Shown one piece after another: positions 1 through 48,318 of a DNA stretch of 48,318 nt (the first letter of the stretch is position 1; each line of letters begins with the position of its first letter). Source of the stretch: Candidatus Epulonipiscium sp. (GTDB lineage Bacteria; Bacillota; Clostridia; Lachnospirales; Defluviitaleaceae). Where the stretch lies: the NCBI GenBank assembly GCA_012521395.1, contig JAAYML010000048.1:1-48318 (forward strand), written 5' to 3'. The position numbers and the translations under genes were made by a program. The notes below the pieces were generated by a model that had not been told where the DNA came from, did no database searches, and saw nothing but the letters and a program-made list of their open reading frames with translations.

Positions 1-23
1 AATAGGTCGAGGGCTTGACCTAA
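1..23 (+). rRNA. 23S rRNA, 3' end only
   Basis: The first bases match the conserved 3' terminus of clostridial 23S rRNA (AATAGGTCGAGGGCTTGACC, then TAA). The terminal GCTTGACC would pair with the 5' end of the same rRNA to form helix 1. Only this tail lies in the window. The next 32 bases up to the first tRNA are spacer, with no 5S gene. Confidence 0.8.
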
Positions 24-55
24 TATAACAGTGTTTGGTTTTGAAGGTGTAATGA

Positions 56-130
56 TCCTCGATAGCTCAGCGGTAGAGCATCCGGCTGTTAACCGGAGGG
101 TCGTAGGTTCGAATCCTACTCGGGGAGCCA
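56..130 (+). tRNA. tRNA-Asn (GTT)
   Basis: A full cloverleaf can be drawn. The acceptor pairs TCCTCGA with TCGGGGA, the anticodon loop CTGTTAA gives GTT, and the T loop is TTCGAAT. The discriminator is G and CCA is encoded at 128-130. It is the first gene of the cluster after the 23S tail. Confidence 0.95.
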
Positions 131-138
131 ACATTTAC

Positions 139-210
139 GGCCCATTGGTCAAGCGGTTAAGACACCGCCCTTTCACGGCGGTAACAGGGGTTCGAGTCCC
201 CTATGGGTCA
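139..210 (+). tRNA. tRNA-Glu (TTC)
   Basis: The acceptor stem is GGCCCAT with ATGGGTC. The anticodon stem CCGCC/GGCGG presents TTC, and the T arm is AGGGG-TTCGAGT-CCCCT. The discriminator is A and CCA is not encoded, so it must be added after transcription. Confidence 0.95.
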
Positions 211-217
211 TCCCTAT

Positions 218-293
<76 letters not shown>

Positions 294-296
294 TTA

Positions 297-370
297 GGGC
301 CTTTAGCTCAGTTGGTTAGAGCATCCGGCTCATAACCGGACGGTCCGGGGTTCGAGTCCCTGAAGGCCCA
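297..370 (+). tRNA. tRNA-Met (CAT), elongator type or Ile2
   Basis: The acceptor stem is GGGCCTT with AAGGCCC and the anticodon is CAT. It lacks the three G-C pairs in the anticodon stem and the 1-72 mismatch of an initiator, so it is elongator Met or the lysidine-modified Ile tRNA that also reads CAT; sequence alone does not separate them here. CCA is not encoded. Confidence 0.9.
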
Positions 371-385
371 CTTTAATGTCTATGT

Positions 386-459
<74 letters not shown>

Positions 460-486
460 TCATTATCGATATTCCAGACATAATGT

Positions 487-563
487 CTGGGTGTGGCTCA
501 GTTTGGTAGAGCGCTAGAATGGGGTTCTAGAGGTCGCAGGTTCAAGTCCTGTCACCCAGACCA
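487..563 (+). tRNA. tRNA-Pro (GGG)
   Basis: The acceptor stem is CTGGGTG with CACCCAG. The bacterial Pro hallmark C1-G72 is present. The anticodon loop ATGGGGT reads GGG followed by G37. CCA is encoded at 561-563. Confidence 0.9.
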
Positions 564-588
564 GTTATAAATTAATAAATTGTTTCAT

Positions 589-664
589 GGGCGCATAGCT
601 CAGCTGGGAGAGCACCTGCCTTACAAGCAGGGGGTCATAGGTTCGAGCCCTATTGCGCCCACCA
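589..664 (+). tRNA. tRNA-Val (TAC)
   Basis: The acceptor stem is GGGCGCA with TGCGCCC. The anticodon stem CCTGC/GCAGG presents TAC, and the T arm is ATAGG-TTCGAGC-CCTAT. CCA is encoded at 662-664. Confidence 0.95.
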
Positions 665-676
665 TTTTTTGATTTT

Positions 677-763
677 GCCGGAGTGGCGGAACTGGCAGAC
701 GCACAGGACTTAAAATCCTGCGGTCCCTTAAAGACCGTACCGGTTCGATTCCGGTCTCCGGCA
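677..763 (+). tRNA. tRNA-Leu (TAA)
   Basis: A class II tRNA with a long variable arm. The acceptor is GCCGGAG/CTCCGGC and the anticodon loop CTTAAAA gives TAA. The variable arm spans roughly 720-739 (CGGTC/GACCG). CCA is not encoded. Confidence 0.94.
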
Positions 764-784
764 TGTATCCTGAAAACTTTTTTT

Positions 785-858
<74 letters not shown>

Positions 859-862
859 TTAA

Positions 863-911
863 ATGAAATAGGGACTGTAAAATCGTTAGGATTTTATGGT
901 TTTTATTTCAT
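863..911 (+). other. nested hairpin in the tRNA-Arg/tRNA-Leu spacer
   Basis: An outer perfect 8-bp stem (ATGAAATA 863-870 with TATTTCAT 904-911) encloses an inner 7-bp stem (TAAAATC 878-884 with GATTTTA 890-896). It is the longest spacer of the cluster. It could be a processing or pausing structure, or a weak internal terminator; no function can be assigned. Confidence 0.4.
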
Positions 912-921
912 ATTTTTATTT

Positions 922-1005
922 GCGGATGTGGCGGAATCGGCAGACGCGCTAGATTCAGGTTCTAGTGGTAGCAATACCGTGGGGGTTCAAGTCCCTTCAT
1001 CCGCA
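922..1005 (+). tRNA. tRNA-Leu (CAG)
   Basis: A class II tRNA. The acceptor is GCGGATG with CATCCGC, and the anticodon stem CTAGA/TCTAG presents CAG. A long variable arm follows. CCA is not encoded. It is the last gene of the cluster. Confidence 0.94.
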
Positions 1006-1009
1006 TGAC

Positions 1010-1048
1010 AAAGGGAGTATCTGTATAATACAGATACTCCCTTTCTTA
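1010..1048 (+). terminator. terminator of the rRNA/tRNA operon
   Basis: A perfect 16-bp hairpin (1010-1025 with 1029-1044) has a 3-nt loop and is followed by a short T-rich run. It sits 5 bases after the last tRNA. Confidence 0.85.
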
Positions 1049-1086
1049 TTAAACAATATATTATTTACTATTGGTTAAACAGGGGT

Positions 1087-2286
1087 TTACCATATTTTAT
1101 AAATTTCATTTAATAAAGATCGAATTTTTTCAAGACCTTTTTCTTCGTTTCTTTGTGCCGTTTTAAGCAATAAGATAGATACATTTTTATGATTACCTGG
1201 TATTTGACCATTGTGACCAGAATTTAAGGGAAAGAGTAAAGATAACTGATTAAGGGCATTGAGTGTGTTTTCGTAATATGAAATTGTGGCGTCAAATAAT
1301 TTTTCAAATTTATCTATACGTAATTTACTTTCCTGTAAAAAAAGTACGGCATACTTTTTACATTTAAGCCAAAAGGAAAAAGTACAGGCTAGATTATGAT
1401 AATCTACAGTTCCTTCGTTTATAGCATTCATTAATATGCTATAGGCTTTAGTTCCCAGGGTGTAAGTAGAATTTGCCTTTAATTCGTTACGGTTTTCAAG
1501 ATTTACTGCATATTCAAAGACATCTTTTATGGTCTTTATGCAGCTTGATATTTTACCAGGTCTTATGGAATATGCTTTTAGTGAACTGATTCCATTATAA
1601 ACAGCAGGAGAAAGTAATTTCGGGCCATTTATTTTTAAAGAGTTGGGTTCTATGTAATAGTAACCACTTTCATCATAGCCGACAATTAAGTAGTAAAGTA
1701 ATTTATCTTTTTTGTAAATGAAGCAGGGGAAGCCCATGTCGATATAAGATTTAATTTTTTCAAAGATTTCTTCATGTTTATTATATTTGTCTTCATATAA
1801 TGCGTATGAATGCAATTTAGACAGGATGCCACCGCAATTTTTTATTAGGTCATTCAGGCATTCGCTGAAATCTTTGTATTCAAGATTGGTAAAGCTGCCA
1901 TTGTTATTGATTTTTATTGTAAAAGCATAAGGAGCAGAAATCCATCCTGTTGAAACATGAATGCCTAAATAACTTAGAGAAGACTTGATACAACTGATTA
2001 AAGAAAAATCACAGTTATAATATTTCATTCCGTGTAATAAAACACGGCTTTTTCTTTTTTCGTTTGTATGATTCATGTTTTCGATACATAAGATATCATT
2101 AAAATTTGTATCAAACAATTCAGCTAATACAGGTAAAAGTTCTGTATTGGGCAGACTCATTCCTTTTTCCCATTGAGATATTTCCAGTGGGTCAACATTT
2201 AATAATTTTGAAAGATGGTACTGGGTAATTCCTGATTTTTTACGTAAGGTAAATATTTTCTCCCCGATTTTTACTTTATTTATCAT
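1087..2286 (-). CDS. XRE-family HTH protein with BtrH/C39-like domain
   Basis: Residues about 7-60 form an XRE-type helix-turn-helix (ITQYHLSKLLNV, then ISQWEKG), which predicts DNA binding. The region about 85-255 resembles the BtrH N-terminal/C39-like papain fold: a Cys-containing start (NCDFSLISC), GYDESGYYYIEP near its end and a small-residue-rich middle. The last 130 residues look helical and are not recognised. The start is supported by AGGAG about 8 bases upstream. The gene is monocistronic, convergent with the tRNA operon and divergent from the ATP-grasp cluster. In the BtrH family the cysteine acts in acyl transfer or peptide handling; whether this one is catalytic is unknown. The overall role (regulator of a peptide- or stress-response) is inference. 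Confidence 0.6.
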   Translation of the reverse strand: MINKVKIGEKIFTLRKKSGITQYHLSKLLNVDPLEISQWEKGMSLPNTELLPVLAELFDTNFNDILCIENMNHTNEKRKSRVLLHGMKYYNCDFSLISCIKSSLSYLGIHVSTGWISAPYAFTIKINNNGSFTNLEYKDFSECLNDLIKNCGGILSKLHSYALYEDKYNKHEEIFEKIKSYIDMGFPCFIYKKDKLLYYLIVGYDESGYYYIEPNSLKINGPKLLSPAVYNGISSLKAYSIRPGKISSCIKTIKDVFEYAVNLENRNELKANSTYTLGTKAYSILMNAINEGTVDYHNLACTFSFWLKCKKYAVLFLQESKLRIDKFEKLFDATISYYENTLNALNQLSLLFPLNSGHNGQIPGNHKNVSILLLKTAQRNEEKGLEKIRSLLNEIYKIW

Positions 2287-2567
2287 ATTTTTTCTCCTGC
2301 CCCATTTTGCTTTTATATTTTCATTAATAATGACTCATTTCTTTTCCTGATTATAATTATCAATACAATATTATAATTATTTGAAATATAAATGTAAAGT
2401 TTAGTTTTTTTTGAAAGATTTTTTTCTTAAATATCATTATAGCATTCAATTTTTAGAATGATAAGGCAGTAATTTAGAAGTATATAAAGATTTTTCTTAT
2501 GACATGTTTATTTAATTTACAGATAATCAATAATACTATTAATAACATTATAATTAGTGGAGGGCTT

Positions 2568-3638
2568 ATGGGTAAAATAATTGTTGACAGTATAGACAAA
2601 AGAATGACTGCCCCATTAGTGGAATATTTAAATAACTCAGGTTATGAGGTATATGGGATAACTTTTAAGAATTCTGTCATAATAAGTAACCACTTGAAGG
2701 TTATTTTTGAAATTTCAAAGAAATATATAAAAGAAGATCTTATTCGTGTGCTCAGTCAATTTACCAGGGAGGATTATTTGTTATTGGGTAATCCTTTGAT
2801 GATTGAAGCTGTCAATGAGATAAAACCAGAAATTAAATACATAATTCCTGATAAAGAGGCAGTTATAAAAGCAACGGATAAAAAGAGATTAATGGATTTT
2901 GCTTCAAAACTAAATCTTAAAGTACCTGAAGATAATCCGAAAAAATATCCTTTGATTGTTAAACTCAATGTTTCTGAAAATGTCAGTTTAAAAGCCCAGC
3001 AGCGCTATAGAATCGTAAGAAATGAAGAAGAATATAAAAAGGCCATGGCTTATTTTGATGAATATAAAGACAATTTAATTATACAGGAATATGTAGAGGG
3101 CAAAGCTTTTGGGGTTTCTATGCTTCTTGATGATCAATCAAAACTGGTTGATTATATTGTCCATGAAAGAATTTTAGAATATCCCATATCAGGTGGACCG
3201 AGTGCTCTTTGCGTTTCCCGTTACAAAAGAGAATTAGTTGAGTATGCTTATAAATTATTAAGTGCTTTAAAATGGACAGGTTATGCCATGGTTGAGTTTA
3301 AAGGAGATTATCTGCTGGAGATTAATCCCCGCTTTTGGGGGAGTATGCCTCTATTATTTGCAGCTGGTTCTGATTTTTTTGGCAATTATATTAAGATTTT
3401 AGATAAAACCCATAGACATATTGATATTGATTTGATTCCATACAAATTAAACAGGAAAATATATTTTTTTCCTCAAAGTTTTTTGGCTTTGGCTTCTTAT
3501 ATAAAAAAAGCTGAATTTTTTAAGGCATTAGAAATACTTGCGCATATTATCACCGCAAAAGAAGGGATATTTCATTTTAAAAATCCGGTTCCTTTTTTGA
3601 ATTATATCCGTTCTTTAGCAAAGAGAAATCAATCTTAA
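2568..3638 (+). CDS. ATP-grasp family ligase, carbamoyl-phosphate-synthase-like
   Basis: The predicted 356-residue protein has an N-terminal pre-ATP-grasp region and an ATP-grasp core from about residue 100. The nucleotide and Mg motif LLEINPRFWGS is clear, as are IIQEYVEG and the glycine loop SGGPSAL. Such enzymes activate a carboxylate as acyl phosphate and join it to an amine or thiol. I place the start at the ATG at 2568, which has GTGGAGGG just upstream, not at the in-frame ATG 69 bases earlier that lacks a ribosome site. It is the first of three tightly spaced genes (15 bases to the PHP gene). The substrate is unknown; the cluster suggests envelope glycan or peptide modification. Confidence 0.75.
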   Translation: MGKIIVDSIDKRMTAPLVEYLNNSGYEVYGITFKNSVIISNHLKVIFEISKKYIKEDLIRVLSQFTREDYLLLGNPLMIEAVNEIKPEIKYIIPDKEAVIKATDKKRLMDFASKLNLKVPEDNPKKYPLIVKLNVSENVSLKAQQRYRIVRNEEEYKKAMAYFDEYKDNLIIQEYVEGKAFGVSMLLDDQSKLVDYIVHERILEYPISGGPSALCVSRYKRELVEYAYKLLSALKWTGYAMVEFKGDYLLEINPRFWGSMPLLFAAGSDFFGNYIKILDKTHRHIDIDLIPYKLNRKIYFFPQSFLALASYIKKAEFFKALEILAHIITAKEGIFHFKNPVPFLNYIRSLAKRNQS

Positions 3639-3653
3639 GATAGGAAGGATTTT

Positions 3654-4451
3654 ATGAAAGTTTGCCTGCATATACATTCGGAGTATTCTCATGATTCAAA
3701 GATTCCTGTTAGAAAAATAATCGAATATGCAAAGAGTTTAGGCTATGATGTTATAGCTATTACAGATCACAATACGGTCAGGGGTAGTATAGAAGCAAAA
3801 AAATATGGAGATAATAAGATTAAAATTATTCCTGGAGCAGAATTTTCTACACAATATGGTCACATTTTAGCCTATTTCATAGATGATTCTATTGAAAAAA
3901 ATACGCCCAGGATTACTAAGCAGCAATATGACTTTTATGAATTGGTGAAGAATGTTAAACATGTAAACGGACTTCTTATTTTAGCGCATCCTTTTAACAG
4001 CAGATTAAAAGAAAAGATGGAAATATTAAGATATCTGGATGGTATTGAAAGATATAATTCCCGTATAGATTCTTTTTACTGGAGAAGGAAATCAGAAAAA
4101 TTAATACGAACTTTATTAAATCAAGAGAATTTGACTTATCTTGCGGGTACGGATGCTCATTCTTTAGAAGAATTAAAGCACTGCTTTGTGGTAACAGAAG
4201 ACTTTGAATTAACTACAGATTCTTTTAAAAAAGCTTTAAGCAAAAAAAACATCATATATTATAAGCCTAATGTGAATTTTAATATTGCCAGGGCGAAATT
4301 TCATAATACAAAGCATATTAGTCCAAAGTTTTTAATGATAAATGGCGTGAGATTTCTCTTTGGCATTATTGAGAATATCTATAATAAGACAACAGGGTGC
4401 AGGCAATATGAAACTTTATGCTTTAGCAAGGAAAATCAATCAAAGATTTAA
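3654..4451 (+). CDS. PHP-domain metal-dependent phosphoesterase
   Basis: This is a 265-residue protein with the full set of PHP metal-binding motifs in order: HIHSEYSHDS near the N terminus, TDHN, GAEFST followed by GHILAY, LAHPF, and GTDAH near residue 175. PHP enzymes hydrolyse phosphoesters using two or three divalent metals. The length fits stand-alone PHP phosphatases rather than polymerase-linked copies. AGGAAGG precedes the ATG. The 3' end overlaps the following deacetylase gene by 44 bases, so translation is probably coupled. The substrate is not indicated by the sequence. Confidence 0.8.
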   Translation: MKVCLHIHSEYSHDSKIPVRKIIEYAKSLGYDVIAITDHNTVRGSIEAKKYGDNKIKIIPGAEFSTQYGHILAYFIDDSIEKNTPRITKQQYDFYELVKNVKHVNGLLILAHPFNSRLKEKMEILRYLDGIERYNSRIDSFYWRRKSEKLIRTLLNQENLTYLAGTDAHSLEELKHCFVVTEDFELTTDSFKKALSKKNIIYYKPNVNFNIARAKFHNTKHISPKFLMINGVRFLFGIIENIYNKTTGCRQYETLCFSKENQSKI

Positions 4452-5742
4452 AGAAAAGCAAAAAGAAAGAGCAGGCAGATTTTTGTCGCCTGTTAGAAGA
4501 ATTGAAAAATTTTCAGTTAATGATGATGAAAAAGTAGTTTCTATGACCTTTGATGATGGTCCAATGAATATGCCCATTAATCCACTTATAGACCCAAAAT
4601 ACGAAGGCTGGGGTCTTACCAGGGTCTTAATAGATATTATGAAAGAATATGATGCCAGGGGTACTTTTAATATTATTGGAACGACGGAATATAATTATCC
4701 GGACAGACCAGGCAGGCTTCACAAGCCCGACTGGAGTGGTATCAGGCATGACCATTATCCTCAGTTTGGAAAAGATAAATATGCTGGGGCAAAAAATCAA
4801 AAAGAATTGATTCATATGTTGTTAAAGAATGGTCATGAGGTTTCAAATCATGGCTTTAAGCATGTTTTATTTGGCAAAAACAATATTATTTATAGCAGGC
4901 GAGAACATTTTTCTAATATCGATGAAGTTGTATCAGATTTAAAGCAATTACACGATATGATAAAGAAAGAATTTAATTATGAAATGGTTATGTCAAGACC
5001 ACCGCATTATATTGATAAAATGCCAGATGGTTTTACATCTTATGACGCTTATGCTTTAATTAAATACGATTATCTGGCAGCCAGTTTTGATGGTGGGGGC
5101 TGGATGCCTACGGTTGGTGACTATAAAGAAGACGTCAGAAGGATGGTTGAGCCAATAAAAAGATTGCTTCAGGAAGATGAAAATGCCTTAAAAGGCCATA
5201 TTATCTTTCAAAAAGATGGTTACAATATGTCTTTAATGACCCCTATTGCTTCAGCTTTAAAAGAACAACTGGAAATTTTAAAAGAATATGGCTATAAGGT
5301 GATACCCGTCAGGGAACTAAAAGAAAAATATTGCTTCGAGGATTTTAACGATAAAACAAAAAATTTTGAAATAGCCAGGGAGTTAGATAAAAAAGGTTTT
5401 ATTATTGGATATAAAAGTAATGAATTTAAACCAGATAAAGGATTAACCATTGGTGAAATGCTTATGATGACTTTAACCAAAGAAAATTACAGGAATCTGT
5501 TAAGCAGGATTTATAGCTCAGGAAGGGATAAATATTTATATTTACGACAGCCATATTATATAGCTTTTCTGCATTATAATTACTTAGATTGGATGGATAG
5601 ATATAATCATCCGGCAAGAGACGAAGACATCAGGAGATTTTTTTATGAAAGCTTTGGAATCACTCCAAAAGTAAAGGGAAACAGGATAAAACGCTTTGAA
5701 TATTTAGAGGCCTTAAATGAAATAAAAAACCTTGTAAAATAA
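4408..5742 (+). CDS. NodB-type polysaccharide deacetylase with C-terminal SLH-like domain
   Basis: The NodB core (about residues 40-310) shows motif 1 TFDDGP, motif 2 SNHGFKH (H-x3-H metal site), motif 3 SRPPHY, and a long insert containing DHYPQFGKDKYAGA. It should remove acetyl groups from an amino-sugar polymer. After about residue 315 the stretch FEDFNDKTKNFEIA, then GFIIGYKSNEFKPD, resembles one SLH repeat, the module that binds secondary cell-wall polymer. No signal peptide is visible: the N terminus MKLYALARKINQRF is basic and amphipathic, which is odd for an SLH protein. Start 4408 is preferred because AGG lies just upstream and an earlier start would deepen the overlap with the PHP gene. 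It is the last gene of the cluster. Confidence 0.75.
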   Translation: MKLYALARKINQRFKEKQKERAGRFLSPVRRIEKFSVNDDEKVVSMTFDDGPMNMPINPLIDPKYEGWGLTRVLIDIMKEYDARGTFNIIGTTEYNYPDRPGRLHKPDWSGIRHDHYPQFGKDKYAGAKNQKELIHMLLKNGHEVSNHGFKHVLFGKNNIIYSRREHFSNIDEVVSDLKQLHDMIKKEFNYEMVMSRPPHYIDKMPDGFTSYDAYALIKYDYLAASFDGGGWMPTVGDYKEDVRRMVEPIKRLLQEDENALKGHIIFQKDGYNMSLMTPIASALKEQLEILKEYGYKVIPVRELKEKYCFEDFNDKTKNFEIARELDKKGFIIGYKSNEFKPDKGLTIGEMLMMTLTKENYRNLLSRIYSSGRDKYLYLRQPYYIAFLHYNYLDWMDRYNHPARDEDIRRFFYESFGITPKVKGNRIKRFEYLEALNEIKNLVK

Positions 5743-5766
5743 ACCGGAAAACCGGTTTTTATTTTT
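5741..5766 (+). terminator. terminator after the deacetylase cluster
   Basis: A 7-bp stem (AAACCGG with CCGGTTT, 4-nt loop) is followed by TTTATTTTT. It overlaps the stop codon. The remaining bases to 5939 are AT-rich; a TTGACA at 5890 with TAAAAT at 5911 (spacer 15) is a weak promoter candidate for the next gene. Confidence 0.7.
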
Positions 5767-5939
5767 GGCAATATTTAAGGAAGAAGTAAATAAATTTAAC
5801 GGGTAAAATTTAGTTGAAAGTTTAAATAATTTTATAGATTCCAAAGTCATTAAGATGAATTGGCAAGTTCTAATTTTTATGGTAACATGTTGACATAACT
5901 AGTTTACAACTAAAATGATTATTGCTAGAGAGGGATACC

Positions 5940-7850
5940 ATGAAAAAAACAAGAAGATTATTAGGACTTTTTTCAATACTCTTTATACTTTTTAACATTT
6001 ACCCGGAAAAACTATATGCAAAGGATAATATTTTAGAAACTGAGTTAAATATTATGATTAATGAATATCCCCTAAAATATCATAAAAAACCTATAGTAAA
6101 AAACGGCAGAATTTTGGTTCCTTTACGTTCTATTTTTGAAGCCATGGGGATTGAAGTGAATTGGGATCCGGCTGAAAGAGCAGTTTATGCATGGAAGGAT
6201 GACTATTTTGTTAAAGTTGTTATTGATTCCACTTTAACATTAAGAAATGAGGAGATTTATGAATTAGATCAGTCAGCAATCATTTATAAAAACAGTACAT
6301 ATGTGCCTTTAAGGTTTATAGGAGAAGCTTTTGGTGGAGAAGTAATCTGGGATGAGTTAAGCAAAACAGCAACTGTAAGGACAGAATTTACGACGACACC
6401 TGTTATAAGGGAATTTAGTCAGATGGATATTTACATAGATAATATATTAACGAAAAGCAACTATAAGCCAATTACATACAATGGGATAGAAATGATTCCC
6501 ATAGAACCCGTTTTAAAAGCCATGGGTATAAAAAAATATATGGATGAAGAAAACAATGAAATAGTGTGTATTAAAAATAACGATGAATTAAGAATTAATT
6601 TAACCAGTAATGTTGTAGTCCTCAATAATCAATATATTTATCCTGTAAATATCATTTTTGATTACCAGGGGATGCTGTATTTGCCGCTTAGCTTACTTGA
6701 ACAAGCTTTTAAGGCAAGGACAGTATGGAATAGTTCAGCAAACAAAGTCAATATTTTTAATAAAGAACTTCCGTTTGTATTACCTGTATTGAGCAAAGAA
6801 AGTATCGAAGATGCTGTTATTCCACAAAATGCTCCAACACCAGTTCCAAAAGGGAATACAAGATTAATGGTGAGTGATAATCCCGAGAATTTAAATGCAA
6901 GTTCTATACCTGGTGAAACAGCTACACTTTGGCAAGATGCAATAAAAGAGCAAGAAGATTATGTAGAGCACATTGTGTTTGGTTACCATAAGAATCAATT
7001 TGATTTTCCAGTTGCTGTGGGGATAACCATTGAAAATTTATCTAAGGACAATGATATAGAGATAGTAAACCCTAAAGGGGTTGCCAGATATACAAGCAGA
7101 GATTGGGGTATATATGATGTGGGTCTAAAACTTGCAGAATTAAGCATCACTGATTTATTGCCTCCGGTTCTGATGAAAGACTTAGTTGTAAAAGCTGGCG
7201 AAACAAAAGTCATGGATTATTTTTATGTCAACACAGCAAATTTAGTTAGTTTTCAACATCAATTTGTCATTAAGAAAAAATCAGGGACTGGTAATCTGAA
7301 TTATGTAATCCGTACAGTGGTCAGTAAAAAGGATGAAATTCCTTTAGAATCCATTAAAACAGAACCTTTGATTTTGGATCCTGCCCAAAGGCATCCGAGA
7401 GGAAGCTGGCCATTTGCTAGATTGGAGAGAGAACTTCCTTTATATGAAGCGGGTAGTTCTCAAATTGCTTATTCCATATCCAATGGTATAACGGATAATA
7501 TTTTTTCTGCAGAAACGAGTTTTGGGAAAGAATATGGTACGGTTGGTAATATTGGTCATTATGCAGTGATTAACAAGATAAAAATTCCAGTTGCCAATTA
7601 TACTGGTTCTTCGAAAACCATTCAAATTCGTCTTAATCCCAGGGGTGGCCGTTATGGTGCCGTCGTTAAGACTAATGAGGGTTATTTCAGGGTGCCTGAG
7701 ATGAGTTCTAAAGAAGTTACAAAAATTATTGAATATTCCTTGGAAGATGGTCAGGAGGAGATTCTTGAATTCGAGATAAGCAACGCAGGGGGGTCCAGCC
7801 TTCCTATAGCGATAAATATCATTACCCTTGAGGAAGATAATTACCATTAA
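5940..7850 (+). CDS. secreted protein with two or three copper-amine-oxidase-N (stalk) domains
   Basis: The 636-residue product starts with a signal peptide (MKKTRRLLGLF, then a hydrophobic core ending near LYAK). Residues about 35-150 contain two clear PF07833 half-repeats (GRILVPLRSIFEAMGIEVNWD and NSTYVPLRFIGEAFGGEVIWD). A more divergent third and fourth unit follow at about 170-275. The remaining 350 residues are beta-rich and unassigned. Despite the domain name these proteins are not amine oxidases; in Firmicutes the module is found on wall-associated proteins. I use the ATG at 5940 with GAGAGG upstream rather than a TTG 18 bases earlier. A second PF07833 protein is encoded at 9229. Confidence 0.7.
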   Translation: MKKTRRLLGLFSILFILFNIYPEKLYAKDNILETELNIMINEYPLKYHKKPIVKNGRILVPLRSIFEAMGIEVNWDPAERAVYAWKDDYFVKVVIDSTLTLRNEEIYELDQSAIIYKNSTYVPLRFIGEAFGGEVIWDELSKTATVRTEFTTTPVIREFSQMDIYIDNILTKSNYKPITYNGIEMIPIEPVLKAMGIKKYMDEENNEIVCIKNNDELRINLTSNVVVLNNQYIYPVNIIFDYQGMLYLPLSLLEQAFKARTVWNSSANKVNIFNKELPFVLPVLSKESIEDAVIPQNAPTPVPKGNTRLMVSDNPENLNASSIPGETATLWQDAIKEQEDYVEHIVFGYHKNQFDFPVAVGITIENLSKDNDIEIVNPKGVARYTSRDWGIYDVGLKLAELSITDLLPPVLMKDLVVKAGETKVMDYFYVNTANLVSFQHQFVIKKKSGTGNLNYVIRTVVSKKDEIPLESIKTEPLILDPAQRHPRGSWPFARLERELPLYEAGSSQIAYSISNGITDNIFSAETSFGKEYGTVGNIGHYAVINKIKIPVANYTGSSKTIQIRLNPRGGRYGAVVKTNEGYFRVPEMSSKEVTKIIEYSLEDGQEEILEFEISNAGGSSLPIAINIITLEEDNYH

Positions 7851-7858
7851 AATGAAAT

Positions 7859-7920
7859 CTATCCACATTTTGTGGATAAAATGTGGATAACTGGTAAAAA
7901 AAGGGTAATAAATATTCACA
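7859..7920. promoter_or_regulatory. cluster of DnaA-box sequences within a hairpin-forming repeat
   Basis: Two perfect copies of TGTGGATAA (reverse complement TTATCCACA, the consensus DnaA box) start at 7871 and 7882, exactly 11 bases apart. A near match CTATCCACA starts at 7859 in the opposite orientation, and ATATTCACA lies at 7912. The segment 7861-7888 is also a perfect 11-bp inverted repeat with a 6-nt loop, so it may serve as the terminator of the stalk-domain gene. DnaA binding is inference. Confidence 0.45.
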
Positions 7921-7984
7921 TTGAGATTGCAAATTGATCAAATTTGTGATATTGTTTTTTTGTTATACAAGGAGATGAAGAACA

Positions 7985-9106
7985 ATGTTAATGGAATATT
8001 TAAATGCCCTGTTTTTTATTTTTGTGGCTGAAATGGGGGATAAGACTCAAATTTTGGCCATGATGTTTGCGACGAAATATAAAATGTCTAAGGTACTTTT
8101 AGGGGTTTTAATTGGTTCATTTTTGAACCATGGCATGGCTGTTTTATTTGGTTCTTTAATTGGGGGAGTGATACCTGAAAATGTATTGCAAATTATAGCA
8201 GGTTCTGCATTTATTTTCTTTGCTCTGTGGGGATTAAAAGAAGAGGACGATGAGGAAGAAGAAAAGACGTCTAAAAAGCTGGGTCCTGTTTTTACAGTAG
8301 CAGCTGCTTTTTTTATTGGAGAATTAGCGGATAAAACGCAGTTAACAGCCATCACCCTGGCAGTCAATGCTGACTATCCTTTTATTGTTTTATTGGGCAC
8401 AGTCAGTGGTATGCTTTTAACCAGTAGTTTAGGAATTATTATAGGAAGTAAACTGGGGGATAAAATTCCTGAATTGGCTTTGAAAATGATTTCCTTTGGC
8501 GTATTTTTAATTTTTGGGACTCTGAAACTTTATACTGCCATTCCCAGTCAATATATCAATTTTTATAGTATAAGTGCTTTTATACTTTTTATAAGTATTT
8601 CCAGCGTGCTGCTTTGCAGACCTATACTGGAAAGGCGCAAAAAAGGCGAAAAGTCTTTATATTTAAAAACAGCTTCCAGTTTGCAGGAATATATGAAGCA
8701 AATGAAAGATAACATCGACGATATCTGTCTGGGGGAAAATCAGTGCGGAAAATGTTTAAAGGAAGGCTGTATTATAGGTTATACAAGAGAAATCATTCAG
8801 GAAGGTATGGAAGATAAGGAACCTTGTTTAGAAGAAGCAGTTCATATTGAACAGTTTTCCATGGAAAAACACTTTGATGAAACAAAACTAATAGAAAGTT
8901 TATGCTGTACCTTTCGCTATCTTTTAGATAATTATGATGATGAACATAAAAGAAATATTGCCAATGCCATAAGAAATAATCTGGAGCTGGCCTTATTTGG
9001 TGAAGCCCTTGAATTTAATGGAGATGAGGAAAGCTATTTAGAGCAGATTAAAGAAAAAGACATATCTACCTGGGAACTCATATTAAAAAGTTTTCAGTCT
9101 GTATAG
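7985..9106 (+). CDS. GDT1/TMEM165 (UPF0016) family cation exporter with Cys-rich tail
   Basis: Both signature motifs of this Mn/Ca/proton antiporter family are present: EMGDKT at residue 16 and ELADKT at residue 113. They lie in two homologous three-helix blocks, and six to seven hydrophobic segments span residues 1-210. An acidic loop (EEDDEEEEK) joins the halves. The family is usually about 190-230 residues long; this protein has an extra 150-residue cytoplasmic tail containing C248-x5-C254-x2-C257-x4-C262, a possible metal or Fe-S site. AAGGAG precedes the ATG by 10 bases. The likely role is manganese efflux; the tail function is unknown. It is flanked by two stalk-domain genes in the same direction but appears to be a separate transcription unit. 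Confidence 0.8.
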   Translation: MLMEYLNALFFIFVAEMGDKTQILAMMFATKYKMSKVLLGVLIGSFLNHGMAVLFGSLIGGVIPENVLQIIAGSAFIFFALWGLKEEDDEEEEKTSKKLGPVFTVAAAFFIGELADKTQLTAITLAVNADYPFIVLLGTVSGMLLTSSLGIIIGSKLGDKIPELALKMISFGVFLIFGTLKLYTAIPSQYINFYSISAFILFISISSVLLCRPILERRKKGEKSLYLKTASSLQEYMKQMKDNIDDICLGENQCGKCLKEGCIIGYTREIIQEGMEDKEPCLEEAVHIEQFSMEKHFDETKLIESLCCTFRYLLDNYDDEHKRNIANAIRNNLELALFGEALEFNGDEESYLEQIKEKDISTWELILKSFQSV

Positions 9107-9122
9107 ACTGAAAACTTTTTTT
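9085..9122 (+). terminator. terminator of the GDT1-family gene
   Basis: A perfect 16-bp stem (9085-9100 with 9105-9120) has loop GTAT and ends in a T run. It overlaps the last codons and the TAG stop. Confidence 0.9.
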
Positions 9123-9228
9123 GTGCCAAAAACTACCTCTTGAAAATTATTAAGAAAATGTTACAATAATATAAGATTAGTTAATACTTTTGATATAAGT
9201 TTTAATAAAATTGAAAAGGATGATAATA

Positions 9229-10227
9229 ATGAAAAAAATCATAGCAAGCATTGCCTTTGCATTCATGATGATTATATTGCCAACAAAGGTTAATGCATCT
9301 TCCTATATTATGCATACAGTAAAATCCGGAGAAACATTAAATAGTATATCAAAAGATTATCAGGTTAATTATGATCAACTGAGCAGGTTAAATGCCGGAG
9401 CAGAGCTTAATGCCGGGAATTTAATTAAAATCCGTCCCATCGGGGGAGGTAAAAGCATTCAAATCTATTTAAATGATCAGTTCGTTTCTTCTGACCAGGC
9501 GCCTTATATGGAAAGGGGACGAACCTTTGTGCCTATCCGCTTTATTGCTGAAGCCATAGGTGTAACTGAAATTAAATGGGATGAAATCAGTGAAGAAGCT
9601 ATTTTGATAAAAGAAGGGGTAACCCTTCGTTTACCTCTTAGAAAAGCCACAGCATTTATTGGTGAAGAATCTTATACTCTAGATGCTCCAATAAACATTT
9701 ACAATGGACGAACCTTTGTACCTGTCCGATTTGTTTCCGAAGTTTTTGATGTTGATGTTAAATGGGATGAGGCAACAGCTTCTGTAAAATTGTATACCAA
9801 AGACTATACACCAGTAAAAGAACCCGAAATGTTATTGTCTCCAGCCAGATCTTCTGCGTATTCGGAAGAAGATTTATACTGGCTGTCAAGACTGGTTCAT
9901 GCAGAAGCAGAGGCAGAACCTTTTGAAGGTAAGTTAGCTGTAGCTAATTGCGTCATTAACCGAAAGAAAAGCAAAGATTTTCCTAATACAATTAAAGGTG
10001 TGATATTTGATACCAATTGGGGTGTACAATATACTCCTGTAGCTAATGGGAAAATATATAATAATCCTTCAGAAGAAAGTATAAGAGCTGCCCGCATGGC
10101 TTTGGAAGGACAAAATAATGTCGGAGAATGTCTTTATTTCTTAAATCCCAAAAAGTCCACAAACAATTGGATTATCAAAAACAGGACTTTTTATCGCAGA
10201 ATTGGTAATCATGATTTTTATCTGTGA
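9229..10227 (+). CDS. LysM / stalk-domain / SleB-type cell wall hydrolase
   Basis: The 332-residue secreted protein has a signal peptide (MKKIIASIAFAFMM, cleavage near VNAS). A LysM peptidoglycan-binding motif follows (HTVKSGETLNSISKDY, about residues 30-72). Next are PF07833 half-repeats (GRTFVPIRFIAEA and GRTFVPVRFVSEV). The C-terminal Hydrolase_2 (SleB/CwlJ) domain spans about 215-332, with LVHAEAEAEPFEGKLAVANC and the catalytic-region Glu in HAEA. This domain is a lytic transglycosylase or amidase acting on cortex or wall peptidoglycan. The ATG at 9229 is chosen because AAAGGA lies 8 bases upstream. The LysM plus stalk plus SleB order suggests wall remodelling during sporulation, germination or growth. 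Confidence 0.8.
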   Translation: MKKIIASIAFAFMMIILPTKVNASSYIMHTVKSGETLNSISKDYQVNYDQLSRLNAGAELNAGNLIKIRPIGGGKSIQIYLNDQFVSSDQAPYMERGRTFVPIRFIAEAIGVTEIKWDEISEEAILIKEGVTLRLPLRKATAFIGEESYTLDAPINIYNGRTFVPVRFVSEVFDVDVKWDEATASVKLYTKDYTPVKEPEMLLSPARSSAYSEEDLYWLSRLVHAEAEAEPFEGKLAVANCVINRKKSKDFPNTIKGVIFDTNWGVQYTPVANGKIYNNPSEESIRAARMALEGQNNVGECLYFLNPKKSTNNWIIKNRTFYRRIGNHDFYL

Positions 10228-10259
10228 AGCCACGCTTTAAGCTTATTATATATTTGCTT

Positions 10260-10310
10260 CCAAAATAGATAGTCAAATTTTTAAGGCTATCTTTTTGGGA
10301 GTATTTTTTT
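10260..10310 (+). terminator. terminator after the SleB-type hydrolase
   Basis: A stem of 12 bp with one bulged T (10260-10272 with 10287-10298) is followed by a run of seven T at 10304-10310. Confidence 0.7.
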
Positions 10311-10338
10311 ATAAAAAATGAATTATTTCTCCTAATTA

Positions 10339-10367
10339 TAGACATATTGTTTAGGCTTTATTATAAT
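10339..10367 (+). promoter_or_regulatory. sigma-A type promoter for the DHH gene
   Basis: TAGACA at 10339 and TATAAT at 10362 are separated by 17 bases, 68 bases before the TTG start. A second TATAAT starts at 10371. Confidence 0.5.
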
Positions 10368-10434
10368 GATTATAATACAAATATTGTAAAAATATTTCGT
10401 AAGATAATGAAAAATTTGATTTAGGGGGATTAAC

Positions 10435-11934
10435 TTGAAACTTTCTGATTTATTAAATTATAGTTCCATTTATATCCAATGTCATGATAATCCCGATGCT
10501 GATGCAATTGCTTCCGGTTATGCCCTGTATGAGTTTTTTAAGAGCAAAGGCAAAAAGGTAAGACTCATTTACGGAGGACCTTTTAAAATTACAAAACCCA
10601 ATCTTAAGCGAATGATAGAAGAATTAAAGATACCTATTGAATTTGCAGAAGAATTATCTTTAAAGGATGAACTTTTGATTACGGTAGATTGTCAATACGG
10701 GGCAGGAAATGTGAAAAAGTTTAATGCAAAAAATGTGGCAATTATAGACCATCATCAACAGGAAATCTATGATGTAGCTCAGGCAGAAATCCGGTCTTAT
10801 CTTGGAAGTTGTTCAACTTTAGTATGGAGGATGCTTTTGGACGAAGGTTTTAAAGTGAATGATTACAAAGATGTAGCCACAGCACTTTATTATGGCCTGT
10901 TTACCGATACCAACAGTTTCATTGAAATCCATCATCCATTGGATAAAGACTTAAGAGACAATATTTATTATGATGCCAGCTTAATTAGAATATTAAAAAA
11001 CTGTAACTTTACTTTAGAGGATATGGAGATAGCAGGGATTGCTTTAATCAGGCATTCTTATATTGATGCTTATCGTTGTGCAATCTTTAAGGTACATCCT
11101 TGTGATCCGAATATACTGGGATTTATAAGTGATTTAGCTTTACAGGTGGATAAAATTGATACATGTATTGTTTATAATGAAACCAATGCTGGGGTTAAGT
11201 TTTCAGTCCGCAGTTGTATAAAGGAAGTTATGGCATCTGAAATGGCTGCCTTTATTGCTGAAGGTATTGGTTCAGGTGGAGGACATACGGATAAGGCAGG
11301 AGGCTTTATCAGTGAAAGTAAATTTAGAGAATTAAATCTTGGAATGAATAAAGACGGCTATCTTCATCATAGGATTAAGGAATACTTTGAAAGCTTTGAT
11401 ATTATTTACAGTAGTCATCATAAGCTGGATCTTAGTACAATGGAAGTTTATAAAAAGAAGAATCTTGTTGTAGGCTTTGTTCCTTCTACCGATATTTGTG
11501 AAGAAGGAACCCCCTTACTTATCAGAACCATAGAGGGCGATTTGGATATTGTTGCTTCAGACGATATTTATATCATGATTGGGATAAAGGGAGAAGTCTA
11601 TCCTATTAAGCAGGAAAAGTTTATAAGCAGCTATAAAGTATTGGGTGAAGCTTTTGTTTTAGAAGGTGTGGAATACTTTCCTTCAATAAAAAATAAAATA
11701 ACAGGAGAATATATTGATTTTAGAAATTATGCTAAAGCCTGTATGTCTACAGGAGAAGTCTTTATTTATGCAAAACCCCTGACAAAAAACACAAAGGTGT
11801 TTACCAATTGGGATCCGGGTAAATATATGTCAGGAAAAGAAGGAGATTATATTGCCGTAAGAAAAGACGATTATCATGATGTCTATATAATCGAAAAATC
11901 AATTTTTAATAAAACTTATCAAAAGTGTGAATAA
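10435..11934 (+). CDS. DHH/DHHA1 family phosphoesterase with extra C-terminal domain
   Basis: The DHH core shows HDNPDADAIAS (residue about 17), the DCQ metal ligand, DHHQ near residue 104, and TDTNSF. The DHHA1 substrate domain carries GSGGGHTDKAGG near residue 280. Such enzymes cleave nano-RNA, pAp or cyclic dinucleotides. About 170 residues follow that are not in the minimal family. They end in a block EGDYIAVRKDD, then DVYIIEKSIFNKTY; I do not assign it with confidence. Translation starts at TTG, supported by AGGGGG 6 bases upstream. The LURP-one-like gene follows after 11 bases, so the two are probably cotranscribed. The substrate cannot be told from sequence. Confidence 0.75.
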   Translation: MKLSDLLNYSSIYIQCHDNPDADAIASGYALYEFFKSKGKKVRLIYGGPFKITKPNLKRMIEELKIPIEFAEELSLKDELLITVDCQYGAGNVKKFNAKNVAIIDHHQQEIYDVAQAEIRSYLGSCSTLVWRMLLDEGFKVNDYKDVATALYYGLFTDTNSFIEIHHPLDKDLRDNIYYDASLIRILKNCNFTLEDMEIAGIALIRHSYIDAYRCAIFKVHPCDPNILGFISDLALQVDKIDTCIVYNETNAGVKFSVRSCIKEVMASEMAAFIAEGIGSGGGHTDKAGGFISESKFRELNLGMNKDGYLHHRIKEYFESFDIIYSSHHKLDLSTMEVYKKKNLVVGFVPSTDICEEGTPLLIRTIEGDLDIVASDDIYIMIGIKGEVYPIKQEKFISSYKVLGEAFVLEGVEYFPSIKNKITGEYIDFRNYAKACMSTGEVFIYAKPLTKNTKVFTNWDPGKYMSGKEGDYIAVRKDDYHDVYIIEKSIFNKTYQKCE

Positions 11935-11945
11935 AGGAGTATACC

Positions 11946-12437
11946 ATGAAATATATAATCAATCAAAAAATATTTAGTATTGGAGATAAATTTGTTATAA
12001 AAGATGAATATGGTTCAGAAAGGTATTTTGTAGAAGGTAAGGTTTTTTCCCTAGGGGATAAACTTAAGATTTATGATAGTAATGGGCAGGAAAGAATTTA
12101 TATTGAACAAAAATTATTTAAACTGTTACCTGAGTATTATCTTTATTTCGACGGGAATTTTGCTGCAAAAGTAAAACAAGCTTTTTCCCTTTTACGACCT
12201 AAATTTCAGATAGAGAGTCCTTTTGGTTCATATAGTGTTGAAGGCGATTTTTTTGGCTATGATTTTAGAATTATGAAAAATAGCCGTCTGGTTGCCCATG
12301 TAAGTAAAAAATTCTTTTCTTTTAGAGATTCTTATGGCGTAGACATTGTAAACGATGAAAATGATCTGTTGATTTTGGCCGTTGTCATTGTTATTGACCA
12401 GGTGATTCATGATGAAGATCACCACCGTAATCATTAA
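11946..12437 (+). CDS. LURP-one-related / tubby-C-like protein (YxjI family)
   Basis: The 163-residue protein matches the LURP-one (PF04525) pattern of short beta strands with repeated hydrophobic/charged periodicity: IFSIGDKFVIKDEYG, FSLGDKLKIYDSNG, and FGSYSVEGDFFGYDF. The fold is a beta barrel around a central helix, related to Tubby and scramblase C-terminal domains. No catalytic residues are known for the family. The tail is rich in His and Asp (DEDHHRNH). AAAGGAG precedes the ATG. It follows the DHH phosphoesterase closely, but its link to that enzyme is unknown. Confidence 0.7.
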   Translation: MKYIINQKIFSIGDKFVIKDEYGSERYFVEGKVFSLGDKLKIYDSNGQERIYIEQKLFKLLPEYYLYFDGNFAAKVKQAFSLLRPKFQIESPFGSYSVEGDFFGYDFRIMKNSRLVAHVSKKFFSFRDSYGVDIVNDENDLLILAVVIVIDQVIHDEDHHRNH

Positions 12438-12470
12438 AATAAATTTTGAAGTCTTATTGTAACCAAAAGC

Positions 12471-12522
12471 AAAAAAATACTTCCAGCACAAATAGAGACT
12501 ATCTGGCTGGAAGTATTTTTTT
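12471..12522. terminator. bidirectional terminator between LURP-one gene and TIR-WD40 gene
   Basis: A perfect 17-bp stem (12471-12487 with 12506-12522) has A7 and T7 flanks and an 18-nt loop. It serves convergent genes on both strands. Confidence 0.9.
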
Positions 12523-12528
12523 AGGTCA

Positions 12529-15507
12529 CTATTCAATAATATAATATTTGATTTTTTCTTCCTTGCTCAGTTTGCGATTTCCCAATTCACTTTTTGCAAT
12601 ACGTACGAGACTTTCTAAATCATACCGCGGCATTAAAATGACGTCTTGATAATTGAAGGATAAGAAATTTGTAAATGAATGATTAATATCAAGTACTTTA
12701 TTGATATAAGCTAATTTTTTATAGTTCACAGGATTCCATAATATGCATTCTCCAAATTCACCAATGGTTATAAGCAGATTTCCATCAGGACTATACCTGC
12801 ATTCTTTTAAAATTTGATTATGTCCTGTAAGTTCTGTCTTATACTGTCCAGTTTCTAAATCGTAAATTTGAATGCTTTTATCATCTAAGCCGACAAATAG
12901 TTCACGGTTGTCATGACTAAATGTAATGACTGAGGGGGCGAACAATAAGTTTTCAATGTAACCAACCATTTCAAAGTTTTTCGTATCGTAAATATAGATT
13001 CTGTCACCTTGATTAAGAGCCAGCAGACTATCATCTTTATTAAAAGCGATTACATTTATTTTGAGGTTTTCTTTGTTTTGAAAAGTATGTAGGATCTTAG
13101 CTGTTTTTATATCATAAAGTGAAAATTCTCCGTCCCATTTGCCGATTAAAACGAACTTATCCTGGTTAGAAAAGAAACTTTTATTTAAATAACTGTTATT
13201 ATTAATAGTCAATAGCTCTTTACAGTTATAGCAATCAAATATTTTAACCATATCGTCAATTTGTAATGCCACTAAAGAGTTGGAAGGGCTATAGTAATAA
13301 TTTGTAAAGGAACCTGTATTTAGAGAGGATAATTCTGAGCCGGAGGACATATCAAAGATTTTAATATATCCCTCTTTAGTCAGAATAGATATTTTGCTTT
13401 CATCAGGTGTAAAATCTGCATTCAAAATAGTTCCTTCTATTCCATTAAGCTTATTAAATAAGGATCTCTTTTCAATATCCCAAATGAAGACTTCTGATTC
13501 TGCAACTGTTAAAACCTTCTGGCCGCTGGGTGAAAATTTACCTTTTTCGATTGTTGAACTATGTCCGCTCATTGTTGTTACATAAGGATTATCTAAAGAT
13601 TTTAATAAATAAGCTTTATTGGAAGTAGAGGCAGATAGTGCAAGTATATTACCCTCTATATCCATTACGGATATGGAATCATTATGATAAATATTCCAGG
13701 AAGGCAGACTAATGCCTATGTCAAGAGAGTAAAACATAATATTTCCGTCCAGGGATGTAGTAACAATAAAGTCGCCATCATTGAATATTTTAAAGTTTGT
13801 TACCTTAGAACCATGGGTAAAAGTAAATAAGATTTCTCCAGAAGATATATCAACGACTTTAACCAATTCATTTTCTGTATAGGCAACAATATTTGAGTTT
13901 ACAGGGCTAAAACTTGCTTCAGCAATGGTGGAGGTGTTTAATTTATGGTTTAAGATGTTTTGAGTACTCTCGGTATCCCATATTTCTATATTACCTGTGC
14001 CGGTACTATAAATATCTGCCGTTTCTAAATCAAAATTTCCTGAGAAGGCAGCTATTTTTTTACCGTCATCACTAAAAAAGACTTTTTTAATATTTTCATT
14101 GGCAGAATTAAGACGATAAAGATTTTTTTGATTTTGGATATCTACTAATTGGATTAAGCCCTGATCTGTCCCCAAAGCAAGGATGGATCCATCTTGGTTA
14201 AAAGCCATGGCATTCACAAGTTCGAAATTTTTTCTTTCGAAAGTCATATGGATGAATACGTTTCCATTGTTGATATCAATTAATTTTAAATGGTTTTTCG
14301 TTGGTTCTTGTTGAATCAATGCAAGGCTTTTTCCATCTGGATTTAATACAAAACGAGGAATAGTAGCTTCTATTTCCCAAAGCTTTACGCCTGTTGTTGT
14401 ACTCCAGGCAGCCAGTCCATCTGAAGTAATCGATACAATTATTTCTCCGTTAGCAGAAAAAGAACTTTGTTCTTTGGAAAGCGTGATGGAATTATGGGGG
14501 AAAGTATAAAGCAAATTACCATTACTTGTGTCCCATAAATAGATTTTCCCATCGTTGCAGACAGTGAACACTTTAGAATGATCTGGACTGATCTGAATAT
14601 TGGACACACTTTTTCGATGATTCAATACAATATCACTCATAAAAGTATTGCTTGTATTGTAGATATTCAATCCTTCAGTCAGGGCATATTCAGCTTCTTC
14701 TACATAAGGACGTTCAGGTTTTTCAAGATTTTTGGGGAGGGCTTCCAAAGCTAAAAGAATAGCAGTTCTTCTATCCCCTTCATTGAGCACTTGTCGGGAT
14801 AAATTTGCTAAGTATAAGGATTGACCTTCAAGGGTTTTATTTACTTGTTGTTTTATTTGTATGGCCTGCCATGTACTAAACGAACCAAAGGCAAGGAAGA
14901 ACAAGGAGAAGCAAATGGAAATCGTAATCACTCTTTTTATAAATCTTTCCCTGTGTCTTTGCCTTAAATCATCAAAGTTGCAGCCTAAAATGGGTGCCAG
15001 TAATCTTAATAATTCTTTTTTTAAATTTTTGATTAATTCTTTTGTATCTTTACCTCGTATATCCGCTGCAAGGGGCTCTACTTCTTCTTTTTCTTCAATG
15101 ACATTTCCTTCATTATCAATCATTTCTTTTGTAACAAAGCGAAGTTGTTCAGGGAAAGCATCAATAGGCTCTCCTTCAATCAAAAGTGCCAGAATTTTAT
15201 CATGTCCATGAAGTTTTGAAAAGGTTTCAATTTCTTTTAATACCCATTTGGATTCAGGCGTTCGTGGAGAACAGATAACAATCAGGTATTCAGAATTTAT
15301 TAAAGCATCTTCTATACTGGCAGCTAAATTACTGGATGTAGGAAGTTCTTCCTTGTCTCTGAAAACACGGTTAATTTTCTTTTTCCCCGTTTTTTTAGCA
15401 ATTTTAGAAGGTACTTTATAGGTTTCTAACATTTTATGAAGTTTTTCAGCGATTGTTTTATCAGGTTCAGTATGACGATAACTGATGAAAGCATCGTATT
15501 TTGGCAT
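12529..15507 (-). CDS. TIR domain - transmembrane - WD40 repeat protein
   Basis: Residues 1-165 form a TIR domain: YDAFISYRHTEPDK (box 1), RVFRDKEEL (about 47-55), and VICSPRTPESKWVLKEIE. E92 sits at the position of the catalytic glutamate in NAD-cleaving TIRs. A basic stretch RQRHRERFIKR precedes one transmembrane helix at about 192-214. After a helical linker, residues about 290-975 hold roughly a dozen WD40-like repeats (for example ISPDHSKVFTVCNDGKIYLWD), enough for two propellers. There is no NB-ARC or other NTPase. By the positive-inside rule the TIR is cytoplasmic and the WD40 part outside. Similar TIR-TM-WD40 proteins occur in many Firmicutes with no assigned function. It lies 73 bases downstream of a second TIR gene on the same strand. 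Confidence 0.85.
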   Translation of the reverse strand: MPKYDAFISYRHTEPDKTIAEKLHKMLETYKVPSKIAKKTGKKKINRVFRDKEELPTSSNLAASIEDALINSEYLIVICSPRTPESKWVLKEIETFSKLHGHDKILALLIEGEPIDAFPEQLRFVTKEMIDNEGNVIEEKEEVEPLAADIRGKDTKELIKNLKKELLRLLAPILGCNFDDLRQRHRERFIKRVITISICFSLFFLAFGSFSTWQAIQIKQQVNKTLEGQSLYLANLSRQVLNEGDRRTAILLALEALPKNLEKPERPYVEEAEYALTEGLNIYNTSNTFMSDIVLNHRKSVSNIQISPDHSKVFTVCNDGKIYLWDTSNGNLLYTFPHNSITLSKEQSSFSANGEIIVSITSDGLAAWSTTTGVKLWEIEATIPRFVLNPDGKSLALIQQEPTKNHLKLIDINNGNVFIHMTFERKNFELVNAMAFNQDGSILALGTDQGLIQLVDIQNQKNLYRLNSANENIKKVFFSDDGKKIAAFSGNFDLETADIYSTGTGNIEIWDTESTQNILNHKLNTSTIAEASFSPVNSNIVAYTENELVKVVDISSGEILFTFTHGSKVTNFKIFNDGDFIVTTSLDGNIMFYSLDIGISLPSWNIYHNDSISVMDIEGNILALSASTSNKAYLLKSLDNPYVTTMSGHSSTIEKGKFSPSGQKVLTVAESEVFIWDIEKRSLFNKLNGIEGTILNADFTPDESKISILTKEGYIKIFDMSSGSELSSLNTGSFTNYYYSPSNSLVALQIDDMVKIFDCYNCKELLTINNNSYLNKSFFSNQDKFVLIGKWDGEFSLYDIKTAKILHTFQNKENLKINVIAFNKDDSLLALNQGDRIYIYDTKNFEMVGYIENLLFAPSVITFSHDNRELFVGLDDKSIQIYDLETGQYKTELTGHNQILKECRYSPDGNLLITIGEFGECILWNPVNYKKLAYINKVLDINHSFTNFLSFNYQDVILMPRYDLESLVRIAKSELGNRKLSKEEKIKYYIIE

Positions 15508-15580
15508 TAAATCACCTGCTTATCTTATTTTAGCCACTGCTAAATGTTTTGCTGGGTCTAATATGAGCAATAAACAATTT

Positions 15581-17401
15581 TCATTTGAAAGGAACAACTT
15601 CTATATTATCATAGCCAATTTCTTTGATTAATTCACAAACTTCCAGTAAATGTTCTGTTGAAACAGCAAAGTTCAAATTAGCTTCACCAATACCAGAAGT
15701 CGTTACGCCAATCACTTTACCGGAATCATCAAATAAGGCTCCACCAGAATTACCATGAGTAATCGGAATAGAAATTTGAATTAAGTGAACACCATCCTGG
15801 TTCCAGGTATTTGATATAATTCCAGTTGATACTGTATTAAAAAGTCCCAGTGGTGAGCCTATTGCTACAGCCATTTCACCTTTTTGAACATCGCTGATTC
15901 CACCTAATCTAACGGGTTCAACACCAATTTGTTCAGTTAATTTTAAAATAGCCAAATCAAGAGCAGGATTAGCACATACAATTCCTTCAACTTCAATGAA
16001 TCTTTCGTCTGTAAGGCGGACATAAGCACTTCTTCCACCTTCGATGACATGAAAATTGGTTACAATGATACCGTCTTCAATGAAAAAGCCACTTCCCTGT
16101 ACTTCTCCTTCTGGTGTGTCAACAAAAACAGCAACAACTTTGTGATCGTTTTCTTCAACAATTTCTTTTACAGATTTTAAAGAATTGTTGTTGATATTAG
16201 CATCTGAAGGAACATAAGCTTGAACGGTATCTTCTGCTTCAATGACTTCTTTTTCTTTCATTTCTTCATAGAAAGAATTAATTTTTTCATATCTGTTTTC
16301 CAGTTCTTCTTGTTTGATGGATTCCATGTAAAGGTATTTTAATTCACCGTCATTTGTTTCAATAATAACGACATTATTATATAAAGAGGCTTCACCTTCT
16401 ATATGCTCTGTTTCTCCAGTTTCTGTTTCCCTGTCATAGTTAGCATAAACGGTAAAATCCATACTCAAAAGATACTCAATACCAAAATCCTTTTTATTTT
16501 TTCCCATTACTTTTACATCATCAAATCGGACAACTTCTAAGCCCATCATGGCAAACAGAACATCTTCCTGAACATTATATAAATCTTTGTATTCTGGTCC
16601 CTGATATCCGTAATTTTGATAAAATTCTGAGCCGCTGTTTGTACGGTCAAGTTCCCGGATGGCTTCTTTTGCGAATTCTATGATTTCTTCTTCTGTAAAT
16701 CTGCTTCCATACAAATCATCATCCTGTTCAACTTTAAAACCAATATCATAAGCACCGTTACTGCTGGTTGTTGTTATTTCTTCTATATAAGATTCATCCG
16801 TGGGAGCCAAAAGAAGTGACATGCCAAAGATGCCTCCTGCTAAAAGAATCAGACACACAACGGCTGCAGCTGATATTCCAATAATTAAAGGTGCCTTACT
16901 TTTTTTTGCCGGGACAGGACGGTTAGGATTAGGGGAATTAAAGTTGTTGCTGTAATCTACAGGTGCTTGTGGTATTACAGCATGGGGAACATTATTTCTT
17001 TGTGCGGCTAAAAGATTTTTTAATAAATTTTCAAGTTTGTATATGCTTTCATATATAGAAGTTACTGTTGCATCGATTTTATAGTTGCTTTGCAGATAGG
17101 CTTCCATATTTTGAGAAGGTATTTTGTTTTCAATGATAAACGGAATAATAATTTTATTGTTTTCCGAAGCTTCTTTGACTTCACGTAAAACATCCTGTGA
17201 AGATTCGGCATTTGATGAATAGATAAAAACCATAGCACGGCAGTTATGAATTGCCTGGAGTATTGCTGCATTGTAATTCTGATTAGCATGAATGTTTTTA
17301 TCAGAATTCCAGCATTTTATACCTTTTTTCTCGAGATTTTCATATATTGCATCGGCTATTGCTTTATCATTTGATGAACTGGAAATAAAAATAAAACTCA
17401 T
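15581..17401 (-). CDS. TIR domain - transmembrane - HtrA-like serine protease
   Basis: The 606-residue protein starts with a short TIR domain (residues 1-125). It contains IFISSSSNDK, then GIKCW, and SSNAESSQDVLREV, with E74 at the NADase glutamate position. A Pro/Asn-rich linker and KKSK lead to one transmembrane helix (about 170-198). Residues 200-400 form an unassigned alpha/beta region. The C-terminal chymotrypsin-fold protease has TNFHVI (His451), ALDLAIL (Asp482) and GNSGGALF (Ser552), a complete triad of the Trypsin_2/HtrA type, but no PDZ domain. Predicted topology: TIR inside, protease outside. It is the first gene of the TIR pair, with a promoter candidate at 17453-17481. Signalling between the protease and TIR is inference. 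Confidence 0.85.
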   Translation of the reverse strand: MSFIFISSSSNDKAIADAIYENLEKKGIKCWNSDKNIHANQNYNAAILQAIHNCRAMVFIYSSNAESSQDVLREVKEASENNKIIIPFIIENKIPSQNMEAYLQSNYKIDATVTSIYESIYKLENLLKNLLAAQRNNVPHAVIPQAPVDYSNNFNSPNPNRPVPAKKSKAPLIIGISAAAVVCLILLAGGIFGMSLLLAPTDESYIEEITTTSSNGAYDIGFKVEQDDDLYGSRFTEEEIIEFAKEAIRELDRTNSGSEFYQNYGYQGPEYKDLYNVQEDVLFAMMGLEVVRFDDVKVMGKNKKDFGIEYLLSMDFTVYANYDRETETGETEHIEGEASLYNNVVIIETNDGELKYLYMESIKQEELENRYEKINSFYEEMKEKEVIEAEDTVQAYVPSDANINNNSLKSVKEIVEENDHKVVAVFVDTPEGEVQGSGFFIEDGIIVTNFHVIEGGRSAYVRLTDERFIEVEGIVCANPALDLAILKLTEQIGVEPVRLGGISDVQKGEMAVAIGSPLGLFNTVSTGIISNTWNQDGVHLIQISIPITHGNSGGALFDDSGKVIGVTTSGIGEANLNFAVSTEHLLEVCELIKEIGYDNIEVVPFK

Positions 17402-17452
17402 TTTTTCACCTCATTAAAAAATTATTAATTATAAATGATTAAACTATTTTAT

Positions 17453-17481
17453 ATTATATACAAAATTCATATTGTTTACAA
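17453..17481 (-). promoter_or_regulatory. promoter for the TIR operon
   Basis: On the minus strand TTGTAA (17481-17476) and TATAAT (17458-17453) are separated by 17 bases, about 50 bases before the TIR-protease start. Confidence 0.4.
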
Positions 17482-17500
17482 TGGTTTTAAAAAATTCCTG

Positions 17501-17515
17501 CTCTTAATTTAAGAG
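17501..17515. promoter_or_regulatory. 15-base palindrome in the TIR/cooS divergent region
   Basis: CTCTTAATTTAAGAG is a perfect 7-bp inverted repeat around a single central base. It lies 70 bases upstream of the cooS-like start and about 100 bases upstream of the TIR operon. It has the shape of a dimeric repressor site. No regulator is identified. Confidence 0.35.
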
Positions 17516-17585
17516 TAGTTTTCTATGTATATTAAACGATTTTTAGGAAAAAATCTTCAATATACAAAGAAAGGAGAATAAAGTT

Positions 17586-19502
17586 ATGGATGAAACCATT
17601 TTGGAAAAGACTGAAGGCAGAGTGAGCTATCATGATTCGGTGGAAGAGATGTTAAAAAGAATCCGTGAAGATGGAATGTCCAATGTTTTTGACCGATGGA
17701 CATTACAGGAAAAAATAAGGTGTAAATTTTGTCTTCAGGGATTGAGTTGCCAACTTTGTTCCCAGGGTCCATGCCGGATCAGTGAAAAAGGAGGGCAGGA
17801 CAGAGGGGTTTGTGGTATTGGTGCAGATGCTATGGCAATGCGGAATTTACTTCTTCAAAATATTATGGGAGCAGGGACTTATAGCCACCATGCCTACGAG
17901 GCTTTCAGAACCCTCAGGGCAACAGGAGAAGGGAAAACCCCTTTTAAAATTACAGATGTTGATAAATTAAAATGGATGTGTGAAAAATTAGGAATAGATA
18001 CCAATCAGGACATTAATCAAATGGCTATTGATCTGGCAAATTTTTTAGAGCATCAAATGAAAATAGGCAAGGATGAGCCTAATATCATGGTAGAAGTTTT
18101 TGCACCTAAAAAAAGAAAAGAATTATGGAAAAAAACACATTTATATCCGGCGGGGGTTAATCACGAAGAAGAAATTTGTGTGGCCAGTTGTCTGACCAAT
18201 GTAGACGGTGATTATGCCTCTTTGGCAAAAAAGGCACTTCGCTTAGGACTGGCAACAATCTATAATGCACAAATAGGTTTGGAGATGGTACAAGATATCT
18301 TATTTGGTACGCCTAAACCCCATGAAGTTACGGTGGATTTAGGTATAATGGACCCGGATTATGTCAATGTGGTATTTAACGGGCACCAACCCTGGGCAGG
18401 GGTAGCAGTTCTTGAAAAAGCACGGGATCCTAAGATTCAGGAAAAGGCAAGAGCAGCAGGTGCTAAAGGTTTAAGGGTAGTTGGTTCAATTGAGACAGGT
18501 CAGGAACTCCTGCAAAGATTTGAAGTAGATGATGTTTTCGTAGGGCTTATGGGCAACTGGCTGGCTATTGAACCCTTACTGGCAACAGGAACCGTCGATG
18601 TTATGGCCATGGAAGAAAATTGTTCTCCGCCTGCCATTGACATGTATGCTGAAAAATATCAGGTGACTTTAGTCAGTGTCAGTACTATTATTGGAATTCC
18701 TGGTCTTCAGCATGCTATTCCTTATCATCCGGATAAAGTAGGAGAGATGGCAGATCAATTAATTGATTTAGCAATCGAAAACTTTAAGAAAAGAAAAGGA
18801 AAGATTGTTCCCAGGGTTCCTAAAATCACGCAAAAGGCAATTGCAGGTTTTTCTACAGAAGCGGTTTTAGAAGTTTTAGGCAATAAGTTAGATCCTTTAG
18901 TGGATGTCATCGCAGCAGGCAAGATTAAGGGAGTGGTAGCCCTTGCAAATTGCTCAACTTTACGAAACGGACCTCAGGACTGGAATACAGTGAATTTAAC
19001 CAAAGAGCTTATCAAAAAGGATATACTGGTTGTCAGCGGAGGTTGCGGGAACCATGCATTGGAATTAGCCGGTCTTTGTAATTTAGAGGCTTTAAATATA
19101 GCCGGAGAGGGTTTGAGACAAGTATGTTCTGCTTTAAAGATTCCACCAGTCCTTAGTTTTGGGACTTGCACAGATACGGGCAGGATTTCTATGCTGGTTT
19201 CAGCTTTGGCAGACCACCTTGATGTGGATGTATCCGATCTACCCATTGCTGTTACAGCACCAGAATGGATGGAGCAAAAGGCGACCATAGATGGCGTTTT
19301 TGCAGTGGCTTATGGCGCGTATACCCATTTGTCTCCTACGCCTTTTGTAACAGGGGCACCTGCTTTAGTAAAGCTGTTAACAGAAGATGTGGAAAGTATA
19401 ACAGGAGGTAAAATTGCTTTAGGGGATGATCCGGTAGAAGTGGCCAATAATATAGAAACTCATATCCTGTCAAAGAGGAAAGCAATGGGATTAAAAATTT
19501 AA
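17586..19502 (+). CDS. cooS: anaerobic CO dehydrogenase catalytic subunit family, divergent
   Basis: The 638-residue length and long collinear similarity identify the Ni-Fe CODH family. The N terminus carries C46, C49, C55, C58, C63 and C76 for the B/D Fe-S clusters, but with a C-x2-C at the start and Ser54 where a D-cluster cysteine usually sits. C-cluster ligands recognisable by context are His267 (NGHQP), a Cys in EENCSPP, Cys in ANCSTL, Cys in GGCGNH and Cys in GTCTDT. The lysine in PEWMEQK is also kept. The motif normally reading GICCTGNE is VGSIETGQE, so the ligand cysteine there is lost. No cooF, cooC or acetyl-CoA synthase genes lie nearby. AAGGAG supports the start. CO oxidation is therefore uncertain. 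Confidence 0.85.
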   Translation: MDETILEKTEGRVSYHDSVEEMLKRIREDGMSNVFDRWTLQEKIRCKFCLQGLSCQLCSQGPCRISEKGGQDRGVCGIGADAMAMRNLLLQNIMGAGTYSHHAYEAFRTLRATGEGKTPFKITDVDKLKWMCEKLGIDTNQDINQMAIDLANFLEHQMKIGKDEPNIMVEVFAPKKRKELWKKTHLYPAGVNHEEEICVASCLTNVDGDYASLAKKALRLGLATIYNAQIGLEMVQDILFGTPKPHEVTVDLGIMDPDYVNVVFNGHQPWAGVAVLEKARDPKIQEKARAAGAKGLRVVGSIETGQELLQRFEVDDVFVGLMGNWLAIEPLLATGTVDVMAMEENCSPPAIDMYAEKYQVTLVSVSTIIGIPGLQHAIPYHPDKVGEMADQLIDLAIENFKKRKGKIVPRVPKITQKAIAGFSTEAVLEVLGNKLDPLVDVIAAGKIKGVVALANCSTLRNGPQDWNTVNLTKELIKKDILVVSGGCGNHALELAGLCNLEALNIAGEGLRQVCSALKIPPVLSFGTCTDTGRISMLVSALADHLDVDVSDLPIAVTAPEWMEQKATIDGVFAVAYGAYTHLSPTPFVTGAPALVKLLTEDVESITGGKIALGDDPVEVANNIETHILSKRKAMGLKI

Positions 19503-19522
19503 GGGGCAGTTAACTGCCCCTT
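19501..19522 (+). terminator. hairpin after the cooS-like gene
   Basis: A perfect palindrome (AAGGGGCAGTT with AACTGCCCCTT) overlaps the stop codon. It lacks a long T tract, so it may be a terminator or an mRNA 3'-end stabiliser. The following 230 bases are AT-rich, with one small inverted repeat AATACTT/AAGTATT at 19565-19585. Confidence 0.6.
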
Positions 19523-19754
19523 AGTCATGAGATTATAATTGAATTTTTTAAAAGATATATCGCTAATACTTGGATTTTAAGTATTACAAGCCATAATGTC
19601 ATTTTAAAGAGAAGAGTGTATTAGAATAATTAATGAAATATGCCAATAAAAAACAACTGAATACCATAAATATAACAAAAAATTACAAATAAAATGTTGA
19701 AATTTTTTTAAGATTAAAATAAAAACAAATTCGTAAGTCAATGGGAGGATAGAG

Positions 19755-22415
19755 ATGAAAGGGATAAATCAGCTAAAAATCTTTTTTTTAATCTTGGTAA
19801 TGATGATGACGTCCATGCCGCAAATGACATACGCTAGTGATGATGCTCAATTAGAAAGTCAGGAAATAGTAGTTAATAATGATTTTGGTAATGACTCAAA
19901 GGATTATTTTGCAGAAAAACTTAGCACGGAAGGACCTGCTGCAAAAGATGAAACAGTAGCTGAGAGGGTTTATGAATTGCCACAAAAAAGTTTAATCGTC
20001 GATCAACCTGTTATTTTTAGAGATGACTTTTTTGAAGCGAATTTTACCATTTTAGAAGAATCAGAGGATACTTTTATTGGAGAAATCATATTAGAAAATA
20101 CATCACTTGTTTCTTTTAAAGATTGGGAATTAGAGTTTAACTTAAATCAAGAAATTATTCATATCGAAAATGCGGAAATTGTAAGATGCAGATATAATCA
20201 ATATACAATAAGCGGGGTAGATTCTACAGCATATTTTTATGCAGGTGAAAGAATACGTATTATATTTGAAGCAAAACTTGATGGAAACTTTGAATTTCCA
20301 GATTATTTTAGCTTAGATGGAGAAATTGATTTTGATCATTATCCAGAAGATGAAACAGAGTATAAAATTTGGAAGGAACAAGTATTGGCAAGAAAGAATA
20401 ATAATGTTTCCAGTCGTTCTTTTCGTTTGCAGGCAGCATCAGAAGCTAAAAAAGGATCAATAGGCAATGATTACATAAGATTTACCTATGTTAATGGTCC
20501 TCATGGAGTGATGACTACAGGAGGTGATCCTGACAATCCTTATGATGATTATAGAGATTTATTGTATGGCTCAGGTCTATCATCATTGGCAACGATAAGA
20601 ATAGATGGGGAAAATTATGACTTTGAAAATCTGGATTCAGTAACGACGTTTGAGAATAAAATGATTGGTACTAAACAAATTGGAGATATTATTGTTTATC
20701 AGCAGTTAAGTATTGTCTATAATCCATATACTCAAAGAGAGGATACTGTTGAATTTCTCTATACAGTGAAAAATACAGGTGATACGCCCCATACGGTTGG
20801 TGTACGCCTTCTGCTTGATACAGTCTTTGATGGGAATGACCTGGTTCCCTTTAAAATACCTGGTATAGGAGAGAGAGCAATTGAAACAGATCTATGGGGG
20901 GATGATATACCGGAATATTGGCAGATTTTTAATTCAGTAACGAATCCTAAAATAATTGCTCAGGGGATTTTAAAAGTTGATAAGGAATACATGCCTGACA
21001 GAGTACGCTTTACCAATTGGACAAGTGCAAGACTTAATATGTGGGATTATTACGTACCAGAGGGACAGAGTAATGGAGATAGTGCTGTAGCTTTATATTG
21101 GAATGAAAGAACTCTGGGGAAAGATGCGTCTTTTAGTTGTAAAACATTTTTTGGTCTTGGTAAATTAGAACAAGATTTAACACCACCTTTGTCCCTTGCA
21201 GTAATGGGCACTACAGAGCTGGGAGTATTAAAAAATGAAGCCGGAGAAGAAGAGTATTCTCCTAATCCTATGACTATATCGGCATTTATTGAAAACATTG
21301 GTACGGGTACAGCAACGAATGTTATTGCTACTTTAAATTTACCTGAAGGTATGGAAATAGTAGAGGGTAGTCAAAGCATGTATTTAGGAGATTTACCCGC
21401 AGGTGCAAAAAAGTATGATTTATTATGGAAAGTAAAAGTTCAGCCGACCTGGTCAGAAAAAGTGGCGAAGTATAGTGTAACTATTACAGCGGATAATACA
21501 GATTCAAAGACTGTAGAAAAAGAAATTGTTATTCCAAAGTTCACAAAGGTTGGAGGACAGGGTATTACTTTTACTCATATAAAGGATACAGATTATAAAA
21601 TAACACTTAAGACAAAAAACAGGATTGACAAAGCAGTTATTCAATTCAAAAATCCAAATGGTTGGAACTGGGCATTGTTTGATGATATTAAAGATGATGA
21701 TAGGTTTATTATGATTCCTGTGGAAAATGATGGGAATCCTGAATTATTTACTTATGAAAAAATTATTCGATTAACTACTACAGGCAGAAGGGAATTTAGA
21801 ATCCTTTTTCTGAATTCAAAAAATGAAATAATAGAAAAATCCGATAGCCAGTACATTAATGCAGGTAAGTTGGTTTCATTTGATACAGACCGAACGGATT
21901 ATAAACTTATTATTAAAAAACATTCAGAAGTGGTTAATAAAATTAAGGTATGTATTGGCAAACAGTTTGATAATATTGGAGTCAGCAATACAGGAATTAA
22001 TACGGAAATACTATATTTTATTGATTCAAGAAATTTTGCTGCTGGAACATATGATTTATATTTAATGTCTTATGATGTGAATGGTAATTTGCTGGAAATC
22101 ACACCTAAAGAAAAGCTTAATATTGAAAATCCGTTTAATGTTATTCGTGTTACACCTCAGAAAATTAAAGTCTCTTACATAAATGGTAATTCATATATCA
22201 ATATTGTCGGAAATGGATTTTCTGATGCAACAAGAGTAAAGATAATCGATGGAAATAAAGAAGAAGAGATTACACCTAAGGTTATTTCTCACAATTACAT
22301 GAGAATACCGATTCCAAACTTAATTAAAAATACTACTGATGATAAAACAGTCATCATACGTGCAACAGATGGTATGAATCAGGCGGATATTAAAATTGAA
22401 GTAACAGGAAAATAG
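19755..22415 (+). CDS. large secreted surface protein with CBM-like and IPT/TIG-like domains
   Basis: The 886-residue protein has a signal peptide (IFFLILVMMMTSMPQ, cleavage near YASDD). Residues about 85-190 resemble a CBM2-like beta sandwich (FEANFTILEES, GEIILENTSLVSFKDWELEF). The central 230-490 region is unassigned. About 495-600 looks like a CARDB/DUF11-type adhesion domain (NIGTGTATNVIATLNLPEG). The C-terminal 90 residues resemble IPT/TIG (VNGNGF-type turn NIVGNGFSDATRVKI). No SLH, LPXTG or transmembrane anchor is seen, so attachment is unexplained. GGGAGG precedes the ATG. Probable role: extracellular binding or matrix protein. Confidence 0.6.
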   Translation: MKGINQLKIFFLILVMMMTSMPQMTYASDDAQLESQEIVVNNDFGNDSKDYFAEKLSTEGPAAKDETVAERVYELPQKSLIVDQPVIFRDDFFEANFTILEESEDTFIGEIILENTSLVSFKDWELEFNLNQEIIHIENAEIVRCRYNQYTISGVDSTAYFYAGERIRIIFEAKLDGNFEFPDYFSLDGEIDFDHYPEDETEYKIWKEQVLARKNNNVSSRSFRLQAASEAKKGSIGNDYIRFTYVNGPHGVMTTGGDPDNPYDDYRDLLYGSGLSSLATIRIDGENYDFENLDSVTTFENKMIGTKQIGDIIVYQQLSIVYNPYTQREDTVEFLYTVKNTGDTPHTVGVRLLLDTVFDGNDLVPFKIPGIGERAIETDLWGDDIPEYWQIFNSVTNPKIIAQGILKVDKEYMPDRVRFTNWTSARLNMWDYYVPEGQSNGDSAVALYWNERTLGKDASFSCKTFFGLGKLEQDLTPPLSLAVMGTTELGVLKNEAGEEEYSPNPMTISAFIENIGTGTATNVIATLNLPEGMEIVEGSQSMYLGDLPAGAKKYDLLWKVKVQPTWSEKVAKYSVTITADNTDSKTVEKEIVIPKFTKVGGQGITFTHIKDTDYKITLKTKNRIDKAVIQFKNPNGWNWALFDDIKDDDRFIMIPVENDGNPELFTYEKIIRLTTTGRREFRILFLNSKNEIIEKSDSQYINAGKLVSFDTDRTDYKLIIKKHSEVVNKIKVCIGKQFDNIGVSNTGINTEILYFIDSRNFAAGTYDLYLMSYDVNGNLLEITPKEKLNIENPFNVIRVTPQKIKVSYINGNSYINIVGNGFSDATRVKIIDGNKEEEITPKVISHNYMRIPIPNLIKNTTDDKTVIIRATDGMNQADIKIEVTGK

Positions 22416-22427
22416 TCGGATCAATAA

Positions 22428-22724
22428 CAGAATATTTTTGATAAAGCAAATTACTTAGCCTGCGACTATAGATGGAAAGCAATGAATAATTTATATGGCT
22501 GGAAAAAAGAATTTACTTACAAGAAAGGCGACATATATACAATTTAATAAAATCATTGGTGCATGGGTTTATGAACAAACTTCTGGAGCTGGTATTCTTC
22601 ATCAAGTTCAACACTTTCAAGGTCAAGTAATGTTTATGAACAAACTTCTGGAGCTGGTATATCTATCAGATATCGAATAATGTACGGAAATGAATTTGAA
22701 AACGGACCAGTCGAAAAGATATAA
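22428..22724 (+). pseudogene. decayed coding remnant between two surface-protein genes
   Basis: The 390 bases between the two surface-protein genes have no intact gene. Two pieces in different frames read like real protein: one from 22428, in the frame of the upstream gene after its stop (IFDKANYLACDYRWKAMN, then NLYGWKKEFTYKKGDIYTI), and one at about 22632-22724 (VYEQTSGAGISIRYRIMYGN). They are broken by stops and frame changes. The source family is not recognised; its composition resembles secreted beta-sheet proteins. The rest up to 22805 shows only the GGGAGG ribosome site of the next gene. Confidence 0.4.
22567..22660 (+). repeat. pair of 29-base direct repeats, period 65
   Basis: Two identical 29-base copies lie at 22567-22595 and 22632-22660 (each begins GTTTATGAACAAAC and ends GGAGCTGGTAT). 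They fall inside the decayed remnant and probably arose by slippage or partial duplication of a coding module. Confidence 0.85.
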
Positions 22725-22805
22725 AGTTCCTGGAGTAGAAAAGCTCAATCCAAAATCCTGACACTCGCAGTTGATCGCAGAGAAGTATAGTATGGGAGGT
22801 AGACT

Positions 22806-24911
22806 ATGAATTATAAAAGACGGGCTGTAAGTATTTGTTTAAGTATATTAATGTTTTTAATGACTTTTAGCCAATTAATAGTATATGCAGCAGATTTGGG
22901 AAGTGAATTTATTATAATTTCCTGCGGTGCAAAGAGCAACAATAAGGAATTTCATTTGGATTTCGACAGGAAAATTGATATACCGCTGCAATCAATTCCT
23001 TTTGAAGAATATGTACAGTATTCTGTCGATGATGGGTCATATCAAGATTTGACGCTGGAAGATTATGTTTTTGTGAATAATAACAGAATGGATATATTTT
23101 TAAAAAATCCATTGGAAGGCAAAAAAGTGAAATTTAAAATTGAAAGTTTTTCTATTATAGATGAATATAATTCTTACAATACGAACGAGATTATTTCTCC
23201 TGAAATAGATTTAAGCCAAATTGGCGAGATTAAGAATTTACCCTCTGCATTATCTCTATATGAAAATGAAACAATATTTTTGGAGATTGAAACAACAGAA
23301 TATGCAGCTACTTCGGACATAAAATGGGAACTGGAGAGTGGTGAAGAAGATAAGTTAATCATTATCCCAAATGGATTTGTATGTCAGGTTATTGCGAAAA
23401 GGACAGGTATGTATACAGTTAGTGTATATGATATCAGAAATCCGAAAAGTAAGAAAACTTGTAATATTACAGTAAAAGCTCATGATGAGAAAGCAGTAAG
23501 CATACAAAGTATGACTTTAGATGATAACAGAATAGAGATGAAGGTTGGTAATGTCAGAAGATTAATACCAAGGGTTTATCCGGAAGAGGCCAATATTAAA
23601 AACATTGTTTATTATGTGGAAGATCCTGCGATTATAAGCGTGATTAATAATGAACTCATAGCAGAAAAAAAAGGTAGTACGAAGATCAGCGTTGAAGTGA
23701 CGGATATAAATGACAATGTGTTTACTGCAGAATGTATTGTTTCTGTGGATGAATATGTCAGTGATAAGCCTGTATTAAGCATGCCTGTGGCCAGCCTTCC
23801 TTCAGGAACATATGTAGGTCCGCAATCTCTTTATCTGGAAACAGATAACCGCTTGAATACCATTTATTATACAACAGATGGTTCAGAGCCAAATTCAGGC
23901 AGCAATGTTTATAGAAATGCGATATATATTGATAAGGATGTAACGATTAAAGCAATAGCCATAAGAAATTATTCAAAGAGCGATGTATTAGTTCTTAACT
24001 ACAAAATTTTGCCACAAGAAGACAATGAAATAATTCAACCTAAAGAAGATAGGCAAGATAGTGGCAGAACTATAAAAAGTGCAGTTGAAGCAGTTGAAGA
24101 AATAAAAGAAATAATTAATAAACTAACAAAAGATAAAAAGAAAACAATAGCAAAAGAAATAGAAGACGCTCTTTGCTATACCAGTCTTGGAGAAAACATT
24201 GTATCAGAAAATGTTCTTGGAGAATTTACGAAAACGATATTTAGCATGGAACAGGTTCAAATCATTGTTAATACGCCTGAACTAAGAACGCTGTTTGGAA
24301 TAGATGAAAGTAAGTTAAGTAAGCAGGTAGTTCTGACACCCGTTGACGAACCTCAGTTTACAGATGTGACGGAGAAACATTGGGCAAGAGAGCCTATTAA
24401 GAGGGCTTCACAAATGGGACTTGTAGCAGGATTGCCAGATGGCAGATTTGCTCCTGCCGCACCACTTAAAGTAGCAGATACCTTTACATTTTTAGATAGG
24501 TTATTCGTCTTAAATCAAGTTACTGAAATGAAATTACCAAGAACGACGGTAGAAAAATATATTACCAATAAAGAACATTGGGCATTTTCAAGTATGGCTT
24601 CCATTGCTTCTAAACTTAGTGAGGAGACTTTAAAAACGATAAGTAACCTTGGGCCCGATGGAGATATTTCAAGAGAATTATTGTGTCAAATCATTTATGA
24701 AATTACGGATGGCAAACTTGAGCCTGTAAGAGATGAAATTGCTTTTGCAGATATAGAAAATTCACCATATAAAGAAGCAATCAATTATTGCGTAAGGGTA
24801 GGTTTGATATCTGGTGTAGACAGCTGCCATATGGCACCCAAGAAAGATTTAACCAGAGCAGAGCTCATGACAATACTTATTCGCTTACATAAAAAACTTC
24901 GTCAAAGATAA
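22806..24911 (+). CDS. S-layer-type surface protein: Big_2, chitobiase-C-like and SLH domains
   Basis: The 701-residue protein has a signal peptide (SICLSILMFLMTFSQL, cleavage near VYAAD). Domains in order are: an unassigned N-terminal part; a bacterial Ig-like Big_2 domain (about 235-315, IQSMTLDDNRIEMKVGN); a CHB_HEX_C-like domain with the hallmark YYTTDGSEPNSGSNVY (about 325-400); a charged helical linker; and three C-terminal SLH repeats (FTDVTEKHWARE, NKEHWAFSSMASIASK, FADIENSPYKEAI). The SLH repeats should tether it to pyruvylated secondary wall polymer. GGGAGG lies 6 bases before the ATG. It may share a function with the CBM-like protein upstream. Confidence 0.85.
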   Translation: MNYKRRAVSICLSILMFLMTFSQLIVYAADLGSEFIIISCGAKSNNKEFHLDFDRKIDIPLQSIPFEEYVQYSVDDGSYQDLTLEDYVFVNNNRMDIFLKNPLEGKKVKFKIESFSIIDEYNSYNTNEIISPEIDLSQIGEIKNLPSALSLYENETIFLEIETTEYAATSDIKWELESGEEDKLIIIPNGFVCQVIAKRTGMYTVSVYDIRNPKSKKTCNITVKAHDEKAVSIQSMTLDDNRIEMKVGNVRRLIPRVYPEEANIKNIVYYVEDPAIISVINNELIAEKKGSTKISVEVTDINDNVFTAECIVSVDEYVSDKPVLSMPVASLPSGTYVGPQSLYLETDNRLNTIYYTTDGSEPNSGSNVYRNAIYIDKDVTIKAIAIRNYSKSDVLVLNYKILPQEDNEIIQPKEDRQDSGRTIKSAVEAVEEIKEIINKLTKDKKKTIAKEIEDALCYTSLGENIVSENVLGEFTKTIFSMEQVQIIVNTPELRTLFGIDESKLSKQVVLTPVDEPQFTDVTEKHWAREPIKRASQMGLVAGLPDGRFAPAAPLKVADTFTFLDRLFVLNQVTEMKLPRTTVEKYITNKEHWAFSSMASIASKLSEETLKTISNLGPDGDISRELLCQIIYEITDGKLEPVRDEIAFADIENSPYKEAINYCVRVGLISGVDSCHMAPKKDLTRAELMTILIRLHKKLRQR

Positions 24912-24926
24912 TGCAAATAATATAAG

Positions 24927-24963
24927 AAAAAACTCCTGTCAAATCCTTGGCAGGAGTTTTTTT
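24927..24963 (+). terminator. terminator of the SLH protein gene
   Basis: AAAAAACTCCTGTCAA pairs with TTGGCAGGAGTTTTTT (one G-T pair) around loop ATCC, ending in a run of seven T. Confidence 0.9.
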
Positions 24964-24966
24964 GTA

Positions 24967-25009
24967 TTAAGAAAAAATTAAGAATTATATTTAAGGTTTA
25001 TTAAGAATT
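24967..25009 (+). promoter_or_regulatory. four tandem TTAAG repeats, probable response-regulator site
   Basis: TTAAGAA, TTAAGAATT, TTAAGG and TTAAGAATT begin at 24967, 24978, 24991 and 25001, spaced 11, 13 and 10 bases. This is close to one DNA turn, as in PhoB/PhoP-type direct-repeat operators. They lie 100-140 bases upstream of a PhoB/OmpR-family regulator gene. Autoregulation is inference. Confidence 0.45.
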
Positions 25010-25107
25010 CATTATTACAATGAAATTGTGATAAGCCATGAATTAATAAATTAAAGGGGGTGTGATATAATTATTTATAATCTTTAATAAGAGAGGTTGT
25101 ATGGCCT

Positions 25108-25800
25108 ATGGAAAATTATAAAGTTTTGGTTGTTGATGATGAGAAAGAAATAAGAGATGCAATAGAAATTTACTTAAGAAATGAAGGGATAACCGTATTT
25201 CATGCAAAAGATGGTATTGAAGCTCTGGATATATTAAATAAAGAAGAAATTCATTTAATCCTTATGGATATTATGATGCCCAGACAGGATGGCATCAGTA
25301 CAACCTTTAAAATCCGCGAAGAAAAAAACATCCCTATTATTATGTTATCTGCTAAAACGGAAGACACAGATAAAATATTAGGCTTACAAGTGGGTGCCGA
25401 TGATTATGTTACAAAACCTTTTAATCCCGTTGAACTTATTGCCAGGGTTAAGGCTCAGCTTCGAAGGTATATGAAATTAGGGGTTTATGAAGGTTTAAAG
25501 AAAGTCATTGATATTAATGGTCTTATTTTAAACCAGGAGACCAGAGAAGTGATTGCAAATGGAGAAAAAGTCAGGCTGACATCTACAGAATATAAAATTT
25601 TAGAACTGCTTATGTTGAATGCTCCAAGGGTTTTTTCCATTGATGAAATTTATGAAAGAGTTTGGAATGAACCCAGTTATAATTCGGAAAATACTGTAGC
25701 CGTACATATAAGAAAAATAAGAGAAAAAATTGAAATCAATCCTAGTGAACCAAGATATTTAAAGGTGGTGTGGGGAATTGGATATAAAATTGAAAAGTAA
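25108..25800 (+). CDS. OmpR/PhoB-family response regulator
   Basis: Residues 1-120 form a receiver domain with acidic pocket VVDDE (D10/D11), phospho-acceptor D54 in LILMDIMMPRQDG, and the lysine of VTKPF. Residues about 130-228 form a winged-helix Trans_reg_C domain (LTSTEYKILELLMLN, then VAVHIRKIREKI, and VWGIGYKIEK at the end). It should bind direct repeats as a phospho-dimer. AGAGAGG precedes the ATG by 11 bases; an upstream ATG at 25101 is out of frame. It overlaps the kinase gene by 23 bases, so the pair is translationally coupled. The stimulus is unknown; the neighbouring surface-protein genes are plausible targets but unproven. Confidence 0.9.
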   Translation: MENYKVLVVDDEKEIRDAIEIYLRNEGITVFHAKDGIEALDILNKEEIHLILMDIMMPRQDGISTTFKIREEKNIPIIMLSAKTEDTDKILGLQVGADDYVTKPFNPVELIARVKAQLRRYMKLGVYEGLKKVIDINGLILNQETREVIANGEKVRLTSTEYKILELLMLNAPRVFSIDEIYERVWNEPSYNSENTVAVHIRKIREKIEINPSEPRYLKVVWGIGYKIEK

Positions 25801-27739
25801 TATAAAGTTAAGTATATTTGCATTTGTTATTTTACTATTATTTTCTTTTGGGCTTACCAATACTTTACTTCTAAAGAGTAATCTGTCAGACCGTGTGAAG
25901 AAGAGCTATTTTGATACCGATGAATTTAGCAGGGAAGTAGAAAAATTTATCAATTTATTTTCAATTACTCAGCTCACATATGAAGAATACACAGAAATTT
26001 ATACGGAAGACTTGGATGATAATCTAACTAAATCATATGTTAAAAATGAGATGGAACCAGAGAAAACTCTTTTTGAATCTGCTGAAAAGAATTTTAAATA
26101 CTATATAAAAGAACCAACAGGAAAAGTTTATACGAATTTAGAGGAAAATGAAAGTTTTGAAACAGTAAAAGCATCAAGCTATTTTATTAAGAGCTTTCCT
26201 TATCATACCAAAGGAAACGATCCATTTATTTCTGTTAATCGTTTCTTTATTACTAATGGATTAACGGGCTTTATTGCTGTTCCTAAAATGGATGGAGCCC
26301 ATACTATAATAGAAGAAAATATGTATGACTACGAAGATACGAGAATGCAATTTTTTACGTTTTTTGGGATAGGTGCAGTTGTTTTGGTGATTAGTTTATT
26401 TTTAGGATTAATCATAATTAAGAAATACGGAAAAGAATTGATTCAATTGGTGGAGCCGCTTAAAAAGTTTTATGTTTTTCCTATTGATATTAAGATCCTT
26501 ATTTTTCTGGTTAATTTATTAATTCTTTTCGGCTGTCAGCCTGTTGTATTTTATCAGGCAGGTTACAGGTTTTATTATGGAGGCAGTGTGGATCTTTTAC
26601 TTTATACTGTATTTTTAATCGCATTCATTATTCAAATGCTATTCCTTTTTCAGGCATTTAGCTCCTCACAACAAATAAAGACAGAATGGAGTAAAAGTTT
26701 TGTTATAAGAGCGAAGAATAATATTGCGGATAGTTTTATTGTCAAAAGTTCTGTTTTTAAAATATTCTTCATTTTAGGGCTCGTCTCTTTTTTAGGGATC
26801 ATTGTAGGTTTGGTTTTACCACTAATAGAACCAGTTGACTTGCTGGTTTTAGTTCCTGTCGGACTAATACCGACTTTAGCCATTTTGCTATATATTTTCA
26901 GTAAGCTGGCCTATTTTAACCGGATAGTGGGATATTCAGATGATATCATCTTGGGAAGGGCCAATGCAGATCTTGTTGTAAAAGGTAAAGATGTTTTATC
27001 AAGATTAGCAGGCAACTTAAATCGTATGCGGCAAGGAATAGATTATTCCCATAAGGCACAATTAAAAAGTGAACGATTAAAAACAGAATTGATAACCAAT
27101 GTCAGTCATGATCTTAGAACACCTTTGACCTCCATTATGAATTATTCGGAGCTTTTAAAAAAAGAAGACCTTTCGGAAGAGAAAAGAAAAGAATATATAG
27201 ACATTATTGAGAAAAAATCAAAAAGATTAAAAGTCCTTATTGATGATTTGTTTGAAGTCTCTAAAATGGCTAGTGGGAATATTGAATTAAATATAGAAAA
27301 AGTGGACATTGTACAGTTGATGAATCAGGCGTTAGGGGAATATGATGAAAAGATTAATAATTCTTCCTTAAACTTTAAAGTAAGTTCTTCCAGTCCGCAT
27401 ATTTATGCGATGGTCGATGGCAGGAAAATGTGGAGGGTCTTTGATAACATTATCAGCAATATTTTGAAATATTCCTTAGAAAACACCAGAGTATATATTT
27501 CAATAAAAGAAACAGATAATTATGTGATGATTAGCTTTAAGAATATTTCAAAGTACGAATTGGAAGAAAATATAGAAGAACTTTTAGAAAGGTTTAAACG
27601 AGGTGATAAATCAAGAAATACCGAAGGTTCTGGCCTGGGGCTTGCCATTGCACAGTCTATTGTAGACAATCATGGCGGGAAACTGGAAATAGAGTTAGAT
27701 GGAGATTTATTTAAAACGATTGTAACTCTCAAAAAATAA
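25778..27739 (+). CDS. sensor histidine kinase with six predicted membrane helices
   Basis: Translation probably starts at the TTG at 25778, preceded by AAAGGTGG. TM1 is at about 9-30, followed by an extracytoplasmic region of about 160 residues. Five more hydrophobic helices lie at about 193-213, 232-252, 262-285, 317-340 and 346-368. A HisKA domain has H444 in NVSHDLRTPLTSI. The HATPase_c domain shows the N box (DNIISNILKYS) and G boxes (GSGLGLAIAQS). The extra membrane helices between sensor and catalytic part are unusual for an OmpR-partner kinase and could sense membrane state. It is the cognate partner of the overlapping regulator gene. Confidence 0.88.
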   Translation: MDIKLKSNIKLSIFAFVILLLFSFGLTNTLLLKSNLSDRVKKSYFDTDEFSREVEKFINLFSITQLTYEEYTEIYTEDLDDNLTKSYVKNEMEPEKTLFESAEKNFKYYIKEPTGKVYTNLEENESFETVKASSYFIKSFPYHTKGNDPFISVNRFFITNGLTGFIAVPKMDGAHTIIEENMYDYEDTRMQFFTFFGIGAVVLVISLFLGLIIIKKYGKELIQLVEPLKKFYVFPIDIKILIFLVNLLILFGCQPVVFYQAGYRFYYGGSVDLLLYTVFLIAFIIQMLFLFQAFSSSQQIKTEWSKSFVIRAKNNIADSFIVKSSVFKIFFILGLVSFLGIIVGLVLPLIEPVDLLVLVPVGLIPTLAILLYIFSKLAYFNRIVGYSDDIILGRANADLVVKGKDVLSRLAGNLNRMRQGIDYSHKAQLKSERLKTELITNVSHDLRTPLTSIMNYSELLKKEDLSEEKRKEYIDIIEKKSKRLKVLIDDLFEVSKMASGNIELNIEKVDIVQLMNQALGEYDEKINNSSLNFKVSSSSPHIYAMVDGRKMWRVFDNIISNILKYSLENTRVYISIKETDNYVMISFKNISKYELEENIEELLERFKRGDKSRNTEGSGLGLAIAQSIVDNHGGKLEIELDGDLFKTIVTLKK

Positions 27740-27768
27740 GTAGCGTATTAATACGCTACTTATTTTAA
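27738..27768. terminator. bidirectional terminator between kinase and chemoreceptor-like gene
   Basis: A perfect palindrome of two 12-base arms (AAGTAGCGTATT with AATACGCTACTT) overlaps the kinase stop codon. It is followed by an AT-rich run in both directions. Confidence 0.7.
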
Positions 27769-28748
27769 TTATCATTATAGGCTTGTGCTAAGATTTGAAG
27801 GGTAGAAATCTTGTTAATTAAGTTATCGTAAGCCTGTTTAAATTCACCCAATGCTTGAATTTGAGCCTGGTTGTTTCGTTTTATATCTTCTAATAAAATA
27901 TCATTTGCTGTTGTATGTGATGAATTTTCAACTGCAGTTGCAAAGGATTTCATGCTGCTGATGATTAATTCTAAAGTATTATTGATTGCATTAGATTGTG
28001 TGAGGATGGTTTCAACAAATTGACTGATAATCTCGAAAGCATTGCCAGCTTTATTAACGGCTGAAACGGTTTCAGTAACTTCACTGGCACTAGTGGACAT
28101 AATTTCGGAAATTTCAGTGGTTTGTTGTTGCAGACCTGAAATCAAATTAGTAATATCTTCTGCAGATTTGGTTGATTGCTCTGCCAATTTCCTTACTTCT
28201 TCTGCAACAACAGCAAAACCTTTACCGTGTTCTCCAGCCCTGGCAGCTTCAATAGAAGCGTTTAATGCAAGGAGGTTTGTTTGAGTGGAGATACTGGTAA
28301 TGATTTGTGAAATGTTACCAATTTCACTGGAACTTTTATTAAGAGAACTAATCGTTTGATTGGTTCTTTCTATCGTATTTCTAAGTTTATTAATTTTATC
28401 AATGGATTCTCTAAGGAATACTTGTCCATCTTTAGCTGTATTTACTGCATTTTCAGCAATTTCCTTCATGGAATCAATGTTTCTGGAGATTTGCTTTATT
28501 TCACTTTCCAAGTTTTGATATTTAATGGAAAGTTCCTGTAAGTTATCTGTTTGCACAGTTTCTGGTTGAACTAAAAGGGATGAAATGGTTTGTGTGGGTG
28601 TATATATTTTGGCAAGAATGTCCTGCAATTCTTTGGCAGAGAATTTAACAGGGACAAGTGCTTCATTCACCTTTGCAGCGTATTCATCCAAAACCTGTTG
28701 ATTTTGAGTTTGATTATTAGTTTGTTTCTTTTTCCTCAACAATCCCAT
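27765..28748 (-). CDS. soluble methyl-accepting chemotaxis-like protein
   Basis: The 327-residue protein has no transmembrane helix. After a basic, Gln/Asn-rich N terminus ([13 protein letters not shown]) it is almost wholly coiled coil. The conserved signalling tip is at about residues 155-195 ([19 protein letters not shown], then [16 protein letters not shown]), which binds CheA and CheW. No PAS, HAMP or ligand-binding domain is seen; residues 20-75 may form a small sensor. No chemotaxis genes lie in the window. It could signal to a distant Che system or act in a taxis-unrelated pathway. Confidence 0.85.
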
Positions 28749-28875
28749 AGCATGGCCCCCCTTAATTTTTGTCGTTATCTTTATTTAATTATAAACCATT
28801 GATTAAAGAAAGAAAAGACAAAATTTATAGAATTAGTTCGAAATATGTAAAATAATTAGTAAAATTATTTATTTC

Positions 28876-28904
28876 TTGGTATGAGCTATAAATAATAGTA
28901 TAAT
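28876..28904 (+). promoter_or_regulatory. promoter for the deacetylase-addBA operon
   Basis: TTGGTA at 28876 and TATAAT at 28899 have a 17-base spacer and lie 38 bases before the lipoprotein start. Confidence 0.5.
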
Positions 28905-28941
28905 AATAATGACATAAAACGACTGGAGGGATTTATATAAA

Positions 28942-30093
28942 ATGCTTAAAAATTTGAAGTTAGTTCTTTTATTGATTTGCCTTATTTCATTAATCTCGCC
29001 TGCTTGTAATAATACTAGTCATTCCAATAACGACAAGACAAATCGGGAAGAAATGATTACTGAAGGAAAGAAAGAAGAAAACTTAGCAGAAGATGATGAA
29101 AAAGAAGAAAATACAGAAGAAGACCAAGAACAAGCAAAAGAAAATGAAGAAAAAAATGAAATCGTAGAAATTGATTATAATAAAATTAGGCCAAATGAAT
29201 TAGGACATATAATGATTATTATGTATCATGGATTAGTAGAAGAGAATCCTCCTTCTCCTTATCAAAGAACTATAGAAGGCTTTAAGAAAGATTTAGAGTA
29301 TTTATATGAACATGGTTACCGGGCTATATCCATGAGGGATTTTATTGATAATAATATTTCTGTTGAAGCGGGCTGCACGCCTGTAATTATTACTTTTGAT
29401 GATGGGATAAGCAGCAGTTTTTCACTGATTGAAGAAAGTGGCGTGCTTAAGGCAAAGCCTGATTGTGCTGTTGACATTATCAATAAATTCTGTGAAGAAC
29501 ATCCTGACTTTGGAAGACATGCAGTATTTTATATTAATGGAGACAACGATCCTTTTGCAGGTGCTGGAACAACTAAAGAACGATTTAAATATTTAATTGA
29601 CCATGGTTATGAAGTATATAACCATACTTATTCCCATGCCCATTTATCTCAGTTATCAGCAAATGAGATACAAGAACAAGTTGGGAAGCTGGATCAGATG
29701 ATAAAAGAAGCATTGCCTGGTTATGTCGTGGATTCTTTAGCCTATCCATTTGGTGAAAGACCAAAGGAAGAGTTAAGACATCTTATTGAAAAAGGTGTCT
29801 ATAATGGTCAGGAGTATCATTATAAGATTGCTTTAAGAGAAGGTCCCAGTGGTCCTTTTGTCCCAGTCAATCATGTTAAATTTGAGCCTTTTAATGTGCC
29901 CAGAGTAAGAGGTTCTGAAGGCGAGGAATGGGATTTGTGGTGGTTTTTTGATTATTATGACAAGCATCCTGAATACAGATATATTTCTGATGGAAATCCA
30001 GACCGTATTTCAATTCCAAAAGAAATGGAAGCCTATTTAAATAAAGATAGTTTAAGAGATAAGGAACTATATGTGTATACGATAGAAGAATAA
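28942..30093 (+). CDS. lipoprotein polysaccharide deacetylase (NodB family)
   Basis: The N terminus is a lipoprotein signal (LLLICLISLISPAC, lipobox Cys22). It is followed by an acidic low-complexity spacer of about 50 residues rich in Glu and Lys. The NodB domain (about 85-300) has a MYHG start, motif 1 TFDDG, motif 2 NHTYSH (H-x3-H) and AYPFGE as motif 3. It should deacetylate wall or surface glycan at the outer face of the membrane. The next gene (addB) starts 28 bases downstream with no terminator between, so it may be the first gene of the addBA operon, although its function is unrelated. Confidence 0.85.
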   Translation: MLKNLKLVLLLICLISLISPACNNTSHSNNDKTNREEMITEGKKEENLAEDDEKEENTEEDQEQAKENEEKNEIVEIDYNKIRPNELGHIMIIMYHGLVEENPPSPYQRTIEGFKKDLEYLYEHGYRAISMRDFIDNNISVEAGCTPVIITFDDGISSSFSLIEESGVLKAKPDCAVDIINKFCEEHPDFGRHAVFYINGDNDPFAGAGTTKERFKYLIDHGYEVYNHTYSHAHLSQLSANEIQEQVGKLDQMIKEALPGYVVDSLAYPFGERPKEELRHLIEKGVYNGQEYHYKIALREGPSGPFVPVNHVKFEPFNVPRVRGSEGEEWDLWWFFDYYDKHPEYRYISDGNPDRISIPKEMEAYLNKDSLRDKELYVYTIEE

Positions 30094-30121
30094 TATCACC
30101 AAAAGGTGGGAAAGAGATATT

Positions 30122-33100
30122 ATGAGTGTTCGATATATTTTAGGTCGTTCAGGCTCAGGTAAGACCCATTATATCTTTAATGATATCAAGGATAAATTAA
30201 GAGAAAAGGAAGATATTGCACGGATTTTAATTGTACCTGAACAATTTACTTTTCAAACCCAGAAAGATTTAATAAATTTCCTTAATCAAAAAGGAATTAT
30301 GGCAGTAGAGATTCTTAGTTTTCAAAGATTGGCTTTCAGGATTTTTGAAGAACTGGGTCCCCCCAGGGAAAAGTTCCTGGGCGAATTGGGAAGGAATATG
30401 GTTTTAAGCAAGGTCATTGATCATATAAGTGAAGAACTTAAGATTTATCATAAATCTGTAAAACAGCCAGGTTTTATGCAGAATTTAGGGGATATGATTT
30501 GTGAATTCCAGCAGTATGATGTAAGACCCACAGATTTACTGGAAAAAAAGGAGTTTATTAAAGACAGGCCCATTTTGGAGGCTAAAATAAACGATTTATT
30601 TTTGATCTATCAGAATTTTAATAACTATATTAAAGAAAAGTATATTACTTCTCAGGAAACCCTTGATTTATTAGCACAAAAAATTGGGGACTCAAATTTT
30701 CTGGAAAATGCCTATATCTGGATTGATGGTTTTTATGGATTTACGCCCCAGCAGTACAGGATATTGACCGGCTTATTTAAAAAAGCAAAAGAGGTTAGCA
30801 TTTCCCTGACTTTAGACCCCAGAGGAGATTTGTATCAGCCTTTTGATGAAACCGATCCTTTTTATGAAAGCAGAAGGACGATGGATAAACTGAATAAATT
30901 AACGGCCTTTTATAATATTGCTTTAGAGAAACCTGTAAAGCTATATAATGAAAAAGAGCCAGGTATTAATAATAAAGAATTGTATCATTTAGAAAAAGAA
31001 TATTTTAATTATCCAGTCCAGGTTTATGAAAATAAAACAGAATATATAAAACTCTTTGTTGCCTCTAATCCTTATAGTGAATTGGAGCATACAGCCAGAT
31101 TAATTTTAGAATTTGTCAGGGACAAGGGCTATCGTTACCGGGAAATTGCAGTCGTGACAGGGAAGATATCTCAGTATCAAAAACTGATAGAAGCTATTTT
31201 TAAAGAATATAATATTCCATTTTTTATTGATGAGAAAAAAGATATCCTTTCTCATCCTTTAATTGAATTGATACGTGCGGCTTTAGAAATCTTAAATAGC
31301 AACTGGAGTTATGAAAGTGTATTCAGATACTTAAAAACAGGCTTTACAGGCATTGCTATGGAAGATGTGGATTTATTAGAAAATTATGTTTTAGCTTATG
31401 GCATTAAAGGAATCAGTAAGTGGACAAAAGAAGACTGGAAAATAATAAAAGAAGACTTTGAAGATGAACTTCAAAAGAAATATGAAGAAAGCCTTTTAGA
31501 AAGAATCAATCAAATAAGAAACATATTTATTGAACCACTTATAAAATTAAGTCAAAAGTTAAAAAATAAGAAAAATCATACCTTTGCCTCAATAACAAAG
31601 GCTCTTTATGAATTTCTTGAGGACTTAGGGGTAAGGGAAAGACTGGCAGAGTACATTAGTCATTTTAAGGAAGATAACAAATTATCTTTAGTCAATGAGA
31701 ATCTTCAAATTTGGGATTTTGTTGTTGAACTCTTTGATAAAATGGTAGAAATTTTAGGAGAAGAACCGGTCTCTTTAAAACAATATCCAAGAGTCCTGGA
31801 TGCAGGTTTTGAACAATGTAAAATGGGCCTTATTCCTCCGGCTCTTGATCAAATTGTAGTTGCGGATTTGGAAAGGTCGAGACTTCCACGTATCAAGGCC
31901 TTATTTGTGATTGGTATTAATGATGGGATTATTCCTGCCAATAAAGAAGAATTAAGATTGTTTTCAGATGAAGAAAGAAGAACTATGGAAGAATTGGGCG
32001 TTGAGCTGGCTCCGGATAGCAGAAGAAAGGCTTTTGAAGAACAGTTTCTTATTTATTCGGGACTTACAAAACCAGAAGAATATTTGCATTTAAGTTTTTC
32101 TTTAGGAGATGTTGAGGGAAAAGCCTTAAGACCATCGGTACTTATTTCGAGGATAAAAAAGATTTTCCCAAAACTTACCCAGGAAAGTGATCTGATTATG
32201 TCTGAAGAATCGGATTTTATTTCTTCTCCTGGAGCTACATTCTCATATTTAGGACAGGCACTGAGAGAACTTTTAGATGCAGACGATTTTTCAGATGTAT
32301 GGAAAGATGTGCTTAGCTGGTATGTCAGTCAGGAAGACTGGAAAGATAAAGTCAATATAACCATTCGAGGCTTATTTCATAACAACCAGGAATATTATCT
32401 GAAAAAAGAAACTGTCAGGAAATTATACAAAGATAAAATATATACCAGTGTTTCCAGACTTGAAAAGTTTGCTGCCTGTCCTTTTGGTTATTTTGTGCAG
32501 TATGGTTTAAAAGCTAAAGAAAGGAAAATTTATCAATTGAGTCTTCCAGATTTAGGTATCCTGTTTCATAGTGCCCTGGATATTTTTTCAAAAAAACTTT
32601 TAAACAGTGGCTTATCCTGGAGAGATTTAAACGATGGTCTAAGGGATCAAATGGTGGAAGAGACGATCAATGAAATAGCACCTAAATTAGGCAATGAGAT
32701 TCTTTTAAGTACAGAAAAGAACAAATATTTAATTCGAAGGATAAAAAGAATTACCAAAAGGGCAGTTTGGGCCTTAACAGAGCATGTAAAAAGGGGTAAT
32801 TTCAAACCTGCGGAATTCGAAATAGGCTTTGGAGAAAATCATCCCCTTCCTCCAATTGTTATTGAGCTTTCTAATGGTGAAAAACTGATTCTTACAGGAA
32901 GAATTGACAGAGTGGATATCCTGGATGAAGAAGATAAAATATTTGTTAAAATTATTGACTATAAATCAGGCAGTCAATCCTTTAATTTGGCAGATATTTT
33001 TTATGGGATACAAATGCAGCTTATTTTATACCTGGATGCCTTTTTAGAAAGCGGGCAGATTTTATATGGCAAAAAGATATTTCCTGCTGGTGCCTTTTAT

Positions 33101-33562
33101 TTTAGAATTGATGATCCTATCATCTCTTCGGCTGGGGAAATGACAGAAGAAGAATTACAAAAACTCCTGCTTAAGGAATTAAAGCTTTCTGGTATTGTGT
33201 TAGAAGATGAAGAGATTATAAGGAAAATGGATAATACAATAGAAAAAAGTTCGGATATTATCCCTGTGGAGATGACCAAAAGCGGTATTGGCAAAAAGTC
33301 AAACACGGCTACGATGGAACAGTTTGATTCCTTAAGAGAATATGTTCGCAAGATGGCCGTAGAAATCGGAGAAGAAATTATAAAAGGTAATGTAAAAATA
33401 AGTCCCTATAAGTCAGATAAAGGTTCATCTTGTCAATACTGTTTATACAAATCGATATGTCAGTTTGATACCCTTTTAGAAGACAATCATTATAAATATC
33501 TCCATAAATTGAGTAAAGATGAGATTTGGAAAAAGATAGAAGAATCAATAGAAAAGGAGTAG
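30122..33562 (+). CDS. addB: AddB (RexB-type) subunit of the AddAB helicase-nuclease
   Basis: The 1146-residue length is normal for AddB. The N-terminal Walker A is GRSGSGKT (residues 8-15), then an inactive-helicase-like body. The C-terminal nuclease has a RecB-type motif (LTGRIDRVD, then KIIDYKSGS) and the four-cysteine Fe-S cluster typical of AddB: C786 (AACPFGY), C1104, C1107 and C1113. With AddA it resects double-strand breaks to Chi-like sites for RecA loading. It is followed after 9 bases by the alaX-type gene, and AddA lies two genes downstream. Confidence 0.93.
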   Translation: MSVRYILGRSGSGKTHYIFNDIKDKLREKEDIARILIVPEQFTFQTQKDLINFLNQKGIMAVEILSFQRLAFRIFEELGPPREKFLGELGRNMVLSKVIDHISEELKIYHKSVKQPGFMQNLGDMICEFQQYDVRPTDLLEKKEFIKDRPILEAKINDLFLIYQNFNNYIKEKYITSQETLDLLAQKIGDSNFLENAYIWIDGFYGFTPQQYRILTGLFKKAKEVSISLTLDPRGDLYQPFDETDPFYESRRTMDKLNKLTAFYNIALEKPVKLYNEKEPGINNKELYHLEKEYFNYPVQVYENKTEYIKLFVASNPYSELEHTARLILEFVRDKGYRYREIAVVTGKISQYQKLIEAIFKEYNIPFFIDEKKDILSHPLIELIRAALEILNSNWSYESVFRYLKTGFTGIAMEDVDLLENYVLAYGIKGISKWTKEDWKIIKEDFEDELQKKYEESLLERINQIRNIFIEPLIKLSQKLKNKKNHTFASITKALYEFLEDLGVRERLAEYISHFKEDNKLSLVNENLQIWDFVVELFDKMVEILGEEPVSLKQYPRVLDAGFEQCKMGLIPPALDQIVVADLERSRLPRIKALFVIGINDGIIPANKEELRLFSDEERRTMEELGVELAPDSRRKAFEEQFLIYSGLTKPEEYLHLSFSLGDVEGKALRPSVLISRIKKIFPKLTQESDLIMSEESDFISSPGATFSYLGQALRELLDADDFSDVWKDVLSWYVSQEDWKDKVNITIRGLFHNNQEYYLKKETVRKLYKDKIYTSVSRLEKFAACPFGYFVQYGLKAKERKIYQLSLPDLGILFHSALDIFSKKLLNSGLSWRDLNDGLRDQMVEETINEIAPKLGNEILLSTEKNKYLIRRIKRITKRAVWALTEHVKRGNFKPAEFEIGFGENHPLPPIVIELSNGEKLILTGRIDRVDILDEEDKIFVKIIDYKSGSQSFNLADIFYGIQMQLILYLDAFLESGQILYGKKIFPAGAFYFRIDDPIISSAGEMTEEELQKLLLKELKLSGIVLEDEEIIRKMDNTIEKSSDIIPVEMTKSGIGKKSNTATMEQFDSLREYVRKMAVEIGEEIIKGNVKISPYKSDKGSSCQYCLYKSICQFDTLLEDNHYKYLHKLSKDEIWKKIEESIEKE

Positions 33563-33571
33563 AGCTGGAAA

Positions 33572-34756
33572 ATGACTAAAAAATGTTATTATGATGACCC
33601 TTATACATCTGTCTGGGAAAGCGAAATTGTAGAGTTGATTCCTAAGGATGATAAATATCTTGTTGTGCTCGATAAAACCTACTTTTACCCCGAAGGAGGC
33701 GGACAGCCTTCAGATACAGGGACAATAGAAGACATATATGTCTCTTACGTTTTTGAAGAAGACGGAAAGATCTATCATCTTATGGAAAAAGCTCCAAAAG
33801 AAAAAAAGGTTCAATGTAAAATTGACTTTGAAAAGCGTTTTACCAATATGCAGCAGCATACGGGCGAGCATTTGCTGGCGGCAACTTTTTATAAATATTA
33901 TCAGGGGGTTAGTAATGCTTTTCATATGGGAGAAGACTATACTTCCATTGATATCAGCCTTTCAGAAGTAACCCCAAAGATGGTAAAAGAAATTGAAGAC
34001 AAGGTTAACGAAATCATTTATAAAAATGTTGAGGTCAAAACATATTTAAAAGATATTGAAGAAGCAAAAAAATTACCTCTTAGAAAACAGCCTAAAGTAG
34101 ATGAGGATATCCGGATAGTTGAAATAGATGGTGTGGACTTTTGCCCCTGCTGTGGAACTCATGTTAAAAGGACAGGGGAAGTGGGCATATTAAAAATTAT
34201 TAAAACAGAAAAGTCTAAAGGGGCAACAAGAATTTACTTTCAATGCGGCAGGAGGGCTTTTGAAGATTATAGCAAAAAACATGATGTCATCAGCACATTA
34301 AATGAGACTTTTTCAGCCAATGAAAATACCTTGCTTAAAAAAGTAGAGAAATATTTAGAAGACGTGAAGGAAAAAGAAAATCAAATTAAGGAATTAAAGA
34401 AAGAGCTTGTCCTTTACGAAGCTCAGAAATTATTAAAAAATGCAGAGGAATCGGTTATATATGGACAATATGACAACAAGTCCATGGATGAAATTCTTTT
34501 TATTTCAAAACAAGTTTTGCAGATGGGTAAATACATATTCATTGGCCTTTCATTAAAAGAAATGAAGTTATTTATAGCCCATAATACAGATTTCTTGATA
34601 CACTGTGGTAATTTAATTAAAAGTGAAGTCAGTAAATTTGGCGGCAAAGGTGGCGGCAGTCCCATTCAGGCCCAGGCTGTTTTTGAAAATCAACAGGACC
34701 TGTTAAAATGTGGACAGGCTCTTTTAGCCATTTGCAAATCTTTAGAATATGCATAG
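33572..34756 (+). CDS. AlaX-type alanyl-tRNA editing protein with DHHA1 domain
   Basis: The 394-residue protein resembles the editing half of alanyl-tRNA synthetase, with no synthetase core. It contains PEGGGQPSDTG, the zinc motif QQHTGEH and the partner CPCCGTH. After a coiled coil (about 245-290) a C-terminal DHHA1-like domain has FGGKGGGSP. These proteins hydrolyse mischarged Ser- or Gly-tRNA(Ala). The length fits the long AlaX-L class. Its ribosome site AAGGAG overlaps the addB stop codon. Its place inside an add operon is probably a matter of shared transcription only. Confidence 0.88.
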   Translation: MTKKCYYDDPYTSVWESEIVELIPKDDKYLVVLDKTYFYPEGGGQPSDTGTIEDIYVSYVFEEDGKIYHLMEKAPKEKKVQCKIDFEKRFTNMQQHTGEHLLAATFYKYYQGVSNAFHMGEDYTSIDISLSEVTPKMVKEIEDKVNEIIYKNVEVKTYLKDIEEAKKLPLRKQPKVDEDIRIVEIDGVDFCPCCGTHVKRTGEVGILKIIKTEKSKGATRIYFQCGRRAFEDYSKKHDVISTLNETFSANENTLLKKVEKYLEDVKEKENQIKELKKELVLYEAQKLLKNAEESVIYGQYDNKSMDEILFISKQVLQMGKYIFIGLSLKEMKLFIAHNTDFLIHCGNLIKSEVSKFGGKGGGSPIQAQAVFENQQDLLKCGQALLAICKSLEYA

Positions 34757-34771
34757 GAAAAGAGGTTAAAA

Positions 34772-35278
34772 ATGAAAGAAAATATTGTATTAATAGGGAT
34801 GCCAGGTGCAGGGAAAAGCACCATAGGCGTGTTATTGGCCAAGGCTTTAAATATGTCTTTTCTTGATACAGACTTATTAATACAAAAAAAAGAAAATAAA
34901 TTACTGCAAGAAATCATCGAAGAAAAAGGGATTAGTGAATTTCTGGATATTGAGAAAAATGTTATTTTAGAGGTCAAGGTTTCTAATACCGTGATTGCAA
35001 CGGGTGGCAGTGTTATTTTAAGGGATGAAGCCATGAAGCATTTAAAGAAAACAGGCTTTGTTTTCTATTTGAATTTGCCTTATAAAGTTATCCAGAGAAG
35101 GCTTTACAATATTAAGACAAGAGGTATTGCTATGGATAAAAATAAGGGGCTTTTAGATGTCTATAAAGAAAGAGTCCCCTTATATGAAAAATATGCAGAT
35201 AAAATCATTCAGTGCGCGGGCAGGAACGTTGAAGATATTGTCACGGAAATGACTGCTTTATGGAAGAGTGTTCAGTAG
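34772..35278 (+). CDS. shikimate-kinase-like P-loop kinase with altered substrate site
   Basis: The 168-residue size and fold match shikimate kinase: Walker A GMPGAGKST (residues 9-17), FLDTDLLIQ with the Mg-binding Asp, IATGG, and the C-terminal VPLYEKYAD. Three substrate-contact sites differ from AroK. The FRxxE motif is FLDIE, with its shikimate-binding Arg lost. The GGG triplet is GGS. The lid RPLL is KGLL. It may phosphorylate a different small molecule. No other aromatic-pathway genes are near. It lies between alaX-type and addA genes with 15-18-base gaps, AGGAAAAGAGG upstream of the ATG. Confidence 0.7.
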   Translation: MKENIVLIGMPGAGKSTIGVLLAKALNMSFLDTDLLIQKKENKLLQEIIEEKGISEFLDIEKNVILEVKVSNTVIATGGSVILRDEAMKHLKKTGFVFYLNLPYKVIQRRLYNIKTRGIAMDKNKGLLDVYKERVPLYEKYADKIIQCAGRNVEDIVTEMTALWKSVQ

Positions 35279-35296
35279 TTGTTAAGGAGGGCTTTT

Positions 35297-38200
35297 ATGA
35301 ACTGGACGAAAGAACAGCAAGAAGCAATTTATACACGAGGCTGTGACTTACTTGTTGCGGCCGCTGCTGGTTCGGGGAAAACAGCCGTATTGGTTGAAAG
35401 AATCATTAATATCATTACGGACAAAGATAATCCTGTAGATATTGACAGGCTCCTGATTGTAACTTTTACCAATGCAGCAGCAGCAGAAATGAGGGAAAGA
35501 ATAGGGGAAGCTTTATCTAAAAAACTTGAAGAAGAACCCAGAAATTTTCACCTTCAAAAGCAATTAGCCCTTCTTCATAGAGCGTCCATTTCTACCATTC
35601 ATGCCTTTTGTTTAAATGTTATAAAAAGTAACTTTCATTTGTTAGATATAGAACCCTCATTTAGAATAGCGGATGAAGGAGAAATCCTTTTAATAAAAAC
35701 GGATGTTTTAGAAGAACTCTTTGAAAATTTATATCAAAGAGAAGATGAAGGTTTTTTAACCCTGGTAGAAAGCTATGGAGGTAAAAAAGAAGATACAAAG
35801 CTTAAGGAAATGCTTCTGGATATTTATAATTTTATTGAAAGTCATCCCTGGCCAAAAGACTGGCTTAGACAAAAAGTAGAAAGCTTTAATCCGGAACAGA
35901 TTGACTTTAAAAATAGCATTTGGATAAAGATGATTAAAGAGCAAATTCTTGAGGAATCTAAAGAACTTTTAGAAATTGCAAAACAGGCGATAAAGCTTTG
36001 TATGGAACCTGCTGGTCCTAAAAAATTCATAGATGCCTTAAATGATGACATAAGCCATATAGAAAAAATAATTAGTCTTTGTGAGGGCGATATTGAAGAA
36101 TTATATAACTACATACAGCAGATTTCTTTAAAGCCTTTAAACGATCGCAGTAAAGACATTGATGAAAATATAAAAACGGAAGTTAAAATGCTTAGAGAAA
36201 GCATAAGAGAAGGCATCCAAAAGGGCTTTAAGGACAAATTATTGTTTAAATCCCCAAAAGAAATGGAAAAAGACTTACATAAGTTATATCCTGTAATGAA
36301 AGCTTTAGAAAATGTCTTAAATGAATTTGAAAACCGCTATCAGGCAGTAAAAAAGGATAAGGGCATTATTGATTTTAATGACATAGAACATTATTGCTTA
36401 AATATTTTATTAGATGAAAAAAGCAGCATGGAGCAAATTATTCCTTCAGCGGTTGCTATTGAGCTGCAAAAGCGTTATAAAGAAATTTTAATTGATGAAT
36501 ATCAGGACAGTAATTTGGTACAGGAAACCATCCTTGAATTGATTTCAGGAAAGTATGCGGGTATGCCTAACCGCTTTATGGTAGGGGATGTTAAGCAGAG
36601 TATTTATCGTTTTAGATTGGCAAAGCCCGATTTATTTATAGAAAAGTATAATTCTTTTTCAACAGAAGCGACTGGTAAAGAGCAGAGAATCGATTTATTT
36701 AAAAACTTCAGAAGCCGCAAGAATATCCTGGATGGGGTTAATTTTCTCTTTAAACAATTGATGACGCCTGGCCTTGGAGAAATAGAATATGATGAAAAAG
36801 CAGCTCTTAATTATGCAGCCAATTATCCTGATGAAGAAGGTTTAAATTTCGGCGGACCCATTGAATTGCATTTGATAGAATCAGAGCTCACAGAAAAGGA
36901 AGACAATATAGATGAAGAATTAGAAGCTCTGACCAGTATTGAGTTAGAAGCTAAGATAGTCGCAAGAAGAATCAAAAGGTTAGTTCTGGAAGATAATTTT
37001 TATATTTTTGATAAAAAACTCAAAGTATACAGAAAAGTAGATTATAAAGATATTGTTATTTTATTGCGTACCACGGAGACCTGGGCGCATGCATTTACTG
37101 AAGAGTTAACTAAAGAAGGGATTCCTGCCTATGCAGATGTATCTTCGGGTTATTTTGATGCGATAGAAGTCAAAACCATTCTGGCTTTACTTCATATTAT
37201 TGATAATCCAAGACAGGATATTCCTCTTATTGCTGTTTTAAGGTCACCCATTGTGGGCGTAAGCTGTGATGATCTGGTAGAAATAAGAACGAGCTTTTCG
37301 TATGGGGATTTTTATGAATCTCTTAAAAGATATATTGAAGATGATTTTCAGGAAACAGAACTTTCAAAAAGACTCAAAAATTTTATAAATAACTTAGAGA
37401 GATGGCGCAGTTTAGCAGCTCATATCCCCATCGATGAACTATTATGGATTTTATATATGGAAAGTAATTATTATAATTATTTAGGGGCTATGCCGGGGGG
37501 AGAACAGCGACAAGCCAATTTAAGAATGCTGAGGGATAAGGCGGCCAATTTTGAGGCAACCAGTTATAAAGGTTTATTTAACTTTATAAGAGTCATTGAA
37601 AGAATGCAGACAGGTGGCAAAGGGGACATGGGAGCTGCCAAAATCGTAGGAGAAAATGAAAATATCGTAAGAATTATGAGTATCCATAAAAGTAAGGGTT
37701 TAGAGTTTCCAGTGGTTATTGTGGCAGGCCTGGGAAAACAATTTAATTTGAAGGATTTAAATAATCCTGTATTACTTCATCAGGATTTGGGTCTTGGTCC
37801 CAATTATGTGGATTATGAAAAAAGGCTTTCATATGAGACAGTCGCCAAGGTTGCCATTAAAAGAAAAATCACCCTGGAAACTTTATCAGAAGAAATGCGG
37901 ATTCTTTATGTTGCCTTAACAAGAGCCAGGGAAAAGCTTATCCTTACCGGCAGCGTTAAAAGCATAGAAAGCGGTGCAAAAAAGTGGGTAAGACAAGTGG
38001 CTTCTGAAAAGGAAGAACTTTCTCCTTATATCTTGTCAAAATCCAGGACCTATCTGGACTGGATTGGAATGGCCTTAGCCAGACATAAAGACGGGGAGAA
38101 GATTAAGAGCTGGGGGAATTCTTTTGGCTCTTCCGTACAAAGTCTTTATGAAGATACATCGTCATGGGAGCTTATAAAATGGTCTAAAAGAGATATTCAT

Positions 38201-39004
38201 ATTCAAGATGAGAGCAAAGCAGTCAAAAAGGAAGAGGTGCTTAACCGGCTCCTTAACTGGGACTACAGTAAAACTTACAGCCCTGAGCGGGAAGAAATCT
38301 TCAGGCGTTTATCCTGGAAATATCCTTATGAAGCGGCAACGAAGATTTCAGTCAAACTATCGATTTCAGAAATCAAAAGTCAGTATGAAGAAAATCATAG
38401 GGATTATCCTATGGATTCTGTTTTTGAAGATTTACAGCCCAGACAGCCTAAATTCATCGAAGAAGGACAGGTTTTTACAGGAGCAGAAAGAGGTACCATT
38501 ATTCATAAGGTGATGAGACATTTAGATTTTGGGGCAAAAGACTATAAGGCCATAGAAGAACAGCTTGTAAAGATGGAGTTAAAGGGCTTGTTAACCGAAG
38601 AAGAAAGAAAAGCTGTATATATTCCTTCATTATTGAATTTCTGTAAATCAGGGCTGGCAGAAAGAATTAGAAAATCTTCATTGGTAAAAAGAGAGACCCC
38701 TTTTATCTTGTCTCTTGATGCCCGAGAAATATATAAGGGTTTAAACTCTGAAGAAGAAATATTTATCCAGGGGATCATAGACTGTTTCTTTGAAGAAGAA
38801 GATGGTATCGTTTTAGTGGATTATAAAACAGATTTTATATTAAATAAGGACAATCCAGAAAAAGAAATTGAAAAAATTATGGATAAGTATAGAGTACAAA
38901 TAAATATTTATACGAAGGCGATTGAAGAAATTACAGGTCTTAAAGTAAAAGAAAAGTGCCTGTATCTTTTTGGGATTTCAAGAGCCGTTTTCTATGAAGA
39001 ATAA
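35297..39004 (+). CDS. addA: AddA (RexA-type) helicase-nuclease subunit
   Basis: The 1235-residue UvrD/Rep-like SF1A helicase has Walker A AAGSGKT (23-29), motif II DEYQDSN, motif III/IV VGDVKQSIYRFR, and a SIHKSKGLEFPVV motif. The C-terminal RecB-family nuclease is marked by GTIIHKVMRHLDF, IDCFF and LVDYKTD. The length is typical for AddA. I use the ATG at 35297 because AAGGAGG lies 7 bases upstream, not the TTG 18 bases earlier. With AddB it forms the double-strand-break repair nuclease. Confidence 0.94.
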   Translation: MNWTKEQQEAIYTRGCDLLVAAAAGSGKTAVLVERIINIITDKDNPVDIDRLLIVTFTNAAAAEMRERIGEALSKKLEEEPRNFHLQKQLALLHRASISTIHAFCLNVIKSNFHLLDIEPSFRIADEGEILLIKTDVLEELFENLYQREDEGFLTLVESYGGKKEDTKLKEMLLDIYNFIESHPWPKDWLRQKVESFNPEQIDFKNSIWIKMIKEQILEESKELLEIAKQAIKLCMEPAGPKKFIDALNDDISHIEKIISLCEGDIEELYNYIQQISLKPLNDRSKDIDENIKTEVKMLRESIREGIQKGFKDKLLFKSPKEMEKDLHKLYPVMKALENVLNEFENRYQAVKKDKGIIDFNDIEHYCLNILLDEKSSMEQIIPSAVAIELQKRYKEILIDEYQDSNLVQETILELISGKYAGMPNRFMVGDVKQSIYRFRLAKPDLFIEKYNSFSTEATGKEQRIDLFKNFRSRKNILDGVNFLFKQLMTPGLGEIEYDEKAALNYAANYPDEEGLNFGGPIELHLIESELTEKEDNIDEELEALTSIELEAKIVARRIKRLVLEDNFYIFDKKLKVYRKVDYKDIVILLRTTETWAHAFTEELTKEGIPAYADVSSGYFDAIEVKTILALLHIIDNPRQDIPLIAVLRSPIVGVSCDDLVEIRTSFSYGDFYESLKRYIEDDFQETELSKRLKNFINNLERWRSLAAHIPIDELLWILYMESNYYNYLGAMPGGEQRQANLRMLRDKAANFEATSYKGLFNFIRVIERMQTGGKGDMGAAKIVGENENIVRIMSIHKSKGLEFPVVIVAGLGKQFNLKDLNNPVLLHQDLGLGPNYVDYEKRLSYETVAKVAIKRKITLETLSEEMRILYVALTRAREKLILTGSVKSIESGAKKWVRQVASEKEELSPYILSKSRTYLDWIGMALARHKDGEKIKSWGNSFGSSVQSLYEDTSSWELIKWSKRDIHIQDESKAVKKEEVLNRLLNWDYSKTYSPEREEIFRRLSWKYPYEAATKISVKLSISEIKSQYEENHRDYPMDSVFEDLQPRQPKFIEEGQVFTGAERGTIIHKVMRHLDFGAKDYKAIEEQLVKMELKGLLTEEERKAVYIPSLLNFCKSGLAERIRKSSLVKRETPFILSLDAREIYKGLNSEEEIFIQGIIDCFFEEEDGIVLVDYKTDFILNKDNPEKEIEKIMDKYRVQINIYTKAIEEITGLKVKEKCLYLFGISRAVFYEE

Positions 39005-39057
39005 AATTGCCCCCATAAGTTAGACTTTAAGTCTGGCTTATGGAGGCAATTTTTTTA
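39004..39057. terminator. bidirectional terminator between addA and htpG
   Basis: A long near-perfect stem at 39004-39052 (AAAATTGCC and CCATAAG on one side, CTTATGG and GGCAATTTT on the other) ends in a T run. The two genes converge here. Confidence 0.88.
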
Positions 39058-40941
39058 ATTCTTTTCTGCAAGGATGGCCATGATTTTATTCGTTCTTTCA
39101 ATAAACTGAGTCATGGCCTCAGCTTCTAAAGTCTGGTGACTTAATAAGGCCAAATCATAAATTTGATTACAGAGTATGTTAAGAAGTTCTTTTTCATTTT
39201 CGTCTTCACTTTTATCGTAAATCATTTGGATTAACTGATTATTTTTATTGAGGACAAGGGTTTGCTCTTTGGTAAAAAGCCCTGGCATTTCGAGACCGCC
39301 AAACATTTTGGACATTTCTTCTAAGCGTCTGGTCTCTTCAGAAAGAAGAATCATTGCTGAAATATTTTCAGATTTAAGGCTTTCTACCTGAACTTTAAGA
39401 TCGGGCTTATTCAAGTTATCTTTAAAGATTTTTTCAAGTTTTTGCGCAAAATCTTTTGCTTTTTCATCGCCCTTATTATCTTCATCTTTTTTGAGATTTT
39501 CAGACAAATCAGCGTCTATCCTGTAAAATTTAATGTCGCTTTCACGCATTTCTATATGAGACATAAAAGGAGCGTCTATGGTTGAGTTTAAAATAACGGC
39601 ATCCATATTATTATCTTTAAAAAGTTTTATATATTGTGCTTGTTGACGTTCATCGGTCACATAAAAGACTTTGTTTTTGTGATTGGATTCATTTTTTTCT
39701 AAGTATTCTTTAAGGGTTAAGTAATTTCCATTGATACTCTTGTAAAGAATCGTGTCCTTAACTTTATCATAAAATTTTTCTTCTTTGATAGCTCCAAATT
39801 TAACAAAGGGATGGATGTCGTCCCAATACTTAATGTAATCCTCTTTCTTTGACTTATAAAGAGAAACTAATTTATCAGCAACTTTTTTTGCAATATAGTT
39901 GGATATTTTTTTGACATATGCATCATTTTGCAAAAAACTTCTGGATACGTTAAGGGGTAAATCAGGACAATCGATAGCACCTTTTAAAAGAAGTAAAAAC
40001 TCCGGAATAACTTCTTTTATATTGTCTGCAACGAATACCTGATTATTATAAAGCTTTATCTTCCCTTCTATGGTTTCAAATTCATTTCTTAGCTTGGGGA
40101 AGTAGAGAATTCCCTTAAGGTTAAAAGGATAGTCCATATTTAAATGGATCCAAAACAGAGGTTCATTAAAATCCATAAAGACTTTTTTATAAAAGTCCTT
40201 ATATTCTTCTTCGGTACAGTCATTGGGCTTTTTCAACCACAAGGGTTTAGTATCGTTAATGGGTTTCCTTTCTTCTTTTTTATCTTCTTCATTTTTCTTT
40301 TTCTTGTGTTCTGCTTTTTCAAAATAAATGGGAACAGGCATAAAAGCACAATATTTTTCAAGAATCTCTCTTAATTTAAATTCATTTAAGAATTCTTTTC
40401 CATTATCACCTATGTAGAGGGTAACAGTTGTTCCACGGGTATTTCTATCGGATTCTTCCATTTCATATTCTGTTCCGCCGGCACAAATCCAACGGACAGG
40501 GGAGGCGTTTTCCTGATAGGAAAGGGTATCAATCTGGACCTTGTCTGCTACCATGAAAGCAGAGTAAAATCCAAGGCCAAAATGTCCAATGATTTGATCT
40601 TTATCCATTTTGTCCTTATATTTTTTTAAAAAGTCTTCGGCACCAGAAAAAGCAATTTGATTAATATATTTTTTAACTTCATCGGCAGTCATGCCAATGC
40701 CGTTGTCTGAAACTTTTATCGTTTTATTCTTTTCATCTAAAATGACTTCAATTTCATATTCTGTATTTTCAGGAACAGTTGCTTCCCCTAAAGTAACCAG
40801 TTTCTTTAACTTTAATATGGCATCTGAGCTGTTAGAAACCAATTCCCGGATGAAAATATCGGAATCGGAATAAAGCCATTTTTTAATGATAGGAAAAATG
40901 TTCTCACTATGTATGGATAGATTTCCAGTTTCACGAGCCAT
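39055..40941 (-). CDS. htpG: HtpG, bacterial Hsp90 chaperone
   Basis: The 628-residue protein has the Hsp90 N-terminal ATPase signatures: SSDAILKLKKL with the catalytic-region Glu before it (IRELVSNSSDA), DNGIGM, and GHFGLGFYSAF. The acidic/basic linker KKKKNEEDKKEERK precedes the middle domain, with SRSFLQND as the conserved Arg loop. I choose the internal ATG at 40941 because AAGGAG lies 8 bases upstream and MARETGNLSIHSE matches the family start; the longer reading adds 11 residues. A promoter and a CIRCE-like operator lie just upstream, which predicts heat-shock control. Confidence 0.93.
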   Translation of the reverse strand: MARETGNLSIHSENIFPIIKKWLYSDSDIFIRELVSNSSDAILKLKKLVTLGEATVPENTEYEIEVILDEKNKTIKVSDNGIGMTADEVKKYINQIAFSGAEDFLKKYKDKMDKDQIIGHFGLGFYSAFMVADKVQIDTLSYQENASPVRWICAGGTEYEMEESDRNTRGTTVTLYIGDNGKEFLNEFKLREILEKYCAFMPVPIYFEKAEHKKKKNEEDKKEERKPINDTKPLWLKKPNDCTEEEYKDFYKKVFMDFNEPLFWIHLNMDYPFNLKGILYFPKLRNEFETIEGKIKLYNNQVFVADNIKEVIPEFLLLLKGAIDCPDLPLNVSRSFLQNDAYVKKISNYIAKKVADKLVSLYKSKKEDYIKYWDDIHPFVKFGAIKEEKFYDKVKDTILYKSINGNYLTLKEYLEKNESNHKNKVFYVTDERQQAQYIKLFKDNNMDAVILNSTIDAPFMSHIEMRESDIKFYRIDADLSENLKKDEDNKGDEKAKDFAQKLEKIFKDNLNKPDLKVQVESLKSENISAMILLSEETRRLEEMSKMFGGLEMPGLFTKEQTLVLNKNNQLIQMIYDKSEDENEKELLNILCNQIYDLALLSHQTLEAEAMTQFIERTNKIMAILAEKN

Positions 40942-40976
40942 AGAACTTCTCCTTTCTTTAGTTTTTTCTATCATAT

Positions 40977-41004
40977 GTTATACCACGCTGAAAATAAAAG
41001 TCAA
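40977..41004 (-). promoter_or_regulatory. promoter of htpG
   Basis: On the minus strand TTGACT (41004-40999) and TATAAC (40982-40977) are separated by 16 bases, about 36 bases before the htpG start. Confidence 0.55.
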
Positions 41005-41014
41005 GAATGAATCA

Positions 41015-41041
41015 TCAGCACTCCTTCCTGGTGAGTGACAA
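41015..41041. promoter_or_regulatory. CIRCE-like operator (HrcA site)
   Basis: TCAGCACTC, nine bases, then GAGTGACAA matches the CIRCE consensus TTAGCACTC-N9-GAGTGCTAA at 15 of 18 positions with exact spacing. It lies 10 bases upstream of the htpG -35 element and between the divergent htpG and CBS genes. Confidence 0.6.
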
Positions 41042-41112
41042 ATTATAAGGTAGGCTTTTTGTAGAAAATATGATATAATAAAATTGAAATCAATAAAAAG
41101 AGGTGATTTTAA

Positions 41113-41493
41113 ATGAAGGTTAGAGATATTATGAATGATACCTTTTATATGGTTATGCCTCAGGATACTTTAGAAAAGACTTTATCCATCATGGAGACTA
41201 AAAAAGTGAATGGTCTTCCTGTGGTAGATGAAAATAAGTTGTTAGTAGGTTTTATTGTAAAAGCCGATATATATAGATTTTTGAGTACAACAGGTCACTA
41301 CGAAGCTTGCCCGGTAGACTGGGCGATGAGTAAAGATGTTATAACGGCAATGCATGATGAATCCATTAAAGAGGCAGCCAGAAGATTGCGACAGCATAAT
41401 ATAATAGGTATGCCTGTGGTAGAGCAGGGCAGGGTCATAGGGCTTATTTCTATTGAAAATATTGTAGATTATTTTCTAACTTTAGAGATTTAA
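41113..41493 (+). CDS. CBS-pair domain protein
   Basis: The 126-residue protein is made only of two tandem CBS motifs: VRDIMNDTFYMVMPQDTLE with VNGLPVVDENKLLVGFI, then MSKDVITAMHDESIKEAA with IIGMPVVEQGRVIGLIS. Stand-alone CBS pairs usually bind adenine nucleotides and act as energy sensors. AGAGGTGAT precedes the ATG; a TATAAT at 41074 is a plausible -10. It converges with the DUF5721 gene, with one base between the stop codons. Confidence 0.85.
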   Translation: MKVRDIMNDTFYMVMPQDTLEKTLSIMETKKVNGLPVVDENKLLVGFIVKADIYRFLSTTGHYEACPVDWAMSKDVITAMHDESIKEAARRLRQHNIIGMPVVEQGRVIGLISIENIVDYFLTLEI

Positions 41494-41494
41494 A

Positions 41495-41959
41495 TCATTC
41501 TACATAGATATTCGCTTTTTTAAAAAAGTCACGAACATATTGATCCCATTCCTGTTCAATCGTTTTATCCAAAGAAAAGTTTTCAAATGCTATGCCGTTG
41601 GTACAGGATAATTTACCTTGTGAATAGATTAAATTGATAAACAGGGCAGAAATATCAAAAGAAGCAAAGTCAGGTATCTTATCTATAGCTGCTGAAAATA
41701 CTATTTTTAAATAGGTCGGCGGCTTTTTTCCTTTGATGATATTAAATATATGTGATTTGATTTCTTTCCATAATACAAAATTGCGCTCATATAAATCTTT
41801 TTCATCCTCGGTTAAAAAGGCTTTGTTTAAATTACCCTGAATTTGGAATTTTGCAAAGGTATGTACTTCAGCAGTCCTTAGCTCAAATTCATCAAAAAGA
41901 TTCCCTTTTAATAGTTCATCCATGGTTTTTTTTACATCTGTTATATTTAAGCTAATCAT
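41495..41959 (-). CDS. DUF5721 family protein
   Basis: The 154-residue cytoplasmic protein resembles DUF5721 members from Lachnospirales relatives: FELRTAEVHTFAKFQIQGN, LWKEIKSHIFNIIKGKK, YLKIVFSA and SLDKTIEQEWDQYVRDFF. The fold and role are unknown. TAGGAGC lies upstream of the ATG. The family is often annotated hypothetical; it is useful here as a taxonomic marker. Confidence 0.65.
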   Translation of the reverse strand: MISLNITDVKKTMDELLKGNLFDEFELRTAEVHTFAKFQIQGNLNKAFLTEDEKDLYERNFVLWKEIKSHIFNIIKGKKPPTYLKIVFSAAIDKIPDFASFDISALFINLIYSQGKLSCTNGIAFENFSLDKTIEQEWDQYVRDFFKKANIYVE

Positions 41960-42042
41960 AGAATGCTCCTATCTGATATGATTTTTTCTTTTTGTATTTT
42001 GCTTTTATTATTCTATCATATTATTAATGTATTATAAATGCA

Positions 42043-42066
42043 AAATCACCGGCAAGCCGGTGATTT
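42043..42066 (-). terminator. terminator of the NADH dehydrogenase gene
   Basis: A perfect 11-bp stem (AAATCACCGGC with GCCGGTGATTT, 2-nt loop) lies 3 bases after the stop codon in the minus-strand sense, followed there by TTTGC. Confidence 0.75.
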
Positions 42067-42068
42067 AT

Positions 42069-43829
42069 TTATTTCCATAGATTAATTTTAATTCTTCTTT
42101 TTCTGACGAAGTGTCTCCATTGTCTCATAAGATATGGCATCAGGTAATGGTCTACACCAAAGGCTCTTCCAGCCCCACCCAGCATAGGAATGGAAGAAAT
42201 TAAGAACCATAAATCATTCAGTCCGGTAGACAGCAAGAAATTGATATTCATGCCGATGGAGACAATAGCTGCCAGGAAAGTAAAGGTACCTGTAATAAAG
42301 GCTAAACCAAGACCTATTTCGGTCAACACGACCAACTTTTGGAAGAACATGGAATTTGGAATAATTAAATGATCAACAAGCCATGCATACCAACCAGGTG
42401 TATGACTTGAAACAAGCTGCATAACGGTTGCTCCTGTTGTCGTATCGACGTTGCTTCCGGCAAGCATTTGGTATTGAAACCAGCCACTATTAATTTTATC
42501 AAGACCTGACATAAGCCACATATAACCCAGGTAAAGTCTTAAAAATACAAGTAAAAATGTAGGAGATACTTTATCCAGATGCCTGTGCAGGAAACCTCTT
42601 TGATGATTAACACCCCAGAATTCGTTCTTTAAGTATTTGCCGATTAATTCAAAACCACCAATGCCAAAGAGATAGTGAATATTAACCATATGCTTCATTA
42701 ATAAAGCAGGGTAGCCTGATAATTTTATGCCCATAATATTGGCAACGGCATAGTTTTTACCCATGGAGACCATAATACCATGCAGTTTGGGTTTGGCTTT
42801 TTCTAATTCCTGATTACGGATCAGGTTGAGAACATTGATCGCTGCATATTTCCCAGTTTCAAGAGCTGTTTCAACCAGGGCAGGCAGGATTTGATTATCT
42901 TCTGTGGTAAATAATGCAAAGTCTCCAATGGCAAAGACATTTTTATACTTGGTTCTCGTGTATGGATCTACACAAACTCTCTCGCCTTTTCCTTTTTCTA
43001 AATCAATATCAATTAAACATTTATTAGCTTGTACACCACCAGCCCAAATAAGTGTATGAGACTTAATGGTCTTTTCGTTATTAATAACAAAGGAATCATT
43101 ATTGACTTTTGTAATCGGGCTATTCGTAAGAATTTCAACACCTAATTTATTTTTAAGATATTTTTCAGCTTTATGGATTAAAGAGTCATCTAATATAGAG
43201 AGAATTTTGGGGAGTGCTTCAATAAGCAAGAGTCTTACTTCTTTTAAATCAACCTTATAAATGTTTGCTAAGTCTTTAACCCATAGAGCCAATTCTCCGA
43301 CCATTTCTGTTCCTGTAAAACCACCGCCGACTACTGCAAAGGTCAGATATGCTTTTCTTTTTTCAGGGTCGGGTTCTTTTGCAGCTTTGTCAAACATAGA
43401 AAGAATATGATTTTTAATTTTAACAGCATCCTTATGGGACCAAAGGCTGAAGCCATTCTCTTTTAAGCCTTCAATACCATAATAATGAGGTTCACTTCCA
43501 ATGCCAATAATAAGAAAGTCATAGGAATAACTATTATTTTCCGATATTAATGTTTGATTTTCAAAATCAATATCTTTAATATAGTCTTGGATAACCTTTA
43601 CATCTGTATATTGGAAAATATCTTTTAAGTAAACCGTTACGCCGTTTTCATTAATACGGTTTGCTGCGACTTCATGGATTTCTGTGAGCAGTGTATGATA
43701 GGGGTTTTTATCTATAATAAAAATCTCAATGTTATCCGATTTTTTCTTCTTTTTTTGTAAGGTCAGTGCAGCTTGAATACCACCGTATCCAGCACCAAGG
43801 ATGAATACTTTTTTACTGTTTTTATTCAT
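42069..43829 (-). CDS. ndh2: type II NADH dehydrogenase fused to a DoxX-like membrane domain
   Basis: The 586-residue protein has an FAD Rossmann motif (GAGYGGIQAALTL) and an NAD-binding motif (VGGGFTGTEMVGELA). NDH-2 signatures are also present: FAIGDFAL, and an Ala/Leu-rich ETALETGKYAA. From about residue 430 it continues with four membrane helices resembling DoxX (FLRLYLGYMWLMSGLDKI, then LTEIGLGLAFITG and GMNINFLLSTG). Canonical Ndh is about 400 residues; the membrane extension is a feature of the extracellular-electron-transfer Ndh2 of Listeria. It should pass electrons from NADH to a quinone. The ATG at 43829 has TAAGGAGG upstream. It is divergent from the flavin lipoprotein gene. Confidence 0.85.
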   Translation of the reverse strand: MNKNSKKVFILGAGYGGIQAALTLQKKKKKSDNIEIFIIDKNPYHTLLTEIHEVAANRINENGVTVYLKDIFQYTDVKVIQDYIKDIDFENQTLISENNSYSYDFLIIGIGSEPHYYGIEGLKENGFSLWSHKDAVKIKNHILSMFDKAAKEPDPEKRKAYLTFAVVGGGFTGTEMVGELALWVKDLANIYKVDLKEVRLLLIEALPKILSILDDSLIHKAEKYLKNKLGVEILTNSPITKVNNDSFVINNEKTIKSHTLIWAGGVQANKCLIDIDLEKGKGERVCVDPYTRTKYKNVFAIGDFALFTTEDNQILPALVETALETGKYAAINVLNLIRNQELEKAKPKLHGIMVSMGKNYAVANIMGIKLSGYPALLMKHMVNIHYLFGIGGFELIGKYLKNEFWGVNHQRGFLHRHLDKVSPTFLLVFLRLYLGYMWLMSGLDKINSGWFQYQMLAGSNVDTTTGATVMQLVSSHTPGWYAWLVDHLIIPNSMFFQKLVVLTEIGLGLAFITGTFTFLAAIVSIGMNINFLLSTGLNDLWFLISSIPMLGGAGRAFGVDHYLMPYLMRQWRHFVRKRRIKINLWK

Positions 43830-43870
43830 ACAATTTGCCTCCTTAGTGTATATTATTAACACTTTGACGC

Positions 43871-43899
43871 ATATTAATCATGAAGATATTCCTAATCAA
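43871..43899 (-). promoter_or_regulatory. promoter of the NADH dehydrogenase gene
   Basis: On the minus strand TTGATT (43899-43894) and TAATAT (43876-43871) are separated by 17 bases, 42 bases before the start. The rest of the 319-base divergent region to 44148 holds the opposite promoter and AT-rich spacer. Confidence 0.45.
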
Positions 43900-44054
43900 A
43901 TTATAAATTTAAAAATGTTCTCTTTTTATTGAGTATATCATAATTATCGTTAAATGTATATAATTAAGGCAACAAAATTGAGAGGAATACTTAGAATAGC
44001 ATAGAAAAAGCTCATAAATCATTTAAAAGTATAATAAATGCTAAATTATATATT

Positions 44055-44083
44055 TTGACAAGAAGTGATTACTATAGTAAAAT
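44055..44083 (+). promoter_or_regulatory. promoter of the flavin lipoprotein gene with overlapping operator
   Basis: TTGACA at 44055 and TAAAAT at 44078 have an ideal 17-base spacer. A perfect 12-base palindrome TTACTATAGTAA (44069-44080) lies between them and runs into the -10. A wider imperfect inverted repeat (GACAAGAAGTGA with TCACTTGTC) encloses the whole promoter. Repression by a dimeric regulator is inferred. Confidence 0.55.
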
Positions 44084-44148
44084 GTCACTTGTCTAAGGAT
44101 TAACAAGCTAGTACAATTTAAATTTATATACAAAAAAGGAGGTCTATA

Positions 44149-44607
44149 ATGAAGAAAATTATATTAATGTGTTTATCTTTAGCATTGGCAGTTAGCGTAT
44201 TATCAGCTTGTAATACAGGAAAACAAGCAGAAGATGGTGGAGATACAACAGGAGGTACACAAACAGAAGTATCTTACAAGGATGGCAGTTATAAGGCTGA
44301 GGCAGATAGTTTTGATGAACATGGCTGGAAACCTGTTATCACCATTGAAGTAAAAGATGGTAAAATTTCGTCTGTTGATTATGACGAAGTGAATGAGGCA
44401 GGTGCTTCTAAAGAGACTGATGAAGAATATAACAAAAATATGAAAGATAAGGTTGGACTTGGTCCCGCAGAAGCTATCCCACAATTGGAAAAAGATTTGG
44501 TTGAAAAACAGGATGTGAATGCAGTTGATACAGTAACTGGTGCAACGGGTACTACGAATAACTTCAAGACAATGGCAAATAAAGCTTTAGAAGAAGCAAA
44601 AAATTAA
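44149..44607 (+). CDS. pplA: PplA-like extracellular flavin lipoprotein (FMN-binding domain)
   Basis: The 152-residue protein has a lipoprotein signal (MCLSLALAVSVLSAC) and a Gly/Thr linker. One FMN_bind domain follows: KDGSYKAEADSFDEHGWKP, then DGKISSVDYDEVNEAG. The flavinylation motif is D127-T-V-T-G-A-T133, which fits the ApbE target DxxTGAT; FMN would be attached to Thr133. Listeria PplA has two such domains, this one has one. Its ribosome site AAGGAGGT is perfect, suggesting high expression. A terminator follows before the apbE-type gene. Confidence 0.85.
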   Translation: MKKIILMCLSLALAVSVLSACNTGKQAEDGGDTTGGTQTEVSYKDGSYKAEADSFDEHGWKPVITIEVKDGKISSVDYDEVNEAGASKETDEEYNKNMKDKVGLGPAEAIPQLEKDLVEKQDVNAVDTVTGATGTTNNFKTMANKALEEAKN

Positions 44608-44621
44608 ACATATCATTTTAC

Positions 44622-44655
44622 ATTCCCCAAGTTAAGACTTGGGGAATTTATTTTA
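44622..44655 (+). terminator. terminator between flavin lipoprotein and FMN transferase genes
   Basis: ATTCCCCAAGT pairs perfectly with ACTTGGGGAAT around TAAG, followed by TTATTTT. It may let the lipoprotein mRNA be made in excess over the downstream genes. Confidence 0.8.
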
Positions 44656-44781
44656 AATTATAAATTTTATATTTATTTAAGGAGTTTTAAGTCTTTTAGA
44701 AATAAATTCGATTTTAATTGATATTTAATGCATTATAAAGATATAATATGTAATATCATACAAAGAGAAGTTGGTGGAAGA

Positions 44782-45834
44782 ATGAAAAAAGTCACGAATT
44801 TTGTTTTTTTACTTATAATGATAATGATTCCACTTATGGCTTGCAACAATCAATCCAATAAGGCAAATGTCATACAGGAAGAAGTTTTTGCCCTGGGTAC
44901 CATTATTGAATTTAAAATATATGATGATGACAGCAAAAAAGCAAAAGAAGCCATTGATAAATCCATACAACGAATCAGAGAAATTGAAGATAAAATGACC
45001 ATCAATAAAGATAAAAGTGAACTGATTGAAATAAATAACAATGCAGGAATAAATTTTATTTATGTTAGCCCGGATACTTTTTTTGTGATTAAAAAAGCCA
45101 GTGAATATAGTAAACTTTCCCAGGGAGCTTTTGACCTTACGATTGAACCTATTGTAAAATTGTGGGGCATAGGAACGGACAATGCAAGAATTCCAAAACA
45201 AGAAGAAATAGATGTCCTGCTGGATTTAATTAATTATGAAGATCTTATATTGGATGAGGAAAGTCAGTCGGTTATGCTGAGAAAAAAGGGACAGGCAATT
45301 GATCTGGGTGCAATTGCAAAGGGTTATGCAGGGGATGAGGTAAAAAGAATATTAACAGAACATGGAATTCAGACAGCTTTTGTTAATTTGGGCGGAAATG
45401 TAGTAGCGATTGGAACGAAAGTGGACGGAAGCCCATGGAAGATAGGAATTCAAAATCCACTGGATGAACGGGGCAGTCATGTAGCAGTTATAGAAGTCAA
45501 GGATAAGGCTGTGGTGACTTCCGGAAATTACGAAAGATATTTTATTAAAGATGGTAAAAGATACCATCACATTATTGATCCAAAAACTGGTTATCCTGCT
45601 GAAGCGGGTATTATCAGCAGTACAATTGTGACCGATCAATCCATTGATGCAGATGCTTTATCAACTGCTGTATATGTTATGGGGTTAGAAAAAGGATTAA
45701 AATTGATAGAGAGGATGGAAAATGTTGAAGCTGTGATTATTACGGAAGATAATCAAATATATGTAACTGCAGGTTTAAGAGAAGATTTTAAATTAAGTAA
45801 TCCACAGTTTCAGTTACTGGAAAATCTTAATTAA
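44782..45834 (+). CDS. apbE: ApbE-family FAD:protein FMN transferase, lipoprotein
   Basis: The 350-residue protein has a lipobox (MIPLMAC). ApbE motifs are GAIAKGYAGD, FVNLGGNVVAIG, VVTSGNYERYF and HHIIDPKTGYPA, followed by DADALSTAVYVMG. It transfers FMN from FAD to a Thr in extracellular flavoproteins, here most likely the lipoprotein encoded just upstream. The ATG at 44782 (GGTGGAAG upstream) is preferred to the longer in-frame reading from 44728, which would bury the signal peptide. The next gene follows within about 11 bases. Confidence 0.9.
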   Translation: MKKVTNFVFLLIMIMIPLMACNNQSNKANVIQEEVFALGTIIEFKIYDDDSKKAKEAIDKSIQRIREIEDKMTINKDKSELIEINNNAGINFIYVSPDTFFVIKKASEYSKLSQGAFDLTIEPIVKLWGIGTDNARIPKQEEIDVLLDLINYEDLILDEESQSVMLRKKGQAIDLGAIAKGYAGDEVKRILTEHGIQTAFVNLGGNVVAIGTKVDGSPWKIGIQNPLDERGSHVAVIEVKDKAVVTSGNYERYFIKDGKRYHHIIDPKTGYPAEAGIISSTIVTDQSIDADALSTAVYVMGLEKGLKLIERMENVEAVIITEDNQIYVTAGLREDFKLSNPQFQLLENLN

Positions 45835-45845
45835 AGGTGAAGAAA

Positions 45846-46229
45846 ATGAAAAAAGGTGACAAAATCGTTCTCATGACTGTATTGGCTTTATTGGTTGTTA
45901 GCTTTTTATCGGTTATAATTTATAGAATAAGTTATAAGGGAAAAGCATTAAATGCTAAAATTATTCAAAATCAAAAAGTTCTTGTCGAAGTTGATTTAGA
46001 AAAAATTGACGAACCAAAGGAATGGATGGTAAAGGGTGAAGAAGGGCATTATAATATCATAAGAGTCGAAAAAGGAAGAATCCGTTTTATTGAAGCCAAT
46101 TGCCCTGATTTGGTTTGCGTCCATACAGGATGGTTATCTCAACCCGGAGATATAGCTGTTTGTATGCCTCACAATGTCCTTGTAAAAATAGAAGGAGAAA
46201 AAGAGGAACTTGATGAAATTTCATATTAA
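45846..46229 (+). CDS. eetA: NusG domain II protein, EetA-like
   Basis: The 127-residue protein has one N-terminal membrane helix (IVLMTVLALLVVSFLSVIIY) and an extracytoplasmic NusG_II domain. The domain carries the conserved cysteines of the family (NCPDLVCVHTGW, then GDIAVCMPH). In Listeria the equivalent membrane protein, EetA, works with EetB in extracellular electron transfer. AAAGGTG precedes the ATG at 45846; a GTG 9 bases earlier is less likely. It is part of the apbE-to-polyprenyl-synthase operon. Confidence 0.75.
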   Translation: MKKGDKIVLMTVLALLVVSFLSVIIYRISYKGKALNAKIIQNQKVLVEVDLEKIDEPKEWMVKGEEGHYNIIRVEKGRIRFIEANCPDLVCVHTGWLSQPGDIAVCMPHNVLVKIEGEKEELDEISY

Positions 46230-46247
46230 TGGCAGAATGGTGGTATA

Positions 46248-46769
46248 ATGAATAAGACAAAAAAGATGTTTTTTTTATCATTACTCGTAGGAATGGCTGT
46301 AGTTATTCATATCATTGAAGGACAGATTCCAGTACTTTTTCCAGGGGTGAAATTAGGGCTGGCTAATATTATTTCTTTATTTGCCTTGCTGGTATTAGGC
46401 TGGAAAGAAGCGCTTGTGATTGTTGTTTTAAGAACCATTATCAGTTCAATTTATGGAGGAGGTTTTTCTGTATTTTTATTTAGCATAGTAGGAGGCCTTC
46501 TAAGTAATATCGTTATGATTATTTTATATAAGTTTTTTAAAGATGGAATAAGTATCAGTTCCATAAGTGTCTGCGGTGCAATATTTCATAATATTGGGCA
46601 GTTATTTGTAGCCGCAGTTTATATACAAGATTTTAAAATTTATATCTATCTTCCTGTTCTTCTTATTTCAGGGGTTATAACAGGTTTTTTTGTTGGAGTC
46701 AGTGTAAAATTTCTCTGCTATCATTTTAAAGATATGTTTGCTAAAGAACGAAGAAGGGACGATTTATAA
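46248..46769 (+). CDS. eetB: Gx-transporter / HepS1-like membrane protein, EetB-like
   Basis: The 173-residue protein has about five hydrophobic helices and the family pattern FPGVKLGLANIISLFALLVLG. It belongs to the Gx transporter (heptaprenyl diphosphate synthase component I-like) family, distantly related to ECF substrate-binding subunits. In Listeria the EetB member is required with EetA for electron transfer, perhaps in flavin handling. Its stop codon overlaps the next ATG by one base, so translation is coupled. Confidence 0.75.
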   Translation: MNKTKKMFFLSLLVGMAVVIHIIEGQIPVLFPGVKLGLANIISLFALLVLGWKEALVIVVLRTIISSIYGGGFSVFLFSIVGGLLSNIVMIILYKFFKDGISISSISVCGAIFHNIGQLFVAAVYIQDFKIYIYLPVLLISGVITGFFVGVSVKFLCYHFKDMFAKERRRDDL

Positions 46770-47725
46770 TGGGCTTATGGCAAGGATATCCGGAAATACA
46801 TAAGGAACTCATTAAAGTAGAAAATTATATGAAAGAAGTTATTCCTTCAAGAAAAAAGATTTTAACAGATATTTGTTTAGAATTAATAGAAGCTGGCGGA
46901 AAAAGATTAAGACCTGCTTTTGTTATTATAGGAGCAAAATTCGGGCGTTTTGATGAAATAAAGATTATTCCTTTAGCTGCCTCCATGGAACTTCTCCATA
47001 CGGCCACCCTTGTTCATGACGACATTATTGATGATTCTGAGTTAAGAAGAGGTAGAGTAACGGTTCAGGCAAAATGGGGAGAAGACATGGCAGTTTATGT
47101 AGGCGATTATTTATTCACAAAAGCATTTACTATTTTATCCGATAAAATGCACTATGAATATTTAAACAGAATTGCTCATGCGTTTAAGACCATTTGTGAA
47201 GGAGAAATTGACCAATACGAAATAAAATATAACATGGATGTTTCAGTGACGGATTATTTAAAAAGAATTTATAGAAAAACTGCTGTATTGTTTGTAATGA
47301 GTATTTTAACCGGGGCCTATGAGGGTAAATGCAAAAGAAGCACGATACATGCTTTGGGGAAATTTGCTTCTTTTTATGGAATGGCTTTTCAGGTTTATGA
47401 TGATCTTCTAGATTATCTTTCAAGTGAAGAAATAGAAGGGAAACCTATTGGAAATGACATCCGGCAAGGGATATACACATTGCCCTTATTATATGCCTTA
47501 AAAGATCAAAAAACAGGACCGGAAATAAAGAAATTCCTGAGTAAAAAAGCAGATATAAGTAATGAAGAAATCCAGCAGGTTATACAACTGGTAAAGGAAA
47601 CAAGAGCCTTAGATCTAACAAGAGAGTTAAAAGAAAAGTTTGTAAAAAAAGCATTATCTGCCCTGGATAATCTTTCTGACAGTGATTATAAAAATATTTG
47701 TATTGATTTAGTAAAATTGTTATAA
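46769..47725 (+). CDS. polyprenyl diphosphate synthase (heptaprenyl type II-like)
   Basis: The 318-residue all-helical prenyltransferase has GGKRLRPAF, the first aspartate-rich motif DDIID at D84 and the second DDLLD at D211. It condenses isopentenyl diphosphate to a long prenyl chain, giving the side chain of menaquinone or demethylmenaquinone or a lipid carrier. Its place after the EetB-like gene fits quinone supply for electron transfer, as in Listeria. Chain length cannot be told with confidence. No menA/menD-type genes are in the window. Confidence 0.85.
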   Translation: MGLWQGYPEIHKELIKVENYMKEVIPSRKKILTDICLELIEAGGKRLRPAFVIIGAKFGRFDEIKIIPLAASMELLHTATLVHDDIIDDSELRRGRVTVQAKWGEDMAVYVGDYLFTKAFTILSDKMHYEYLNRIAHAFKTICEGEIDQYEIKYNMDVSVTDYLKRIYRKTAVLFVMSILTGAYEGKCKRSTIHALGKFASFYGMAFQVYDDLLDYLSSEEIEGKPIGNDIRQGIYTLPLLYALKDQKTGPEIKKFLSKKADISNEEIQQVIQLVKETRALDLTRELKEKFVKKALSALDNLSDSDYKNICIDLVKLL

Positions 47726-47742
47726 AAGAATGGAATATGGCC

Positions 47743-47778
47743 ATCCCCCCTCTGAATAGTAATATTTAGAGGGGGGAT
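47743..47778 (+). promoter_or_regulatory. hairpin that encloses the ribosome site of the next gene
   Basis: ATCCCCCCTCT (47743-47753) pairs perfectly with AGAGGGGGGAT (47768-47778) around a 14-nt loop. The second arm contains the Shine-Dalgarno of the deacetylase starting at 47783. There is no T tract. It could hold translation off until opened, or end upstream transcripts. Confidence 0.6.
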
Positions 47779-47782
47779 TCCT

Positions 47783-48318
47783 ATGAAAATATATGTTATT
47801 AATCTAAAAGGAGTTACTAAGGTTATCTGGGCTCTCCTGTTAATCATTTTTTGCATGAGTCTTTCAAGACCTTATGTAACGGAAGTTTTTAATACAGTTG
47901 GAAAACAGCAAAGGAAGCTTCCAATATATTGCGTAGAAACTTCTGAGAAAAAAGTCGCCCTCTCGTTCGATGCTGCCTGGGGCGCAGATGACACGGATGA
48001 TTTATTGGCTATACTCGACAAGCATGATGTAAAAGCTACCTTCTTTTTAGTGGGGGATTGGGTAAGAAAGTATCCAGAAGAAGTGAAAAAGATTGCTGCT
48101 GCTGGCCATGATATAGGGAATCACTCCAATAAGCACCCTCATATGGGGCAAATGTCAAAAGAAGCAAACATAAAAGAAATAATGGCGGCGCATGAAGAGG
48201 TTAAGAAGTTAACAGGCATAGAAATGAATTTATTCAGACCACCTTTTGGAGAATATAACAATACAGTAATAGAAGCAGCGGAGGCCTGTAACTATTACAC
48301 GATTCAATGGGATGTTGA
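47783..48318 (+). CDS. PdaB-like polysaccharide deacetylase, 3' end beyond window
   Basis: The reading frame is open from the ATG at 47783 to the window end (178 codons). An N-terminal hydrophobic helix (VIWALLLIIFCMSL) acts as signal anchor. NodB motif 1 is SFDAAWGADDT, the form typical of the sporulation PdaB/YlxY group, in which the usual FDDGP is replaced. HSNKHPH (H-x3-H) is motif 2 and RPPFGEYN is motif 3. It probably acts on cortex or wall glycan. Its ribosome site GAGGGGGG is in a hairpin. Confidence 0.85.
   Translation, partial: MKIYVINLKGVTKVIWALLLIIFCMSLSRPYVTEVFNTVGKQQRKLPIYCVETSEKKVALSFDAAWGADDTDDLLAILDKHDVKATFFLVGDWVRKYPEEVKKIAAAGHDIGNHSNKHPHMGQMSKEANIKEIMAAHEEVKKLTGIEMNLFRPPFGEYNNTVIEAAEACNYYTIQWDV

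Follow-up and report, generated by a model that had tools for sequence, protein, structure and literature searches.

TIR NADases are common immune effectors, and many NAD-cleaving TIRs carry a Trp four residues ahead of the catalytic Glu. Those with which the proteins described here can be compared include plant Roq1 and L6, AbTIR, TIR-STING and the CRISPR-associated Cat1. An example of a TIR-like immune effector has been described (PMC13174449). HtrA/DegP proteases combine an S1C domain and its His-Asp-Ser triad with a C-terminal PDZ domain, and RsgI9 of Clostridium thermocellum (PDB 7sjy), a membrane anti-sigma factor with an S1C-NTF2 ectodomain, was reported to be protease-like and cellulose-binding (PMC12203970). 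The DHH-DHHA1 phosphodiesterases include TM1595 PDE, the catalytic domain of GdpP, NrnA/Pde2 and DhhP. To our knowledge, no pathway has been studied for bacterial TIR proteins with a membrane anchor and a repeat ectodomain. The open-access literature, as far as it was covered, yielded neither a tie between TIR and DHH proteins nor a fusion of TIR with an S1C ectodomain.

We analyzed a 48,318-nucleotide stretch of Candidatus Epulonipiscium sp. DNA (contig JAAYML010000048.1, hereafter the window). Positions 12529-17401 hold two co-directional minus-strand genes, which a preliminary description had read as coding for a TIR-TM-protease (TIR-protease) and a TIR-TM-WD40 protein (TIR-WD40). ORF analysis and Pfam matches bore this out; both ORFs open with ATG, and their coordinates and strand were verified (Table 1). 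The Pfam TIR_2 scores of the two proteins were 70.2 and 45.4 bits against a curated cut-off of 28. TIR_2 covers residues 4-110 of TIR-protease (2.6e-18) and Trypsin_2 covers residues 436-566 (2.3e-25). The genes are 73 bp apart, and this spacing together with the common direction makes a two-gene unit likely. The promoter match upstream of the unit says little, since the promoter scan of the region gave fewer matches than were found in shuffled sequences. The terminator-like repeat separates the TIR unit from the convergent DHH-LOR unit, and its loop is too long for the terminator scan. A carbon-monoxide dehydrogenase gene lies upstream of the TIR pair on the opposite strand.

Table 1. Features of the TIR and DHH-LOR units in the window.
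Feature	Position	Strand	Basis
DHH500: DHH-DHHA1 phosphodiesterase (residues 1-322) with beta-rich C-terminal part (about 331-499)	10435..11934	+	Motifs, model, fold matches
LURP-one-related (LOR) protein, directly downstream of DHH500	11946..12437	+	Domain match
Bidirectional terminator-like inverted repeat, AAAAAAATACTTCCAGC ... GCTGGAAGTATTTTTTT	12471..12522	.	Read from sequence
TIR-WD40 (TIR-TM-WD40 protein), 992 aa	12529..15507	-	ORF, domain matches
WD40 array of TIR-WD40, residues about 291-992 (~700 residues)	12532..14637	-	Domain matches
Transmembrane segment of TIR-WD40, residues 193-213	14869..14931	-	Hydrophobicity, charge pattern
TIR domain of TIR-WD40, residues 1-188, W88 and E92	14944..15507	-	Pfam TIR_2, alignments
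TIR-protease (TIR-TM-(alpha/beta domain)-S1C protease protein), 606 aa	15581..17401	-	ORF, domain matches, model
S1C (HtrA-type) protease domain of TIR-protease, residues about 406-600, H451/D482/S552	15602..16186	-	Pfam, sequence and fold matches
Predicted alpha/beta ectodomain module of TIR-protease, residues about 231-360	16322..16711	-	Model
Transmembrane segment of TIR-protease, about residues 170-192	16826..16894	-	Sequence hydrophobicity
TIR domain of TIR-protease, residues 1-135, Glu74	16997..17401	-	Pfam; model pLDDT >90
Sigma-70-like promoter match (10/12) upstream of the TIR unit	17453..17481	-	Promoter scan; weak evidence

Both TIRs share homology and the position of the catalytic Glu with the TIR NADases. 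In TIR-WD40, Trp88 and Glu92, which sits four residues past the Trp, coincide in alignments with the WxxxE motif of NAD-cleaving TIRs from plants and bacteria, and both residues are identical in all 38 aligned homologues. Glu74 of TIR-protease aligns with the catalytic Glu of TIR-STING and Cat1 and is invariant in 20 related TIRs. The Trp is missing from this protein; Asp70 takes its place, and most TIR-protease relatives have Gln there. E74, E92 and the protease residues H451, D482 and S552 named in the preliminary description were verified in the sequence, and its placing of the two glutamates at the NADase catalytic position agrees with the alignments and their conservation, with the qualification that TIR-protease has no Trp. 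Judged by these residues, both TIRs may process NAD(P). Unlike the known TIR NADases, the two proteins appear to be receptors that span the membrane once and carry a WD40 or S1C ectodomain; neither has an NTPase or cyclic-nucleotide-binding part. ThsB profiles of the Thoeris system matched the two TIRs weakly (5e-4 and 9e-3), and no profile match to the Thoeris effector ThsA was found among the ten window proteins scanned.

Each protein has a single hydrophobic segment with basic residues ahead of it, as had been described: RHRERFIKR stands before the segment of TIR-WD40, and in TIR-protease KKSK precedes the segment and acidic residues follow it (the linker to the TIR is of low confidence in the model). 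In 36 of 37 TIR-WD40 homologues the positive charge is higher ahead of the segment than behind it (means +3.3 vs. +0.8). This excess predicts the orientation of TIR-WD40, and the charge pattern of both proteins makes an N-in/C-out topology likely, with the TIRs inside and the WD40 and S1C parts outside the cell, as had also been proposed. The cysteine content of the WD40 part was tried as a topology test and was uninformative on the side of the membrane. By its length, the WD40 array would be long enough for two propellers.

The S1C triad of TIR-protease is intact, with H451 in TNFH, D482 in ALDLA and S552 in GNSGG. The protein shares the S1C domain and this triad with the HtrA/DegP family and lacks the C-terminal PDZ domain and the full-length family score: Pfam gave no PDZ domain, the protein stops after the protease domain, and the NCBIfam DegP model scored 115 bits, under its cut-off of 416. 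The best match of the S1C domain was RsgI9, both by sequence (4e-27) and by fold (Z 30.4, 198 residues, rmsd 1.9). RsgI9 is single-pass, with a cytoplasmic output and an extracellular S1C domain, and the same layout is predicted for TIR-protease. They differ in the output domain, which is a TIR in TIR-protease and an anti-sigma domain in RsgI9 (at the N-terminus of TIR-protease Pfam found the TIR and no RsgI anti-sigma domain), in the module beside S1C, which precedes it in TIR-protease and follows it in RsgI9, and in the active-site motif (GNSGG vs. ESTGG). The module of TIR-protease is modeled as helices followed by four long strands, with pLDDT mostly 53-90. It looks NTF2-like by appearance only; the Pfam scan gave no match to it, and in the fold search with the ectodomain S1C matches filled the list and hardly covered this region. 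Protease activity is plausible because TIR-protease has the standard GNSGG motif, unlike the ESTGG of RsgI9. By analogy, the domain may sense instead of cut, since its nearest structural relative has been described as cellulose-binding. The HtrA-like label given before fits the triad, and the domain is a putative protease, its nearest solved relative being protease-like and cellulose-binding.

The statement that no nuclease accompanies the TIR genes proved too strong. DHH500, a DHH-DHHA1 phosphodiesterase that recurs beside TIR-WD40 elsewhere, lies two genes from the TIR pair on the opposite strand, with LOR and the terminator-like repeat between. Its metal motifs (HxxxDxD, D, DHH and D) and the GGGH of DHHA1 are kept: H16, D20, D22, D84, D104, H105, H106, D157 and G280-282 are invariant in 34 sequences, and H283 is nearly so. 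The AlphaFold2 model had a mean pLDDT of 91, and residues 1-322 matched the folds of TM1595 PDE with 5'-pApA (Z 24.9), GdpP (Z 23.5) and NrnA-type enzymes. DHH500 shares the fold and metal-site motifs of the known DHH-DHHA1 phosphodiesterases; it is set apart from them by about 18% identity, by an extra beta-rich C-terminal part of ~165 residues and by its genomic tie to TIR receptors. By eye the C-terminal part consists of two similar halves, and it gave a sub-threshold match to Pfam PGDYG (0.18) and a match to a phage family without assigned function. The window genome encodes further DHH proteins in open frames of about 810, 684, 549 and 326 aa, and DHH500 is thus an extra DHH enzyme and not the sole one. 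Judged by length, these frames may code for RecJ-, GdpP-, pyrophosphatase- and NrnA-type proteins. In one genome (G006) the DHH-LOR pair is present and both TIR genes are absent.

TIR-WD40 and DHH500 are recurrently associated across Clostridia. Thirty of the 45 genomes that have both genes carry them together (TIR-WD40 no more than two genes from DHH500, three in G004 and G005, with full-length DHH500 coordinates compared), vs. about 0.11 genome expected from random placement. The two are directly adjacent in 26 of these genomes, and one or two genes stand between them in the other four, which belong to the window's family. All four relative orientations occur. DHH500 is followed by a co-directional TIR-WD40, with overlapping, touching or near-touching ends, at L253, L129, L130 and L133; TIR-WD40 is followed by DHH500 at L059, L060, L128, L137 and L138; the genes are convergent at L063, L064, L127, L131, L135, L136, L234, L238, L251, L252 and L254, and divergent at L227. 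Across 23 loci, about 17 distinct sets of outer neighbors were counted; a few of the flanking ORFs involved may be spurious. Mapping linkage onto the DHH500 tree requires about 15 changes of state (the linked locus L056 being scored as unlinked under the two-gene rule), and the association has therefore formed or been lost many times. Neither gene strictly needs the other: DHH500 often stands without an adjacent TIR (43 of the 67 loci on the tree), and TIR-WD40 is also found in genomes without DHH500. At several sites the other neighbors of DHH500 stay constant whether or not TIR-WD40 adjoins it. DHH500 likewise has membrane TIR proteins of a different class as neighbors in G321 (L167, about 20 bp upstream), G124 (L170) and G509 (L250, 18 bp upstream); the one in G321 is a TIR_2-TM-DUF6273 protein.

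At L229 (G634:C189), TIR-WD40 stands beside carbamoyltransferase-like and acetyltransferase-like genes (assigned by eye) that flank DHH500 in G702 (L227). The genome search for full-length DHH500 found none in G634; at a site where G702 has both genes, G634 has apparently retained TIR-WD40 while DHH500 was lost.

We tentatively favor a reading in which membrane receptors with a cytoplasmic TIR act on the same nucleotide pathway as the neighboring DHH-DHHA1 phosphodiesterase, and we hold it to be possible, somewhat short of probable. Inferring the topology, the TIR catalysis, the DHH500 substrate and the sensed signal, we propose that TIR-protease and TIR-WD40 would be single-pass receptors, each with a cytoplasmic TIR enzyme and an extracytoplasmic sensor (the WD40 array, or the alpha/beta module with S1C). 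Binding or clipping of a ligand outside would cluster the TIRs, and the clustered TIRs would turn NAD(P) into a nucleotide product. DHH500 would most likely act on a nucleotide pathway shared with the TIRs; most simply it would hydrolyze the TIR product as an off switch, or else it would make the final product. Since the recurrent partner is a nucleotide phosphodiesterase, it provides a concrete chemistry hypothesis, that the TIR product is the DHH substrate, which is testable with two purified proteins. The reading is backed by the linkage to DHH500, by the conserved catalytic residues of the TIRs and of DHH500, by the charge pattern and by the purifying selection on both TIR genes; it is weakened by the separate occurrence of TIR-WD40 and of DHH500, by the missing Trp of TIR-protease, and by the opposite strand of DHH500 in the window, where LOR and the terminator-like repeat intervene. 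More doubtful is the wider form of this proposal, a bacterial Toll-like receptor pathway in Clostridia in which an outside WD40, S1C or DUF6273 sensor would drive a TIR second messenger, and a dedicated DHH500 with a C-terminal regulatory part would degrade that messenger as a paired off switch.

Anti-phage suicide, in which the receptors would sense phage adsorption or injection and the TIRs would deplete NAD, the DHH enzyme clearing RNA fragments or being an ordinary neighbor, is unlikely. It agrees with the frequency of TIR NADases in immunity and with the patchy, multi-copy set of TIR-WD40 genes; moreover, between the window and the sister species (G001) the WD40 part has diverged faster than the TIR of TIR-WD40 (59 vs. 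89% identity). Rough dN/dS estimates for this comparison were 0.05 for that TIR, 0.23 for the WD40 part, 0.14 for TIR-protease and 0.07 for DHH500, and both TIR genes are under purifying selection. The fast change of the WD40 part is as expected of a recognition surface, and equally of any repeat array. Depletion of NAD, however, needs no dedicated phosphodiesterase. PADLOC gave weak matches among ten window neighbors and no known system, and the flanks in relatives are core-genome-like (glutaminyl-tRNA synthetase-, endonuclease III- and ATP synthase-like, from N-terminal sequences), with no defense island; these two results argue mildly against a mobile defense island. In the same comparison (15581-17401 vs. 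L052), the dS of TIR-protease was 0.48 and that of its neighbors 1.2-2.0; rough as these estimates are, the lower value hints at a later transfer or recombination of TIR-protease.

The preliminary description had instead paired the two TIR proteins as one envelope-stress unit, in which S1C would clip an outside protein, perhaps the WD40 part. The intact triad, the GNSGG motif, the co-directional adjacency of the genes in the window and at the same place in G001, and their clustering in G004 and G005 are in keeping with such a unit, which we nevertheless consider quite unlikely in view of the distribution of the genes. Four of the eight genomes in the window's family have TIR-protease and TIR-WD40 linked, including G001 and those of another genus (G004 and G005, with the cluster TIR-protease, TIR-WD40 and a second TIR-protease; the first TIR-protease of G004 is broken into two frames), so linkage in relatives holds to that extent only, and the association is local, restricted to this family. 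Of 344 genomes of the order, 49 carry TIR-WD40, nearly always without TIR-protease; elsewhere in the class it turned up in another 28 genomes. TIR-protease occurs without TIR-WD40 in G002, where it carries an extra C-terminal domain, and in G003 a TIR-TM is fused directly to this other ectodomain, with no protease. The recurrent partner of TIR-WD40 is DHH500 and not TIR-protease. No TIR-S1C fusion was detected outside the family in the order genomes, the class TIR-WD40 genomes or the other loci inspected. Apart from the window, the matches listed in a phylum-wide search (up to three candidates scored per genome) had separate TIR or protease parts and no fusion, and those listed from a plasmid collection covered the protease part only, with no record covering 80% of the protein. 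TIR-protease seems to be a combination peculiar to this family, drawn from a modular class of TIR-TM-ectodomain proteins. In other proteins of this class the ectodomain is DUF6273 (Pfam); these TIR_2-TM-DUF6273 proteins of Clostridia have the TIR class and layout of TIR-protease, with DUF6273 in place of the alpha/beta module and S1C.

It is very unlikely that the TIRs are non-enzymatic scaffolds that recruit a cytoplasmic partner, as animal adaptors do. The missing Trp of TIR-protease would suit a scaffold, as would its second copy in G004 and G005, where Asp replaces the catalytic Glu, but the Glu is invariant in both wider TIR sets and every aligned TIR-WD40 keeps Trp and Glu. The second copy is possibly a degenerate or regulatory paralogue. 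Least probable of all is a chromosomal hotspot at DHH500 that receives TIR genes with no functional tie: TIR-WD40 seems inserted beside DHH500 where TIR-less relatives keep the outer genes (L127 vs. L153 and L162; L129 and L130 vs. L163 and L182), yet TIR-WD40 is seen to either side of DHH500 and in every orientation, a pattern not expected of site-specific insertion, DHH500 itself occurs in many contexts, and G634 appears to keep TIR-WD40 alone at the G702-type site.

Several further observations were made at related loci. The second TIR-protease copy (L055, 5438-7774; L056, 12281-13801) has a two-residue deletion before the Asp and a weaker hydrophobic segment. In G002 (L053, G002:C16, 1034-8981), TIR-protease adjoins a large EssC-like protein of the FtsK/SpoIIIE-FHA type, along with two small proteins that look WXG100-like by eye, surroundings that resemble type VII secretion loci. 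A TIR and BspA-type leucine-rich repeats are combined in a 949-residue protein of the window's own genome (L058, G000:C38, 296-3145); no transmembrane segment was found in it, and its N-terminus shows a weaker TIR-like stretch. A compact signaling cluster in G343 (L172, G343:C22:237000-253000, 6786-11306, minus strand) contains a GAF-GGDEF protein, a TIR with zinc-ribbon-like cysteines, a receiver and class III cyclase-like protein, and a protein that matches the C-terminal half of DHH500 without the DHH part (domains called by eye, except for the TIR and DHH500 matches). In two family f5 genomes (L059, 8635-12483; L060, 5000-8005), TIR-WD40 follows a very large protein of 1282 and 1001 aa, respectively, which is probably secreted, has a C-terminal hydrophobic segment and is a candidate outside ligand or partner of TIR-WD40.
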